Of a stretch of DNA of 63,272 bases, positions 1-63,272 are shown piece after piece. The translations under genes and the position numbers were made by a program. How positions within the stretch are numbered: the stretch's first letter is position 1; every line of letters starts with the position of its first letter. Origin of the DNA: Peptococcaceae bacterium (GTDB lineage: Bacteria > Bacillota > Desulfitobacteriia > Desulfitobacteriales > Syntrophobotulaceae); the NCBI GenBank assembly GCA_012839895.1, contig DUML01000077.1, positions 1 through 63,272 of the forward strand, in the 5' to 3' direction. The notes under the pieces are model-generated. The model ran no database searches. It saw only the letters and a program-made list of their open reading frames with translations, and was not told the origin of the DNA.

Positions 1-221
1 ATAAGGATTTTTTATTTGATTAATAGAGGATAATCAAGAATATCTACGCTTTTTCGCAAATTTCTTTCATTTTCTTATCCTAATGGTTATTGACAATTTG
101 AAAAATAATTTATGCAAGGTTAATGATGGATTTAGAATTAATAGGTTCAAAAATTTAAAGTTTCGAAAGGTGTTTGGAAAAAATAATAACAATTCGGACT
201 ATTCCTTTAAATTGTTCAACT

Positions 222-230
222 TGGTATAAT
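222..230 (+). promoter_or_regulatory. Extended -10 promoter upstream of the activase gene
   Basis: TGGTATAAT fits an extended -10 element (TGnTATAAT). No good -35 hexamer lies 16 to 18 bases upstream, as is usual for this promoter class. A start near 237 would give a leader of about 100 bases before the gene at 341. The rest of 1-340 is AT-rich and shows no gene; a short GGG/CCC hairpin at about 251-265 has no T-run and is not called a terminator. Confidence 0.45.
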
Positions 231-340
231 AAATTAAGTTTTAAATTTTAAGGGTCTGAGCCCCTAAGTTTTTAAGAATAGATTGTTAGTTTTTTAATTA
301 TCTTTTATTTAAAATCATTATTCTTAAAGGAGTAAGATGA

Positions 341-3300
341 ATGGGAAAAGCACTGCATATCGGGCTGGATGTTGGTTCAACTACAGTCAAGATTGCAATA
401 TTGGATGATAGGGACAACCTTGTCTTTAGCCATTATCAAAGGCACTATTCTGATGTGCAGCATACGGTAAGCAACCTTTTGCAGCGATTGTACGTTCAGT
501 TAAAAAACGCGGAAGTGACCATGAATGTTACCGGCTCCAGCGGGATGTCTACCTCCGAGCAACTGGGAATACCTTTTGTCCAGGAAGTTATAGCATGCAG
601 TCATGCCGTGGAGAGGTTTATTCCCGAGACCGATGTTGCTATTGAACTGGGAGGGGAAGACGCTAAAATTACTTATTTTGGGGATTCGCCGGAACTCCGA
701 ATGAATGGGACTTGTGCCGGCGGGACGGGCGCTTTTATAGACCAAATGGCAATTCTCCTCAAAACAGATGCGGCCGGCCTGAACGAATTGGCTAAAAACC
801 ACAAGGAGATTTACCCTATCGCTTCCCGCTGCGGTGTTTTTGCTAAGACAGATATTCAACCCTTATTAAACGAAGGTGCAGCCAAAGAAGACATTGCCGC
901 TTCGATTTTTCAGGCTGTTGTTAACCAAACCATTGCCGGTTTAGCCTGTGGCAAACCTATCCGGGGAAACGTCGCTTTTTTGGGAGGGCCCCTTTCCTTT
1001 TTATCTGAACTCCGGCAGCGTTTTATTGAAACCTTAAAGCTCAAACCTGAAAATATTATTGCTCCGGAAAACGCCCAATTTTTTGTGGCTATAGGGGCGG
1101 CTTTAGCCTCCAAAAAAAGCCCCACTTGCAGTTTCCAGACTATATATCAAAAAATACCCGCTTTGCATAACCAGACTTCGGCAACCACGATTCTTGAGCC
1201 CCTTTTTGCTAACGAACAAGAGTACGAGGAATTTAAGCTCCGGCATAATTGTAATTCTGTCCGGACCAAACCGTTAGCTGAAGTCACCGGTCCCTGCTTT
1301 TTGGGAATAGATGCCGGTTCTACTACCACCAAACTGGCTTTAATCGACGAGGAAGGGAACCTGGTTTACTCCCATTATGGCAGTAATGGCGGCAGCCCCC
1401 TGAAATCTACCATCGCCGCTTTGCGTGATTTGTATCAAGCCATGCCTCCCACGGCCCAAATATGTTATTCAGTGGTAACGGGCTATGGCGAAGCGCTGCT
1501 TAAAGCTGCTTTGAAAGTTGACCACGGTGAAATTGAGACCGTTGCTCACCATAAAGGAGCCGAGTATTTCCTTCCCGGCGTAGATTTCATTCTGGATATC
1601 GGCGGCCAGGACATGAAATGTATGCAGGTTAGGGATGGAGTTATTAACAATATCATGCTTAATGAAGCTTGTTCCTCAGGGTGCGGTTCTTTCATTGAGA
1701 CCTTGGCGGAGTCCTTAGGTCTGCCTTTGGAGGAATTTGTCCAGCGTGGGTTGTACTCACCGACGCCTGTTGATTTGGGCACTCGTTGTACCGTTTTTAT
1801 GAACTCCAAGATTAAACAAGTGCAAAAAGAAGGTGCCGATATTGGCAGTATTGCCGCCGGGATAGCCTATTCCGTGGTAAAGAACGCCTTATACAAGGTT
1901 ATCCGTCTTCATAATGCTTCCGAAGTCGGCGAAAAAGTGGTTGTGCAAGGGGGAACCTTTAAAAACGATGCCGTCTTGCGCAGCTTCGAGTTAGTAACCG
2001 GAAGAGAAGTCATCCGCCCCAATATTGCCGGCATTATGGGAGCTTTCGGAGCCGCTCTTATTGCCAGGGAAAGGTATGAGCCCGGCAAAGAAACTACTCT
2101 CCTAAAAGAGAGCGAGCTTAAAGAATTCCAGACTGAGATTAGCACCAAATACTGCGGTTTATGCGGCAACAACTGCTTGCTGACGGTTAACAAGTTTTCC
2201 GATGGGCGGGAGTTTTTGACCGGCAACCGTTGTGAGCGGGGTGCAGGTCTGGAAAAAACAGCCCAGACTCTACCTAACCTTTTTGATTTTAAATACAAAC
2301 GGTTATTTAGTTATAAACCTTTACCGAAAGATAAAGCTCCCCGGGGAGAAATTGGTATTCCTAGAGCCCTTAATATGTACGAACATTATCCTTTCTGGTT
2401 TACCTTTTTTACGGAGCTTGGCTTCCGGGTGGTTTTATCCGCCCGCTCTTCCAAAAGGATTTTTGAGTTGGGAATGGAAACTGTGCCCTCGGAGTCACTC
2501 TGTTATCCGGCCAAACTTACTAACGGGCATATTAAAGATTTAATAAACAAAGGAGTAAAGTTAATTTTCTACCCTTGCCTCCCCCGGGATGAAAAAGAAA
2601 TCACTGAGGCTAATAACAACTATAACTGTCCAATTGTAACATCCTACCCTGAAGTGATTAATGCCAATGTTGACGACCTCAGGCTAAAAGGTATTAAATT
2701 TATTTTTCCTTTCTTGCCTATGGATAATATGCCCAGGTTGAAAATAAGGCTCTATGAAGAGCTCGGTTTTCTGGGGGTAAGCCAAGAAGAGGTAAACCGG
2801 GCTGTGGACAAAGCCTATGCGGAAAGGGAAGCTGTACGCCGAGAGATTCGCGCCAAAGGAGAAGAAGTCCTGGCTTATTTGGAAAAAACCAAGCAAAAAG
2901 GAATAGTACTGGCAGGAAGACCTTATCACTTGGATCCGGAAATTAATCACGGGATTCCGGAGATGATTACCGGACTGGGCCTGGCCGTTTTTACGGAAGA
3001 CTCTGTGGCTCACCTGGGCCAGGTGGAGAGACCTTTAAGGGTGCTGGATCAATGGGTTTACCATTCCCGCCTTTATGCCGCAGCCAGCTTTGTCGCCAAG
3101 AGAGCAGACTTGGAATTAGTACAACTGAATTCCTTCGGTTGTGGACTGGATGCGGTTACTACCGACCAAGTGCAAGAGATCCTGACCCAATTTCGCAAGA
3201 CTTATACCTTAGTTAAGATTGATGAAATTAACAACCTCGGGGCGGTGCGTATCAGGATTCGTTCCCTTCTGGCAGCCATGCAGGAAAGAGAGAAAAAACA

Positions 3301-4639
3301 AATCCTGCCCCGGAAGCTTTATGAAAGCCCCAAACGGGTATTGTTTACGGAAGAAATGAGAAAAGAATACACTATCCTTTCCCCGCAGATGGCGCCTATC
3401 CATTTTGAGTTGGTGGAAGAGGCCGCCCGCCTTGAAGGTTATCGCATTGAAGTCTTGCCGGATGTTGAAGTCGGAGCGGTGGAAGAAGGCCTCAAACACG
3501 TCCATAATGACGCCTGTTACCCGTCCATTTTAGTTGTGGGGCAAATTATGGCAGCTTTAAAATCGGGCCGTTATGACTTAAACCGGACGGCAGTAATTAT
3601 GTCCCAGACCGGTGGGGGCTGCAGGGCCAGCAATTATATTGGCTTTATCCGCAAAGCCTTAAGAGATGCCGGAATGCAGCATATTCCGGTTATATCTCTT
3701 AACGCTTTGGGCATTGAAACAAACCCTGGCTTTAAAATTACCAAGAGTATGCTGAAACGCTGTGTAATGGCTATGGTCTACGGGGATTTATTAATGCGGC
3801 TTTCTAATGCTACCAGACCTTATGAGAAACGGCCGGGGGAAACAAACGCTCTGGTAGAAAAATGGCTAAAGGAGCTTAAACCAAGTCTGGCTGATTTAAG
3901 CATTCGTAAATATCATGCCAACATCCGCAAGATTATTCGTGAATTTGATAATTTAGAGATATTGGATATTAAGAAGCCTAAAGTAGGGGTAGTCGGTGAA
4001 ATTTTGGTTAAATTCCACCCCTATGCCAACAACTATATTGTTGATATCCTGGAAAAAGAGGGCGCTGAAGCAGTAATGCCCGATCTGCTTGACTTCTTCC
4101 TTTACTGTCTACACAATGGCATTTATAGCCGGAAAAAGTTAGCCGGAAGCCTAAAAGCTAACCTTCTTTCCCGCTATGTTATTTGGCGGATTGAAAATTA
4201 TCGCCGGGTAATGAAAAAAGAACTAAAAAGAAGCAAACGCTTTTATCCACCAAAGTCTATTTATGAATTGGCCGATCTGGCGGGTAAAATAATGCACTTG
4301 GGTCACCAGACCGGGGAAGGCTGGTTTTTAACCGCCGAAATGCTGGAGTTAATTGAAAGCGGCGCTACTAATGTAGCCTGTCTCCAGCCTTTTGCCTGCC
4401 TGCCAAACCATATTACCGGCAAAGGAATGGTTCGAGAAATTAAAAGACATTACCCGGAAGCGAACATTGTGCCGATCGACTATGATCCCGGTGCCAGTCA
4501 TGTTAACCAAGTGAACAGAATTAAACTCATGCTTTCGGTTGCTTTTAAGAAAATGGAAGAAAACAATACTGTCCATGAAGTACTGACAGCCGAAACTTCG
4601 GAAGGCCCGTTAATTTCTGAACAAATTATAGCCAAGTAA
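341..4639 (+). CDS. Acyl-CoA dehydratase activase, double ASKHA fusion with HgdB/DUF2229-like C-terminal half
   Basis: The 1,432-residue protein contains two BadF/BadG/BcrA/BcrD-type ATPase domains in tandem. Each opens with an ASKHA phosphate loop ([10 protein letters not shown] near residue 8, [10 protein letters not shown] near 323) and carries a Cys-bearing glycine loop ([21 protein letters not shown]) and a later Cys (ASRCGVF; GTRCTVF). In HgdC-type activases such cysteines bind a [4Fe-4S] cluster between subunits. A CGLCGNNC cluster follows near residue 607. The second half resembles DUF2229 and the 2-hydroxyglutaryl-CoA dehydratase D component, with conserved cysteines and a [10 protein letters not shown] motif. 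Such large fused proteins are common in anaerobic Firmicutes; the substrate is generally unknown. By family it would couple ATP hydrolysis to low-potential electron transfer. An AGGAG ribosome site precedes the ATG. No separate dehydratase subunits are adjacent, so the physiological reaction cannot be named. Confidence 0.88.
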
Positions 4640-4667
4640 GCTTAATTTATAAATTAGGCAGAGGCTA

Positions 4668-4736
4668 AACTAAAACTTAAACTAAAACTAAAACTATAAC
4701 GGCGTGAACGGGTAATACCAAATTCCTGTTCACGCC
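4668..4736 (-). terminator. Terminator hairpin of the spore protein gene
   Basis: The arms GGCGTGAACGGG (4701-4712) and CCTGTTCACGCC (4725-4736) form a 12-bp stem with one G-T wobble and a 12-base loop. Read on the minus strand the stem is followed by a T-rich tract made of short AAACTA-type repeats (plus strand 4668-4700). It lies just downstream of the minus-strand spore gene and could also stop transcripts from the activase gene. Confidence 0.65.
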
Positions 4737-4789
4737 AAAGCAATCGCAAAAAGGAAATAGGATCAAGACATGATAACAAGGTAAGATAA

Positions 4790-5014
4790 TTACAGGGTCC
4801 CGCCTTGTTTAAGATGTTGTTCGGCAAAAGCAACCATTTTTTTAACCATTTGACCGCCGATTGGGCCACCTTCCAAACCATTTTGCCGGGAAGTAACATC
4901 TCCTTTATAATGGTTATTATTCTCGCGCACAAAATTAAGACGCCCAATTTCCGCAGCAGCTTCCATCTTCAATTGTTGGAGAAGTTTTTTTTTGCTTTCA
5001 CTGGTTCTGCCCAT
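4790..5014 (-). CDS. Small acid-soluble spore protein, alpha/beta type
   Basis: This 74-residue protein matches the alpha/beta SASP family. The C-terminal half has the signature order GDVTSRQNG, GG, then a helix ending VKKMVAFAEQHL, and an AAAEIG segment sits at the usual germination-protease cleavage region. SASPs coat and protect spore DNA and supply amino acids on germination. The ATG at 5014 was chosen because GGAGGTGA lies 9 bases upstream; the in-frame ATG at 5032 would place that ribosome site inside the gene. The insert between the cleavage region and the GDVTSR motif is longer than in Bacillus SspA/B. Forespore sigma-G control is expected from the family, but no clear sigma-G promoter could be picked out. 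It shows that the host is a spore former. Confidence 0.85.
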   Translation of the reverse strand: MGRTSESKKKLLQQLKMEAAAEIGRLNFVRENNNHYKGDVTSRQNGLEGGPIGGQMVKKMVAFAEQHLKQGGTL

Positions 5015-5118
5015 AAAATTTTTCACCTCCATTAAGTATTATTAACAAAATGATAAATTCGTTTCCTGACAATAAATTCATATGTTGAAATATTTAGGTC
5101 TGAGAGCGCGGTGATATC

Positions 5119-5147
5119 TTTACAAAAGAATTATGATTAGCTATAAT
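5119..5147 (+). promoter_or_regulatory. Sigma-A type promoter for the Gre/Rnk-like gene and rlmH
   Basis: TTTACA (5119-5124), a 17-base spacer and TATAAT (5142-5147). A second TATAAT overlaps at 5150-5155. The predicted transcript starts near 5154 and runs through a terminator-like hairpin before the first gene. Confidence 0.65.
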
Positions 5148-5197
5148 GCTATAATAGAAGAAATATTTACCACTTTTAGAAAAATAGGTTAAGCAAG

Positions 5198-5236
5198 GCG
5201 ATTATCTGTGGGATAGTCGCTTGTTGTATTTTTTTT
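5198..5236 (+). terminator. Intrinsic terminator/attenuator in the 5' leader
   Basis: The stem GCGATTATC (5198-5206) pairs with GATAGTCGC (5212-5220) with one G-T wobble. It is followed by GTA after a short linker and eight T residues (5229-5236). It lies between the promoter at 5119-5147 and the start codon at 5256, so it can only act on the leader of the downstream gene. No gene upstream on this strand needs a terminator here. Confidence 0.6.
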
Positions 5237-5255
5237 GATGGAAGGATGTGCAAAG

Positions 5256-5669
5256 GTGGAGAAAACAATATTTATTACTGCTTCAGACAAAGAAAAATTG
5301 GAAAAATTAATTAAGGATGCCCGGGAATATAACCTTGCTAAAAAAGAGTATATATATAAGTTGGAACAGGAGCTTTTAAGGGCTAAAGTTGTCAAACCGG
5401 AGGAAACGCCTAACGATGTAATCACTATGAATTCACAAGTTTCTTTAATTGATTTGGAAACCGGGGAAGAAATGATTTATACTCTCGTCTTTCCGGATCA
5501 AGCCGATCTCTCCAATAATAAAATCTCCATATTTGCTCCCATCGGGACGGCTATTTTAGGTTGTAAAGTAAATGATGTTATTGAGTGGCAAGTTCCAGGG
5601 GGAGTAGCAAAGTTCCGTGTTAATAAAATTCTTTACCAACCCGAAGCAGCTGGTGACTTTGGCCTTTAG
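5256..5669 (+). CDS. GreA/GreB-Rnk family protein (RNA polymerase secondary-channel type regulator)
   Basis: This 137-residue protein starts MEKTIFITASDKEKLEKLI, has a short charged helical N-terminal part (residues 5-50) and a C-terminal Gre-type FKBP-like domain. That domain shows the family pattern NSQVSLIDLETGEE, IFAPIGTAILGCKVND and a final beta strand. Rnk proteins carry a shorter coiled coil than GreA/B and compete for the RNA polymerase secondary channel; here the coiled coil is also short. The GTG at 5256 is preferred over ATG 5238 or TTG 5235 because GGAAGGA lies about 9 bases upstream, while the earlier codons have no ribosome site. It is 19 bases upstream of rlmH and probably co-transcribed. 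The leader carries a terminator-like hairpin. Confidence 0.72.
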   Translation: MEKTIFITASDKEKLEKLIKDAREYNLAKKEYIYKLEQELLRAKVVKPEETPNDVITMNSQVSLIDLETGEEMIYTLVFPDQADLSNNKISIFAPIGTAILGCKVNDVIEWQVPGGVAKFRVNKILYQPEAAGDFGL

Positions 5670-5688
5670 TCCAAAAACACGGTGGCTT

Positions 5689-6171
5689 ATGTTGCAAATT
5701 AAAGTAATTGCTGTGGGAAAAATTAAAGAAAAGTACCTCCAAATGGGAATTGAAGAGTACCGTAAACGTTTGGGAGGTTATGTCCGCCTGGAGATTAAAG
5801 AAATACAGGATGAGCCCTGCCCCGAGAAAGCTTCACCCGCTGAAGAAGATAAAATCCGGCAAAAGGAAGGGGCACGGCTCCTTAATGCTATTTCGGACCA
5901 AGATTATGTTATCTTGCTTGATATGAGCGGCCGGAATATTTCCTCGCCTGAACTGGCCGAACTTTTAGCCGAGCGGGCTTTAGCGGGCCAAAGCAGTATT
6001 ACTTTTGTTATTGGTGGCTCGCTAGGTGTTGCGGAAGAGGTCCGGCAACGTGCTGACTTTCAGTGGTCATTCTCCCGTCTGACTTTTCCGCACCAGCTAA
6101 TACGCCTGGTTCTTTTAGAGCAAATTTATCGGGCCTGTAAAATTAATAGGAATGAGCCGTATCACAAGTGA
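5689..6171 (+). CDS. rlmH: 23S rRNA (pseudouridine-1915 N3)-methyltransferase RlmH
   Basis: The 160-residue product has the length and sequence of the SPOUT methyltransferase RlmH: an N-terminal IKVIAVGKIKEKYLQMGIEEY segment, the middle motif LLDMSGRNISSPELA, the knot glycine motif FVIGGSLGVAEEV, and the C-terminal signature SRLTFPHQLIRLVLLEQIYRA followed by NEPYHK. It methylates pseudouridine 1915 in helix 69 of 23S rRNA using SAM. The ATG at 5689 gives the family's usual length; an upstream in-frame codon at 5617 would overlap the preceding gene and add unrelated residues. It follows the Gre/Rnk-like gene by 19 bases. Confidence 0.93.
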   Translation: MLQIKVIAVGKIKEKYLQMGIEEYRKRLGGYVRLEIKEIQDEPCPEKASPAEEDKIRQKEGARLLNAISDQDYVILLDMSGRNISSPELAELLAERALAGQSSITFVIGGSLGVAEEVRQRADFQWSFSRLTFPHQLIRLVLLEQIYRACKINRNEPYHK

Positions 6172-6344
6172 GAAAAGGACAGTATTATCACAATACGATG
6201 CTACTCCAATAACAGTTAATCCTCATAGCTTCATAGTACATAGCATAGGATTTAGATGTGTCTGTGCTATTGCAATTAATATATGTGATATACTTCAGAA
6301 CTACAATATTAGCATAAGCAGGCATGCTTTGAGTTTAGTAATAA

Positions 6345-6542
6345 GCAAGATATTCATCGAGGAAGAGAATCTTATCTGTTATTTATGGATTGCCTAAGGG
6401 AGATGTCAAAAAGTTGAAAGGCTATGATTATTATAGACTTAAAGTTGGCGATTTCAGAGTTATTTTTACTAAGAATGACAAAGAACTTATTTTATTGGCT
6501 ATCGATATAGAGAACAGAGGACAGGCATATTGGAATTTATAA
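6345..6542 (+). pseudogene. RelE/ParE-family toxin remnant
   Basis: In frame with the stop at 6540-6542, the translation from about 6345 reads RKRILSVIYGLPKGDVKKL, then DYYRLKVGDFRVIFTK, and ends in IENRGQAYWNL. These are the central and C-terminal signatures of RelE mRNA interferases, but no start codon exists in this frame and a stop lies at 6342-6344. A short stretch in another frame just upstream (about 6319-6350) still resembles the N-terminal part, which suggests frameshift decay. No antitoxin gene is recognisable in 6172-6340. The region is more AT-rich than rlmH. This is a dead toxin-antitoxin relic. Confidence 0.6.
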
Positions 6543-6546
6543 ATAT

Positions 6547-6570
6547 GTCGTACACGATGTACGACTTTTT
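6547..6570 (+). terminator. Rho-independent terminator
   Basis: A perfect 8-bp stem GTCGTACA/TGTACGAC with a CGA loop is followed by TTTTT. It lies 4 bases after the RelE relic stop and probably ends the transcript of the Gre/Rnk-rlmH unit. Confidence 0.8.
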
Positions 6571-6691
6571 AATTAATATTTAAGGTATACTCAGTGAACA
6601 ATACAGCAGGTTATATTGTAATAACTTAGGGAAAAGGCAGAGAAAGAGATAAGTATGAACCATAAATGGCTCAAAGAATGGGGGTAAAAAA

Positions 6692-7009
6692 TTGGATCTT
6701 AAACAAATTTTACAGGAAAGTTCGGCAGGTATTTTGGTCACTGATGCCGATTTTAAGATTATCTGGGCCAATAAATTCGAAGAGGATTATTACGGTAAGC
6801 CTTTAGCTGAACTGCAAGGCTTGTCGGTTGTAAACTGCCATCAGGAAGCAAATCGCCCCAAAATCAAAAGTTTTTTGGAAGAATTTAAAACTGGGCAATT
6901 AAAAGAGTACACCAAAATTTACAACGGGATGATTATTACTTATAGCGGTTATTATAAAGACGGGGAATTTGCAGGCTTAGTCAGGATTAGAATTAGAATC
7001 CCAGCTTAG
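6692..7009 (+). CDS. Small stand-alone PAS-domain protein
   Basis: The 105-residue protein is essentially one PAS domain. SSAGILVTDADFKIIWANK and the following GKPLAELQGLSVVNCH segment match the start of PAS sensors. The C-terminal strands MIITYSGYYKDGEFAGLVRIR complete the sheet. No kinase, cyclase or helix-turn-helix output is attached, so it may be a small ligand sensor acting on a partner, or just a stand-alone PAS fold. The TTG start at 6692 follows GGGGG with an 8-base gap. It sits 52 bases before the ABC exporter genes and could be co-transcribed with them; no terminator separates them. Function is not established. Confidence 0.7.
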   Translation: MDLKQILQESSAGILVTDADFKIIWANKFEEDYYGKPLAELQGLSVVNCHQEANRPKIKSFLEEFKTGQLKEYTKIYNGMIITYSGYYKDGEFAGLVRIRIRIPA

Positions 7010-7060
7010 ATAATTCGTTGAGATGATTAACCCTTTATCTTGATTTACGGAGAGTGATTT

Positions 7061-8974
7061 ATGCTCAAATTAAGGAGTTATTTAGCCCCTTATATGGCAT
7101 CAGTGGTCTTAATTTTGGCCCTGGTGTTTTTTCAATCTTTGGCTGAGTTGCTTTTACCCACAATTATGGCCGAGATTGTGGATATTGGTATTGTTCAAGG
7201 GGATATCCCTTTTATCTTTAAGATGGGTATTTGGATGCTCCTTGTTGCTGCCTTTGGGATGCTTTGTTCTATCTGGGGAAGTTATTTGGCGGCGAAAACC
7301 GCCCTGGGCTTTGGCAAGGACCTCCGCAGTAAAGTTTTTGCGCAAGTAGAAAGCTTTTCCTTACAAGAAATAAATCGACTGGGCACAGCTACACTTATTA
7401 CCCGCACAACCAATGATATTACTCAAGTTCAGCAAGTCTTTATTATGCTTTTAAGGATGATCGTCAGCGCTCCCCTCATGCTCATAGGCGGGATTGTCAT
7501 GGCTGTGTCCAAGGATGCCCGGCTTTCCTTGATCCTGGTTTTTGCCCTGCCTCTCATCGCTTTGACAATTTATCTAATAGCCAGCAAAGGAATTCCTTTA
7601 TTTAAAGCTATTCAACTAAAGCTGGATAAACTAAACTTGGTCTTAAGAGAGAATTTAACCGGTATCCGGGTAATCAGAGCTTTTAACAGGGTGGAGCACG
7701 AAAAAGCTCGTTATGAAGAAGCCAATCGGGATCTAACTGCGACGACGGTGAAAGTCCAGAGGATAATGGCGGCCATGATGCCCGCTATGATGCTGATTAT
7801 GAACCTCACTGCGGTCTCGATTATTTGGTTCGGGGGAATCAGGGTTGACCTAGGACAGCTGGAAGTCGGGGATTTGATGGCTTTTATCCAATATGCCATG
7901 TTAATTTTGTTTTCTTTGGTAATGCTTTCTATGCTCTTCGTCATGCTCCCCCGGGCGGCTGTATCGGCAGCTCGCATTAATGAAGTTTTGGAAGCAGAGA
8001 CCGAAAGGGAAGTTAAGATGGAAGCAGGGAAGGTTATCGAGATGGATGTCGGGAAGGATGTCGGAATTGAATCCAAGATGAAAGCCAAGGAAGTAGCCGG
8101 GACGGAAGCAATAGAAGTTAGGCCGCTTAAAAAAACAGGAAACCAGCTTGAAAAAGAGAAACAAGATTTACCGTTAGCAAAAGGGCCGGTTAATAGAGAA
8201 AGAGAGCTCAATGGAAAGATGCAAAGTGAAGGTGCGCTGCTTGAATTTCGGGAAGTCACTTTTAGTTACCCTGAAGCTGAAATGCCGGCTCTGAGAAACA
8301 TTTCCTTTGCTGTTCAGCCTGGGAAGACTACAGCAATCATCGGTGGGACAGGTTCAGGCAAATCTACCCTGCTAAAGCTTATCCTGGGTTTTTATAAGCC
8401 CAGCCAAGGTCAAATAACAATTGACGGCCAAGATATCTGGACAATGCCGCTAAAAGATTTAAGGAGCAGGATTGGCTATGTTCCCCAAAAGGCGGTGCTT
8501 TTTACGGGTACAATTGCTGATAATATTCGTTACGGCAATTTGGAAGCCGGGGCGGAGGAAGTGAGAAAAGCGGCAGAGATTGCCCAGGCTGACGAGTTTA
8601 TCAGCCAGTTGGAAAATAATTACGAGGCGGTTATTGCTCAGGGCGGCCAAAACCTTTCCGGAGGACAAAAACAGCGTTTGGCCATTGCTAGGGCTTTAGT
8701 CCGGAGGCCGCAGATCTATTTATTTGATGACAGTTTTTCGGCCTTAGATTATAAGACTGATGCCAAACTCCGCAAAGCTTTGCAGGAAGTCACTCAGGCG
8801 GCGACAGTAATTGTTGTCGCTCAGCGAATAAGTACGGTTTGGAATGCGGATCAGATTATTGTTCTTGATCAAGGCCAAATCGTCGGTATAGGCCGGCATC
8901 AGGATTTGTTGCAAAACTGCGAGGTTTACAGGGAAATAGCGGGTTCCCAGCTTAGCCAGGAGGAATTGGCATGA
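7061..8974 (+). CDS. ABC exporter half-transporter, degenerate-site subunit
   Basis: The 637-residue protein has six membrane segments in the first 310 residues (ABC transporter type 1) and a nucleotide-binding domain from about 395. Walker A is GGTGSGKST (about 427), the signature LSGGQKQR (about 533) and Walker B LFDDSFSALD (about 554). The residue after the Walker B Asp is Asp instead of the catalytic Glu, as in TM287 and LmrC, so this half contributes a degenerate ATP site. Between the membrane and nucleotide-binding domains there is an extra Lys/Glu/Gly-rich linker of about 75 residues (about 320-395) that is not normal for the family. It overlaps the next gene by four bases (ATGA), which fits a heterodimer. 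The substrate is unknown; drug or lipid export is typical. Confidence 0.88.
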   Translation: MLKLRSYLAPYMASVVLILALVFFQSLAELLLPTIMAEIVDIGIVQGDIPFIFKMGIWMLLVAAFGMLCSIWGSYLAAKTALGFGKDLRSKVFAQVESFSLQEINRLGTATLITRTTNDITQVQQVFIMLLRMIVSAPLMLIGGIVMAVSKDARLSLILVFALPLIALTIYLIASKGIPLFKAIQLKLDKLNLVLRENLTGIRVIRAFNRVEHEKARYEEANRDLTATTVKVQRIMAAMMPAMMLIMNLTAVSIIWFGGIRVDLGQLEVGDLMAFIQYAMLILFSLVMLSMLFVMLPRAAVSAARINEVLEAETEREVKMEAGKVIEMDVGKDVGIESKMKAKEVAGTEAIEVRPLKKTGNQLEKEKQDLPLAKGPVNRERELNGKMQSEGALLEFREVTFSYPEAEMPALRNISFAVQPGKTTAIIGGTGSGKSTLLKLILGFYKPSQGQITIDGQDIWTMPLKDLRSRIGYVPQKAVLFTGTIADNIRYGNLEAGAEEVRKAAEIAQADEFISQLENNYEAVIAQGGQNLSGGQKQRLAIARALVRRPQIYLFDDSFSALDYKTDAKLRKALQEVTQAATVIVVAQRISTVWNADQIIVLDQGQIVGIGRHQDLLQNCEVYREIAGSQLSQEELA

Positions 8975-10863
8975 GGAACGAGCAGAGCAGTGACCGGCAG
9001 CTCCGCCCAGGCAGGAGGCATCTCCGTGGAGGATGGGCTTTAGGCCGTCCTAAAGAAAAAGCAAAAGATTTCAAGGGAACATTACGCCGTCTTTTGAAGT
9101 ATCTCAGCCCTTATAGAGGGCAAATCGCCTTGGTTTTTACAATGGCTGTCTTAAGCACGAGCTTTAGCATCCTTAGCCCCATAATTATGGGAAAAGGGAC
9201 TACGATAATTTTTGAGGGGTTTTTATTGAAACTTCAAGGCGTGCCTGGGGCGGGGGTTGATTTTCAGCACCTTGGCAGGCTGGTTTTTTCCCTTATTACC
9301 CTCTACCTTTTCAGTTCTGTTTTTAGTTATGGACAACAGTTCTTAATGGCCGGGATCGCCCAAAAAATAGTGTTTAAAATGCGCCAAGATCTCAATGTTA
9401 AATTGCATGTACTGCCTTTGCGCTATTTTGACTCCCGCACCCACGGAGAGGTGCTAAGCCGGGTCACCAATGACGTGGATACCGTCAGTACAACTTTGCA
9501 ACAAAGTCTAACCCAGCTAATCACTTCCCTGGTGACTTTGCTGGGAATTGTGCTGATGATGCTAATAATCAGCCCTCTTTTAACTTTGATAACCGCGGGA
9601 ATCCTACCGCTTTCTTTCCTGATTACGGCTCAGGTTGCGAAACATTCCCAAAAGTATTTTGCCGACCAGCAAAAAGCCCTGGGAGAATTAAACGGCCATG
9701 TGGAAGAAATGTATACAGGGCACGAAGTTATTAAAGCCTTCGGCCGGGAACGGGAATCAGTGCAAAAATTCGAAGAAATTAACGATCGGCTATATGCTTC
9801 CGGTTGGAAAGCCCAGTTTGTCTCAGGCATTATTATGCCTTTGCTTTCCTTTATTAACAATTTGGGCTATGTTTTAATTTCTGTTGTCGGCGGGATTATG
9901 GTCGCCAAGAGAAGTATCGAGATCGGCGATATTCAGGCCTTCTTGCAGTACTCCCGCCAGTTTTCCCACCCGATTGTCCAGACGGCCAGTATTGCAAATA
10001 TTTTGCAGTCTACAATTGCCGCTGCGGAAAGAGTTTTTGAGGTTTTAGACGAGGTCGAGGAAGCTCCGGAACCTAAAGAACCTCAAGTTCTTAAGTATCC
10101 CCGTGGTGAAGTGAGGTTTGAGAACATTTCTTTTGGTTACCAAGAAGGGGATGTTCTGTTTCATAACCTGAGTATTGTAGTTCGCCCGGGGGAAACTGTG
10201 GCTATTGTAGGCCCGACGGGAGCGGGGAAGACAACGCTGGTTAATCTTTTGCTGCGTTTTTATGATGTACAGGCCGGAAAGATTACTGTTGACGGTATAG
10301 ATATCCGGGATCTTTCCCGCCGGGACTTGCGCCGGATGTTTGGGATGGTTCTGCAAGATACCTGGCTCTTTAACGGGACGATAAAAGATAATATTGCTTA
10401 TGGACGGGAAGGTGTCGGCAAGGAAGATATCATCAGGGCAGCCCGGGCAGCCCATGCCGACCATTTTATCCGTACTTTGCCGGAAGGTTACGAAACAGTT
10501 CTAAACGAAGAGGCCTCAAATCTCTCCCAGGGGCAAAAGCAGTTGATTACAATTGCCAGGGCTATTTTGGCTGATCCCCCTATTTTAATCCTGGATGAAG
10601 CCACCAGCAGTGTCGATACCCGCACGGAGATTTTGCTGCAAAAAGCCATGACTAAATTAATGGAAGGTAGGACCTGCTTTGTAATTGCCCATCGTTTATC
10701 TACCATCCGGGATGCAGATACTATTTTGGTCATGAATAACGGTAAAATTATCGAACAAGGCAACCACCGGGAACTTTTAGCCCGCGGAGGCTTTTATGCC
10801 GAGTTGTATAACAGCCAATTCAGTACAGGCGGGCCGGCGGATTCTCCGGGGCAAGAGAGTTAA
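8971..10863 (+). CDS. ABC exporter half-transporter, canonical-Glu subunit
   Basis: The 630-residue partner of the preceding gene has a basic N-terminal tail of about 45 residues, six membrane segments (about 45-350) and a nucleotide-binding domain with Walker A GPTGAGKTT (about 414), signature LSQGQKQL (about 518) and Walker B LILDEATSSVD. It carries the catalytic Glu missing from its neighbour, while its own signature is altered (LSQGQ rather than LSGGQ). This complementary pattern is the hallmark of heterodimeric exporters with one degenerate site (TM287/288, LmrCD, YheHI). Start at ATG 8971, translationally coupled. Substrate unknown. Confidence 0.9.
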   Translation: MRNEQSSDRQLRPGRRHLRGGWALGRPKEKAKDFKGTLRRLLKYLSPYRGQIALVFTMAVLSTSFSILSPIIMGKGTTIIFEGFLLKLQGVPGAGVDFQHLGRLVFSLITLYLFSSVFSYGQQFLMAGIAQKIVFKMRQDLNVKLHVLPLRYFDSRTHGEVLSRVTNDVDTVSTTLQQSLTQLITSLVTLLGIVLMMLIISPLLTLITAGILPLSFLITAQVAKHSQKYFADQQKALGELNGHVEEMYTGHEVIKAFGRERESVQKFEEINDRLYASGWKAQFVSGIIMPLLSFINNLGYVLISVVGGIMVAKRSIEIGDIQAFLQYSRQFSHPIVQTASIANILQSTIAAAERVFEVLDEVEEAPEPKEPQVLKYPRGEVRFENISFGYQEGDVLFHNLSIVVRPGETVAIVGPTGAGKTTLVNLLLRFYDVQAGKITVDGIDIRDLSRRDLRRMFGMVLQDTWLFNGTIKDNIAYGREGVGKEDIIRAARAAHADHFIRTLPEGYETVLNEEASNLSQGQKQLITIARAILADPPILILDEATSSVDTRTEILLQKAMTKLMEGRTCFVIAHRLSTIRDADTILVMNNGKIIEQGNHRELLARGGFYAELYNSQFSTGGPADSPGQES

Positions 10864-10964
10864 AAAGGAGAATTTGCTGGATTACCGAATTATTATAATA
10901 ACATTATGAGTATCATAATAAACTTCTTGTATGAGAAGGAAAACAAAAAACAAAGAAATAAAGA

Positions 10965-11050
10965 AGCAAAGAATCAATGAAGCAAAGAATCAATGAAGCG
11001 ATAAAGCAATAACGTAATAACGTAATAACATGATAAAGCAATAAAACATA
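10965..11050. repeat. Short AT-rich tandem repeats between the exporter and the plsY-like gene
   Basis: A 16-base unit (AGCAAAGAATCAATGA) is repeated head to tail at 10965-10980 and 10981-10996. It is followed by an 8-9 base motif (ATAACGTA) in two or three copies and degenerate AGCAATAA units to about 11050. The 230-base gap 10864-11093 holds no gene and no clear terminator. Confidence 0.7.
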
Positions 11051-11093
11051 GATGCAATAATTCAAAATGTTAGTGTGGAGGAAACGGTGACCC

Positions 11094-11744
11094 TTGGAGT
11101 ATTTTCTAATCGTTATTTATTGTGTGTTTTGTTACATATTAGGCTGGTTCTTAAGCGGCTATTTTGTAGTGCGCTTTTTGGGGCACATGGATATCCGCCA
11201 AGAGGGAAGCGAAAATCCCGGCGCTTTAAACGCCGGGAGGGTTCTAGGAGCCAAAGGTTTTATCCTGACTTTACTGGGGGATGGGGGTAAAGGTGCGGCG
11301 GTTGTGGCTTTTGGGTTTCAGCTGGGGTTTTCCCAGGAGGTTGTTCTCCTTGGTTTAACAGCCGCAGTAGCCGGCCACATCTGGCCGCTCCCCTTTAAGT
11401 TCCGCGGAGGAAAAGGGGCTGCGACTTTTCTCGGAGGGCTTTTAATCTACCATTCTCCCAGCCTGCTCTTCTTATTAGCGGTTACGGCCCTTGGCCGGTT
11501 ATTTTGGAGGGAATTTACAGCCTGTGGGCTCTTGGCTGTCTTAATCTGGCCTATTTTTTTCTGTTTTGGGAATGGCCAGGGAGAGCGGGGCTTAATGTTA
11601 ACGGCGCTGTCCGGAGTGTTGACAGCAATTATTCTGTTGGCCCACCGTCAGAACATCCGAGGATATTATGAAAAGTATTACAGAAAAAAGGATTTACAGA
11701 AAAACGCTTCAGGAGTGAGGGACAAAAATGGCCATTACTTATAA
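11094..11744 (+). CDS. PlsY-like glycerol-3-phosphate acyltransferase family membrane protein
   Basis: The 216-residue protein has several membrane segments and the three PlsY signature motifs: GSENPGALNAGR (PlsY GSGNPGATN), LLGDGGKGAA, and GHIWPLPFKFRGGKGAAT. A late HRQNIRGYY matches the HRxNI motif. PlsY transfers the acyl group from acyl-phosphate to glycerol-3-phosphate in the membrane. Departures such as Glu for Gly in motif 1 suggest a paralogue rather than the main PlsY. TTG at 11094 is the start, with GGAGG about 12 bases upstream. It overlaps the next gene by 17 bases, so the two are co-transcribed and possibly functionally linked; an acyltransferase next to a GNAT-aminotransferase fusion hints at a lipid or amino-lipid product, which is speculation. 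Confidence 0.75.
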   Translation: MEYFLIVIYCVFCYILGWFLSGYFVVRFLGHMDIRQEGSENPGALNAGRVLGAKGFILTLLGDGGKGAAVVAFGFQLGFSQEVVLLGLTAAVAGHIWPLPFKFRGGKGAATFLGGLLIYHSPSLLFLLAVTALGRLFWREFTACGLLAVLIWPIFFCFGNGQGERGLMLTALSGVLTAIILLAHRQNIRGYYEKYYRKKDLQKNASGVRDKNGHYL

Positions 11745-13289
11745 AATTGCTTCCACTGCCGAGGAATTTGAACAGATTCACCGTTTAAACTATCAAACTT
11801 TTGTCCTGGAAATCCCCCAGCATAGCCCCAATGAAGAAAAGAAACTTGTGGACCGCTTTCATCTCCAGAATACCTACCTGATAGCCTGTGCTGCAAACAA
11901 AGTGGTTGGAATGGTGGCCGTGCGCGACCAAAGGCCTTTTTCCCTGGATGAAAAATTGGAAAATCTAGACCGGTATCTTCCCAAACATCAGGCTGTCTGT
12001 GAAATAAGGCTGTTAGCTGTTGAGAAAAAATACCGTCAAAGCAGGGTTTTTTTTGGCCTGGCTCAGTTTATTGCTAATTACTGCCTGGAGCAGGGCTATG
12101 ATTTGGCAATAATGTCCGGCACAGTCCGGCAGCTTAAATTGTACCGCCAGATGGGATTTGTACCTTTTGCTAAGTTAGTTGGTACGGAGGAGGCCCTTTA
12201 TCAGCCTATGTACCTGACGAAAGAAACTTTTCTGGCTTCTTTAGCAGGCCGTCTCCGTTCCTGCCGGCTATCCTTCCTGCCGGGCCCAGTACCAATCAGA
12301 CCGGAGGTTGCCGCTTCCTTGCAGGGTGAGGCTATCTCTCACCGTTCCAAAGCTTTGCAAAGGCTTATGGCTGGGGTTAAAAAGAAACTTAAAGCTAGAA
12401 CGGGTTCTCCCCATGTCCAGGTCCTGCTCGGGACGGGAACCCTGGCAAATGACTGCATTGCAGCACAGTTAAAACTGAAAGGAGAAAAGGGGCTTATCCT
12501 GGCCAACGGGGAGTTTGGCGAGAGGCTAATTGATCACGCTGCCAGAGCAGGGCTTCAATATGCCGTTTATTCCCAACCCTGGGGGCAGCCTTTGGACCGG
12601 GCTGCCATAGCCGCTCTTCTCCAGAAGGAAAAGGCTAAATGGCTCTGGGCTGTTTCGGGGAGACATCAACCGGGATGCTTAACGATCTGAAAATGTTAAA
12701 AGAGTTGGCGGCACAGTACAAAGTCCGCTTATGCTTGGATGCCATCAGTGTCCTGGGCGTCCTGCCCTTGGATTTAAAAGATGTCTATATGGCTTCGGGT
12801 GTCAGCGGTAAAGGTCTAGGGAGCTATACCGGCTTGGCTTTTGTTTTCCACCAGGAAGAAATAGAGCCTTGTCCTACTCTTCCCCGTTATTTAGATCTGG
12901 GGCTCTACCAAAAAAACGGGAGTATTCCCTTTTCCCACTCCTCTAATTTGCTCCAAGCTTTGCATACCGCTTTGGAAGAAAATTATTTAGAAAATTATGG
13001 GGTGCTGAAGAAAAACTTTAGTTTTCTCTACCGGGAGATTAAAAACTTAAGTCTACCGATTCTTGTGCCCGAGGAGTTGTCCATGCCTTATATCCTGACC
13101 ATCCCTCTCCCTGCCGCGAAATCAGCTGTGGATTTAGGGGATAGACTTGCTTTGTACGGTTATAAGCTTCATTATGAAAGCGCTTACTTGCGGGAGAGGA
13201 ACTGGCTGCAAATCAGTATCCTCGGCCGGGAAGAAGGAGAAATCAGGGAGATGTTAAATGTTTTGCGGAAAATCAGCAAAGACTATTAA
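11728..13289 (+). pseudogene. GNAT acetyltransferase-class V aminotransferase fusion, interrupted by one frameshift
   Basis: Codons 1-165 form a GNAT-like N-acyltransferase domain (VVGMVAVRD, CEIRLLAVEKKYRQSRVFFGL, YRQMGFVPF). The remainder is a fold-type I, class V aminotransferase (PucG/alanine-glyoxylate type). The first frame runs to 12690; the aminotransferase continues in another frame from about 12660 to 13289. The junction lies in TTTCGGGG (about 12653-12660): inserting one base would join ...KWLWAV to ETSTGMLNDL, the expected core. The PLP lysine is probably in SGKGLGSYTG near 12810. Total length is 1,562 bases, one short of a whole number of codons. It may be a recent mutation, an assembly error in a homopolymer, or less likely a programmed shift. 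Ribosome site AGGAG precedes ATG 11728. Both halves are otherwise intact. Confidence 0.75.
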
Positions 13290-13571
13290 AAGATAATTCA
13301 AGTTAACTTTAAGATATTACTCTAAGTTACTTCAAAATAACTTCAAGCCTTTAAGATTGCCTGGGTGGATTACAGCTTGAATTATTCTTTGATTACGCCC
13401 GTATCCCTACAAGTATATAACTTTTTATAAGGATAACTTTGAGCTCAAGGCTATTCCTTGGGCGGCAGGCAACTAAGAAAAGAGAATGGCTTGCTATTGG
13501 ACTAATGCTGTCTAATTAAAAGTTTAGTTAATAGCAATCATATTGAACAATAATTTTAGTGAGGTAAGGTA

Positions 13572-15137
13572 ATGAAGATTTTGTATTATGACTGTTTTTG
13601 CGGTATTAGCGGAGACATGAATCTTGGCGCCCTGATTGATTTAGGGGTAGATCAGGATTACCTTCTGGCTCAACTGGCTCTCCTTGGCTTAACAGAGGAG
13701 TATGAATTCATAGTCCGGAAAGCCGGCAAAAAAGGGATTATGGGTACTCAAGTAGAAATCCGGCTGACGGTAGAGGAAAGAAAAGGGAAAGGACAAGCTG
13801 AGCAAACCAAGCAGGGAACAGATATTTTCAAGGATAGGGAATGTGACGACAAAGAAATAAAAAATAAATTTATACATGGTGATTTGCATAACAATACCAG
13901 TAATAATATACATGATTATATACATGATAATGAGAGCAATAATAGTCATAATAAAATGCACGATAATAAACATGAAAATATACATGAAAGTATAGTAAAT
14001 AATATAGCTAATAGTAGTCATGTTAATTGCAATGCAAATAAGCATAAAAATTATCATGGTAATATTTCAGAAGATATGCATAAGAGCTCTGGAAGCAAAG
14101 TCCAAGCAAGGACTTTAAAAGACATTGAACAGATTATCACCCAAAGTCAGTTAAGTCCGGGAGTTAAAGAGCGGAGCCTGAGGATGTTTAGGCTTTTGGC
14201 TCAAGCCGAGGCAAAAGTTCACGGTTTAAGTATAGAGGAAATCCATTTTCATGAGGTGGGGGCAACCGATGCCATTTTGGATTTAGTAGGGGCAGCTATT
14301 TGCCTGGAATACCTCCAGGTAGATAAAATAATAGCCTCCCCGGTTGAACTGGGGGGAGGCTTTGTTTCCTGCGTTCATGGCATCCTGCCGGTGCCGGCTC
14401 CGGCTGTGGTGGAGCTCCTAAAGGGTGTGCCGGTCAAAAGCGGCCGGGTCCAAGCTGAAACCACCACCCCCACCGGAGCGGTGATACTTGCAGCCAATGT
14501 CCAGGAATACACTTCCAAGCTAAACTTTCAAATAAATAAGGTCGGCTATGGCTTAGGGCAAAGAGATTTGGAAATCCCTAATGTATTGAGGGTTTATTTA
14601 GGGGAAACCTGGCCTGAGGAGGTAGACTCTTTACCTGAGGAAGAAGACTCTTTATTTAGTGCAAGAGAATTTAACCAGATAAAATTGGCTAAAACACAGT
14701 GGCTGCTGGAAACGAATATTGATGACATGAATCCGGAAATATTTCCCTATGTGGAAGAAAAACTCTTGGCCCTTGGCGCTTTGGATGTTTACAAGACACC
14801 CATAATCATGAAGAAAGGGCGCTCGGCCGTAAAACTTAGTGTCCTCGCTCCCAGAGAGAAGCTTGAGACCTTACAAGAAGCTATCTTAATAGAGACTACA
14901 GCCATTGGCTTGCGCAGTTACCCAGTGCAGAAAGTGATGTTGGAAAGAAGGGTGGAAAAGGTCCAAACTCCTTACGGTGTTGTGCGAGTCAAATTCTCTT
15001 ATTTGAAGGGGCGCTTGCTTAAATATAAGGCGGAATATGAGGATTGCCAAAGGCTGGCTAAAGAAAAAGGAGTTCCATTAAGGGAAATTTATCGGGAAGT
15101 GGAGCTCGCCCTAAAGAGGAACTCTGAGGATCAGTAA
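13572..15137 (+). CDS. larC: LarC, nickel-pincer cofactor biosynthesis protein, with a His/Asn-rich insert
   Basis: The 521-residue protein starts with the LarC (DUF111) signature YYDCFCGISGDMNLGALIDLG. It continues with LAEAEAKVHG-like AQAEAKVHGLSIEEIHFHEVG, TPTGAVIL, and a C-terminal domain with TNIDDMNPEIFPYVEEKL and KKGRSAVKLSVLAP. LarC inserts nickel in a CTP-dependent step to finish the pyridinium nickel-pincer cofactor used by lactate racemase and related enzymes. Homologues have a variable His-rich loop between the domains; here it is expanded to about 70 residues (nt 13860-14085) with about a dozen His among Asn, Asp and Lys, coded by AT-rich imperfect repeats. In Lactiplantibacillus larC is expressed by frameshifting; here it is one frame. 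larB and larE are not adjacent. Start ATG follows GAGGTAAG. The 282-base gap upstream shows no gene. Confidence 0.9.
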   Translation: MKILYYDCFCGISGDMNLGALIDLGVDQDYLLAQLALLGLTEEYEFIVRKAGKKGIMGTQVEIRLTVEERKGKGQAEQTKQGTDIFKDRECDDKEIKNKFIHGDLHNNTSNNIHDYIHDNESNNSHNKMHDNKHENIHESIVNNIANSSHVNCNANKHKNYHGNISEDMHKSSGSKVQARTLKDIEQIITQSQLSPGVKERSLRMFRLLAQAEAKVHGLSIEEIHFHEVGATDAILDLVGAAICLEYLQVDKIIASPVELGGGFVSCVHGILPVPAPAVVELLKGVPVKSGRVQAETTTPTGAVILAANVQEYTSKLNFQINKVGYGLGQRDLEIPNVLRVYLGETWPEEVDSLPEEEDSLFSAREFNQIKLAKTQWLLETNIDDMNPEIFPYVEEKLLALGALDVYKTPIIMKKGRSAVKLSVLAPREKLETLQEAILIETTAIGLRSYPVQKVMLERRVEKVQTPYGVVRVKFSYLKGRLLKYKAEYEDCQRLAKEKGVPLREIYREVELALKRNSEDQ

Positions 15138-15200
15138 AGAGCAATGGACATTTTTGTGTACAATTCTGGCCAAGTCGAAAAGAGAAATTCTAAAAAATCA

Positions 15201-16298
15201 TTAAAGACCTTTAATTTTTTTTCCTTCTTTTAAGCCTTCCAGTTTGGGATTAAGAATTACAAAATCCCCTTCCTTAAGACCTTCAGTAATAGCCACCTTG
15301 CGGTCGTTTTCAAAGCCTTTAACCACAGGACGGATTTGCGCTTTCCCATCTTGTACTACCCAAACCGCTTGACCGTCATTGTAAGGGAAGATGACTGTTT
15401 TAGGAACTACCAGTTGATCTTCCTGTTTATCCAAGGTGAATTCAACATCCAAAGCATAGCCAGGTTTTAAGACTAAACCTTCCGGTATCTGGGGGTTAAT
15501 CGTAACTTTGAGGCGCTGTTCCGCCAGACCTAAAGTTGAAAGCAGCTCGACAGCCGAAGGGGCAATATGCTCGACAGTTCCCGGGAAAATAACATCGCCG
15601 CTTTTCTTATCCTGAATCAAGCGCACTTCCGTCTCAGGTTCAAGGCTGGCGGCGTCTTCAGTCAAGACATAAGTTTCTACTTTGTATTTATCACCGCTTA
15701 AAACAGTGAGCAGCGGAGCAGCCGGAGGAACCACCATTCCGTCTTTTATTTGTATTTCTGCAACTATCCCGTCCACGGGAGAAACGGCATTCCTTTGGGA
15801 GATCTGATAATTGAGCTGGTTAATCTGAGCTTGGACGGCAGAGATCAGTGCCGGGTAGTAATCGGAATTAATCGTGTTTTCAGCTTCCTCATATTCTTTG
15901 TGGCTGATTACGCCGGCTTCGTAGAGCAGTTTCTTCGTTTCTAAATCAATGGTTAACTCCTGTAAGTCTTTTTGGGCTTTTATGCTGCGCAGCTCCGCTT
16001 CCAACTGTTGAACCTGGTAACGAAGTTCCTGGCTGTCCATGCTCACCAGGAGGTCCCCGGCTTTGACTTTATCCCCTTCCTTAACATGAATACCGCTAAT
16101 TTTTCCCCCATAAAGGGAGTAAATTAATGTTTCTTTTTCTGCCCGGACCAGGCCATTTTCCCTAAAGGTTTTGGCAATGTCCTCTTTCTGCACAGTTAAT
16201 AATTCGGCGTTAAGGGGTCTTGTGGCCTCAAAGACAAGTACGGACAGGATAAAAAATCCTAAGACAGCTCCCAGAATCAGTTTCCACTTTTTTTTCAT
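15201..16298 (-). CDS. HlyD/MacA-type efflux adaptor (membrane fusion protein)
   Basis: The 365-residue protein has one N-terminal membrane anchor (about residues 4-24), a first lipoyl half-motif (GKISGIHVKEGDKVKAGDLLVSMD), an alpha-helical hairpin (about 75-150), a second lipoyl half (SPVDGIVAEIQIKDGMVV), and a beta-barrel region to the C-terminus. It would link the ABC permease to substrate delivery outside the membrane; in a single-membrane cell it acts without an outer-membrane channel, as YknX does in Bacillus. GGAGGGG lies 7 bases before the ATG. It is the last gene of the TetR-ATPase-permease-adaptor operon, 17 bases after the permease. Confidence 0.88.
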   Translation of the reverse strand: MKKKWKLILGAVLGFFILSVLVFEATRPLNAELLTVQKEDIAKTFRENGLVRAEKETLIYSLYGGKISGIHVKEGDKVKAGDLLVSMDSQELRYQVQQLEAELRSIKAQKDLQELTIDLETKKLLYEAGVISHKEYEEAENTINSDYYPALISAVQAQINQLNYQISQRNAVSPVDGIVAEIQIKDGMVVPPAAPLLTVLSGDKYKVETYVLTEDAASLEPETEVRLIQDKKSGDVIFPGTVEHIAPSAVELLSTLGLAEQRLKVTINPQIPEGLVLKPGYALDVEFTLDKQEDQLVVPKTVIFPYNDGQAVWVVQDGKAQIRPVVKGFENDRKVAITEGLKEGDFVILNPKLEGLKEGKKIKGL

Positions 16299-16315
16299 CA
16301 GTATTCCCCTCCCGG

Positions 16316-18718
16316 TTATTCTCTTGATTTTAGCACATCTACCAGACTGAGATTTTTCAGTTTACGGGCGGCCATAAGCTGAGCGAAGATTATCGAGGCA
16401 GTTGTAATCAAAAAAGCAAGAATAATGGCATCGGCGTTTACTTCCGGTGCAAAGGTAAAAACATCGCTGCCTATTCCTTCGGCCATGGCTGCCATTAAAG
16501 CTTTGGTAAGCGGAATCCCTGCCAGCATGGCAAAAAAGGACACAAACCACTGTTCAAAAGTAATGACATCCAAAACTTCTTTGGGAGACATGCCCAGGAC
16601 CATCATGGAGGCCAGCTCCCGGCTGCGTTCGGAAAGAGTAATGACGGAAGAATTATAGATAATGGCAAAACCGATAATTATGCCAAAGATAAACATAGCG
16701 TAAAACATACCGGTATATGAATCCATTAAGTCCTGCATTTGCCTTAAAAGGCTCAGGCGGTTTTCGATACCGTTAATTAGCATACTGTTGTTATATTTTT
16801 CTTTGAGGAGCGGGATGCTTTCTTCTTCAATGCTTAAGAGCAGAGCGGTAGCCAATTCTCCCTGCCCAAGAAACTCCTGCAGGGATGTTATTTCCATATA
16901 AGCATTAATCCCCACATTTTGGGGGATTACCCCTACGACGGTAAGCTCTTTTTTTATTTCGGTATTTTCAAAGAAAGGGCTCTCCACCGTAAGTACCGTT
17001 CCCGGCTCGGCTTCCAAGAGGTCCGCCAGGCGCTCGGAGATTAACACCCCGCCGGAAGGGGGGTCAAGAGTGTTGCCGCTGTTGTCAATGATGTTGTACA
17101 AGGTGCTGCCGTCTTCAATTCCCAGCAGAACAACGTCCTTTTCGTGCCAGGCATTTTGCAGTTTGACAGGGGCTTCAGCTAAAGCCTCAACATTTTTCAC
17201 CCCTGGGAAGCCGGCCAGCTCCTGTTCAGCGGCCCGTTGTTTTAAAGGGACAGCCAAAGGTATTTTCACATCGTAAGTTTCAATTTTTTCAAATTGATCA
17301 AAGAGCATGACATCGGTCAGGTTTTTAAAAGACCAGGGCAGCGCCAGGAGGGTAAAAGTAAACATCATCCCCAGGAAGAGGAAAGCGGTCCGCAGTTTAT
17401 TGCGCAGCATGTTGCGTAGGGCCATTTTCCCCTGGACGGTCAGCATTTGCCAAAAGAAAGCAAACTTTTCCAGGATAATTTTTTTCCCGGGGGGAGGAGC
17501 GACAGGGCGCATGGCTTCAGCCGGTTCCAGCTTTAAGATTTTACGGCAACCCTGATAACCTGCGGCTAAGGAAAACACTGTGGATAGTATCAAGCTCAGG
17601 AAAAAATAGCCGGGGGAAAAAGCCGCCTCCAGGCCGGGCATATTAAAATACTGGCGGTAAAGGCTTAAGAAAGGCTCGGTTAGAGCTGAGCCCAGGATCC
17701 CGCCGAGAAGGCCTCCGGTTAGGCCGGTAAGAAGCGCATAAGAAAGGTAATGAAGCACGATCTCTCGGTTAGTGTATCCAAATGCTTTCAGAGTCCCTAA
17801 TTGGGTCCTTTGCAGCTCAATCATTCTTTTCAACATAATATAGAGGATCATAGCAGCTACTGCTAAAAAGAGCAAAGGCATGTATTTGGCTGTAGCCCCC
17901 AAGCCGGTTAGTTCCTGGGAAAGCAGGAGATGGCTGGTTTGGTCTTTGCGGGGGTAAATGCTTTTTAAACCATAGGGTTTGAGCTCCGTTTCCAGGTAAG
18001 CTTTAACTTCCTCAAAACTGGCTCCGGGCTCCAGGGTAAAAACAAGATTATTCACAGTAGCCTTGGCGTTAAATAAGCTCTGCATTACTTCCAAAGGCAG
18101 ATACCCAATGCCAAAGGTGGCCGGGTTGGGGATAAGCTCGCTTGTTGTTCTCATAGCGTAAATAAACTCAGGGCTTTGCCCCATGCCTGTAACCTGGAAA
18201 GTTTCCTTTTTTCCTTCAATTATCAAACTGAGTTCAGCGTTAAGTTGCAGAGCGTTAGCCTCGAAAAATTTATTATCCACCCAGAGATTTAGGGAATCCT
18301 CAGTCAATGGAATGCCTTCCAAAAGGAAAACGTCATTAATTAATGATGTCTGTGAGGTATCTAGGGATACTAGGCGAAGGTAGATGTTGTCTTCCGCCTC
18401 CGGGAAAGAATGGATGGCATTGCCACCTTTTTCTATGGGGTTAATTACCCGGACATCTTTAATCAGCCTGCCTTGGATCTGGGCAATACCGTCTATTTGG
18501 GCTAATTTGGCCACTTGGTTATAGGGGTAGGCTTGAACATCCACAAAGCCATCGGCAAAATTTTGTTTTTCATAGAAGGATTGCTGGGCGAGCCGCAGAT
18601 TGTCCATGACCATTGACAAAGAAGTATAAACCATCAGGCCGATGGCGATAACCGTGACACAGGCGGCATAAGCGCCTTTTTGTTCCTTTAAGTCCCGGAG
18701 CATTTTGCGGAAGAGCAT
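16316..18718 (-). CDS. FtsX-like ABC transporter permease, two-domain
   Basis: The 800-residue protein has an N-terminal membrane segment, a large extracytoplasmic region (about 40-260), an FtsX block of three membrane segments (about 275-400), a second membrane segment near 440, another extracytoplasmic region, and a C-terminal FtsX block (about 675-790). This is the duplicated layout of large MacB/LolC-type permeases of Firmicutes. ATG 18718 was taken as start because AGGTGA precedes it by about 7 bases and it overlaps the ATPase stop codon (TGATG); TTG 18724 and GTG 18721 are too close to that site. Likely exports a peptide, antibiotic or lipid together with the neighbouring ATPase and HlyD adaptor. 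Confidence 0.87.
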   Translation of the reverse strand: MLFRKMLRDLKEQKGAYAACVTVIAIGLMVYTSLSMVMDNLRLAQQSFYEKQNFADGFVDVQAYPYNQVAKLAQIDGIAQIQGRLIKDVRVINPIEKGGNAIHSFPEAEDNIYLRLVSLDTSQTSLINDVFLLEGIPLTEDSLNLWVDNKFFEANALQLNAELSLIIEGKKETFQVTGMGQSPEFIYAMRTTSELIPNPATFGIGYLPLEVMQSLFNAKATVNNLVFTLEPGASFEEVKAYLETELKPYGLKSIYPRKDQTSHLLLSQELTGLGATAKYMPLLFLAVAAMILYIMLKRMIELQRTQLGTLKAFGYTNREIVLHYLSYALLTGLTGGLLGGILGSALTEPFLSLYRQYFNMPGLEAAFSPGYFFLSLILSTVFSLAAGYQGCRKILKLEPAEAMRPVAPPPGKKIILEKFAFFWQMLTVQGKMALRNMLRNKLRTAFLFLGMMFTFTLLALPWSFKNLTDVMLFDQFEKIETYDVKIPLAVPLKQRAAEQELAGFPGVKNVEALAEAPVKLQNAWHEKDVVLLGIEDGSTLYNIIDNSGNTLDPPSGGVLISERLADLLEAEPGTVLTVESPFFENTEIKKELTVVGVIPQNVGINAYMEITSLQEFLGQGELATALLLSIEEESIPLLKEKYNNSMLINGIENRLSLLRQMQDLMDSYTGMFYAMFIFGIIIGFAIIYNSSVITLSERSRELASMMVLGMSPKEVLDVITFEQWFVSFFAMLAGIPLTKALMAAMAEGIGSDVFTFAPEVNADAIILAFLITTASIIFAQLMAARKLKNLSLVDVLKSRE

Positions 18719-19440
18719 CACCAAGTCACCTTCTCTGGAGAAATGGGCTGAGCATTGGTTACAATCTTAGAAATGGCGCCGTCCTTAAGATAAAAGACCC
18801 TGTCTGCTATGGCTGCCACTCCGGCATTATGAGTAATAATAATTACGGTTTTATGATAGTTTTCATGAAATTCCTTTAAGATTTTAAGCACCTGGATGCT
18901 GGTTTGAGAGTCCAGAGCTCCGGTTGGCTCATCACAAAGGAGGAGATCGGGATTTTTGACTATCGCTCTGGCTAAAGCTACCCTTTGCTGTTCACCGCCG
19001 CTTAATTGGGAAGGGAAATGGTCACCTCTATGGGCTAAGCCGACTTGAGCCAGGGTAGTGCTGACATCAAAAGGATTTTTGGCAATTTCTGCCGAAAGGC
19101 TGACGTTTTCCCAAGCAGTGAGGTTGGGTATTAAGTTATAAAATTGAAAAACAAAGCCCACGGCATCCCGCCTGTAGAGGGTCAGTTTCTTGGAATCAGC
19201 CTGGTGCAAAGGAAGGTCTTTATAATAAAGCTCGCCGGAGGTAGCTTGGTCCATCCCGCCTACCAAATTGAGCAAAGTGCTTTTCCCCGAACCGCTCGGT
19301 CCGAGGATTACGATAAATTCATTTTCCAGGATTTCGAAATCCACTCCGGTCAGAGCCCTAACTTCAACTTCGCCCATTTGGTATATTTTGCTTAAAGCTT
19401 TAGCTCGGATTAAAGGTTTGGTTGACTTATCCGGCTTCAT
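18718..19440 (-). CDS. ABC transporter ATP-binding protein, LolD/MacB type
   Basis: The 240-residue ATPase has Walker A GPSGSGKST, Q-loop FQFYNLIP, signature LSGGEQQR, Walker B LLLCDEPTGALD and the switch His (ITHN). The ALTGVDFEI, VGGMDQATSGEL and TALDS features are typical of the MacB/LolD/YknY family. It overlaps the TetR gene by 14 bases and touches the permease gene, so the three proteins are translationally coupled. It powers export by mechanotransmission through the FtsX permease. Confidence 0.92.
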   Translation of the reverse strand: MKPDKSTKPLIRAKALSKIYQMGEVEVRALTGVDFEILENEFIVILGPSGSGKSTLLNLVGGMDQATSGELYYKDLPLHQADSKKLTLYRRDAVGFVFQFYNLIPNLTAWENVSLSAEIAKNPFDVSTTLAQVGLAHRGDHFPSQLSGGEQQRVALARAIVKNPDLLLCDEPTGALDSQTSIQVLKILKEFHENYHKTVIIITHNAGVAAIADRVFYLKDGAISKIVTNAQPISPEKVTW

Positions 19441-20071
19441 GGCTGCTCTCCTCCCTGATTAATTTTCCTTGGAAAAAGATATTAATTTGACGCAGAATGT
19501 TATTGAGCAATGTTTCAAAAGTAATCTTATCGTCCAGGATAAAATAGAAGGTTTGGATTGCGATAATACTGAAGAGGCAGAAAGCACTGTCCGTGGGATC
19601 TAAATCGGACCTTAATAAGCCTTTCTCCTGGTAAGCCTTTAAGACTTTGGCGATAAATTCTACAAACATAAATTTGCTGGTAGTATAAAATTCGCCAAGC
19701 TCCTGATGCTTGTTGATGCTGTCGAAGAAAACCGTCATAAGTTCCCTGAGGGCAGCTTTGTCCAATGTCTTGTATATTTCAGTGTAAACCTCAATAATAT
19801 AGGTAATGGTAAGAGCCGGATTGTCCCCGTGTTTATTAATAATTGCGGCTAATTTATCTGTAGGGTTGCCTATTTCCCGGTAATAGCTTTCTATAAACAG
19901 CAAAGCCTTGGAAGGAAAATAATTATAAAGGGTGCCCACACCAATGTTGGCTCTTTCCGCGATGTCGGCAATAGTTGTTTCCGCAAACCCGTCTGTCAGA
20001 AAGCATTCTTTGGCTGCTTGCAGGATTTTTTCGCGCAAGGCTTCTTTTTTCTTCTGGCGTACTCCGGCCAT
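19427..20071 (-). CDS. TetR/AcrR-family regulator of the efflux operon
   Basis: The 214-residue protein has the N-terminal TetR helix-turn-helix (TTIADIAERANIGVGTLYNYFPSK, split here over residues about 35-58) and an all-helical ligand domain. ATG 20071 has GGAGT about 8 bases upstream and is preferred over GTG 20080. It is the first gene of the efflux operon and overlaps the ATPase gene. TetR proteins of this kind usually repress their own operon and release DNA on binding the exported compound; a candidate operator lies at 20283-20296. Confidence 0.88.
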   Translation of the reverse strand: MAGVRQKKKEALREKILQAAKECFLTDGFAETTIADIAERANIGVGTLYNYFPSKALLFIESYYREIGNPTDKLAAIINKHGDNPALTITYIIEVYTEIYKTLDKAALRELMTVFFDSINKHQELGEFYTTSKFMFVEFIAKVLKAYQEKGLLRSDLDPTDSAFCLFSIIAIQTFYFILDDKITFETLLNNILRQINIFFQGKLIREESSHEAG

Positions 20072-20282
20072 CTTTATCACTCCATAAATAAGTTCGAAAT
20101 AAGATGCGCGGCAGCTGTAAAGTTAGCCCTTATGGTCCAACCTGGAGAAAGGCTGCCAGGAGTAATCAGAACAGTAAAGGTCTTCAGTATCTCCCGGAAT
20201 AGTTAATACCGTCACTAATGAGTATTACTTAGAGAGTCTTTTTAGTAGTAAAATTAAGCAGAAAAATAGAATATATTCAAAA

Positions 20283-20296
20283 ATGAATGCATTCAT
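20283..20296. promoter_or_regulatory. Candidate TetR operator (14-bp palindrome)
   Basis: ATGAATGCATTCAT is a perfect palindrome about 210 bases upstream of the tetR start and 180 upstream of the lipoprotein gene. Its form (TGAAT..ATTCA) is like known operators of TetR-family regulators such as Bacillus FadR. The flanks are AT-rich and could hold promoters in both directions, but no confident -35/-10 pair was found. The gap 20072-20472 otherwise holds only the palindrome at 20376-20395. Confidence 0.45.
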
Positions 20297-20375
20297 CTTT
20301 TTAGATTATTGTAGTATAAAAAGCCGGCATAATAAATAGTCAATTAAAAAAATAAAACTGGAAACATGGGAAAAA

Positions 20376-20395
20376 TCCCCGGGTTAACCCGGGGA
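20376..20395. repeat. Perfect 20-bp palindrome between tetR and the lipoprotein gene
   Basis: TCCCC-GGGTTAACCC-GGGGA is self-complementary over all 20 bases. On the minus strand it is followed by TTTTTCCC, so it could act as a terminator-like hairpin on that strand, but no minus-strand gene ends here. It lies about 80 bases before the lipoprotein start and would be in its leader or promoter region. Confidence 0.6.
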
Positions 20396-20472
20396 AATAG
20401 CTAACGGAAAAGAAATCAGTTTAGCCAGAAAGAAAAACAATAATTATTTTAAAGGGGAGGAGAGGATGGTAA

Positions 20473-22251
20473 ATGCCAAGACGGGTTGATCTGCAAAGGA
20501 TACAAAAACAGGTAACGTTGGCGTTGCTCCTAATACTGGGACTAATCTTAACGGCCTGTTCTGCAAACTCTACACCAGCTGGACCTACTGTCGGTGAGGA
20601 AAACCAAAACCAGAATCAGGCCGTGGAGATCACCGACTCGCTGGAGATCGAGAAGCTCTGGCAGGAATATATTTACGATGCCATCCCGACTATAGGCAAC
20701 ACCTGGGAGTTTAATTCTCCGGAGGAAATTGAGCAAGGAGCTATAGCTAAGTTTTGCTGGCTAAAGTATGTTGAGGAAAATGGCACTGCGGGGTTGCAGA
20801 CTGTGAGTGAGGAAAGCACTCTTCTGCTTTTTCCCTTAGAGACCGCTTTGGAGTATGCCAAGCGTTATTTCAATACTTCTTACCTTAGAGTTGTAGAAAT
20901 CCCGGATTATGACTACGACCAACAAAGGGAGGCCTTTACTTTTGCCCAGAGATCCAAGAGGCCCAAACCCAAGCACAAGGAAAATAATCCTTGGGGTATG
21001 GAGCTGGAGAAAGTGGTTAAAAATCCGGATGGTACCGTTACAGTTACGCTTTTAAGGTATAATAATTATCTGAAAAATAAACGCCTGGAATGCATTCTTA
21101 ATTTTACCCTAAAACAGCGAGCTGACGGCAGTCTGTACTTTGTTAGCGGCAAAAAAGAATATATCAATAATCACCTTGTAGCTATAAGCGGGGAATATAC
21201 GGTTTTTGAAAAAATCAGCGGCTTTGAAGGCAATCTGCAGGAGCTGTATATGCTCGGCCAAGCAGGGGAACGGGCGATTTTTGCTTATGTACCCTACGCC
21301 GAAGAGGAATGGAGTAAGCTGATGCTTCTGGACTTTAAAACCATGACCATAGTAAAAGAAAGAGAGGTAGCTTCCGGTTTCTCCTCCGGTGACCTTAAAT
21401 TTACCGGAGAGAAAATAATTATCTGCACTAAAGATAAAGTCCTTACCTTTACCCCAGAGCTGGAACCTTTAGAAGAGCTTGCCCTCCCCCAATCCTTGAC
21501 GGCTAAAATTAACAGGGAAAGCCCTTACGACCCACGGCACTCTCCCGAAGTTTTTTTCGGAGGGTATGATATTAAAGCCGATTTGAGCCAAATTGTATAT
21601 GCCGATGAAATTGGCCTGAAATTGCTCGATCTGAAGACCGAGCAAGAAACACTTTTAGCAGAGACAGTACCCATCCCGGACAGTGAGCTTTCGCCTAAAT
21701 CCTATCATTTGCAGCCAAAATTTGTAGCTGCCGAGGAAAAAGTGATAACTACTATGACCGGTTATGAGTTTAATTTGGGTTATACTATCTGTGATTTGCG
21801 GCAAGGAACAATTAAGAAGTTGGATATTGGCAGCTACCAGACAACCGGTCGTATTCGTTCTGACAGTGGTTTATTGGAAGCCAATAACTGGAGGTATGAT
21901 GAAAAGGCCCAAATGGGCATCTATCAAACTCTTTATCTGGATTTCCAAAGTGGCGCTGTAAGTGTCCTCGAACTGGAAAACCCCAGAGACACGGGATATA
22001 TTATGCTTGAAGATATGTCGTATGTAGGTCAGAATTACGCCGCCTTTATGACCAGCCAGATAGACAACCGGGATAGTGCTAACAGCAAATATTACCTTTG
22101 CCGGGTTAATTTAAAGACCCTGACTGTGGAACCGGAAGTATTAACTATTAGTGCTACTCAGCCGCATATTCTCGGGGTTTTAGAGAACGGGGAAATAATA
22201 TTTTGGTATGATCTTTTTCCAACGGAAAGAGGAATTTGTCTTACGAAGTAA
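20473..22251 (+). CDS. Uncharacterised lipoprotein
   Basis: The 592-residue protein has an N-terminal basic stretch, a hydrophobic segment and a lipobox ending LILTAC, so Cys29 would be lipidated and the rest exposed on the cell surface. An acidic, Asn/Gln-rich linker follows. Residues about 55-240 hold an alpha/beta-looking region rich in Tyr. From about 240 onwards repeated strands resemble a beta-propeller in style (LDFKTMTIVKE, LLDLKTEQETLL, LYLDFQSGAVSVL, VNLKTLTVEPEVL). This fold is inferred from the spacing only; no named family was recognised. GGGGAGGAGAGG precedes ATG 20473. It stands alone between divergent and convergent neighbours. Confidence 0.75.
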   Translation: MPRRVDLQRIQKQVTLALLLILGLILTACSANSTPAGPTVGEENQNQNQAVEITDSLEIEKLWQEYIYDAIPTIGNTWEFNSPEEIEQGAIAKFCWLKYVEENGTAGLQTVSEESTLLLFPLETALEYAKRYFNTSYLRVVEIPDYDYDQQREAFTFAQRSKRPKPKHKENNPWGMELEKVVKNPDGTVTVTLLRYNNYLKNKRLECILNFTLKQRADGSLYFVSGKKEYINNHLVAISGEYTVFEKISGFEGNLQELYMLGQAGERAIFAYVPYAEEEWSKLMLLDFKTMTIVKEREVASGFSSGDLKFTGEKIIICTKDKVLTFTPELEPLEELALPQSLTAKINRESPYDPRHSPEVFFGGYDIKADLSQIVYADEIGLKLLDLKTEQETLLAETVPIPDSELSPKSYHLQPKFVAAEEKVITTMTGYEFNLGYTICDLRQGTIKKLDIGSYQTTGRIRSDSGLLEANNWRYDEKAQMGIYQTLYLDFQSGAVSVLELENPRDTGYIMLEDMSYVGQNYAAFMTSQIDNRDSANSKYYLCRVNLKTLTVEPEVLTISATQPHILGVLENGEIIFWYDLFPTERGICLTK

Positions 22252-22488
22252 GCTTATGTATCAAAGTACCTTGAGCAACAAATAATAGCAGTAAAAACTT
22301 GTAATTAGCAGTAAAGAACTTGTTTCGGACAAGAAAGCTACCTACCAAGGTCAACAAAAGCATTTAAGTACAAAGTATTTAGGAAGTTTTGATTTCTAAA
22401 GAAGTTAATATTTGAAGATAGTAGTAGAAGATGATATGTTGAAGAAATAGTTGAAAATATTAATTAAAAAATTAAATTAATTGAAATA

Positions 22489-23235
22489 TTAATTGGAGGA
22501 AGAAAGGTCCTTGCCTGGTGTTTTAGCTATTCTGGCCAGGTATTTCTTGCACTTGGTTAAGCAGTGAGTGCAGCGCAAATAGAGATTGGATATTTCCGAA
22601 AAGCGTTCCGGGTAACGGAAATGCTGGTATTCCCACTGCAAAAGGACCGCCAAAGCTACTATAACCAAGCTGTATGTCCAGAAAGAAGGAATAAAAATCA
22701 GCGGGGAAAGGTACATACATTGTCCCCAATTGTAAATCCGACAGGCATTGCAGCATTTATTACGCACAATCCAAGCCCGGAAAGGGCACCAGACATTAAT
22801 GCAAAACTGGTCGGCAAAGTAAAAAAGGACTACTATTAAAAATATAGCAGTTTGGGTGATTAGGGCTTTAAAGTAGAGAATACCAATACCGGTCAGCACC
22901 AGCAGCCAAATAATTAAAGCGTAGAGAGCCCGCCGGTTGTACTTTTGGATATACTTGCGGAGGGCTTCTTCTTTATAGTTTACTGCCCAATAGTTGCGGG
23001 CATAGATTTTTCCACAGCCAAGTGAAGTGCTTAAAGAGGGGATGAAGACCACTATCAATTCGATAAGCAATAAAAACCATAAAAGGTGGTAAACCCGTAT
23101 ATTACCCAGAAGCTTGAACTGGATAATTTCTTCTAATAAATTTAGGTCATATAAGGCCAAGATCAATGTTATTAGAAAAATAATGGCCCGCAAAATGAAT
23201 TTCGTTTGATTAAAATTTGCTGCAGCCCGCATCAT
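22489..23235 (-). CDS. Uncharacterised cysteine-rich membrane protein
   Basis: The 248-residue protein has about five hydrophobic segments (near residues 14-32, 46-66, 105-125, 127-145, 180-200). It has two cysteine clusters: one in the loop after the fourth segment (CINVWCPFRAW, then NKCCNACRIYNWGQC) and one near the C-terminus (CTHCLTKCKK). The spacing CxxCxxxC with a nearby CCxxC suggests metal or iron-sulfur binding in or next to the membrane. No named family was recognised. A possible promoter lies at 23308-23336. The facing gap 22252-22488 (237 bases) contains only AT-rich, partly repeated sequence (AGCAGTAAA twice) and no clear terminator. Confidence 0.7.
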   Translation of the reverse strand: MMRAAANFNQTKFILRAIIFLITLILALYDLNLLEEIIQFKLLGNIRVYHLLWFLLLIELIVVFIPSLSTSLGCGKIYARNYWAVNYKEEALRKYIQKYNRRALYALIIWLLVLTGIGILYFKALITQTAIFLIVVLFYFADQFCINVWCPFRAWIVRNKCCNACRIYNWGQCMYLSPLIFIPSFWTYSLVIVALAVLLQWEYQHFRYPERFSEISNLYLRCTHCLTKCKKYLARIAKTPGKDLSSSN

Positions 23236-23307
23236 TTGCTTTACACTACCAACCCTTTAGCTTGGCCAACTTTATAACAGCGGCTCTGACTAAATTGTTC
23301 TATATAA

Positions 23308-23336
23308 ATTATAGTAGTTATTATAGCATTTGTTAC
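23308..23336 (-). promoter_or_regulatory. Possible promoter of the cysteine-rich membrane protein
   Basis: On the minus strand GTAACA (23331-23336), a 17-base spacer and TATAAT (23308-23313). The -35 matches only four of six consensus bases; another TATAAT lies 12 bases upstream. Confidence 0.35.
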
Positions 23337-23413
23337 CGGAATAATACTATTGTGCTAAGAGCCTAAAAAATCCGAATGATTAATAATTTTTTTGTATTTA
23401 TGTTCGAGTTTTA

Positions 23414-23442
23414 TTGAAAAATCTTTAAGCCCTGACTATAAT
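23414..23442 (+). promoter_or_regulatory. Sigma-A promoter of xpt
   Basis: TTGAAA (23414-23419), a 17-base spacer and a perfect TATAAT (23437-23442). The leader to the ATG at 23500 is only about 50 bases and cannot hold a purine riboswitch. Confidence 0.7.
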
Positions 23443-23499
23443 AGGGGTATACTTCCATAAAGGGCAAAAGATATTACAGATTTTAGGGAACGGGCAGAG

Positions 23500-24075
23500 A
23501 TGGAACTACTTAAGAAACGCATTTCCCAAAGCGGTAAAGTTATCGGTAATAATATTTTAAAAGTTGACAGTTTCTTGAATCATCAACTGGATGTGGAGTT
23601 ATTTCAGGCAATCGGCCGGGAGTTTCAAAGAAGATTTGCTGATGAAAAGATTTCCAAGATCTTGACCATCGAAGCTTCTGGTATTGGGATTGCTTGTATT
23701 ACGGCGCAATACTTCCATAACGTACCGGTGGTTTTTGCCAAGAAATTTACTGCCAAAAACCTTAACGATGATGTCTATGAAAGTAAAGTTTATTCTTATA
23801 CGAAAGGGGTCTCCTACCTTATCCGGGTGGACAAGAATTACCTCCAGGCTGAGGACAATATCCTGATTATTGATGATTTCCTGGCTAACGGTCAGGCTGT
23901 GCTGGGGCTCTTAGATTTGGCCAGGCAAGCCGGAGCCAGGGTAGCCGGGGTCGGAATTGTCATAGAAAAGAGTTTTCAAGAAGGTAGAGAGCTAATCCTA
24001 AAAGAAAACGTCCGCCTGGAATCTTTAGCCCGGATTAAATCTTTAGAAGAGAATAAAATTACTTTTATGGATTAA
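23500..24075 (+). CDS. xpt: Xanthine phosphoribosyltransferase
   Basis: The 191-residue protein matches Xpt: start MELLKKRISQSGKVIGNNILKV-type, EASGIGIACITA, VPVVFAKK, and the PRPP-binding motif ILIIDDFLANGQA, with a downstream VGIVIEKSFQEGR. It makes XMP from xanthine and PRPP for purine salvage. The length fits Bacillus Xpt (194). A strong sigma-A promoter lies just upstream. The next gene, 61 bases on, starts a nucleoside ABC importer, so uptake and salvage are probably co-expressed. The usual purine riboswitch of Firmicute xpt leaders is not visible here. Confidence 0.9.
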   Translation: MELLKKRISQSGKVIGNNILKVDSFLNHQLDVELFQAIGREFQRRFADEKISKILTIEASGIGIACITAQYFHNVPVVFAKKFTAKNLNDDVYESKVYSYTKGVSYLIRVDKNYLQAEDNILIIDDFLANGQAVLGLLDLARQAGARVAGVGIVIEKSFQEGRELILKENVRLESLARIKSLEENKITFMD

Positions 24076-24136
24076 GCGCAAGGTTTTTGGGAGTTTATTT
24101 TAATTACAAAGCCTATAAAAGGGAGGATTACTTAGG

Positions 24137-25237
24137 ATGAAAAGGTTATTTACTGTAGTGCTGGTTGTTTTACTTAGCTTGGCACTCATTGCCGGGTGTG
24201 GCCAGCAAGCTCCTGCTCCGGAAGGTCCCAAAGATGAACCAATAACTGTCGGTTTTGTTTACATTGGCCCTCCTGGAGATGGCGGCTGGACCTATGCTCA
24301 TGACCAGGGACGCAAATATTTGGAACAGCAATTAGGGGACAAAGTCAAAACCATTTATAAGGAAAATGTTCCTGAAGACCAAGAATCAGAAAAAGTTATG
24401 CGGGATATGATCGACCAAGGCGCCAAAATAATATTTGCTACCAGCTTTGGTTATATGGATCATGTGGCTAATGTAGCGAAAGAATTTCCCGATGTTGCCT
24501 TTATGCATTGCTCCGGTTACTTACTTGGTGAAAACTATGGCAACTACTTCGGCAGAATCGAAGAACCAAGATATCTGTCCGGAATAGTAGCAGGGATGAA
24601 AACCAAGACCAATAAAATAGGTTATGTTGCAGCTTATGATATTCCTGAAGTTGTTAGAGGTATTAATGCTTTTACTCTTGGTGTCCGTTCTGTGAACCCT
24701 GATGCAGTCGTAGAAGTAAGATGGACTAATACCTGGTATGATCCGGCCAAAGAGAAAGAAGCGGCGATCGCTCTCTTAGACGCCGGTGCGGACGTTATCG
24801 CCCAGCATCAGGATACAGCCGGCCCGCAGGTAGCGGCTGAAGAAAGAGGCGCTTTCTCGGTAGGCTACAACTCCGATATGGCGGCTATGGCTCCCAAAGC
24901 TTATATGACCGCTCCTGTTTGGAACTGGGGACCATATTATGTCAAGCAGGTTCAAGCCGTTATGGATGGAACTTGGAAGCCGGAAGCTTACTGGGGCGGT
25001 ATGAAAGATGGCATTGTTGATTTGGCACCCTTGACCGCCAATGCTCCGGAAGGCTCCCAGGCAGCAGTGGATGAAGCTAAAGCCAAGATTCTTTCCGGGG
25101 AATTGCAGGTCTTTGCCGGCCCGATTAAAGATCAGAGCGGTACAGTCAGAGTACCGGAAGGTTCAGTCCTTTCCGATCAGGAACAATTGGAAATGAAATG
25201 GTTTGTTGAAGGTGTTATCGGAAAAATTGGCCAATAG
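24137..25237 (+). CDS. BMP-family substrate-binding lipoprotein (nucleoside/purine importer)
   Basis: The 366-residue protein has a lipoprotein signal with lipobox ALIAGC (Cys21) and a BMP/PnrA-type periplasmic-binding fold (GFVYIGPPGDGGWTYAHDQGR, VMRDMIDQGAKIIFATSFGY, YLSGIVAGMKTKTNKIGYVAA, DVIAQHQDT). PnrA/BmpA relatives bind purine nucleosides. It is the first gene of a four-gene ABC importer and follows xpt. GGGAGG precedes the ATG. Confidence 0.9.
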   Translation: MKRLFTVVLVVLLSLALIAGCGQQAPAPEGPKDEPITVGFVYIGPPGDGGWTYAHDQGRKYLEQQLGDKVKTIYKENVPEDQESEKVMRDMIDQGAKIIFATSFGYMDHVANVAKEFPDVAFMHCSGYLLGENYGNYFGRIEEPRYLSGIVAGMKTKTNKIGYVAAYDIPEVVRGINAFTLGVRSVNPDAVVEVRWTNTWYDPAKEKEAAIALLDAGADVIAQHQDTAGPQVAAEERGAFSVGYNSDMAAMAPKAYMTAPVWNWGPYYVKQVQAVMDGTWKPEAYWGGMKDGIVDLAPLTANAPEGSQAAVDEAKAKILSGELQVFAGPIKDQSGTVRVPEGSVLSDQEQLEMKWFVEGVIGKIGQ

Positions 25238-25248
25238 GAGAAATAAGA

Positions 25249-26772
25249 ATGAATAACGGTTCTGCTTACGTATCCATGCGGGATATCACCAAGATATTTG
25301 GGACGGTTCGCGCCACAGACGGCATGAACCTTGATGTGGCAAAGGGCGAAATACATGCTCTTCTTGGGGAAAACGGAGCCGGAAAAAGTACGCTGATGAA
25401 CATGCTGTCAGGGATTTATATCCCTGACAGCGGTCATATTTTTATAGACGGGAAAGAAGTAAAATTTTCTTCCCCAAGGGATGCGATTAATGCCGGGGTC
25501 GGTATGATTCACCAGCACTTTAAACTTGTGGACATACTCACTGCCTTGGAAAATATTTTATTGGGTCAAAGAAAAGGCTTGCTCCTCAACAAGAAAGAGC
25601 ATGAGACCAAAATCAAAAAAATAATGGACAAATTCCACTTAGAGGTGGATCTGAAGAAATATGTCTACGAAATGTCCGTAGGTGAAAAGCAGACCTTGGA
25701 AATCCTGAAAACCTTATACCGTGGTGCCAAGATCCTCATTTTGGATGAGCCTACGGCTGTTTTAACCCCGCAGGAAACAGTTATGCTGTTTAGAATTATG
25801 CGCCGGATGAAAGAGCAGGACTGTTCGGTTATCTTTATCAGCCATAAAATGAATGAAGTTATGGAGATTGCTGATCGGATTACAGTTTTGCGCAAGGGTC
25901 ATACCATTAAAACTTTGCCCAAAGAAGCAACTAATCCTCAAGAATTGACTGAGCTAATGGTGGGGCGTCCCATTGACCTTTCCATTAAGCGGGTCCCCAA
26001 AGTCACGGATAAAAGAGTCTTAAAGGTGCGTAACCTCCGGGCGGTAAATGAAGAAGGGGTTGAAGTCTTAAAGGGGATCGAATTTGACATCTGTGCCGGA
26101 GAAATTCTCGGGGTTGCCGGAATTGCCGGCAGCGGACAGAAGGAGCTTTGCGAAGCTTTAGCCGGGCTTTATCCCGTTAAAGAAGGGGAAATTTTGTTTA
26201 AAGGGGAAAACTTGGTGGGTAAAACTCCCAAGGAGTTTATTACCAGGGGTATTAGTATGAGCTTTATCCCGGAAGACCGTTTGGGGATGGGCTTAGTTGC
26301 TTCCATGGATATGGTGGATAATATACTTTTAAAACAATACCATCATAATAAAGGGCTCCTGGTAAAACGCAAACCCGCTGCGGCTAAAGCTCAAGAAATA
26401 ATCAAGAAATTAGATATTCAAACCCCGGGGATTAACCATCCCATCAAAAACCTTTCCGGCGGGAATATTCAGAAGGTACTCCTGGGAAGGGAACTGGATT
26501 CTCATCCGGAACTATTAATAACTGCCTACCCGGTACGCGGGCTTGATATTAACACCTGTTTAAAGATCTATGATATTCTTAATGAGGAAAAACAAAAAGG
26601 AGTAGCAATTTTGTATATCGCTGAAGATTTGGACTCACTTATGGGTTTATGCGACAGGATTATGGTTATTTCTAATGGCGAAGTGACAGGTATCGTGGAT
26701 GCGCGTAAGGTAACCAAGGAACAATTAGGTGCCATGATGCTAGGGAAAAAAGAGGATGAATATGCAGTTTAG
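25249..26772 (+). CDS. Nucleoside ABC importer, duplicated ATP-binding protein
   Basis: The 507-residue protein has two RbsA-like nucleotide-binding domains. The first has Walker A GENGAGKST, signature MSVGEKQTLEIL and Walker B LILDEPTAVLTP. The second has GIAGSGQKEL in place of Walker A, signature LSGGNIQKV and a changed Walker B region (LLITAYPVRGLD, no catalytic Glu). A hydrolytically weak second domain is usual in this family. It lies 11 bases after the binding protein and overlaps the first permease by 17 bases. Confidence 0.92.
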   Translation: MNNGSAYVSMRDITKIFGTVRATDGMNLDVAKGEIHALLGENGAGKSTLMNMLSGIYIPDSGHIFIDGKEVKFSSPRDAINAGVGMIHQHFKLVDILTALENILLGQRKGLLLNKKEHETKIKKIMDKFHLEVDLKKYVYEMSVGEKQTLEILKTLYRGAKILILDEPTAVLTPQETVMLFRIMRRMKEQDCSVIFISHKMNEVMEIADRITVLRKGHTIKTLPKEATNPQELTELMVGRPIDLSIKRVPKVTDKRVLKVRNLRAVNEEGVEVLKGIEFDICAGEILGVAGIAGSGQKELCEALAGLYPVKEGEILFKGENLVGKTPKEFITRGISMSFIPEDRLGMGLVASMDMVDNILLKQYHHNKGLLVKRKPAAAKAQEIIKKLDIQTPGINHPIKNLSGGNIQKVLLGRELDSHPELLITAYPVRGLDINTCLKIYDILNEEKQKGVAILYIAEDLDSLMGLCDRIMVISNGEVTGIVDARKVTKEQLGAMMLGKKEDEYAV

Positions 26773-27838
26773 AGTAGTAAGAAAACCGGATGTTACTCAA
26801 AAACAATATACAGTTATTATGCTGATAGCAATCTCTTTGGCTTTGCTTACTTCGGGTATCTTTATTTTGCTCTTGGGTTTAAACCCGATCAGTGTTTATA
26901 TATCTATGGTCAACGGTGCTTTTGGCAGCCCTTATAGGATTGAGCAAACAATTATTTTGGCTATCCCCTTGGTCATTATTTCTTTAGGGATTGCTGTAGC
27001 TTTTAAAATGAAGTTCTGGAATATTGGGGCTGAAGGCCAGGTTATTATGGGGGCGTTTTGCGCCAGTTATCTGGCCCTGAATTACTCCTATGTCCCCAGG
27101 CCGCTCTTACTGTTGGCTATGGCGGTGGCGGGTTTTCTTGGGGGAGCTTTATGGGGGCTTATTCCGGCTTTCCTGAAAGCTCGCTGGGACACCAATGAAA
27201 CCATTGTAACCTTGATGCTTAATTATATAGCTTTAAAATGGATTACCTACTTGCAGTATGGCCCTTGGAAGGACCCAAATTCCCTAGGCTTTCCCAAGAT
27301 TGCCAACTTTACTGAAAATGCGATTTTGCCTAAGTTCCTGGGGGTTCACCTGGGGTGGGTGATTGCTGTTATCTTGGTAGTCGTTATGTATATCTTTATG
27401 AACCATAGTAAGAAAGGCTTTGAAATTGCCGTTTTAGGGGAGAGCTACAATACGGCCAGATATGCGGGAGTTAATATTTTCAGGACTATCCTGTTTGCCA
27501 TGTTGTTAAGCGGTGGAATCTGCGGGCTCGCAGGCATGATCCAAGCTTCGGGTGTGGCGAAGACCCTTAATGTAGACATTGCAGGCGGCGTAGGGTTTAC
27601 GGCCATTATCACCGCTTGGTTAGGCGGGCTTAAGCCCCCTTGGATAGTCTTGGTTTCGGTTTTATTTGCGGCTATGGTCCAGGGAGGTTCTTTCATCCAG
27701 TCGGCTTTCGGTATCTCCGCCGCTTCGGCCTCGCTGATTCAGGCTATGATTCTTTTCTTTGTTCTCGGCAGCGACTTCTTTACCAAGTACAGAGTAGTTA
27801 TTAATTTCGAACGACCTGCGCTCAAGAAGGAGGCTTAG
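26756..27838 (+). CDS. Nucleoside ABC importer permease 1 (NupP/YufP type)
   Basis: The 360-residue BPD_transp_2 permease has about ten membrane segments and the family signature KMKFWNIGAEGQVIMGAF, then WDTNETIVTLMLNYIA and GLAGMIQASGVAK. It begins inside the ATPase gene (17-base overlap) and ends 3 bases before the second permease. Together they form the heterodimeric membrane channel. Confidence 0.92.
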   Translation: MNMQFRVVRKPDVTQKQYTVIMLIAISLALLTSGIFILLLGLNPISVYISMVNGAFGSPYRIEQTIILAIPLVIISLGIAVAFKMKFWNIGAEGQVIMGAFCASYLALNYSYVPRPLLLLAMAVAGFLGGALWGLIPAFLKARWDTNETIVTLMLNYIALKWITYLQYGPWKDPNSLGFPKIANFTENAILPKFLGVHLGWVIAVILVVVMYIFMNHSKKGFEIAVLGESYNTARYAGVNIFRTILFAMLLSGGICGLAGMIQASGVAKTLNVDIAGGVGFTAIITAWLGGLKPPWIVLVSVLFAAMVQGGSFIQSAFGISAASASLIQAMILFFVLGSDFFTKYRVVINFERPALKKEA

Positions 27839-27841
27839 GGA

Positions 27842-28783
27842 ATGAATGAAGTTTTAACAGTAGCTTTTTTTAAAGCGGCTATCATTGCGGGTACCCCTCT
27901 TCTCTTTGCCACCGTGGGCGAAATTATTACGGAAAAGGTCGGCAACCTCAATTTAGGGGTTGAAGGCATGATGTTGATGGGTGCGGTTGTAGGCTTCCAA
28001 GTGGGCTACACAACTAATAACCCTCTTTTGGCATTCATTGCAGCGGCTTTGGCCGGAGCCATCGGCTCTTTGATTTATGCTTTTCTGGCGGTGAGTTTAC
28101 GAGCTAACCAAGTGGTGACCGGCTTGGCCTTAACTACCTTTGGGACTGGTTTTGCCTCTTTTATGGGGCAGGGTTTGGTAGGGCTGAAAATGTCCGAACA
28201 ATTTTCGGCCAGTTTTCAAAAAATTAAAATTCCTTTCCTGGGTGATATTCCGGGCATCGGGGAAGTATTTTTCAATCATGATATTTTGGTTTATTTCGGT
28301 TATGTAACGGCCATTCTTTTGGGCCTTTATATTTATAAGACACGCATAGGTTTGAATTTAAGGGCGGTAGGCGAAAACCCGGCAGCCGCTGATGCTGCCA
28401 GTGTTCGGATTACTGCTTATAAATATACCCATATTCTTTTGGGCGGAGCCCTTTGCGGCCTAGGTGGGGCTTACCTTTCTCTGGTTCAGGTCCCTGTTTG
28501 GCAGGAGAATATCACTGCCGGCCGGGGGTGGATTGCCGTAGCTTTAGTTATTTTTGCTTCCTGGAGTCCCTACCGGGCTATACTGGGCTCCTACTTGTTC
28601 GGCGGGCTGGATATCATCGGCTTCCGCCTGCAAGGTACCGGCTTGGCTATATCAACTTATATTTTTGATATGGCACCTTATTTAATGACCATTATTATTT
28701 TGGTTATTGTCTCCTTCCGCAAGGACAGGAAGAATGCCCCGCCTAAAGCTTTAAGCGAACCTTATTTCCGGGAGGAACGGTGA
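27842..28783 (+). CDS. Nucleoside ABC importer permease 2 (NupQ/YufQ type)
   Basis: The 313-residue BPD_transp_2 permease shows EKVGNLNLGVEGMMLMGA, RANQVVTGLALTTFGTG and LCGLGGAYLSL, with eight to ten membrane segments. It is the last gene of the xpt-importer operon and is followed by a strong terminator at 28799-28845. The operon order binding protein-ATPase-permease-permease is that of Bacillus nupNOPQ. Confidence 0.92.
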   Translation: MNEVLTVAFFKAAIIAGTPLLFATVGEIITEKVGNLNLGVEGMMLMGAVVGFQVGYTTNNPLLAFIAAALAGAIGSLIYAFLAVSLRANQVVTGLALTTFGTGFASFMGQGLVGLKMSEQFSASFQKIKIPFLGDIPGIGEVFFNHDILVYFGYVTAILLGLYIYKTRIGLNLRAVGENPAAADAASVRITAYKYTHILLGGALCGLGGAYLSLVQVPVWQENITAGRGWIAVALVIFASWSPYRAILGSYLFGGLDIIGFRLQGTGLAISTYIFDMAPYLMTIIILVIVSFRKDRKNAPPKALSEPYFREER

Positions 28784-28798
28784 CCGGGGCGAGAGCTA

Positions 28799-28845
28799 AG
28801 CGGCCAAAGCCTATTTTACGGGCAGTTGGCCGCTTTTTGTTTTTT
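28799..28845 (+). terminator. Terminator of the nucleoside importer operon
   Basis: The arms AGCGGCCAA (28799-28807) and TTGGCCGCT (28826-28834) form a perfect 9-bp stem, followed by TTTTTGTTTTTT. The loop is long (18 bases). Confidence 0.85.
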
Positions 28846-28858
28846 CCCCATAAAGTAG

Positions 28859-28887
28859 TTGACAAAGGAGTATATACTGTATATACT
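28859..28887 (+). promoter_or_regulatory. Promoter of the GntR-ABC operon
   Basis: TTGACA (28859-28864), a 17-base spacer and TATACT (28882-28887): a near-consensus sigma-A promoter. The palindrome at 28869-28907 covers its spacer and -10 element, the position for a repressor. Confidence 0.8.
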
Positions 28888-28907
28888 GTTAATATACAGT
28901 ATATACT
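28869..28907. promoter_or_regulatory. GntR (YtrA-type) operator, 16-bp inverted repeat
   Basis: AGTATATACTGTATAT (28869-28884) and ATATACAGTATATACT (28892-28907) are exact reverse complements with a 7-base spacer. Within each arm AGTATATACT is itself a palindrome. The element overlaps the -10 box of the only promoter seen upstream of the gntR gene, so autoregulation is the simplest reading. Confidence 0.8.
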
Positions 28908-29050
28908 TAATTTATTTTTGTAACATCGCTTTAGAAAGTTGGAATTTCCAAGGTCGTGTCTGGGCAAAGACGGAAGATACAGTCAAAGGCAGTGAGATTC
29001 TAAGGCGGAGTAAAAGGAAGGATTTATCATAAAAGATTTGGAGAATAGGA

Positions 29051-29428
29051 ATGGATATAATAATCTCTAACACCAGCGACGAACCGATTTACCAACAAAT
29101 AATAGACCAGGTAAAAAAAATGATCATAGCCGGGGAAGTGGCGGAAGGGGAAGCTTTGCCTTCTATCAGGCAATTGGCTAAAGATTTAAGGATCAGTGTG
29201 ATAACCACGAAAAGAGCTTATGAAGAACTGGAACGAGAGGGGTTTATCAGGTCCGTCCAAGGCAAAGGTTCCTATGTAGCCCCTTATAACCGGGAAATAA
29301 TCAGGGAGAGCCGGCTTAAAATGATTGAAGAAAAATTAAGGGCAGTAATTGACGAGAGTAAAACCTTAAATATAAGCCTGGAGGAAGTTATTGATATTTT
29401 AAGGTATTTATACCAGGAAAAAGCCTAA
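29051..29428 (+). CDS. GntR-family regulator, YtrA subfamily
   Basis: The 125-residue protein has a winged helix-turn-helix of the GntR type (PIYQQIIDQVKKMIIAGEV, LPSIRQLAKDLRISVITTKR, GFIRSVQGKGSYVA) and only a short helical tail of about 45 residues. This is the YtrA subfamily, which has no large ligand domain and usually controls a linked ABC transporter. Both expected partners follow. The operator at 28869-28907 lies about 150 bases upstream. Confidence 0.9.
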   Translation: MDIIISNTSDEPIYQQIIDQVKKMIIAGEVAEGEALPSIRQLAKDLRISVITTKRAYEELEREGFIRSVQGKGSYVAPYNREIIRESRLKMIEEKLRAVIDESKTLNISLEEVIDILRYLYQEKA

Positions 29429-29607
29429 AAGAAAGACCTAAGAAAACGCCTGGAAAAACGTCCGGAAAACACAAGGATTATTAAGAGACATAACAAGCAA
29501 ACATCATTAAAGACAATTTTAAACAAACTTTTAAATCACTGAAAAATCAACGGGGGAGAGCCTCTCAAAGGAATCAAAGCAAAATATTGCATGTGGAGGG
29601 ATTTAGA

Positions 29608-30492
29608 GTGGATAGTAGCTATTGCTCTCAGGATTATCAAGGGCCAATCTTGGAAATCAGAGGACTGTGGAAAAAATTTAATAATTTTACCCTGCAGGAT
29701 ATTAATTTGCAGTTAGAAAGAGGCTTTGTCATGGGTTTTATCGGCCCTAACGGGTCCGGAAAAACAACCACAATTAAGCTTATTTTAAATTTGCTCCGGA
29801 AAGACAGGGGAGAGATAAGGGTATTCGGCCGGGATAATGTCATAGAGGAGAAGGAGATTAAAAACAGGATAGGTTTTGTTTTTGATGAGAACCATTATTA
29901 CGGCATTTTAACTATAAATGAAATGAAAAACTTAATTGCTCCTTTCTACAGCAATTGGAACGAAAAAACTTTTCAGAAGTATTTAAAAGAGTTTGACCTT
30001 AACCCCCAACAGAAAATTGACAGCTTGTCCAAAGGGATGAAGACTAAGTTCTCTCTGGCCATAGCTTTGTCTCACCAAGCAGAACTAATCCTCATGGATG
30101 AACCTACCTCCGGTCTTGATCCGGTGTTTCGCAGCGAATTGTTGGATATTCTTTATTATCTAATGCAGGATGAAAAGAAGGCCATTCTTTTTTCCACCCA
30201 CATTACTTCCGACCTGGAGAAGATTGCTGATTATATCACTTTTATTAACAAAGGGAGGATTGTTTTCTCAGCAGAAAAAGACAGAGTATTGGAAGAATAC
30301 CTATTGGTTAAAGGGTCTTTGGGGATATTGGATTCTTCACTGGAACGGGAATTCATCGGCTTAAGAAAAACCCCTGTGGGGTTTGAGGGTCTTATCGCCG
30401 AAAGAAACAGGCTGAGATGGCTTCAAGACAAGGTAGTTGCACAAAGACCCACCTTGGATGATATTATGGTCTATTTTGCTAAAGGGCAATAA
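29608..30492 (+). CDS. ABC transporter ATP-binding protein (YtrB-like)
   Basis: The 294-residue ATPase has Walker A GPNGSGKTT, Q-loop region VFDENHYYG, signature LSKGMKTKFSLAIAL, Walker B LILMDEPTSGLDP and a switch His in STHITSDLEK. GTG 29608 is chosen because GGAGGG lies 7 bases upstream; an in-frame TTG at 29587 has no ribosome site. It follows the GntR regulator by 179 bases that show nothing else and precedes the permease by 13 bases. YtrA-linked ABC systems respond to cell-wall-active antibiotics in several Firmicutes. Confidence 0.9.
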   Translation: MDSSYCSQDYQGPILEIRGLWKKFNNFTLQDINLQLERGFVMGFIGPNGSGKTTTIKLILNLLRKDRGEIRVFGRDNVIEEKEIKNRIGFVFDENHYYGILTINEMKNLIAPFYSNWNEKTFQKYLKEFDLNPQQKIDSLSKGMKTKFSLAIALSHQAELILMDEPTSGLDPVFRSELLDILYYLMQDEKKAILFSTHITSDLEKIADYITFINKGRIVFSAEKDRVLEEYLLVKGSLGILDSSLEREFIGLRKTPVGFEGLIAERNRLRWLQDKVVAQRPTLDDIMVYFAKGQ

Positions 30493-30505
30493 GGGGGAAA
30501 AGACA

Positions 30506-31198
30506 ATGGGAAAATTGATCTGGAAAGATATCCAAGTTCAAAAAAGGGAAAAAACACTTTTTATTGTAATTTTTCTAAGCTTATGCGTCGGTTATGTGAT
30601 GTTTACAAATCCAGGAATAGCCAGTATTCAGCTTATTGTCGGCGTTTATCTGATGATCACCTATGCTAATGCCTATGATTATAAATACAATGCGGAAATT
30701 GTGATTAACAGCTTGCCTGTGGACCGAAAACAGATTGTTACAGCCAAGTACCTTTCCAGCCTTGTCTACTGTCTTTTAATGCTCACTGTAGCTCTGCCGG
30801 TTGGCATTTTATTGAGCTTCACGGGTTTGCCCGGTAGTACAGGGTTTAATCTTGGGGTGGTGGGGAGATTTATAATGCTTAGTGTTTTTATACTTGTCCT
30901 TTATATCTCCTTCTACTTTCCTGTCTATTATAAATTAGGATATCTGAATTCCCGTTGGGCTAATTTTATTGCTTTTTTCTTCATTTTCGGTTCAATCGGG
31001 TTTATCGGTGCCAGCGGGCGGGATTTACCGAGCTACGGTGAGCCCATGACCCGGGAAACTGCGTTACAGTATTTTCAAGGGATTCTGGCAGGCAATGAAA
31101 GTATGAGTTTTTATTTTAGTTTGATGGGGATAAGTATTTTGCTTTTACTTCTTTCCAGACAGTTATCAATAGCCATTTACAGACGGAAAGAATTTTAG
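30506..31198 (+). CDS. ABC-2 type permease of the GntR-linked transporter
   Basis: The 230-residue protein has six hydrophobic segments and resembles ABC-2 permeases of the YtrC/BcrB or ABC2_membrane_7 kind (MGKLIWKDIQVQKREK start, YDYKYNAEIVINSLPVDRKQIV motif). The VINSLPVDRKxIVxAKY pattern is a hallmark of this family. ATG 30506 has AGGGGG about 8 bases upstream; the frame is open further upstream but lies within the ATPase gene. It completes the GntR-ATPase-permease operon. Confidence 0.85.
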   Translation: MGKLIWKDIQVQKREKTLFIVIFLSLCVGYVMFTNPGIASIQLIVGVYLMITYANAYDYKYNAEIVINSLPVDRKQIVTAKYLSSLVYCLLMLTVALPVGILLSFTGLPGSTGFNLGVVGRFIMLSVFILVLYISFYFPVYYKLGYLNSRWANFIAFFFIFGSIGFIGASGRDLPSYGEPMTRETALQYFQGILAGNESMSFYFSLMGISILLLLLSRQLSIAIYRRKEF

Positions 31199-31275
31199 AA
31201 ATATTCTCTTGCTGATAAAGGCTTAAGTGACAAAAGGGCTGTTGCTTCCTAAGTTTGCAAGGGTAATATAGCAAG

Positions 31276-32244
31276 TCAATTGGAGGTGTACTCTAGATAG
31301 CCCTCCTGGTCTTTTTTTAGCCAGCTCAGTAAATCATCTTCCCGTAGTTGTTTAATGTTTTCGAGGGATTCCTCTGTCCAGTCATAAAAACCCGCGCCGG
31401 TTTTAACTCCAAGCCTCCCTTTCCGGACATTGTCGGTAAGGAGAGAAGGAACTTGGCTTAAATTACAAAGATCGGGGATAAGGTAGGAGGCGATATTCTG
31501 AAAGATGTCCAGGCCGCCCAAATCTACACTTTCCAGGGGGCCGGTTACGGCTAATCGACGCCCTAAAGCGTATTTAACGGTAGCGTCCACTGCTTCCTTG
31601 CTTGCTATCCCTGCTTCCACAAGGGCTAAGGCTTCCCGCAGCATGGCAAGCTGCAGCCTGTTGCCGATAAATCCCAATGTTTCTTTTTTTAAGACCACTG
31701 GTTTTTTACCTGCTTTTTTTAATAATTCAGTGGTGAAGGCAACGGTGTTTTGAGAGGTATTTTCCCCCGGGACAACCTCTACAAGTGGGATCAGGTGGGG
31801 TGGGTTCCAGAAATGAGCTACCACAAAACGTTCTTGATATTTAAGATTTTGGGCAAGGGCTGTGGGACTGAGGCCGGATGTGCTCGAGGCAAAGATCGTA
31901 GTCGGTGAGCAGAACTGTTCCAGTTTGGCAAATAAATCTTGTTTAAGAGCAAGGTTTTCGGCAATTGCTTCAATAACAAAATCTGTATCCTCCGATGCTT
32001 CTTCCAGGCAGGTTGTACCCTGGATTTTGGCCTTAATCCGTTGGATTTGCGCCAATTCCACTAAACCGTGCCGAGCAAATTTTTCAAGTAGATCATTAAT
32101 GACGGCAAAACTTCGCTGAATGCCGGCGGCGGAACGGCTGTACATATGTACCTGGTACCCGGCTAGGGCAAAGGTAAGGGCAATACCCGGTCCCATGGTA
32201 CCGGCGCCCAGGCAGCTTATTTTTTTTACCTTTTCAACGTTCAT
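31276..32244 (-). CDS. 3-hydroxyacyl-CoA dehydrogenase family protein
   Basis: The 322-residue protein has an N-terminal Rossmann NAD motif (GAGTMGPGIA), the catalytic segment ASSTSGLSPTAL with AHFWNPPHLIPLVEVV, and the dimerisation domain start GFIGNRLQLAMLREAL with GPLESVDLGGLD and GAGFYDW. It oxidises an L-3-hydroxyacyl-CoA (or a related hydroxy acid, as in lambda-crystallin/gulonate dehydrogenases). It is about 40 residues longer than clostridial Hbd, which points to a specialised substrate. ATG 32244 has GAGGT about 9 bases upstream and gives the normal N-terminus. It is single and convergent with the ABC operon. The gap 32245-32528 on its upstream side is AT-rich with no gene. Confidence 0.88.
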   Translation of the reverse strand: MNVEKVKKISCLGAGTMGPGIALTFALAGYQVHMYSRSAAGIQRSFAVINDLLEKFARHGLVELAQIQRIKAKIQGTTCLEEASEDTDFVIEAIAENLALKQDLFAKLEQFCSPTTIFASSTSGLSPTALAQNLKYQERFVVAHFWNPPHLIPLVEVVPGENTSQNTVAFTTELLKKAGKKPVVLKKETLGFIGNRLQLAMLREALALVEAGIASKEAVDATVKYALGRRLAVTGPLESVDLGGLDIFQNIASYLIPDLCNLSQVPSLLTDNVRKGRLGVKTGAGFYDWTEESLENIKQLREDDLLSWLKKDQEGYLEYTSN

Positions 32245-32528
32245 TTTAAGATACCTCGTTAACGGAAATTTTCTTTCAATTGAATTCAATTGTAAAAGGA
32301 GTTATTAAAAATAATTATACCATTTTTTGTATATGTAGATATAAATAAATGTCCTTTCTTAAAATAAACAGAGACTTCCAAACAAAAAAATCAAAATATT
32401 GCAGGATAATTTTTGACTTTATTATCGCTAACCCAGTTGGTATTATTTGCAGGTTGGCTTGCTAGATATATTTTTATTTTTTAGGAAAAATAAAATTACA
32501 AAACAATCATTAAGAAGGGGTATTATCT

Positions 32529-33095
32529 ATGAGGAAAATTAAAGATAGGCATACATTGGGGGTCGTTGCCGGTATCATAGGGACTATTCCCAAAATTTTA
32601 ATTGATGAAATTTCCTTGCGTAAAAACATTTCCAAAAGGTCATATAGGCATACGGCAGCAGGAGTTTGGGTTAATTCCCAGAAAGAAGCAATGAGTTGGA
32701 AAGGAAGCTTCTTAGGCACTATCATGGATACCGGTTTGAGCGTGATGGGGGCAATTGTCAAACTTAATTATCTTAGCAAATATGGCCGGGATAACATCAT
32801 TTTAAAAGGAGCCTTATTCGGAACATCCTTTGGCGCAATTATTACTGCAATCTTAAGCGGTCTCAGTTACAACAAAGTTAAACCGAAGGACGCAGCCAGT
32901 AATCTTTCTTACGTTTTTGCCAACTGTATTTATGGAATCACTACGGCCTTGGCACTTGCCAAGTTAGGCGATGACAGTTTATTTGACAGTAAACCGCTAA
33001 ATGACTACCTTAAGCCAACAAAGTCAACAACCGATGAAGCCCTTACCGGAAAACCTCAAAATAGTCCGGTACCAAAAGAGGTATATTTACATTAA
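32529..33095 (+). CDS. Uncharacterised membrane protein, YqhR-like in outline
   Basis: The 188-residue protein has hydrophobic segments near residues 10-25, 60-80, 92-112 and 125-145 and a hydrophilic, Pro/Ser/Thr-rich C-terminal tail. GAIVKLNYLSKYGRDNIILKGALFGTSFGAI is its most distinctive stretch (longer than quoted motifs elsewhere, residues about 75-105). It resembles small membrane proteins seen in Peptococcaceae, but no function is known to me. GAAGGGG precedes the ATG. It converges on the LytTR gene with only 16 bases between. Confidence 0.65.
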   Translation: MRKIKDRHTLGVVAGIIGTIPKILIDEISLRKNISKRSYRHTAAGVWVNSQKEAMSWKGSFLGTIMDTGLSVMGAIVKLNYLSKYGRDNIILKGALFGTSFGAIITAILSGLSYNKVKPKDAASNLSYVFANCIYGITTALALAKLGDDSLFDSKPLNDYLKPTKSTTDEALTGKPQNSPVPKEVYLH

Positions 33096-33111
33096 TTTTA
33101 GTACTCTAACA

Positions 33112-33858
33112 TTAGTACTCTAGCATTTTTTTCAGTATACCTATATTCCTTTTACTGACAAGGACTGTATCTTTAATATCCGCAAAGCCGAGTTCTAAGT
33201 TGGTTTTGGAATAACTGATAAACCTTGACACCTTATCCAGATTAACCAGATAAGAACGGTGGCAGCGGAAAAAATTACTGTTCTGGAGTTTGCTTTCGAA
33301 ATATTCCAAAGTGCTGGTCGAAGTATACATCCTATTTATTGTCCGTATTAAGACGGTTTTATCATTGGCTTCAAAGAAATAAATATCTTCCGGTTTTAAA
33401 AGAATAATCTCTTCGTCACAATTGACGAAGATTTTTTTGGCTGATTCTTTAAATTGCTGATTAAGTTGAATGATATTATCCGGTTCTATTCGCTTAGAGT
33501 CGAACCTTAGCAGTTTATCTATGCATTGGTTGAAGCGTTCCTGGGTCAAGGGCTTTAAGAGGTAATCCATAGCATTTAGCTCAAAAGCTCTTAAAGCATA
33601 TTCATGAAAGGAAGTTATAAAAACAATGTTGGTTTGGGGAAGCAGCCGGACAATCTGTTCCGCCAGGTAGAGACCGCTGAATTCCGGCATGCTGATATCC
33701 AGGAAGACAATTTGGGGCCGGAACCTTTTAATTTCCTCTAGGGCTTCCTTGGGATCGATATATTGGCCGATGATTTGCACCTTGCCGTTGACAGCGGACA
33801 TTTTTTGCAACTGATTTAAAGCAGCAATTTCATCGTCGATAGCTATGGCTTTAAGCAT
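33112..33858 (-). CDS. LytTR-family response regulator
   Basis: The 248-residue protein has an N-terminal receiver domain (AIDDE acidic pair, phospho-Asp in VFLDISMPEFSG near residue 53, switch Thr in FITSF, Lys in LLKPL) and a C-terminal LytTR DNA-binding domain (about 145-245; FFEANDKTVLIRT, FFRCHRSYLVNLDKV). LytTR regulators bind pairs of short direct repeats and often control surface, biofilm or virulence genes. It overlaps the end of the histidine kinase gene by 8 bases. The divergent giant surface-protein gene is an obvious candidate target. Confidence 0.9.
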   Translation of the reverse strand: MLKAIAIDDEIAALNQLQKMSAVNGKVQIIGQYIDPKEALEEIKRFRPQIVFLDISMPEFSGLYLAEQIVRLLPQTNIVFITSFHEYALRAFELNAMDYLLKPLTQERFNQCIDKLLRFDSKRIEPDNIIQLNQQFKESAKKIFVNCDEEIILLKPEDIYFFEANDKTVLIRTINRMYTSTSTLEYFESKLQNSNFFRCHRSYLVNLDKVSRFISYSKTNLELGFADIKDTVLVSKRNIGILKKMLEY

Positions 33859-35773
33859 AAAACATCCTCCGTTCCATGGGGAAAATCAGAGTGACTTCCG
33901 TGCCTCGCCCTTTCTCGCTTTGAATTTTAATATCATTATTGTAATACAACTGCATCCGTTTACGAATATTCTTCAGAGCTAGGCCGTTTCCGGAAGACTT
34001 GCTCTCTTGCCGGGCATTGTCTTCTTGGCGATTTTTCTCATCATGAAATAAGCGGTAAAGCTCAATTTTGCTCATGCCCGTACCGTTGTCGCGAACGCTG
34101 ATTACCATGTCCCCATTATTTTCTTCTTTGGCCGAGATGAGTATTTCCAGCCTTTCGCCGCGGAAACCATGCTTTACGGCATTTTCCACCAGCGGTTGGA
34201 GGAGAAAAGGCCGGATCATCCGGTTGAGGCATTGTTTGTCAATTTCCAATTTTAAGTCTAGCTTAAAATTGAAACGGACATTTTGCATATTAATAAAAGG
34301 AAGAAATTATTCCCAATTCCTCCTGCACAGGGATGAGTTCATCGTGAATCACCGAGTCGTATTTGAATTTGCTTCTAAGAAAATGACTCAGTTCATCCAG
34401 TAGTCTCTTGGACTCTTGGGGGTTTTCGTCAATCAAATCCTGGATGTTATTTAAGACATTACAAAGAAAATGAGGTTTGATTTGAGATTGCAGCAGCTTG
34501 AGCTGGGTTTCCACGGTTTGTTTTGCTCTGGTATATTGTTCCGAGATGTTAATGAAGATTAGATAGATTTGGCAGAAAAGAAACACTAAGAAAGCCAGAG
34601 CGTAAATGTGGGAGGTATTGTAGTCTAAACTTCTGTTTTCTACGTGCAAGGCATCATTTATCACGGCCATTAAGAGGAGAAGGCAACCAATGATGACGAC
34701 CCCCGAAGAGGAACGGGTTTTAATGTAATTTCTCAGCACCACTAAAAAGGCATACGTAAAAGCTATCAAGACAACCAAGATATAAACGCGGACAAATTGC
34801 GTAAATATTCTTGGCGTCGCCACAAGTGTAAAAAGAATCAGCAAGCCTGAGAAGAAGGTAATAGCCAGGTAAATATTCCGGTTGCATTCGTTTTTGTACA
34901 TATTATAAATAAACATGGGATAAAAAAGAGCCCCCAGTGGCATAGTGATATACTCGAGCCTGACCAGGGCTTCAAAGGGAAGGAAATCAATTAAATTGGT
35001 GATGGCAATTTCCCTTACTGCATTTTCTCTCAAGGCGGAAAATATACAAAACAACCCGAGAGAAAGACAGGGGAAATTTTTTCAATAAGGCTGAATGAAA
35101 GCAGGAAAATGGCCATAATTGAGAGGATGCCGAATAAGATGTAGCTTCTCATTAGATTTACTTCCCGGTATTTAAGAATGTCATCTTTGTTTCCGATGAG
35201 AATGCCTTTCCACATTCCCCCTTTGGCGTGATGAAAATTGGAAATGTGGACGACAAGATCAAGCTCCGGGGTGGTAGGGTTGTAGAAGGCCACTCCCGGT
35301 TTCCATTGGGGAATTTCCTCTTCTTTGGAGGTGCCGGTACGCCCGTTTTGGGCAACCAACTCCCCGTTAATATAGAGCCTGTAGGAACTGGACATATCCG
35401 GCAGCTTAAGCCCAATTTGGCCGGTGTTTTCGGCGAGCCTGATTTTTAGGCGGTATGAACCGTAGCCGTCAGCTCCCATAAGTTTTCCGTCATAAGCAAG
35501 GTTGTTCCACAAGGCAGGCACATCGATATATGAGGGTGCGGGTTCCTGTTTGGAGAGGGGATCAATAAAAGCAAAAGGATAGAAAGCCCAATTGCCCGCC
35601 AAAAAAACCGCGCCGCCTTGGGCAAAATCGAGGTCATGAAGGTCAAGAAAGCCTTTTTCAGCTTCTTTGGTCGGTCTATTGGACAAGGAGTCAAAGACAA
35701 AACTATAAATAATGTAAACCATCAGGACCAGGCAAGTTATAGCTAATAATCTGTCCAGTTTCAGTTTGCGCAT
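33851..35773 (-). pseudogene. LytS-like 7TMR-DISM sensor histidine kinase split by two frameshifts
   Basis: Three successive frames together encode one kinase of about 640 residues. The first (35773 to about 35045) has an N-terminal membrane helix, a 7TMR-DISMED2 jelly-roll sensor (VPALWNN, GYGSYRLKIRL) and the first of the seven membrane helices. The second (about 35045-34290) has the remaining helices and the His box LQSQIKPHFLCNVLNNIQDL. The third (about 34290-33851) has the HATPase core (PLVENAVKHGF, DNGTGM, GNGLALKNIRKR). The breaks fall beside TTTCTCTCGGG and CCTTTTATT; each needs one base to restore the frame. All catalytic motifs survive. ATG 35773 follows GGGGGA by 7 bases. This is either a recently broken gene or assembly error. 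Confidence 0.8.
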
Positions 35774-35906
35774 AGGGAAATCCCCCGCTACTAAGTTTCC
35801 ATTCGAAACATACCTCAAGACATTCAAGTTCTATTTAGCGTCACTGGCGAAGAAAATAATACCATTTACGAAAAATTTCGTTAAATAAAACCAATTTCTT
35901 GTAATA

Positions 35907-35928
35907 TTATATCATGATTATATCATGA
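35907..35928. repeat. 11-bp tandem repeat upstream of the giant gene
   Basis: TTATATCATGA occurs twice head to tail (35907-35917, 35918-35928). The 11-base period puts both copies on nearly the same face of the helix. It lies 280 bases upstream of the giant gene and 135 upstream of the histidine kinase start. Confidence 0.7.
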
Positions 35929-35980
35929 GCATGTTGTGCCCGCCATAAAATTCTCATTCGAAAAATTTTATCCAAACAAT

Positions 35981-36019
35981 ATGTTCATGCCGTTTATGAA
36001 CTTTTATGTTCATGCGGTT
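35981..36019 (+). promoter_or_regulatory. Direct-repeat pair, candidate regulator site for the giant gene
   Basis: ATGTTCATGCCGTT (35981-35994) and ATGTTCATGCGGTT (36006-36019) differ at one of 14 positions and are 25 bases apart start to start. Between them ATGAAC/GTTCAT also forms an inverted repeat. A TATACT hexamer follows at 36031-36036, so the second copy is where a -35 element would be. LytTR regulators recognise paired direct repeats, though usually about 21-22 bases apart. Confidence 0.5.
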
Positions 36020-36069
36020 GCTTCGAGCAGTATACTATGTTTTCAGCTAAGACTTGAAGGGGAAGAAAA

Positions 36070-36151
36070 CATTGGCGACAGAACCTGGAAACAGGGGCAA
36101 TGCAGAGTTTGGTCGAAAGAAAAGGGTAAGTCGTAGCGGAGAATGTTCTCC
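36070..36151 (+). promoter_or_regulatory. Structured 5' leader of the giant gene
   Basis: CATTG (36070-36074) pairs with CAATG (36098-36102) around an inner CCTG-GAAA-CAGG hairpin with a GNRA-type tetraloop (36084-36095). Downstream GGAGAA/TTCTCC (36138-36151) is a perfect 6-bp hairpin with a 2-base loop. The region ends 40 bases before the ribosome site GGAGGAGGAG of the giant gene. It does not match the c-di-GMP, purine, TPP, cobalamin or glycine riboswitch consensus as I know them. The stretch 35828-36209 contains no gene. Confidence 0.45.
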
Positions 36152-36209
36152 CTAACGGGAAGTTTGTAAAAGAAATGAGTAATTCTTAAATAACTGGAGG
36201 AGGAGAAAA

Positions 36210-39200
36210 ATGAAGGGTTTGGAGAAGGGTAAAGGCATTAGAAGGGGGCTGCTACTTTGGCCGGTCGTCCTGACGGTTTTTTGTCTTTTGTTTTTTTCCC
36301 CCGTTCCGGCAGTTTACGCTGAAAACCCTGAAGAAGGTGTAATATATTCAGAAACGGATCTGGGAGCGGACACGGATACGGATTCAGGGGCGGATACTGA
36401 CACAAGCGCGGATACGGAGACGGGTACCGCTGTGGATTCGGATACCGGCACAGGCACAGGTGCGGGTACAGATACAGAAATAGATAATGAAACCGCTGTG
36501 GACTCGGATATCGGTACAGGCACAGGTACAGATACTGGAACAGATACAGACACCGGTGCTGATGCAGGGACAGGTACCGATGCAGGTGTGGATATGGACG
36601 GCCAACTTGATGAACTTTCCCCAGGCGAGAACAGCGGAGAAGATATGCTTAATGGAGAAGATTTGCCGGACGGAGAACAGTTAAGTGAAGAAGCAGAGCA
36701 AGAGCAAGAAGGCATAAATCAAGATATATTGGAAGACTTATATCAAGCTTCCTCTTCGGTTATTCAGGATGCCATCAATGCCGCTTTGCAAAATAGCGGT
36801 GGCGATCCTGTTACAACTGTTTATATTGACGGAGGTACATATTGCGGCGACCTGATCTTGGACGGCGGGTTGACTCCGAATTTGAACGGCTTGGAAATCG
36901 TAGCTTCCGGTATTGGAGGAACCCCAACCATTTTAGGGAACGTACTCTTGAACAACCTTGTAGACTTTTTACTGCAAGGATTCAATATTTTAGGCTTGAT
37001 AACTATTCAGGATTCAAGGAATATAGCCATTGTGGGGACCGATAATGACGATTCCCTGCAAGTTGTTCTTCAGGGAAGTGTGGCAAATATTTCCCTCGAT
37101 GGCGGTGCCGGAAATGATTCGATAAATTTGTCGGGTTCGGTTGGAGCTTACTTTTCAACCGGAAGTGACGGCTGTTCTTGGGAAAGCGGCATAACAGTCA
37201 TGGGAGGCAGCGGCGATGATTGGCTGACAGTAGACTTTAGCCTGGGTAATCCTCTGCCTGCCGATGGGCTTCACTATGACGGCGGAGACGATTACGATGT
37301 CATCTCTTTTCAGGGGGGCTCTTTCCAACAGGTGGAATACCAGGCTGTGAACTCTCATTCCGGAATGATCAAGTTTGATGGTATTCCGGTCAGTTATGAG
37401 CACATTGAACCAATCTATCACGACGGAGCAGTGGAAAATCTTATTATTAATAGTACAGGTGAAATTTATGAAGACCTGGTAGATTGGTCCTCGGATGACG
37501 AAATCACAATAGAGTACGTTGGCAATGTGTTTGAGGGGGAAAACATTAGAATTGCCGAGGCTATCAGGGTTGCCAGCGCTTCCTTTGAGACTGTCTACTT
37601 CAGCAATGCCAAAAACGTTACCATCAATGCTTTGGGCGGCAATGACATCATCAACCTGGGCTTAAGCCGTGGATCGGCCGGACTTCTGTCTTTAACCATC
37701 CAGGGCGGTGATGGTGACGACATTATCCGGAATAACGGTGCGAACATCCTGCTCCCGGGAGTTGACCTCAAGCTGGAGGCAGAGCAAATCATCCTGACGG
37801 GCGGGACAATTCAGGGTAAAAACATTTCTTTGCTTGCCGAAACAATTTATCAGGGAGGGTTGAACCTTAATCCCTATGCCAATATCGAAAATAATATCCA
37901 GTTGAACGGCACGACCGTTAACGCTACTGGGGATCTGCTTGTCCGGGCCTTGAGCAAACAGCTAAATCCTTGGCTCGATAACGGCTTTCTGGGGGTCAAA
38001 AATACGGCTGCCGGGATCACGGTTGTGGATAGTGTGCTGTCCGCCGGGGGAACGCTTAATTTGGAAGCCTTGGCTGAACTGGAGCTGGAGTTGAACGGAT
38101 TTTTACTGTCCATGCCGTTTGATATCACAGTGGCGGCAGCTAATACTGTAGCTAAAGTAATAGTGCAGGGAAACTCTAATCTGACGGCCGCAGGCGATGT
38201 CCTGCTCAGTGCCATTGCCAAGGCTAAAGTGGCTTCCCTGGCCAAAGCGCAAGGGGTGGCGGCGGTTACTTTTGCCGTCTCGGTGGTTCACAGCGAGGCC
38301 GAAGCACTGCTTCAGGGCAGCAGCCGGGTAAACACCCAGGGCATCCTGACTATGCTGGCCCAGAATGATCTACAAGTTACCACCGCTGCCGATGGATTTG
38401 TGGAGAACGGGGTTGCAGGTGGAGCCGGTACGGTGGCTGTTTCAGTAGTGGACACCGACACCAGGGCCGGTATATATGAAAATGCATCTATTATTAATAG
38501 TAGTGAAATAAATATTACAGCCAACAGCAAAAACGAGATTCAAACTGCTGCCCAGTCGGCAATCAACGGGCCGAGCGATAAAGTTGAAGACATCCTGGCA
38601 ACAGAATTAAACGGCACACCTATTTTGCCGCCGGAAGTGCAGAATGAGATTATGGCTTTACTCGGAAAACTGGCGGAAGGTATTAAAAAAGGAAATGACG
38701 GTTCGGGAGGCTCCGGTGGCTCGGGAGGTTCCGGTAGTTCGGGTGGTTCCGGAGGCACCGGCGGGTCCGGTGGTACTGGAGGTACAGGTGGTACCGGTAG
38801 TTCCGGCGGTTCCGGGGAAGAGGAACTTTCCGGGGTACAGGTAGCCGGGGCGCTGGCTTTCGGAAGCATTGACAACAATACGGAAGCGGCTATCCTCAGC
38901 AAAGAATTGGTCAAAACGGCCGGTTTGCTGGAACTTACAGCCAGGGCGCTTACTAATGCTTCGGTCTTAGCCAGCGGCATGACCAGCGGTGGAACGGTAG
39001 GAGCAGGGGCTGCAGTTGCCCTTTTATATGGGAATAATTCTAATTTGGCTCTAATCGGTGAAGAAGCCGAGATCAATGCTCATGATCTGAGAATATCGGC
39101 CATTTCCGAAGATTATGCTTGGACGGCGGAAGAAGAGGAGCCTTGTGATCAAACCAATAACTATACCGTTGAAGCTTTTTCCGGGCAGAGTGCCGGCGAT

Positions 39201-42200
39201 GTAGGTTTGGGAGGAGCAATAGCCTTCAATCTGGTTATTAGCCATACCAAAGCTTTTGTGGGCAAAAATGCCCAGGTGACTTTAAGTGGCGGGGACCTGA
39301 CCATCCACTCCAGGAACTATACCACAGTTACTACAAAAGCCGATGGAGTTCCTGCCCAGGAAGAGGAAAGCAAAGTTGAGAGTTACTTTGCGAAATTTAA
39401 TCTTGACGGAGGCGGAGATGACCAGGGCGGCTCAGGAGGAGATGACGGCGGTTCCGGTGGAGAGGAGGGGCCTAAGGTAGGTTTAGGCGCTTCATTAGCT
39501 TTGACTATTGCCGATATCCTGAGTGAAGCACTGGTGGATGACGGGGCAATAATTACAGGTGCCAGGGATATGAACCTGGAATCCGATGCCGACAGTTCAG
39601 CGGAAACGGAGTCCGCTGCCGGAGCGGCAGGCGGTAGCGCCGCTGTCCCCGTAGCTGCCATGACTGTTCTTATAAGTCAGGGGATAGCCGGTTTCCGGAC
39701 GGGAACAAGATTAGATTTAGCCCGTGATCTGCGGGTTGAGGCTAGGAGTTTGTCCAAGAGCAGCGCCAAAGCCAGCGGGCAGGCGGCGGGAAGCAGTGTA
39801 GGCTTAGGAGCGGCTTTAGGCATTAATATCCTAGTAGAAAAAGCTACAGCGACTACCGGGCGAGATATCCGGGCCGGAGGGAATGTGACTTTCCGCGCTC
39901 AAGGCGCCGCCAGGGGGAGCAGCACGGCGGAAGCAGGCACCAACGGCGGAGAAGAAGAACCTGCGGAAGGAGAAGGCGAAGGTGGAGATGGCGAGGGAGA
40001 CGGAGAATCGCCCACAGGGCTGATTGATAAACAACTTAATTTATTGGTAACTTTTCTTAACCAGAAGTGTGATGAAGCTTTAACACCCAAAGAAAAAGAA
40101 AATGTTCCCCAACAAGCGCCGGCGAATGCCCAGGCTGAAACCAGCGAAGGCAAAGTGAACGCCGCCGGGGCAGTGTCCTTAAACATTGCCGTTGTTTCGG
40201 CCGAAGCCTATATTCCTGCAGGGATTACGGTGACAGCGGGCGGAGAGCTTACTTTGGAAGCTTTGGGCAATACGGATGCTTCGAGCATAGCGGACGGCAG
40301 CGCCACCGATAGCGGAATCGGCATCGGTGCGGCGGTTGCCCTTAATGTAGCCACTGTACTTATCCAGGCTTATCTTGGAGAAAATACCGTTCTTAATGCC
40401 GGCGGTTTGACTGTCCAAGTTGGCATGTTTGAGATCCCGGCAGTTAATGAAGGTGAAGACTCTGATACGGTAAATACTTTCTCTGCTGAAGCAATTTCCG
40501 GAGCCGGAGGCGCCAATGTAGGCTTAGCCGGATCCCTGGCCATCAATGTGGCTGTCAATGAAGCCAAAGCACATGTCGACGGCAAGGTCAATCTGACAGG
40601 GGATGCCCTTATCCGTGCGGAAAATAGCAGCCAGAACATTGTCCAGGCCGGGACAGCAGTAAAAATGGGTCAGGAAGGCCAGGAGGCCAAAGTGGGAGTC
40701 GGTGCCTCCTTTGCTTCCAACGTGGTAATCAACCGTGTCTTGGCCTATTTGGCAGATTATGCGGAATTTACGGGAGATGCCGGCTTAAGTATTGCCGCCC
40801 TGCTGGACAGTTTTGTCCAGACAAGAGCAACAGCCGGAGCGGATCCCTTTACAGATATTTTAAATCAGGAACCCACCTCAGAATCCAAATATGCCCTTGA
40901 TGCGGCAGTTGCTTTAAGCGTTGTCACCAACGAAGTGAAAGCCTATAGTGGAACCGGCAGCAACATCATTGCCGGCGGTGATACGGAGATTAGCGCGGAG
41001 AGTGTCAGTACCACCAATACGGTATCCGAGGGGAATTCCTCCGGTTCCAAAGCGGCCGTCGGTGCTTCTGTGGCTCTTAATGTAATCGTTGCCACTACTG
41101 AGGCCGCTCTTAAAGGCAATGCCGATATCGGTGGGGCCTTGTCCATCCAGGCCAGTACCTTAAATGAGGACGATGTTTCCGCTTATGCCACAGCCCGCGG
41201 TCTGAACCTGGAACGCTACATTAATAAGTTCAAGCGGACGGCGGAGCAGCTTTTAAGCGGCGACTTTGGCTTGGATCAAAACGGCAATGAGAACAAGAAG
41301 CCTCAAAGCGCGCAGGCTCTTAATAACAATGGGGCTCAGACTCCCCAGACTAAAAACCAAAACGGCCAAAACAGCCAGCAGCAACAGCAGAAAATTAGCC
41401 TGGCGGCAGCCGTAGGCGTCAATGTGATGACCCATAACACTTTGGCCTATACCGGCAGCGGCTTAGTCCGTGTCGGCGGCCCTGTTACAGTGAAGGCTGA
41501 AAGCCACAGCAATTTTGCCACTCTGGGTACAGGTGCCGCTGTGTCTGAGGGTAACGGGATTGCAGTCGGTGTGGCTCTCAGCAATATCTTTAACAAGACT
41601 GAGGCCTATCTCGGCTCCACTGCTGCCAAAGAAGGAACCTCTAGTTACGATGTAACCGTTCGTGCCGTTTCCAGCTTAAATATGTCTGAGGGTTATCGCG
41701 GCCTGATCGGTTCCGAGGCCGTAGCCGGAGCGGCTTCCGGCAAGGAAGGCAAGATCGGAGCCGCCGGAGCTTTAGCCATTATCGACTCTTGGGCCAAGAC
41801 CCTCGCTTACATTGCTCCCGGAGCAGAAGTTACAGGAGCAGGGCTCATAACCATTAATGCTGAAGATACCAGCAAACTGGCCGTGCGGGCTTGGGCAGCC
41901 GACGGTACCGTGAACGGCCAGGCCAAAGTGGGTGTGGGTGCCACATTTGCCGTCATCTATGCCAACCAGCAGACTCTTGCCTATGTTGGAACAGATGCCT
42001 GGGTTGATGCCCAAGGGTTGAATATCCTCGCGGAGAAGAAACGGGTTGACATGACCGATTTCCGCTGGGAGTTTGACTTTGACGATATTGATCCCGACAA
42101 CATAGTCTTTAGTGATATATTCGATGTTATTGATTTGGTTAATTTCTTAAGTTCCAATAACTATTACGCTGAAGCGGTAGCCGGAGCACTCTCCGCCGGC

Positions 42201-45200
42201 GATATGGCTTTGGCCGGAGCTTTTGCGGTCCTTGTCTTTAACAATACCACAGCCGCCTACATTGACGAGGGTGCCGAAGTAAATACTACCGGAAATATCA
42301 GCATAACCGCCAGAGCGGATATCAATGCCAAAGGCATTGGCGGCTCCGTGGCTGCTGCCAATAAAAAAGGCTTTGGACTGACCACCATCAACATTGTAAA
42401 TGCGGACTGGATCAGTGCCTATATCGGAAAAGGAGCGGAAGTTACCGCCGGCGGGGATATCAGTATTACTTCCCTGGCTGAGCAGGAATTGACGGTCATC
42501 GGCGTTAGCGGTTCCGCTGCCGGCGAAACCGGCGCTTTGGGTGTCTTTAACCTCCTCTTCACCATGAATACCAGTGAAGCCTTTATCGGAGAAGGGGCTG
42601 AGGTCAAAGCTGACGGCAGTATCCTGCTCAGGGCCGACAACCATACTCACGCTTACCTCGTAGCCGGCGGCGGCACCGCCAGCAGCGGAAACGGCGTGGG
42701 CGGTTCGCTGGCAGTACTTATTGTCTGGAACAATACCTTTGCTTCTATAAAACCTGGGGCGCAGGTTGATTCCAAGCAATTGATCGCCCTTACCGCTGAG
42801 GCTTCCGAACTCTCAATCAGCGCGGTAGTCAGCGGGACCTACGGGGGTAAAGACGGTGTGGCGGCTTCCGGAGCAATAAAGACTGTGAGAAGCGATACCC
42901 GGGCCTACATCGCTCAAGGAGCTAAGATTAATCAAGATGAAACTTACCTTAGTGATACTCAGGCCATCTCTCTGAGTGCCACGGATTCTACCTTCCTGCT
43001 GGGAGTATCCGGCACCGGTTCCGGCGGCGGTCGAAACGGTGTAGGAGCAGCAGCGGATATTACTGTGTTAATCAAAAACGTTGGGGCTTATATCGCTCAC
43101 GAGAATGAAGATGACGATTACGCTCTGTCGCCCGTCTGGGCCAGAGCGGCCAAGAATATCACCCTGCGGGCGGCTTCTCAGGAAAAAGTTGTTTCTTTAA
43201 CTGCTGGCTTTAGCGGCGGCAGCAGCGGCGGTGTGGCCGGCGCCGCAGCTCTCGTGATCGCTACGAACAGTGTCCGGGCTTATATCGGCCAAGGAGCCGT
43301 GGTCTTTGCCCGGGGCAGTGTGGCTATCGAGAGCAGCGATGACTTGCTCATGGTGCTTTTGACAGGTACCGGCACCGGTGGCGGCAAAGACGGTGTCGGC
43401 GGGGCTTTGGAGGCTTCTCTTGTCAGGAATGAGATCGAAGCTTATATCGGTATGAACGCCAAGGTCACGGCTCTGGGCTTAGGAGAAGCCGTCCTGTTTG
43501 CCGACGGCAGCGGCTCGCAGAGTGCAGGCCGGGGGGTATTGCTCAACGCCCGTTCCAGCGAAAATATTGTGGCCTTTGTCGTCGGCGGTTCCGGTGCCGG
43601 GACAACCGGAGTGGCCGGGACGGCGGCCGGAAATATCATTATTACCTCTACTCTGGCCTATATCGCCGACGGGGCCAAGATTAATATAGTGGATACCATT
43701 GACCTCAAACCTCTTGATCCCCTTTATACTCTCGAAGATGCCGACAGCCTGCAGGAAATCCGGCTGGTAAGCGAGAGCAACACCTTGCTCGTAAGTACGG
43801 TCGGCGCGGGTGCCGGCGGTGGGACCAGCGGAGTCGGCGGGACTGTAGATTTAGGGATAATGGTCAAACAGACCAAAGCCTATACCGGCGAAGCGGTTGA
43901 ATTACAAGCCAAGCATAACATTTTACTTGCAGCCCGCTCTCAGGAAAACCATATTTCTACCACAGTGGGCTTATCCGGCGGCGGGACGACCGGCGCGGCC
44001 GGGTCCTTGTCAGTCAGCTTTATCGCCAATGTGACCGAAGCTTATACCGGCAAGGAAACTATTCTGCGTTCCCAAGGCAGTATTAATATCTGGGCTTTCG
44101 ATAACGCCAATATGGTGCTCACGGCCGGCATTGGGGCCGGAGCCGGCAGCAACGGGTTTGGCGGCTCTTTGGCCATTGCCATTTTCGCCGGCAGCACCAG
44201 GGCTTACTTGGGAGAAGAGACTCGGGCCGATGCCCGAGGGCTGCTGGAGGTCAAAGCGGAATCCAGCGAGAATGTCGTCGCTACGGCATTGGGCGCAACC
44301 GGCGGCGGAACGAACGGGATTGCCGGTTCCCTGGCCGTTAAAGTAATCAGCACCACTACCCAGGCTTATATCGGAAGAAACGCCCGGGTCAACCAAGAAG
44401 ATCCCCCTTACGGCGGTTCCGAGCAAACTGTCCGTGTTCTGGCCATTGACAGGGTAAATTCCGTGGGCCTCTCCGGTACCGGCTCCGGAGGCGGGACGAC
44501 CGGTGTGAGCGGGTCCGCCGATGTCACCATTATCCGCAATTTGACTACAGCTTTCATTGGGGACGGCGCCTGGGTCAAAGCCCTAAAAGACATCGAGATC
44601 CGTGCGGACTCGGATAAATATGTCAATTCCCTGGTAGCCACCGGTACCGGCGGCGGGACAGCGGGAGTGGCCGGAGCTTTGTCCATTATAGCTGTCGGTT
44701 CTTTGCTCGATTCCCATGCCTTGAGCGGACTCACAGGTAAAAATGAGGAGGGACAAGAAGTAAGTACCGCTGATGAAGTGGACGGCTTGCTTGTCAATCC
44801 CTTCGGAAACTTCCTGGGGGACTTCGATCAAGCTCGAGATATAAACAGAGAGATTAACAACGCTTTGGCCGCAATAGGTATAGGCGGATATATCAATGAA
44901 AATTCCGAGGAAGCTTTGAATAATACCCAAGCTTTTGTCGGCAGGAATGCCCGGGTCGATGCCGGCGGCGACCTGATCGTAAAAGCCGAAGACCAAACAG
45001 TTATCATCGTGGCGGAAGCTGCCGGTTCGGGCGGTGGGACAGCCGGGGTGGCCGGAGCCTTAGCTATCGTTCTCCTGCACGACTGTGCCGAAGCCTTTAT
45101 CGGCGAAGAAGCGAAGACCAATGCCAAAGGCAATACCCTTATTCAGGCTGAGACTTCCGACAATGTCTTTGCCGCAGGCGTCACGGGCAGCGGTGCCGGT

Positions 45201-48200
45201 ACGGCGGCAGTGAACGGTGTGACTCTCGTCCATGTGGTCAGGAGTGACACCCTGGCCCATATCGATAACGAGGCAGAAATCAACCAGAATCCGGATTACC
45301 AAACACCCGGGCAATCGGTCGATATCCTGGCTAACGGCAATACCTATATCGTGGCCCTGGCCGGTTCCGGCGGGGGCGCCGGGGCTGCGGCCGTAGGCGG
45401 GGCAGCCAATATTGGGCTCTTAGCTAAGAATACCAAAGCTTATATAGATGAAAACGCTAAGGTTTCCGCTCAAAAAAATATCGCTATTGCGGCGGAATCC
45501 AGTCAGCTGCTGGTAGCGGTGGCAATCTCCATTTTCGGTGCCGGCACGGCTGCCGTCAGCGGGGACCTGGGAATCTTCACCTTTGCCAATAATACCGAAG
45601 CTTATATCGGCAGAGACGCTTTTGTGGATTCGGAAGGCAATGTCAAAGTCTCGGCTGCCGATGATTCCCTCTTATTATCCATCGTGGCTGTCGGCAACGG
45701 GTCCGGTGCGGCCGCCGTGGCCGGCGCTTTAAGCGTCAATACCATTGTCAGCCAGACCAAGGCCTATATCGTCGAGGGGGCTACTGTTAATGCCAGGGGT
45801 AAGGCGGCAGGCATCGCCGTTTATACCGGCGAAGTGGGAGAGCCTCAAGACCTGGCTCAGGGCGCCTGGGATGAAGAGCGGGAGATCAAGCTTGACTTGG
45901 ACGGGGACGGCATTCCTGACGAAGTCAACGTCCAGGGGGCTAATAAGGATTTTGATGCCGATCAGGACGGGAACTCTGACGGCAGTGTTGCCGGCGATCT
46001 GAATTTTAAAGCCGGCAGTAAAAACGAAGAGGGAGGAACAGATGCAGAGAAGGATATTAAGATAGAAGGCAAAGGCCTGGGTGAGAAACTGACCGAAACT
46101 ATCCAGGGACTTGCCGTAGTAGCTGTTTCCAACCAGAAGATTATTACCGCTACCTTTGCCGTTTCCGGGTCGGGTACAGCCGCCGGAGCCGGGGCTGTCA
46201 CCATTAACGTGTTGGCGGCAGTTACCGAGGCTTCCATCGGTTCCGGAGCTGTAATTAATAACAATGCAGACGGTCAAAACAACATTGCTTCCTCTCAACA
46301 GACCGTTTTGGTCAAAGCTGCCACCAGCGCCCTGGTGGTGCAGACCGAGGGCACTGTCGGCGGGGCCGGAGCGGTAGGTATGAGCGGATCTTTTAATCTT
46401 GCCTTTATCAATAATATCACCGAAGCCATAGCCGGTGGACTCATTAACGCCAAGCAGGATATTCTGGTCCTGGCCTACTCGCGGGAAGACCTGCATATCC
46501 TGACGGCCAATGCCTCCGGCGGCGGCGGGGCCGGGATAGGCGGCACTTTTGGCGTGGGCGTCTTAAACGGCAGGACTTTAGCCTATGTACTTGCAGGATC
46601 TAATCTCCAGGCGGGCCGGGATATCCATCTTCTGGCGGAAGACACCGCCGTGGTCAATGTGGATTCCTTCGGCGGATCCGGCGGCGGCGGACTCGGTGCG
46701 GAAGGGGCGTTAGCCATTGCCATTCTGCTCAACAATACCAAGGCTTATGTGGAAGATGGGCTGAACGAAGAAAACGGGGCCAAGCTGTTTGCAGGACGCG
46801 CCCTGATCGTCGAAGCCAATTCCGCGGAGAACGTCATTACCCTGGTTGGTACCGGATCGGGCGGCGGTGCGGTAGGGGTGGCCGGCTCCATCGGGATCAG
46901 AATAATCAGTACCACAACTCAAGCGTATATCGGCAAGTATGCCGTTGTTAACAGAGATGCCCACACCGACGAGAATCAGATCGTCACCGTCAGTGCCTTT
47001 GATCAGGTAATCAGCGTCGAGATAGCCGGTACCGGAACCGGCGGCGGCGGAGGCGGGGTCGGCGCGGTGGCGGATATCACCATAATCCGCAATCTGGTCT
47101 CCGCTTTCAGCGGCGATTACAGCGAAGTATGGGCAGGGGGAGATATCCGGATCACGGCAGGTTCGGATCGCTATGTCAATTCCCTGGGCGGCGCCGGGTC
47201 GGGCGGCGGTGCGGTAGGGGTGGCCGGAGCCCTTTCCCTCATTATTATCAATGACCTTTTGGATTCCGACAGCCATAATGCCCTTGGCGGGGGAAATACG
47301 GCCGACTTTGTCGATGAAAGACTATCTATTGATCATGTCGGCGGCCAACTGGGCGGCTCGGAGTACACCGCAGCAACGGAAGAGATGGTAAGCGGTCTGC
47401 TGGGAAATTTGCAGGTGTCCTCTTACCTTAATGAGACCTCTTATGACGCCTTAAAGCGCACCCAGGCCTTTATCGGGGTTCAGGCCCAAGTCAAGGCAGG
47501 GGGCAGCCTGGTTGTTTCCGCTGAGGACAAGGCTATCATCATCCAGCTGGCAGGTTCCGGAACCGGAAGCGGGGCAGTGGCTGCGGCGGGTTCGCTCAAT
47601 ATCCTGCTCCTGCATGACTCGGCCGAAGCCTTTATCGCTGCCGGCGCTCAAACCGATGCCAAGTTCGATACCATTGTCGAGGCAGTGACCGACGACAAGA
47701 TCTTCAACGTAGCCATTACCGGGCTCGGCTCCGGTGCGGTCACTGTCAGCGGAACTTCCAACATTAACATTATCCGCACTAGCACCAGGGCCTATATCGG
47801 GGCCGGTGTCCAAGTCAACCAAGACGCATCATACAGGACAGATGACCAGTCCGTTTATGTTCAGGCTAAGGGCGACACTTATCTTGTTACCTCCGTCGGC
47901 ACCGGCGGCGGTTCTGGGGTGGCCACGGTGGACGGCGCGGCTAATATCGGAGTCTTAAGTAAAACCACCGAAGCTTTTATCGGCGAAGGGGCCAGGGTTT
48001 CGGCCCAGCGGAATAGCGTTGTCTCCGCCGAATCCAGCCAGCTTTTGGTAGCGGTGACGGTATCTATCTTCGGCTCAGGCGCAGCCTCGGCCAACGGTGA
48101 TCTGGGAACCTTTGTCTTTGCTGATAATACCCTGGCTTACATCGGCGCAGGCGCTGTGGTGGACAGCGAAGGTAATGTCGTCGTCTCGGCGGCAGATGAC

Positions 48201-51200
48201 TCCCTCCTTATCTCAGTAGTGGCTGTGGGGAACGGTTCCGGCGGCGCTGCGATGATCGGTGTGGTCAGCGCCAATACCATCTCCAGCCAAACGAAGGCCT
48301 ATATCGCTGCAGGCGCAACTGTCAACGCCCGGGGTAACGGTGCGGGTATCGACGTTTATAGCGGAAAACTGGGTGAGCCTTCCGCCTTGACTGACGGCGG
48401 CTGGGATAAATACCAGAGCGGTTTGGACTTAAACGGGGACGGGAAGAACGATGTCCAGCCGGTCAATAAAAACCTGGATATGGATCGCGACAATGAACCT
48501 GACGGCAGTGTGGACGGCAATATTGATTTTAAAATCCACGGCGAAGATATTCAGGTGGACGGCACAGGTCTTGGTGCCAAACTTACAGAAACCGTGCAAG
48601 GCCTGGCCGTTGTGGCCGTTTCCAATCAAAAGATTATTACCACGACCATCGCTATTGCCGGGGCCGGCGGAGTTGGCGCAACCGGGGCCTCTGTCGTAAA
48701 TGTGCTGGCGGCGACCACCGAGGCCTTTATCGGCGATGGGGCGGTAATTAATAGCAGTTTTAGCGGTGCTTCACCGGAGCAAACCGTTCTGGTCAAGGCC
48801 GCAAGCAATGCCCTGGTGGTCATGACCGCAGGGACCCTTGGCGGCGGTGGCGCGGTCGGAGCCAGCGGATCCTTTAATATCGGGATCATCAGCAATGTTA
48901 CCTGGGCTCATGCCGGCGGGTCTATTCAGGCGGCTAAAGATATTCTGGTTATGGCTCTTTCCGACGAAGACCTGCAGATCCATACCGCCAATGCTTCCGG
49001 CGGAGGCGTTGCAGGTACGGGAGCAGCCGTGAGCGTCGGCATTTTGGACGGGGAAACCTTGGCTTATGTTCATAAATATGCAAGTCTTGCCGCTTACCGT
49101 GATATTCTGGTTCATGCCGTCAATGACGCCCTGGTGGTTATTGATTCCATCGGTGCCGATGTGGGCGGTGTAGGCGGTTTAAGCGGATCCCTCGCGGTAG
49201 GAGTGGTTACCCATATCACCCGGGCTTATGTTGAAAACGCTGCGGACAGCGCGGAAGCCGCCGACCTTTATGCGGGAAGAACCTTGGAAGTTAAGGCGGA
49301 ATCTGTTGTCGATCTGACCGGCGCTGCTGTGAGCGCTGCCGGGGGCGGCGGGGCAGGAGTAGCCGGTGCCATCATTGCCAAGATTATAGGCACTACCACC
49401 GAAGCCTATCTGGGAGACTGGACTTCTGTCAATCTAGGCCAGCCTCTTAACAGTCCGCCGGCTAACCAGACGGTCAGGGTCTGGGCCCTTGATACAATTA
49501 AATCCAGGGGTGCGGGAGGTTCTCAATCCGTGGGGGGTATAGCAGGAGCAGGCGCTGCCGCGGATGTGACTCTGATTAGAAATACTGTTGCGGCCTATAT
49601 TGGTAAAAATGCCTATGTCTTGGCCGAACGGGATAAATTTGCCGGTATACCCGCCGGAAACATTGAAGTCTTGGCCGAATCCCATAAACAGGCTGCCAGC
49701 ATTGTGATGGCAGCTTCAGGCGGGGGAGCCGCAGGTATAGGCGGAGCCACGGCCGTCATCGCCATCGGTTCGGTTCTGGACAGTGACAGCCGGACCAGCC
49801 TGGGCCAAGCCCTGAACTTTATAAAAAATGTTCTCTCCACCGATCTTGTCACAGGCAAGCTGGGGAATTCCTCCCATGTCCGGGATATGGAGAACAGCCT
49901 GTCTACCAAAGTCACCGGTTTGGGAGTATTGGTTTACGACTTTTTGAATGACCTTGCCACCGAATCTTTAAGCAAGACCCGGGCCTATATCGGCGCAGGA
50001 GCCGAGATCCAGGCTGAGAATGACATTACCGTAAAGGCCGAGGATTACACCGCAGTTACCGTTCTGGCTGGCGGCGACGGTTTAGGAACCGTCGGAGCCG
50101 GCGGCGGAATCGGCATTGCTGTTATCTATACTACCACCGAAGCTTTTGCCGAAACCGATGCCGTGCTGTCGGCCAATCATAATATCAGCATTCAGGCCCT
50201 TGTTAAGGATCAGGAAAAAGACGGCACATCTTTAGAACTAAGCGTCGCTGCTTTTGGCGGCAGCGCCGGACTTGTAGGCCTCGGTGCAGCTGTAGCTTAC
50301 CTGGATGTGGAAAATACGGTACGGGCTGCTTTAAACGGCGCGCAAGCCCTTTACGCTGACAACCTGCTGGTATGGGCTACGGCGGCCAATAATCTTAAGG
50401 CTGAAGCTCTGGGAGCCTCTGCCGGCGGCGGTGCGGTCGGAGCCTCTCTGGCCCGGGCCAAACATACCGGAATCATGGAAGCCGCCTTGACTGACAACTC
50501 CTCGACCTTTGATATCGGCGCTCTGGAAGTAAAGGCTTTGTGGCAGACGACTGCCGCTGCCACAGCAAGGGCTGGAGCCCTCGGAATCGGCTCGGCGGGA
50601 AATGGCGCGGCGGCTTCGACTCAGGTAGATCCGACTGTCAAGGCTTATTTCGGCAACGATATCAATATTAACACCACCGGCAATATCCTTATCCTGGCCC
50701 AGTCCCTAATTAACTCATCCACCTTGGCTCAGGGTGTAAGCGTAAGCCTCGGCTATTCCGGCGGTGTATCTTCCGCCAATACCGTGATTTCCCCAACGAA
50801 TGCAGCCTACATTGGCGGCGGTACGGTAAACGCTGACGGCAGTATCACTATTTTAGCCTTGCATAATATCAATACCGACGGCGCAATAGTTGATTATACC
50901 GCCCGGGCGGATTCCATCACTCCTGCCGGCGGACTGTTCGGCGGGATAGGCGCCCAGGCTGAGGCCGCTTCTGCTGCAGATGTGGAAGCCTATTTAGGTT
51001 CCGGGGCGGAGATAACCGCTGGCAGTGCAGTTATTTTGCAAAGTCTGAACTATAACAAAGCAGCGGCCGAAGCCAAAGGGATCACCGGCGGTCTGGCCGC
51101 TCTAGGGGCCGTCCTGGCAGAGGCTACTGCCGGCGGTACCACCCGGTCTTATGTCAGCGGCAAAATTAACAGTGCCGGCGCATTGCAGGTCCGCGCCCAA

Positions 51201-54200
51201 GGTTATGCCCTTTCTTCTGCGGACTGTACGGCTGCAGCCGGTGGGATTGCTTCCGGCAGCGCCAACCATGCCAAAGCGGTTTCCTCGCCTGTAGTTGTCA
51301 GTTACCTGGGTGACGGGGCTGAAGTTAATGTAGTCAAAGTAACGGGGACAACAGGCAATGTGGAGCTTCATGCCCAGTCCATTGCCGGTGCATCCGCCCT
51401 TTCCCACGGTGTAAATGCGGGTACGGCAACCATAGGGGTATCTTGGGCTGAAGCTTTCATTACCCCGGTGGTGAACGCCTACCTGGGGAACCAGGTTGAA
51501 GTGAATGCCGTTAATGATATCATCATCATTGCCGCCCACAACTATAATTTGGACGGCGTCAAGCGCAGCGAGAAAGCCTACGCCTTTGCCAATGCCGGCA
51601 GCGGCGGTCTGCTTGTCGGAAACGGCGCTGAAGTCCTGGCTAAACAGTTGGCTGATGTCCGGACTTATATGGGGAATAACGCCAATGTTTCCGCCGGACG
51701 GGATATTACCCTGAAAGCTTATGGTAATTTAGACGCTCTGGCTAACGGCAATGGCAATACCGGCGGAGTGGCCGGCATAGGAGCTGTTGTCGTCAAAGCT
51801 GAGACAAACGGGACCGTGCTGGCTTATCTGGCTCCGGGCACTGTTACGGCAGGCAGAGATCTCCTGGTCACAGCCCTGGGGAGCGCGATTCCCAATGCTA
51901 ATTCCCAGCAGGCTGCAGGCGGAATTGTCAGTGGAGGAGGTTCTACAGCGGAGAGCAGTTCCAAACTTGACGTCCAGGTCTTACTGGGCAAGAGCCCAAT
52001 ACCTGGTCAGCTTGGCGACGGGACTTACAGTGCCCAGACAGGAGCAATCAATGGGCTGGCTAAGGCCGAGGGTGGCAGTACGGCTAAGGCTGATGGCATT
52101 AATATCAGTGGCATCTCGGTTGGCCTTTCCTCAGCTAAAGCCGACTGGGAAGCTGAGGCAGAGCTGACTGTCGGTAAGAATGCGGTTTTAACGGCAGGAA
52201 CCGATCTCAGCCTTAAGGCTGAACAGCAGAGTACAAGCAGTTCCTATGCCAGCAGCTCCACCGGAAATTTAATTGGGGGAACCGGTTCCAAAGGGGATAC
52301 GGAAACGACCTCATCAGCCATAGTTTATCTGGAGGATCTCACTAGCCTGATGGCCGGCCGTGATGTTGTAATTTTGGCGAGATCTGAAAGTATAACGGAT
52401 GCCGAGGCTTCAGGCCAGGCTTTAGGGCTGGGAGCGTCCGGAATCACCATAGTCGAAAACACACTGGATAATACTGCGCGCGCTCAGGCCGGGGCAGGCG
52501 CACAAGTTCAGGCCGGCCGTGATCTGTACTTTAAGGCTGACGCCGTCAGCAACGCTCGCAAAGCAAAAGCAGAGAGCGGGAGCGCCAATATCGTGGGTGA
52601 CGCCATGATTAAAGCAACGATAAATCTTAATCATCTTAGCGAAACTATCCTGGACAGCGACGCTCAATTCCACGCGGGCAATACAAATCAAATCCTGGCC
52701 CAAAGCAGCTTGGATGCCCATGGCTGGTCCGGCCTCGATACCTTCGCCGGTGTTCAAGTCAATAAGACGGAAACCCAAGTGACTGTCAATGCCATAACCC
52801 GGACGATTTTGCACAGCGGCGCTCAGGTCAGCGGCAAGGACACCTATGTCCTGGCTAAAGTAACCCGCTTGCAGGTGTCCGCTGAGTCCAGTTCCCTGAC
52901 CAATGCAGCCGACTCCGAGTCTGTAGCAGTGACCGGTTTAAGTATAAACTCCTTGGCTCAGGTTATGGTCCAGGGGGCCGCGACCGAGGCGCAAAACCGC
53001 CTGGAGATCCGGGCGACCCACGCAGATGTGGTTACAAACAGCTACGCTTATGGGGAAATCAAGTCAGGCTTTACCGGCTCCATTGCTACCACTGCCTCCA
53101 ACAATTTGGCGGTGCGCTCCAAGCTCGATATCCAAGCCGGGTCAGAATTGCATGCCGCAGACATTTGGCTGGAAGCCCTTTCTCCCCATGAGGCCGGTGG
53201 TGCCACCGGCATTTACCAATTGGATGCCTTCGCCAAAGCAGAGACTGTTGTTAATTATGTCTTAAAGGAAGTAGAAGAACTTTACTATGTGACGCGAGAA
53301 GTTGTTGAAGAGGTTACCGAATGGCTGCCCTGGCCCCTGGGAGAGGTCGTGAGATGGGTGACCAAGACTATTGTGGAGCCGGCTTACCGCACGGTCTATA
53401 AATGGGTACCGGAAGTTGTGAACAGTGCTCTGGAAATGAATACCTCGGGCAATTATGTCAATGAAAGCGCGATTAACTTGCAGGGCGATGTCTATCTCGG
53501 CAATGCCAGGGGAATAAAGCTTGTCATTGACGAGAACGGCCAGATCAGTGCCGAAGGGGGCGTATCCGCTACTATTTCCGGCTCGCAAATTGTGGTTAAC
53601 GATGTTATCAATGACCAACTGGGTCATCTGACCATCAACACGCCTTTCGGTGAACTCACCGGCAATGCCGTGATCCATAAAAACACAGTGGTGGGTCTTT
53701 TCGAAATAATTAACCATTCCGATTTGGACCTGACGATAAATAACATAATACTGGTGAATAGCAATGCCGGGCAGGACCAAGATGTAGCGATTTATGTCCG
53801 AAATGAAAGAGACAGCTCGCAGTTTACAGTCGGAGTATCCAAAACGCCCCAGGTAAGTATTATCAGCACCAAGGAAGGCAGCGATATCACCATTGGCGGC
53901 GTAATTGAAAACCCCAACGGCAAAGTCAGCATCAGTGCCGGCGGCAGCATCTACTCCGCAAGCGGTTCGGCCATCCAGGCCAATATCCTGGAGCTTACGG
54001 CCGGTGCCCAAATCGGCCAGGATGCCGACCATCGCCTTATCGTGCACATGTATAAACAGACGTTTTTTGTCCATCCTGTGCTTTCCCTTACAGCCGGGGG
54101 TGATGCTTATCTGGAGGTGCTGCTGCTGGAAAATCGCAGGCCGGGCGATAGCCCTCCTTTGCCCGTGATTGAAAGATTGCAAATTTCCCGGATTGAGACC

Positions 54201-57200
54201 GGTGGGCTATTAGATTTCTACGCACCCCAGTCCCAAATGAATATGTCTGATTATGATGGTGTTTATGGGGTTGGCGAGATAATCAGTCAGGGAGAGGTCA
54301 GGATCAGACTGGATTCCGGCTATCTCTGGGATTTTGGCGACATTAGCAAACCCAACATCATTGCCAACAAGGCGTTCATCTACGCTAAGGGGGATATTGG
54401 TGGGCTTTCTTCTCAATCACTGCGGACCAGGATCAACTATCTGGAGGCCACTTCTGAGCAGGGGCACATTTATGTCAGGGACAGCGGTAACCTTACTATC
54501 GGCGGCGTCAGCTCCGAACAAGGGATTTCTGCTTACAGGCATGTGAATATTGAAGCTGAAAGCATCATTGTGACTGAAAGTATTGTTTCCCAAATTTACG
54601 ATGACACGAATAATATTTTCCTTAAAGCAGGCTACCTAGAATTACAGGACAATGCTCTGATCCGGAGCAATGGAAAGATTACCTTGAGCACTGCCGGCAG
54701 TGGAGGCACTTTTGAGATTCGCGGGTCTATCGAAACCATTCACCCCTATGACTTGTTCATCGTTGGAGGAGACGGAAATGATATCATCCGGCTGTATTCC
54801 GGTGCCTACAAGAAAATTAATAACCTCTTCACTATTGATGGCGGTGGTGGACAGGATACTGTAGAAACTTTTTGCTACACTTCCAGCTTCATACAAATCT
54901 TTGATGACAAAATCTATTACTCCAATTGGGAGTGTTTCTCCCCTGAGAATTTGGAACGGGTTGAATTCCATGGTTTGGGAGGAAAAGTGGAATTCTCTGT
55001 CCTTGAGAATACTATCCTGAATAAAAACCCTGATATAGAATACGTTTTTCACGGGAGTGACAATGTCGATATCTTTTACCTGTACTACAATGGGTCTTCT
55101 TCCAATCTTTCCCCGGTCTTGTCTGGCAGCAAAATGACCGGGCTGGACGGGATAGTTGCTAAGAGCCTGGAATTTACAAATGTGGAAGTGCTGGAAATCA
55201 GCTTTGGTTCCGGTAACGATACCTTAACTGTGAACAATCCTGTTTCCGGAGTTAGTATTAAGGTTTTTGGCGGAGGCGGTAGCAATACCCTAGATCTCAG
55301 CGGCTACACCACAGCGCTGGACATTGAGCTGACGGGTCCGGGAGATCAGAGCGGTTTTAACGGCCGGACCAACGACGCCTCTATCACCTTCACCAATATC
55401 AGCATTCTGCGTGGCAGTGATGCGGTGGGCGTTAATGACAGCTTGACCGGAATGGACGTTGCGTCAGTCTTCCGCCTAGGTGATGGCATTTCCGGTTTCA
55501 CAAATGGCGGTGAATATACCGCCAGCGGGCGTACCTTTGTTTTCCGCGGCTTTGAAGTTTTGACCGGCGGCAGCGCTCCAGACACTTTTGAAATCTCCGG
55601 CTTGGCTGAATTCACCCTTCTGAATGGAGGAGGCGGCAACGACAGCTTTAACATTGCGGCCAGCAGTGTTTTCAATGGCGATATTGATGGAGGTCCGGGA
55701 AATGACAGCTTTATTTTCAGCATTTGGAGCATTTCAGGCGGTAATATCGCCGGAGGCTTGGGGGACGACTCCTTCATTTTCCAGGGTAACGGCGAATGGC
55801 TAGGCGATATTGACGGCGGCCCCGGCAGCAACACCTTGGACTATTCCGGTTTCGAGTTAAACTTAAAACTTGTGCTAATCGGATTGGGAGACAGTGCGGG
55901 CTTTAACGGCAGCATTACTGTCTGGACTATATTCGAAGATCAAGAATTAAATAGAGAATTTGGAGACTTCCGCAACATTACCGTTCTGCGGAGCAACCCG
56001 GCAATTCAGGCTTCTCTCACCGGTTTGGACGCCGGCGGCACTTTTACCTTTGCCAGTAGCGGCGACAGGTATGTGAGCGGAGGACGCAACCTTGATTTCA
56101 GCGACTTTGCTGTACTAATCGGCGGCAGCGGAGATGATACTTTTAATATCCAAAAGGGTATTGCTTACATTCTCCGGGGCGGGGATGGGAATGACACCTT
56201 TGCCTTCTTTGACTCGTCTCAAGAGCTGTTGGCCGGAGGCATTATCGACGGCGAAGGGGGCAGCAACTGGCTGGATTACAGTAATTTCAGGCATTTGGGC
56301 AATCCGACTCCGCTCACTGTCAATCTCCTTGAGGGTATTATCCCCAATAAAGCCCCTGGTGCTACGGTGACCAATATCCAGAATATTATCGGCGGTCCGG
56401 CTGATGACACCTTAATCGGTGATGACAATGACAATATAATTTACGGACTGGCCGGCAACGATATTATCAAAGGGCTCGGCGGCAACAACACCCTTGCGGG
56501 CGGGGACGGGAATGACAGTTTGTATGGCGGCAAAGGGACGGATACCATTATTTTCGGGGATAACTGGGGGACAGATATTCTTTACGACTACGAGCCGCAA
56601 AGCGGTGAAACTCCATCCCCAGGAAACTACGTCTTGGATTTCTCTGCAGTAACCTCTAACTTGACCATAACTTTGAATCCAACCCCCGGTCAGAGCTTGC
56701 AGGCGGGCGACTCGCCCACCAACCCCAGTAACCTGCTGACCTATGCCGGCAGTTTCCCTGACTCTTTCATCGCAGTCTATGGCGGCAGGGGGAATGACAC
56801 CTTTATCCTTAATGAGCAGCGGACAACTTCTCTCTACGGTGGGGCCGGCGACGATACTTACCGCATTGCTGACGGCGTAAGCTGCGGCGGGTTGCTGGAC
56901 GGGCAGGAAGGCAACAATACCCTTGATTTTAGCGCTTATACTACAGCTATAAGCATCACCTTAACCGGATTTGGTAATGCCGGCGGCTTTAACGGCGTAG
57001 CAAACGGTCTTCTTTCCGGCTTTAGCAATATCTGCCGTTTAATCGGTGGCAGTGGCTTAGCCGACCAAGAAAGCGTTAGCGAAGACAGTCTTACCGGCCT
57101 TAATGCAGATGCAACCTTCCGTTTAGGACTTACTCCTGATTTGACTGCCGGTGAATATACAAGCGGCGGAGTGTGCTTAAGCTTTAGCGGTTTTGAAACT

Positions 57201-59009
57201 TTGACAGGCGGCAGCTCTGCCGATACCTTTGAAATTCTGGGCGATGCTTCTTTCACTCTCCTCCAGGGCGGAGAGGGCGACGATACCTTTATTTTCAAGA
57301 ACGGATATACCCTTACAGGAAAAGTTGACGGACAGCAGGGCATAAATACATTGGATTATTCAGATTACCTGACTGGTGTTCGGATTGACTTAGAAAAAGG
57401 AACGGCGACTAATGTAACGGGCGGTATCAGTAGCTTCCAAAAAGCCATTGGTGGTAAAGGCAACGATGTTTTGATTGGCAACCACCAAGACAATACTTTG
57501 GATGGCGGCCCTGGAGATGACAGCCTGTATACAGGCGGCGGGCACAATACCTTGATCGGCGGAGAAGGAAAAGATAGGGTTACTGTGGCATATCTCTCCA
57601 CTTATTCCGACCCGCTGAAAGATATTGAAGAATGGATTTTCATTGACACCTCCGGGGACCTACCGGCTAGCCCTGAAGCAAGTGAAGATATTGACAGCAG
57701 TACCGGCGGAACTGTCACTTACGAAGGGGTAACGGTGGAAATTTTGCCTGATGTCCTGCCGGAGGATGCAACGATTACCATCAAGAAACTCTCTGAGGAG
57801 GAGATATCTTCCAATATTCCGGCCGGGCTCATGATTGGGTTAGCCAGCGATATCTATCAGATTACTACCAGTGGCTCCAGATACTTCGGTGAAGACAATT
57901 TCATCAGCATTAAGATCCCTTATGATCCGGCCAAGATTGCCCCGGGAGAAAGACCCGTCATGCATTATTATGATGAAGAGCTGGGAAAATGGGTGGCGAT
58001 TGAAACGGATATCGAATATGATGAGAAGACGGATACCTGGTACGCTGTGGTGAAGATCAACCACCTGACGAATTTTGCCGTATTTGGGGTTCAGTGGAGG
58101 CTTTATTTGAAGGATAGGTACCTGACGGCTGTTGCTATTTCCAAGATGGGCTGGCCGGCTGCAGATTATGCCGTCCTGGTTTGCGGTGACAGTTTTGCCG
58201 AGGCCTTAAGCGCCGCACCTTTGGCTCAGCGGTACGGAGGCCCGGTTTTACTGACCAAACCTGATAAGATCCCTGAGGAAACCTTGGCCGAGTTAAAACG
58301 GTTAGGAACAAAACAGGTTTTCATCGTCGGCGGTCCGGCGGCAGTATCCTATGGGGTCGAAGCCGAACTAAGAGCACGGGGTATTACAATTGAACGGATT
58401 TATGGCGCCGACCGCTATGAGACAGCGGTAAAAGTCGCCGAAAAATTGGGTCCTGTGGATAGCGTTTTCCTGGCCACAGGAACGGACTTCCCTGATGCTG
58501 TTTCCGCTTCCGCTGTAGCCGCCAAACTCTCCATACCTATTTTGCTGACAAATAAAGATGCTTTACCTGTCTCTGTTGAGAAATATCTTAGGGATCATCA
58601 GGTTAAACAGAGTTATATCCTGGGCGGTGAAAGGGTAATCAGCAACGCCATAGAGGAAAGCCTACCCTCGGCCTTAAGGCTGGCCGGTAAAGACAGGTAT
58701 GAAACCAACCTGGTCATCCTTCAGCACTTTACGGATAGCCTCACTTGGGAGAGCGTCTATCTGGCCACAGGCAATGCTTTTGCCGATGGTTTAACCGGTG
58801 GAGTCCTGGCGGCTATGACCTCCTCCCCGCTCATTTTGACCGGACAAAGGCTCTCAGGTGATACGGCGGATTACCTGAAAACCAAACTTCTCCCCTTGAG
58901 TGAAATCCGGGCTCTGGGAGGGGAGCAGGCGGTACCGGAAACTGTCCTCTCCGACCTAAAAACCACCATAGTTCCGGAAAAGGAGGTATCTTATCCGCAA
59001 ATAAGGTAA
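36210..59009 (+). CDS. Giant secreted repeat protein with RTX, ZU5 and CWB2 wall-binding domains (7,599 aa)
   Basis: A single frame of 7,599 codons starts at ATG 36210 after GGAGGAGGAG. A signal peptide ends near residue 37 (PAVYA-EN). An Asp/Thr/Gly-rich stretch follows (about 45-135), then a beta-rich domain with GGAGNDS and GGDGDD motifs (about 230-520). Residues about 640-5,600 are dozens of Gly/Ala/Val-rich beta repeats with a basic period of 54 (consensus T-AYIG--A-V-A---I-I-A, then GxGGGTAGVAGAL), broken by Gly/Ser and acidic linkers and two EF-hand-like segments (about 3,229 and 4,072). The C-terminal part has RTX-like nonapeptides (about 6,180-7,130), a ZU5-like domain (about 7,164-7,292) and three CWB2 repeats (about 7,301-7,591). 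CWB2 binds wall polymers non-covalently, so it should be an extracellular fibre, estimated at roughly 750 kDa. Adhesion, shielding or predation are possible roles; none is shown. Beta-repeats recall LktA-like filamentous adhesins. Confidence 0.9.
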   Translation: MKGLEKGKGIRRGLLLWPVVLTVFCLLFFSPVPAVYAENPEEGVIYSETDLGADTDTDSGADTDTSADTETGTAVDSDTGTGTGAGTDTEIDNETAVDSDIGTGTGTDTGTDTDTGADAGTGTDAGVDMDGQLDELSPGENSGEDMLNGEDLPDGEQLSEEAEQEQEGINQDILEDLYQASSSVIQDAINAALQNSGGDPVTTVYIDGGTYCGDLILDGGLTPNLNGLEIVASGIGGTPTILGNVLLNNLVDFLLQGFNILGLITIQDSRNIAIVGTDNDDSLQVVLQGSVANISLDGGAGNDSINLSGSVGAYFSTGSDGCSWESGITVMGGSGDDWLTVDFSLGNPLPADGLHYDGGDDYDVISFQGGSFQQVEYQAVNSHSGMIKFDGIPVSYEHIEPIYHDGAVENLIINSTGEIYEDLVDWSSDDEITIEYVGNVFEGENIRIAEAIRVASASFETVYFSNAKNVTINALGGNDIINLGLSRGSAGLLSLTIQGGDGDDIIRNNGANILLPGVDLKLEAEQIILTGGTIQGKNISLLAETIYQGGLNLNPYANIENNIQLNGTTVNATGDLLVRALSKQLNPWLDNGFLGVKNTAAGITVVDSVLSAGGTLNLEALAELELELNGFLLSMPFDITVAAANTVAKVIVQGNSNLTAAGDVLLSAIAKAKVASLAKAQGVAAVTFAVSVVHSEAEALLQGSSRVNTQGILTMLAQNDLQVTTAADGFVENGVAGGAGTVAVSVVDTDTRAGIYENASIINSSEINITANSKNEIQTAAQSAINGPSDKVEDILATELNGTPILPPEVQNEIMALLGKLAEGIKKGNDGSGGSGGSGGSGSSGGSGGTGGSGGTGGTGGTGSSGGSGEEELSGVQVAGALAFGSIDNNTEAAILSKELVKTAGLLELTARALTNASVLASGMTSGGTVGAGAAVALLYGNNSNLALIGEEAEINAHDLRISAISEDYAWTAEEEEPCDQTNNYTVEAFSGQSAGDVGLGGAIAFNLVISHTKAFVGKNAQVTLSGGDLTIHSRNYTTVTTKADGVPAQEEESKVESYFAKFNLDGGGDDQGGSGGDDGGSGGEEGPKVGLGASLALTIADILSEALVDDGAIITGARDMNLESDADSSAETESAAGAAGGSAAVPVAAMTVLISQGIAGFRTGTRLDLARDLRVEARSLSKSSAKASGQAAGSSVGLGAALGINILVEKATATTGRDIRAGGNVTFRAQGAARGSSTAEAGTNGGEEEPAEGEGEGGDGEGDGESPTGLIDKQLNLLVTFLNQKCDEALTPKEKENVPQQAPANAQAETSEGKVNAAGAVSLNIAVVSAEAYIPAGITVTAGGELTLEALGNTDASSIADGSATDSGIGIGAAVALNVATVLIQAYLGENTVLNAGGLTVQVGMFEIPAVNEGEDSDTVNTFSAEAISGAGGANVGLAGSLAINVAVNEAKAHVDGKVNLTGDALIRAENSSQNIVQAGTAVKMGQEGQEAKVGVGASFASNVVINRVLAYLADYAEFTGDAGLSIAALLDSFVQTRATAGADPFTDILNQEPTSESKYALDAAVALSVVTNEVKAYSGTGSNIIAGGDTEISAESVSTTNTVSEGNSSGSKAAVGASVALNVIVATTEAALKGNADIGGALSIQASTLNEDDVSAYATARGLNLERYINKFKRTAEQLLSGDFGLDQNGNENKKPQSAQALNNNGAQTPQTKNQNGQNSQQQQQKISLAAAVGVNVMTHNTLAYTGSGLVRVGGPVTVKAESHSNFATLGTGAAVSEGNGIAVGVALSNIFNKTEAYLGSTAAKEGTSSYDVTVRAVSSLNMSEGYRGLIGSEAVAGAASGKEGKIGAAGALAIIDSWAKTLAYIAPGAEVTGAGLITINAEDTSKLAVRAWAADGTVNGQAKVGVGATFAVIYANQQTLAYVGTDAWVDAQGLNILAEKKRVDMTDFRWEFDFDDIDPDNIVFSDIFDVIDLVNFLSSNNYYAEAVAGALSAGDMALAGAFAVLVFNNTTAAYIDEGAEVNTTGNISITARADINAKGIGGSVAAANKKGFGLTTINIVNADWISAYIGKGAEVTAGGDISITSLAEQELTVIGVSGSAAGETGALGVFNLLFTMNTSEAFIGEGAEVKADGSILLRADNHTHAYLVAGGGTASSGNGVGGSLAVLIVWNNTFASIKPGAQVDSKQLIALTAEASELSISAVVSGTYGGKDGVAASGAIKTVRSDTRAYIAQGAKINQDETYLSDTQAISLSATDSTFLLGVSGTGSGGGRNGVGAAADITVLIKNVGAYIAHENEDDDYALSPVWARAAKNITLRAASQEKVVSLTAGFSGGSSGGVAGAAALVIATNSVRAYIGQGAVVFARGSVAIESSDDLLMVLLTGTGTGGGKDGVGGALEASLVRNEIEAYIGMNAKVTALGLGEAVLFADGSGSQSAGRGVLLNARSSENIVAFVVGGSGAGTTGVAGTAAGNIIITSTLAYIADGAKINIVDTIDLKPLDPLYTLEDADSLQEIRLVSESNTLLVSTVGAGAGGGTSGVGGTVDLGIMVKQTKAYTGEAVELQAKHNILLAARSQENHISTTVGLSGGGTTGAAGSLSVSFIANVTEAYTGKETILRSQGSINIWAFDNANMVLTAGIGAGAGSNGFGGSLAIAIFAGSTRAYLGEETRADARGLLEVKAESSENVVATALGATGGGTNGIAGSLAVKVISTTTQAYIGRNARVNQEDPPYGGSEQTVRVLAIDRVNSVGLSGTGSGGGTTGVSGSADVTIIRNLTTAFIGDGAWVKALKDIEIRADSDKYVNSLVATGTGGGTAGVAGALSIIAVGSLLDSHALSGLTGKNEEGQEVSTADEVDGLLVNPFGNFLGDFDQARDINREINNALAAIGIGGYINENSEEALNNTQAFVGRNARVDAGGDLIVKAEDQTVIIVAEAAGSGGGTAGVAGALAIVLLHDCAEAFIGEEAKTNAKGNTLIQAETSDNVFAAGVTGSGAGTAAVNGVTLVHVVRSDTLAHIDNEAEINQNPDYQTPGQSVDILANGNTYIVALAGSGGGAGAAAVGGAANIGLLAKNTKAYIDENAKVSAQKNIAIAAESSQLLVAVAISIFGAGTAAVSGDLGIFTFANNTEAYIGRDAFVDSEGNVKVSAADDSLLLSIVAVGNGSGAAAVAGALSVNTIVSQTKAYIVEGATVNARGKAAGIAVYTGEVGEPQDLAQGAWDEEREIKLDLDGDGIPDEVNVQGANKDFDADQDGNSDGSVAGDLNFKAGSKNEEGGTDAEKDIKIEGKGLGEKLTETIQGLAVVAVSNQKIITATFAVSGSGTAAGAGAVTINVLAAVTEASIGSGAVINNNADGQNNIASSQQTVLVKAATSALVVQTEGTVGGAGAVGMSGSFNLAFINNITEAIAGGLINAKQDILVLAYSREDLHILTANASGGGGAGIGGTFGVGVLNGRTLAYVLAGSNLQAGRDIHLLAEDTAVVNVDSFGGSGGGGLGAEGALAIAILLNNTKAYVEDGLNEENGAKLFAGRALIVEANSAENVITLVGTGSGGGAVGVAGSIGIRIISTTTQAYIGKYAVVNRDAHTDENQIVTVSAFDQVISVEIAGTGTGGGGGGVGAVADITIIRNLVSAFSGDYSEVWAGGDIRITAGSDRYVNSLGGAGSGGGAVGVAGALSLIIINDLLDSDSHNALGGGNTADFVDERLSIDHVGGQLGGSEYTAATEEMVSGLLGNLQVSSYLNETSYDALKRTQAFIGVQAQVKAGGSLVVSAEDKAIIIQLAGSGTGSGAVAAAGSLNILLLHDSAEAFIAAGAQTDAKFDTIVEAVTDDKIFNVAITGLGSGAVTVSGTSNINIIRTSTRAYIGAGVQVNQDASYRTDDQSVYVQAKGDTYLVTSVGTGGGSGVATVDGAANIGVLSKTTEAFIGEGARVSAQRNSVVSAESSQLLVAVTVSIFGSGAASANGDLGTFVFADNTLAYIGAGAVVDSEGNVVVSAADDSLLISVVAVGNGSGGAAMIGVVSANTISSQTKAYIAAGATVNARGNGAGIDVYSGKLGEPSALTDGGWDKYQSGLDLNGDGKNDVQPVNKNLDMDRDNEPDGSVDGNIDFKIHGEDIQVDGTGLGAKLTETVQGLAVVAVSNQKIITTTIAIAGAGGVGATGASVVNVLAATTEAFIGDGAVINSSFSGASPEQTVLVKAASNALVVMTAGTLGGGGAVGASGSFNIGIISNVTWAHAGGSIQAAKDILVMALSDEDLQIHTANASGGGVAGTGAAVSVGILDGETLAYVHKYASLAAYRDILVHAVNDALVVIDSIGADVGGVGGLSGSLAVGVVTHITRAYVENAADSAEAADLYAGRTLEVKAESVVDLTGAAVSAAGGGGAGVAGAIIAKIIGTTTEAYLGDWTSVNLGQPLNSPPANQTVRVWALDTIKSRGAGGSQSVGGIAGAGAAADVTLIRNTVAAYIGKNAYVLAERDKFAGIPAGNIEVLAESHKQAASIVMAASGGGAAGIGGATAVIAIGSVLDSDSRTSLGQALNFIKNVLSTDLVTGKLGNSSHVRDMENSLSTKVTGLGVLVYDFLNDLATESLSKTRAYIGAGAEIQAENDITVKAEDYTAVTVLAGGDGLGTVGAGGGIGIAVIYTTTEAFAETDAVLSANHNISIQALVKDQEKDGTSLELSVAAFGGSAGLVGLGAAVAYLDVENTVRAALNGAQALYADNLLVWATAANNLKAEALGASAGGGAVGASLARAKHTGIMEAALTDNSSTFDIGALEVKALWQTTAAATARAGALGIGSAGNGAAASTQVDPTVKAYFGNDININTTGNILILAQSLINSSTLAQGVSVSLGYSGGVSSANTVISPTNAAYIGGGTVNADGSITILALHNINTDGAIVDYTARADSITPAGGLFGGIGAQAEAASAADVEAYLGSGAEITAGSAVILQSLNYNKAAAEAKGITGGLAALGAVLAEATAGGTTRSYVSGKINSAGALQVRAQGYALSSADCTAAAGGIASGSANHAKAVSSPVVVSYLGDGAEVNVVKVTGTTGNVELHAQSIAGASALSHGVNAGTATIGVSWAEAFITPVVNAYLGNQVEVNAVNDIIIIAAHNYNLDGVKRSEKAYAFANAGSGGLLVGNGAEVLAKQLADVRTYMGNNANVSAGRDITLKAYGNLDALANGNGNTGGVAGIGAVVVKAETNGTVLAYLAPGTVTAGRDLLVTALGSAIPNANSQQAAGGIVSGGGSTAESSSKLDVQVLLGKSPIPGQLGDGTYSAQTGAINGLAKAEGGSTAKADGINISGISVGLSSAKADWEAEAELTVGKNAVLTAGTDLSLKAEQQSTSSSYASSSTGNLIGGTGSKGDTETTSSAIVYLEDLTSLMAGRDVVILARSESITDAEASGQALGLGASGITIVENTLDNTARAQAGAGAQVQAGRDLYFKADAVSNARKAKAESGSANIVGDAMIKATINLNHLSETILDSDAQFHAGNTNQILAQSSLDAHGWSGLDTFAGVQVNKTETQVTVNAITRTILHSGAQVSGKDTYVLAKVTRLQVSAESSSLTNAADSESVAVTGLSINSLAQVMVQGAATEAQNRLEIRATHADVVTNSYAYGEIKSGFTGSIATTASNNLAVRSKLDIQAGSELHAADIWLEALSPHEAGGATGIYQLDAFAKAETVVNYVLKEVEELYYVTREVVEEVTEWLPWPLGEVVRWVTKTIVEPAYRTVYKWVPEVVNSALEMNTSGNYVNESAINLQGDVYLGNARGIKLVIDENGQISAEGGVSATISGSQIVVNDVINDQLGHLTINTPFGELTGNAVIHKNTVVGLFEIINHSDLDLTINNIILVNSNAGQDQDVAIYVRNERDSSQFTVGVSKTPQVSIISTKEGSDITIGGVIENPNGKVSISAGGSIYSASGSAIQANILELTAGAQIGQDADHRLIVHMYKQTFFVHPVLSLTAGGDAYLEVLLLENRRPGDSPPLPVIERLQISRIETGGLLDFYAPQSQMNMSDYDGVYGVGEIISQGEVRIRLDSGYLWDFGDISKPNIIANKAFIYAKGDIGGLSSQSLRTRINYLEATSEQGHIYVRDSGNLTIGGVSSEQGISAYRHVNIEAESIIVTESIVSQIYDDTNNIFLKAGYLELQDNALIRSNGKITLSTAGSGGTFEIRGSIETIHPYDLFIVGGDGNDIIRLYSGAYKKINNLFTIDGGGGQDTVETFCYTSSFIQIFDDKIYYSNWECFSPENLERVEFHGLGGKVEFSVLENTILNKNPDIEYVFHGSDNVDIFYLYYNGSSSNLSPVLSGSKMTGLDGIVAKSLEFTNVEVLEISFGSGNDTLTVNNPVSGVSIKVFGGGGSNTLDLSGYTTALDIELTGPGDQSGFNGRTNDASITFTNISILRGSDAVGVNDSLTGMDVASVFRLGDGISGFTNGGEYTASGRTFVFRGFEVLTGGSAPDTFEISGLAEFTLLNGGGGNDSFNIAASSVFNGDIDGGPGNDSFIFSIWSISGGNIAGGLGDDSFIFQGNGEWLGDIDGGPGSNTLDYSGFELNLKLVLIGLGDSAGFNGSITVWTIFEDQELNREFGDFRNITVLRSNPAIQASLTGLDAGGTFTFASSGDRYVSGGRNLDFSDFAVLIGGSGDDTFNIQKGIAYILRGGDGNDTFAFFDSSQELLAGGIIDGEGGSNWLDYSNFRHLGNPTPLTVNLLEGIIPNKAPGATVTNIQNIIGGPADDTLIGDDNDNIIYGLAGNDIIKGLGGNNTLAGGDGNDSLYGGKGTDTIIFGDNWGTDILYDYEPQSGETPSPGNYVLDFSAVTSNLTITLNPTPGQSLQAGDSPTNPSNLLTYAGSFPDSFIAVYGGRGNDTFILNEQRTTSLYGGAGDDTYRIADGVSCGGLLDGQEGNNTLDFSAYTTAISITLTGFGNAGGFNGVANGLLSGFSNICRLIGGSGLADQESVSEDSLTGLNADATFRLGLTPDLTAGEYTSGGVCLSFSGFETLTGGSSADTFEILGDASFTLLQGGEGDDTFIFKNGYTLTGKVDGQQGINTLDYSDYLTGVRIDLEKGTATNVTGGISSFQKAIGGKGNDVLIGNHQDNTLDGGPGDDSLYTGGGHNTLIGGEGKDRVTVAYLSTYSDPLKDIEEWIFIDTSGDLPASPEASEDIDSSTGGTVTYEGVTVEILPDVLPEDATITIKKLSEEEISSNIPAGLMIGLASDIYQITTSGSRYFGEDNFISIKIPYDPAKIAPGERPVMHYYDEELGKWVAIETDIEYDEKTDTWYAVVKINHLTNFAVFGVQWRLYLKDRYLTAVAISKMGWPAADYAVLVCGDSFAEALSAAPLAQRYGGPVLLTKPDKIPEETLAELKRLGTKQVFIVGGPAAVSYGVEAELRARGITIERIYGADRYETAVKVAEKLGPVDSVFLATGTDFPDAVSASAVAAKLSIPILLTNKDALPVSVEKYLRDHQVKQSYILGGERVISNAIEESLPSALRLAGKDRYETNLVILQHFTDSLTWESVYLATGNAFADGLTGGVLAAMTSSPLILTGQRLSGDTADYLKTKLLPLSEIRALGGEQAVPETVLSDLKTTIVPEKEVSYPQIR
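36360..36600 (+). repeat. Asp/Thr/Gly-coding simple repeat with a 66-bp duplication
   Basis: The segment codes for D-T and G-T dipeptide strings just after the signal peptide. Hexamer-like units (GATACG, GGTACA) recur, and a longer unit starting ACCGCTGTGG at 36426 is repeated from 36492, a 66-base (22-codon) period. As a wall-spanning or solvent-exposed acidic linker it may bind calcium. Simple repeats of this kind can change length in frame. Confidence 0.75.
38693..38822 (+). repeat. Gly/Ser/Thr linker repeat in the giant protein
   Basis: About 43 codons of GGS, GSS and GGT triplets (residues about 828-871) coded by 9- and 12-base units such as GGTTCCGGTGGC-like steps. Other linkers of different composition lie at 39410-39476 (Gly/Asp), 39943-40013 (Gly/Glu) and 41278-41395 (Asn/Gln, ending in five Gln). 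They separate blocks of the beta repeats. Confidence 0.8.
43278..46005 (+). repeat. Representative block of 162-bp (54-residue) repeats
   Basis: The AYIG-type motif recurs exactly 162 bases apart at 43278/43440, at 44040/44202/44364, and at about 45600/45762. Each unit reads AY-G--(A/T)--, a strand of alternating hydrophobic residues, a D/S-rich turn, a second strand, then a Gly-rich turn such as GTGGGTAGVAG. The wider array covers about 38.1-52.9 kb with insertions between some units, for instance at DLLDS near 44698. Confidence 0.8.
44342..46901 (+). repeat. Super-repeat copy 1 (about 853 codons)
   Basis: It begins ISTTTQAYIGRNARVNQ and runs in the order: VTIIRNLTTAFIG unit, DKYVNSL unit, DLLDS-type insert (near 44698), LLHDCAEAFIG unit, SSQLLVAVAISIFG unit, GEVGEP insert with EF-hand segment, LTETIQGLAVVAVSNQKII unit, and LHILTANASGGG unit. 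The same order recurs in copy 2. Confidence 0.75.
45894..46005 (+). other. EF-hand/thrombospondin-3-like calcium segment, copy 1
   Basis: DLDGDGIPDEV followed by DFDADQDGNSDGS (residues about 3,229-3,266) has the DxDxDG spacing of EF-hand and dockerin-like loops. It interrupts the beta repeats inside super-repeat 1. Confidence 0.65.
46902..49382 (+). repeat. Super-repeat copy 2 (about 827 codons)
   Basis: It begins ISTTTQAYIGKYAVVN and repeats the order of copy 1: ITIIRNLVSAFSG, DRYVNSLGGAG, DLLDSDS insert (near 47258), LLHDSAEAFIA, SSQLLVAVTVSIFG, GKLGEP insert with EF-hand segment (48423), LTETVQGLAVVAVSNQKII, LQIHTANASGGG. The offset from copy 1 is 2,560 bases. Confidence 0.75.
48423..48530 (+). 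other. EF-hand/thrombospondin-3-like calcium segment, copy 2
   Basis: LDLNGDGKNDV followed by LDMDRDNEPDGS (residues about 4,072-4,107) lies at the equivalent place in super-repeat 2. It has drifted from copy 1 but keeps the acidic positions, which suggests selection for calcium binding. Confidence 0.62.
49383..50160 (+). repeat. Super-repeat copy 3, partial
   Basis: It begins IGTTTEAYLGDWTSVNL, has VTLIRNTVAAYIG, the LDSDS insert (near 49767) and IYTTTEAFAE, then departs from the pattern. The offset from copy 2 is 2,481 bases. Confidence 0.65.
53262..53430 (+). other. Trp/Val-rich amphipathic segment in the giant protein
   Basis: Residues about 5,685-5,740 contain EELYYVTREVVEEVTEW, then LPWPLGEVVRWVTKTIVEP and YRTVYKWVPE. 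Its aromatic, heptad-like pattern is unlike the Gly/Ala-rich repeats before it and the strands after it, and it marks the change from the repeat array to the C-terminal modules. I recall similar W/V-rich stretches in other giant beta-repeat proteins, without a known role. Confidence 0.6.
56412..57600 (+). other. RTX-type calcium-binding nonapeptide blocks
   Basis: At 56412-56590 the pattern DNDNIIYGLAGNDIIKGLG, GGDGNDSLYGGKGTDTI follows the GGxGxDxUx nonapeptide rule. A second block lies at 57470-57600 (DNTLDGGPGDDSLYTGG, GGEGKDRV). Looser GGxGxDTF motifs occur from 54760. RTX repeats fold into a parallel beta-roll on binding calcium outside the cell. Confidence 0.8.
57700..58085 (+). other. 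ZU5-like domain
   Basis: Residues about 7,164-7,292 begin GGTVTYEGVTVEILPDVLP, with DATITIKKL, and end NHLTNFAVFG. This is the pattern of ZU5-type beta domains found next to S-layer and other wall-binding modules. It connects the RTX region to the CWB2 repeats. Confidence 0.6.
58111..58980 (+). other. Three CWB2 cell-wall-binding repeats
   Basis: Three units of about 95 residues. Starts are YLTAVAISKMGWP, GADRYETAVKVAEKLG and GKDRYETNLVILQHF. Each has an LATGxxFxDAxS-type strand-helix, a PILLT segment and an IxxLGGxxxV segment (IVGGPAAVS, ILGGERVIS, ALGGEQAVP). CWB2 modules work as trimers and bind teichoic-acid-like polymers, as in Clostridioides difficile cell-wall proteins. Confidence 0.9.
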
Positions 59010-59040
59010 TTAGCCAGCAAGAGAGGAAATCCTTACCGCT

Positions 59041-59079
59041 GCCATCAAAATAGCCGATAAAGGCAGGAATGAAACCAAC
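59041..59079 (+). pseudogene. Vestige of an extra CWB2 repeat after the stop codon
   Basis: These 39 bases match 58673-58715 region coding ALRLAGKDRYETN at about 30 of 39 positions and would read AIKIADKGRNETN before a stop. They are out of frame with the giant gene, which ended 32 bases earlier. Confidence 0.5.
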
Positions 59080-59130
59080 TAAAAATAGAAGGTTTAAGAG
59101 ATCAGTGCCACAATATTGAAGGGCGTAACA

Positions 59131-59159
59131 AATAAACCACACAAAATGTGTGGTTTATT
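59131..59159 (+). terminator. Terminator after the giant gene
   Basis: A perfect 13-bp stem AATAAACCACACA/TGTGTGGTTTATT with an AAA loop, followed by TTTTC. It lies between the giant gene and the converging TDT transporter gene and may serve both strands. Confidence 0.8.
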
Positions 59160-59223
59160 TTCATGAATTTCCATATTCAGTCATATTTGGAACTTCGGCA
59201 ACACCTTTTTTCTTTAAGAAAGA

Positions 59224-60312
59224 TTATTGTTTTTTCGTAATTGGAGTGCCTACAAATAAAGTGCCTTTTAATACCCCTAGAGCTGTATTGATAAAAGTTA
59301 AAAGCCAAAGTCCAAAGAGCAGGATGGTCAAGAAGATTGTATAGCCTGTAACCAGAGGGCTAAGGAAATACAGGGCTATTTTTTGGCTGGCAATGGTATA
59401 AGCGGCCAAAGGGAAGATAAAAGCCCACCAGCCCAGGTTGAAAGGGATACCGCCACGGCGCAGGTGATGCAGACAAATAATAAAAATAATGCCTACTATC
59501 CAAATACCAAAGCCCCAGATACAGGCCGCCATGAGGTAGGAGAAATCAGTTGTATTTAATAAACCCATCACTTGAGCATTTTTGGAAGTATCAATAACAG
59601 CACTAACCGCCAGCCCTATAGCGCTTAGAAAAATGCCAAAAGAAGGGGTTAATTCTGCCGGAGGCAAAGGGAACTGGGCAAGTCTGACAAAGATTATGGC
59701 ACTGATGAAAATAAAGAGAAAAAAGCCTATCCCCAGGAGAGAAATATTGGTAATCAGGACAGTCATAGCCCACTCCGGGCGCAACTTAATAGTCAGAGCC
59801 AGAACAGGATTGCCTATGAGCAAAACAGCCATGTTGGCAATGGGGGCCATGATCCAGGAAAAATTCATTGTTTCCGGCTGGGGAGGGTCTTCCACACGCA
59901 TCAAACGGAAAGTGGTATAAAAAGTGAAATAAGTAACGCCTGCAATTGCTATAAGGTAGGCCAGAAAAGCAAGGCAGTAGGATGTTTTTAGGCTTAAATA
60001 CCGGCTCCAGATAAAATAGATATTTGTACCGATAATAGTAGTGGCTACAGGCATAGTCACAAAAAAATTTACAGATATAGGATGATGGAGATCCCGGCGC
60101 ACATATTCATAGTATTTTACCCAACGAATTAGCCAGGGAACAAGCACCAAAAAATAAAGAACACCGGCTAGAGCTGCCAGGACTAAGCCCAGGAACTGAC
60201 CCAAAGGAAAAGAATCCTGCCACAAAAAAAGAATATTGGCCAGACCGCCGGTTCCCATGATAACGGCAAACCAGCCGGGAGCCAAGTATTTGATTAAGTG
60301 TTTTTCCTTCAT
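59224..60312 (-). CDS. TDT-family transporter (TehA/SLAC1-like)
   Basis: The 362-residue protein has about ten membrane helices and the voltage-dependent anion channel/TDT family start (LAPGWFAVIMGTGGLANILF), plus HHPISVNFFVTMPVATTIIG and GWWAFIFPLAAYTIAS. The family includes TehA, Mae1 (malate uptake) and SLAC1 anion channels, so an organic or inorganic anion is the likely substrate. GAGAGG precedes the ATG. It is transcribed alone. The gap 60313-60737 holds a terminator and a short tandem repeat but no gene. Confidence 0.85.
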   Translation of the reverse strand: MKEKHLIKYLAPGWFAVIMGTGGLANILFLWQDSFPLGQFLGLVLAALAGVLYFLVLVPWLIRWVKYYEYVRRDLHHPISVNFFVTMPVATTIIGTNIYFIWSRYLSLKTSYCLAFLAYLIAIAGVTYFTFYTTFRLMRVEDPPQPETMNFSWIMAPIANMAVLLIGNPVLALTIKLRPEWAMTVLITNISLLGIGFFLFIFISAIIFVRLAQFPLPPAELTPSFGIFLSAIGLAVSAVIDTSKNAQVMGLLNTTDFSYLMAACIWGFGIWIVGIIFIICLHHLRRGGIPFNLGWWAFIFPLAAYTIASQKIALYFLSPLVTGYTIFLTILLFGLWLLTFINTALGVLKGTLFVGTPITKKQ

Positions 60313-60562
60313 TACCGAACCTCTCTAATTCCCCAAGTTATCTGCTTCTAAAATCTCAACTGTTGCAAAAACTCTCGCCCAGAAGCATATAGTAGAAGCT
60401 AATATGCTGAAAACGACCCACGGAATCCTAAGGAAAAGGAATCCTAAGAAAACCGCTAAATTAATACTATTTAATCTTAACACAAAACAGAGTTTGATAC
60501 TATCTAGAAATCTTCAGAAGCTATAGTTATTAGTTAGTGAATGAAACAGGCGGGAGGGCCGT

Positions 60563-60600
60563 AAAGAAAAACAACGGTACCGGGAGCTCCCCTGTACCGT
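60563..60600 (-). terminator. Terminator downstream of rubrerythrin
   Basis: ACGGTAC (60574-60580) pairs with GTACCGT (60594-60600), with further inner G-C pairs. On the minus strand the stem is followed by TTGTTTTTCTTT. It is the first terminator after the rubrerythrin gene. Confidence 0.65.
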
Positions 60601-60621
60601 ATAAAAATAGGAATACTTAAA

Positions 60622-60682
60622 AAGTCAGTATACATAAGTCAGTATACATAAATCAGTATACATAGATTAAATAAGTATACAT
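60622..60682. repeat. 14-bp tandem repeats with GTATAC cores
   Basis: AAGTCAGTATACAT at 60622-60635 and 60636-60649, AAATCAGTATACAT at 60650-60663, and a degenerate fourth copy ending AAGTATACAT at 60682. Each unit contains the palindrome GTATAC. They lie between rubrerythrin and its apparent terminator. Confidence 0.75.
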
Positions 60683-60737
60683 AGATTGGCATGCAAAAAA
60701 AGAGATATTTGCTTTTTTTCAAAGCTTGCTGCTTGGT

Positions 60738-61322
60738 TTAATAATTTTGCGGCAAATCGATAAAGTACCCTTGGGGATGGAGACAAGCCGGACATGTATG
60801 GGGAGCTTCCGTGCCATGATGAACATATCCGCAATTGGTACATTTCCAGGCAACGGGGCTGTCTTTTTTGAAGAGTGTTCCGGTTTCAACGGCATTAACT
60901 AATTCGGCGTAGCGTTGATAATGGTGTTTTTCGACGGAGGCGATAGTCTGAAAAGCAGTCTGAATATCCGGGAATCCTTCCTGTCCGGCAATAGCGGCGA
61001 AATCAGTATAAATTACTTCCCATTCTTCTTTTTCTCCGGCTGCAGCTGCTTTCAAATTGGCTAAGGTATCACCATAAGCCAAAGGATAATCGGCGTCCAC
61101 ATGGATGAGATCGCGGCCTGGCGCATATTTAGCCAATAATTTATAAAAAACTTTGGCGTGTTCCTGCTCGTTTTCGGCAGTTGAAAGAAAAGTGCGCTGG
61201 ACAGCCTGAAAACCCTCATTTTTGGCAATGGCAGCGGCAAAGACATAACGGTTGCGGGCTTGAGATTCCCCGGCAAAGGCTTTGGCTAAATTCTGAAAAG
61301 ACTTTGATTCCTCAAATTTCAT
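60738..61322 (-). CDS. Rubrerythrin
   Basis: The 194-residue protein has a ferritin-like diiron domain with the ligand motifs GESQARNRY and ENEQEHAK, then the second pair in SVEKHHYQRY. A C-terminal rubredoxin-like domain follows with two CxxC pairs (WKCTNCGY and HTCPACLHP). It reduces hydrogen peroxide to water in anaerobes. ATG 61322 follows AAGGAGG with an ideal gap; upstream in-frame codons lie within the ribosome site. Cluster for oxidative defence is not evident from the neighbours. Confidence 0.94.
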   Translation of the reverse strand: MKFEESKSFQNLAKAFAGESQARNRYVFAAAIAKNEGFQAVQRTFLSTAENEQEHAKVFYKLLAKYAPGRDLIHVDADYPLAYGDTLANLKAAAAGEKEEWEVIYTDFAAIAGQEGFPDIQTAFQTIASVEKHHYQRYAELVNAVETGTLFKKDSPVAWKCTNCGYVHHGTEAPHTCPACLHPQGYFIDLPQNY

Positions 61323-61442
61323 TTCAAAACCTCCTTCAATTGACATTCAGAGGATTCCCCAGGTTAGTTTGCATCAAAACGAGTGCTGGGATTCACCCAC
61401 ATGTTCTAAAACCAAATTTTAGGTCAAAAAGAATACAAACTA

Positions 61443-61471
61443 TTGACTAGGTGCTAGCCCGGGATTATCCT
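61443..61471 (+). promoter_or_regulatory. Promoter of the EamA transporter gene, with an inverted repeat
   Basis: TTGACT (61443-61448), a 17-base spacer and TATCCT (61466-61471). ACTAGG (61446-61451) and CCTAGT (61469-61474) form an inverted repeat bracketing the spacer, a possible repressor site. Confidence 0.55.
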
Positions 61472-61503
61472 AGTATTATTCTCAGTAAAGGCGGAGAAAG
61501 GAA

Positions 61504-62412
61504 ATGTCAAATAAACCTGTTTATATCTCAATGCTTATTGCCACTCTTTTTTGGTCAGGGGCCTTTATAGCCGGAAAGATGGCCGGGACGGTTTTTCTCC
61601 CGTTAACTTTAACTTTCTTTCGCTTTCTTTTTGCCCTTCCGTTTATTTTTTTGCTATTAAAACTTAAAGAACCTGACAACTTTGTTCCTGCCAAGGAACA
61701 GATTATGCCCCTTATTATCCTGGGTATTGTCGGCACTTTAGGTTATCATTACTTCTTTTTTATGGCTTTAAGATACACCACAGCCACCAATTCCGCGCTC
61801 ATCGGAGCCACTAATCCCATGGTGACCACAGTCTTGGCAGTCTTATTCTTTAAGGAGAAAATAACTGCACTGCGCTTGGTAGGCGTTGGGATATCCCTTT
61901 TTGGGGTGTTCGGTGTAGTCACCGGCTTAGATCCCCAAATAATTGGGGCAATGGCTTTTAACCAAGGGGATCTGATAATGTTTGTGGGTGTATTATGTTT
62001 TTCCGTTTATGCCTTACTGAGCCGCAAGTTCATGTTAAAGTACCAAATTTCACCTCTCACAGTTACTGCTTATTCTTTTTTGGTCTGTACAATCTTAAGC
62101 TTGGTTTTGGGGTTACTTTTGGAAAACCCTCTTGCAACACTCGGACAGGCTCCGGGAAGAGTATGGGTGGAGATATTGTATATGTCTATCCTGGCTTCAG
62201 TTATAGGCTATTATGTGCAGCTTAATTCTATTCAAAAAATCGGCGCACCCAAAACTATGATGTTTGTTAACCTGGTTCCGGTCCACACAATTGTCTTGGC
62301 CGCTGTCATCCTCGGAGAGAAAATCAGTCTTTTGAAACTATTAATGGCTTTCGTAATTATTCTGGGCGTTTACCTGGCTGCCAGGCCGGAAAAAACCATT
62401 GAAAAGCAGTAA
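61504..62412 (+). CDS. EamA/DMT-family transporter
   Basis: The 302-residue protein has ten membrane helices in two EamA repeats. The first has ATLFWSGAFIAGKMAG and TNSALIGATNPMVTTVLAVLF with FFKEKI; the second has SLVLGLLLENP, GAPKTMMFVNLVPVHT and LGEKI. Drug/metabolite transporters of this kind export amino acids or metabolites; the substrate is not predictable. GGCGGAGAAAGG precedes the ATG. A good promoter lies just upstream. Confidence 0.9.
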   Translation: MSNKPVYISMLIATLFWSGAFIAGKMAGTVFLPLTLTFFRFLFALPFIFLLLKLKEPDNFVPAKEQIMPLIILGIVGTLGYHYFFFMALRYTTATNSALIGATNPMVTTVLAVLFFKEKITALRLVGVGISLFGVFGVVTGLDPQIIGAMAFNQGDLIMFVGVLCFSVYALLSRKFMLKYQISPLTVTAYSFLVCTILSLVLGLLLENPLATLGQAPGRVWVEILYMSILASVIGYYVQLNSIQKIGAPKTMMFVNLVPVHTIVLAAVILGEKISLLKLLMAFVIILGVYLAARPEKTIEKQ

Positions 62413-62521
62413 GTGAGGCACTGAAAAGGGTAAAAGCTGTAAAGCTGTTTATCTGGGCTTGGTTGAATTAAGAAAAAACAGATTATCAAGCAAAAAATTT
62501 AGAATGGACAAAATAAAAATT

Positions 62522-62551
62522 AAAAAAGCTGTCCGCTTCACTGCGAACAGC
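62522..62551 (-). terminator. Terminator of the receiver-domain gene
   Basis: GCTGT-C-CGC (62528-62536) pairs with GCG-A-ACAGC (62543-62551) with one mismatch and a 6-base loop. On the minus strand the stem is followed by TTTTTTA. It lies about 90 bases after the stop codon of the receiver gene. Confidence 0.75.
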
Positions 62552-62638
62552 CAAACAACAAAAGAAAGAGCTGCTTCAAATTAACGGAAAACGCTTTGGA
62601 ACTTGTTAAAAACGTTTAATCTTGACGGGTTAAAACCA

Positions 62639-63067
62639 CTAAATGGCATAAACTAGAGTAACGGTTAATTGTTTGATGATTTCAAGAAGTTTTTTAATGT
62701 CAAAAGGTTTACGGATAAAATGTTTATAGTTTTTAGTTTTAGGCATGCTGTCTTCATCGACTTCGGAGCCGGTCATAATCACTACAGGGATATTTTGAAA
62801 GCGTTCGAGACGAGAAATGGTCTCTGTAAATTCACAGCCGTCCATTCGAGGCATGGCATAATCGGTTAGAATTATATCAGGTAGGGGACAATCCTTATTC
62901 TGAAGTAAAGCTAAGGCTTCTTTTCCGTCGGAGGCTAGAATTGGGTCATAGCCTTGGCTTTTCAAGATAAATTCCAACATCTTATTTATACTTTTATCAT
63001 CATCAATTACCATAACAATAGTTTTAGGCATTTTAGGAATTTGTTTTTTTAAGGCCACTGACTCCAA
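62639..63067 (-). CDS. Stand-alone CheY-like receiver protein
   Basis: The 142-residue protein is one receiver domain: acidic pair in VIDDDKS, phospho-Asp in IILTDYAMPRMDG, switch Thr in VIMTGSE, and Lys in FIRKPFD. No output domain follows. The TTG start at 63067 is supported by AGGAGG 8 bases upstream; the first 15 residues precede the conserved fold. It could be a CheY/Spo0F-like phosphorelay protein. No kinase is adjacent in the window. The remaining 205 bases to the window end are AT-rich and show nothing. Confidence 0.88.
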   Translation of the reverse strand: MESVALKKQIPKMPKTIVMVIDDDKSINKMLEFILKSQGYDPILASDGKEALALLQNKDCPLPDIILTDYAMPRMDGCEFTETISRLERFQNIPVVIMTGSEVDEDSMPKTKNYKHFIRKPFDIKKLLEIIKQLTVTLVYAI

Positions 63068-63272
63068 TTACATTTCCTCCTAATGAAAAAAATAACAAAA
63101 CATAACTAAAAATCAAATCTATTACAACATGTATTAGTATACAATATCAATAACGTTGCATAAAACTTTTTACAATAATTTAAACTCAAAAGACTTATCC
63201 TCTAAAAGTAAAATATGGGATTTATAGTAAATATAATTTCCTGTCACATTTTAAAAGGGGGCATCGACTTAA

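Follow-up and report, generated by a model that had tools for sequence, protein, structure and literature searches.

Two direct-repeat sets in the divergent intergenic region between a LytTR two-component system and a giant surface protein gene: a candidate control region

We propose that the 436 bp between the start of a sensor kinase gene and the start of a gene for a 7599-residue surface protein form a divergent control region, in which a tandem extended -10 promoter serves the kinase/regulator operon and a two-box operator lies on the promoter of the giant gene. Our confidence in this combined reading is about even. The region is part of a 63,272-nucleotide stretch of a Peptococcaceae genome (contig DUML01000077.1 of assembly GCA_012839895.1), hereafter called the window, and it is a control region of an ordinary kind. 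On the minus strand, sigma-A RNA polymerase would start the kinase/regulator transcript from two overlapping TGATATAAT boxes contained in an 11-bp tandem repeat, without a good -35 box. On the plus strand, the giant gene would be transcribed from the hexamer TATACT (36031-36036) with a start near 36043; this promoter would also lack a good -35 box, and the two 14-bp boxes of a second repeat set would fall at about -63 to -49 and -38 to -24. A transcription factor would control the giant gene through this pair of boxes. The likeliest single factor is the adjacent LytTR regulator, which could act either as an activator that supplements the weak -35 or as a repressor that covers it.

The initial annotation had described an 11-bp tandem repeat and a 14-bp direct-repeat pair in this divergent intergenic DNA, and our re-reading of the sequence found both, correctly placed. 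The tandem consists of two exact copies of TTATATCATGA on the plus strand (35907-35917 and 35918-35928). The two plus-strand copies of the 14-bp repeat, ATGTTCATGCCGTT (35981-35994) and ATGTTCATGCGGTT (36006-36019), are identical at 13 of 14 positions, with the consensus ATGTTCATGC[C/G]GTT; they lie 25 bp apart from start to start, leaving a gap of 11 bp, and can be extended to 15 bp, TATGTTCATGC[C/G]GTT, from 35980. Among 2000 dinucleotide-preserving shuffles of positions 35828-36209 (382 bp), two contained a tandem repeat of 11 bp or more, and seven contained a pair, within 60 bp, of repeats of 15 bp or more that differed at no more than one position. When intergenic regions of 120 bp or longer were sampled from the same genome, 16 of 71 reached either of these thresholds and 10 reached both. 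The repeats are locally non-random, yet no rare thing in the intergenic DNA of this genome, and because equally strong ones are found in so many of the sampled regions, the repeats alone are little proof. A search for the same repeats upstream of other surface genes had been suggested as a check; a whole-genome search allowing up to three mismatches found no second occurrence of either pair. Single 14-mers with at most two mismatches matched the genome 53 times, including the two copies in this region, compared to 27 matches for a reversed control. Direct reading of the sequence also revealed a perfect inverted repeat with 8-bp arms, ATAAAATT-N11-AATTTTAT (35945-35971), in the interval that separates the tandem from the 14-bp pair; it is A+T-rich and may be a chance product.

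The tandem lies upstream of two minus-strand genes, encoding a sensor kinase with 7TMR-DISM, His_kinase and HATPase domains (33851-35773) and an intact 248-residue response regulator (33112-33858) with receiver (Response_reg PF00072, E 8.9e-19) and LytTR (PF04397, E 3.2e-25) domains. On this strand the tandem reads TGATATAATCATGATATAAT, in which TGATATAAT, a perfect extended -10 box, occurs twice (35925-35917 and 35914-35906), the copies being one helical turn apart. Full-consensus extended -10 boxes of sigma-A/sigma-70 promoters do not require a good -35 box. The tandem resembles such promoters (TGnTATAAT) in its full-consensus boxes, which precede the kinase gene in its own orientation, and differs from them in carrying two tandem copies, 11 bp apart. 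More generally, the word TGNTATAAT behaves like a promoter element in the part of the genome surveyed: in approximately 0.2 Mb, 10 of its 22 sites, including the two in the tandem, were in non-coding DNA no more than 250 bp upstream of an open reading frame on the same strand, compared to 1-3 of 7-17 sites for permuted control words. Given the perfect boxes and this enrichment upstream of genes, the tandem is most simply explained, and in our view best read, as the predicted promoter of the kinase/regulator operon rather than as the site of a second regulator. The initial annotation had taken the two repeat sets to suggest two regulators; since the tandem can be explained as two extended -10 boxes, the second of these is not needed.

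The giant gene (36210-59009, plus strand) is uninterrupted and encodes a protein with a signal peptide, RTX-like repeats and three C-terminal CWB2 anchors. The signal peptide and the three C-terminal CWB2 domains are shared with CWB2-anchored cell-wall proteins of Clostridia-type bacteria, whereas the exceptional length of 7599 residues and the divergent pairing with a LytTR system set this gene apart. TATACT is likely its -10 box, for which the best -35 candidates, at spacings of 16 or 18 bp, match only three of six positions. Relative to this predicted promoter, the second 14-bp copy covers the -35 position, as the initial annotation had anticipated. An operator is suggested because the weak -35 lies under a direct repeat. 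Within the 25-bp units, 14 of the first 15 bases are shared and the remaining 10 are almost all unlike, and because only the first 15 bp of the units are alike, two separate boxes are favored over a recent plain duplication of 25 bp. The 14-bp pair is on these grounds a probable two-box operator on the promoter of the giant gene.

Published work bears out the general premise that LytTR regulators bind direct repeats, which is their usual mode of binding (PMC4847170, PMC6193735). Known sites are built from repeats of 9-11 bp separated by 10-13 bp (PMC4847170, PMC6193735), with a period of approximately 20-22 bp that places the boxes on one face of the helix (PMC6193735, PMC4847170, PMC2838878), and are usually located 4-11 bp upstream of the -35 box (PMC6193735, PMC4847170). 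For VirR, a half-turn shift between the boxes strongly reduced activation (PMC2838878). Like the operators of AgrA, HdrR/BrsR, YpdB and VirR, the 14-bp pair is a near-identical direct repeat near a promoter (here a predicted one) with a weak -35, beside a LytTR regulator gene; unlike them, it has a period of 25 bp, or approximately 2.4 helical turns, and its second copy lies over the predicted -35 rather than upstream of it. An exception to the usual placement is CoxC, whose sites overlap the -35 (PMC11347149). For RcoM1 and CoxC, which contain a LytTR domain, half-sites of the forms TTCNNGCA and TTNNNGCN are reported (PMC11347149), and TTCATGC within the 14-bp copies fits them as TTCNNGC. The operators of these two proteins have three repeats at a spacing of 12-13 bp, compared to two copies at 25 bp here, and RcoM1 and CoxC are one-component CO sensors, whereas the protein encoded here is a response regulator. 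In both 14-bp copies, TATGTTCAT agrees with the consensus of the LytTR family at eight of nine positions. A scan of the region for LytTR-consensus pairs gave a best score of 16 out of 18, which was equaled in 147 and exceeded in 17 of 300 shuffles and is therefore at chance level. Our literature search for LytTR control of giant CWB2 proteins found no papers.

Three LytTR matches were found in the genome, and a second complete-looking LytTR system is located on another contig (C101, 1-12631). There, a hybrid 7TMR-DISM kinase with HisKA, receiver and His_kinase modules is followed by a split regulator gene, a gene for a TPR protein, and a giant gene that runs to the contig end. The giant protein of C101 matches that of a relative (G036) at 41%, and the N-terminus of the G036 protein in turn matches the giant protein of the window at 45%; judged by these comparisons, the giant genes next to the two complete-looking LytTR systems of the genome belong to one family. 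In a relative from the same family (G009), the orthologous LytTR system is flanked by SLH-domain surface proteins; the pairing of LytTR systems with giant or S-layer-type surface genes is seen in the window, in C101 and in G009. No LytTR system was found in the 14.5 kb that were read upstream of the G036 giant-gene operon. A BLAST search with the intergenic DNA against 61 relatives matched only the genome itself. The repeats are also absent from the intergenic regions beside the regulator orthologues in a Tissierellia metagenome assembly (L055, the closest, with 60% identity) and in G009 (46% identity). Because the repeats are missing beside these two orthologues and are unique in the genome, no regulon can be proposed.

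These observations bear on several alternatives to the reading proposed above. One is that neither repeat set is bound by anything, both having arisen neutrally through slippage or small duplications in the A+T-rich intergenic DNA. The frequency of comparable repeats in sampled intergenic regions is consistent with this, as are the long tandem arrays elsewhere in the genome, such as thirteen 19-bp units in contig C92, and no cross-species conservation of the repeats could be shown. Neutrality accounts less well for 14-bp copies that are near-identical when the sequences separating and following them are dissimilar, or for the presence in the tandem of two full-consensus extended -10 boxes at a site where one would look for a promoter, and we consider it rather unlikely. 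A similarly low probability attaches to the proposal that the tandem, rather than being a promoter itself, is the site of a second regulator and precedes a kinase promoter at 35884-35856. Counting against our assignment is another minus-strand extended -10 candidate, TGGTATTAT, which ends at 35856 and belongs to the arrangement TTAACG-17-TATTAT, with TG before the -10, 22 bp downstream of the tandem; the tandem would then sit immediately upstream of the -35, a classic activator position. However, promoter matches of this quality are at chance level (two found, compared to 1.8 expected in shuffles), whereas the perfect TGATATAAT boxes of the tandem are rarer and are enriched upstream of genes in this genome.

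The 14-bp pair admits further alternatives of its own. The inverted core ATGAAC (35996-36001, minus strand) between the two direct repeats makes a palindrome-binding repressor a real rival, since GTTCAT-N7-ATGAAC-N6-GTTCAT presents three alternating half-sites, which may be taken as a pair of overlapping palindromes across the -35, an arrangement typical of a repressor. An unrelated regulator of the kind that binds inverted repeats would fit the related giant-gene operon in G036, where a TetR-type regulator gene is located divergently upstream in place of the LytTR system. Yet the arms of the inverted repeat are only 6 bp long, shorter than the direct repeat, and the window contains 11 chance occurrences of GTTCAT and 15 of ATGAAC; we regard this alternative as improbable, though worth keeping in view. 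Somewhat better placed, if still doubtful, is the strict version of LytTR control, in which the adjacent regulator binds the pair as an atypically spaced operator and the giant gene is the output of the two-component system. The adjacent, divergent arrangement of the kinase/regulator and giant genes argues for it, as do the recurrence of LytTR systems beside giant surface genes, the agreement of TATGTTCAT with the family consensus and the fit of TTCATGC to the RcoM1 and CoxC half-sites, of which those of CoxC overlap the -35 as the second copy does here (PMC11347149). Against it are the period of 25 bp, compared to the published 20-22 bp, together with the strong reduction in VirR activation upon a half-turn shift (PMC2838878); the consensus score of 16, which 164 of 300 shuffles matched or beat; and the lack of such a repeat near the orthologous LytTR systems in L055 and G009. 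Similarity of the region to CodY, LexA and Fur boxes was rejected by eye.

Under the two-box operator that we favor, the adjacent LytTR regulator is the likeliest single candidate for the factor involved: it is plausible by its neighborhood, and the spacing of the pair departs from that of known LytTR sites. The suggestion in the initial annotation that this protein is one of the regulators stands in part. Its intact domains, its position and the location of the pair on the predicted giant-gene promoter speak for it, and the 25-bp period, the consensus scan and the orthologous loci speak against it. If this regulator controls the giant gene, the locus would offer a simple handle on the timing with which a bacterium produces one of its largest and costliest surface proteins, and the rules for the spacing of LytTR sites would be extended; if it does not, the region is one more divergent promoter region. 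In either case, a hypothetical second regulator is no longer required to explain one of the repeat sets.

The regulator has both domains expected of a LytTR two-component system, and in this assembly an intact cognate kinase is lacking. Alignment with the intact 633-residue orthologue in L055 indicated that all kinase domains are present in the window, in three frames, with frame shifts near 35030-35070 and near 34290. The C101 locus is the reverse, with an intact hybrid kinase and a frame-split regulator, and in both split genes the interruptions coincide with short homopolymers or lie close to them. Either sequencing error or real decay may be the cause. The intact 22.8-kb giant open reading frame in the same contig as the split kinase argues against errors being frequent everywhere. 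If the kinase frame shifts are real, the regulator of the window would depend on another kinase. It is conceivable, although very improbable, that a LytTR regulator reading half-sites 25 bp apart and half a turn out of phase controls the 7599-residue protein, possibly through a kinase that is not its neighbor, for example the hybrid kinase that is intact at the second locus.

The predicted 5' leader of the giant gene (36043-36209, plus strand; approximately 167 nucleotides) was considered as a possible riboswitch. It could form alternative hairpins, in which UUCUCC pairs either with GGAGAA or with the ribosome-binding site, and its folding was slightly better than that of shuffled sequences (z -1.4). 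A search of Rfam gave no match at the gathering score and no relevant match up to an E value of 5, and no similar leader was found at other CWB2 loci. With no Rfam family, a weak folding signal and no counterpart, the riboswitch was dropped.

Several other features were recorded. On the plus strand at 11728-13289, two overlapping open reading frames look like parts of a single aminotransferase-type gene that a frame shift interrupts, and tandem 14-bp repeats (about AGTCAGTATACATA) lie at 60608-60699 between SLAC1-type and rubrerythrin-type genes. With 62 matches to the CWB2 domain, spread across many contigs, the genome is unusually rich in cell-wall proteins, and the giant gene is one of many genes for CWB2-anchored proteins in it. 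Contig C92 contains arrays of 19-bp units (4113-4397, thirteen steps) and 20-bp units (1-100) that have a common CCTGAGC core, and these arrays adjoin clustered CWB2 genes.
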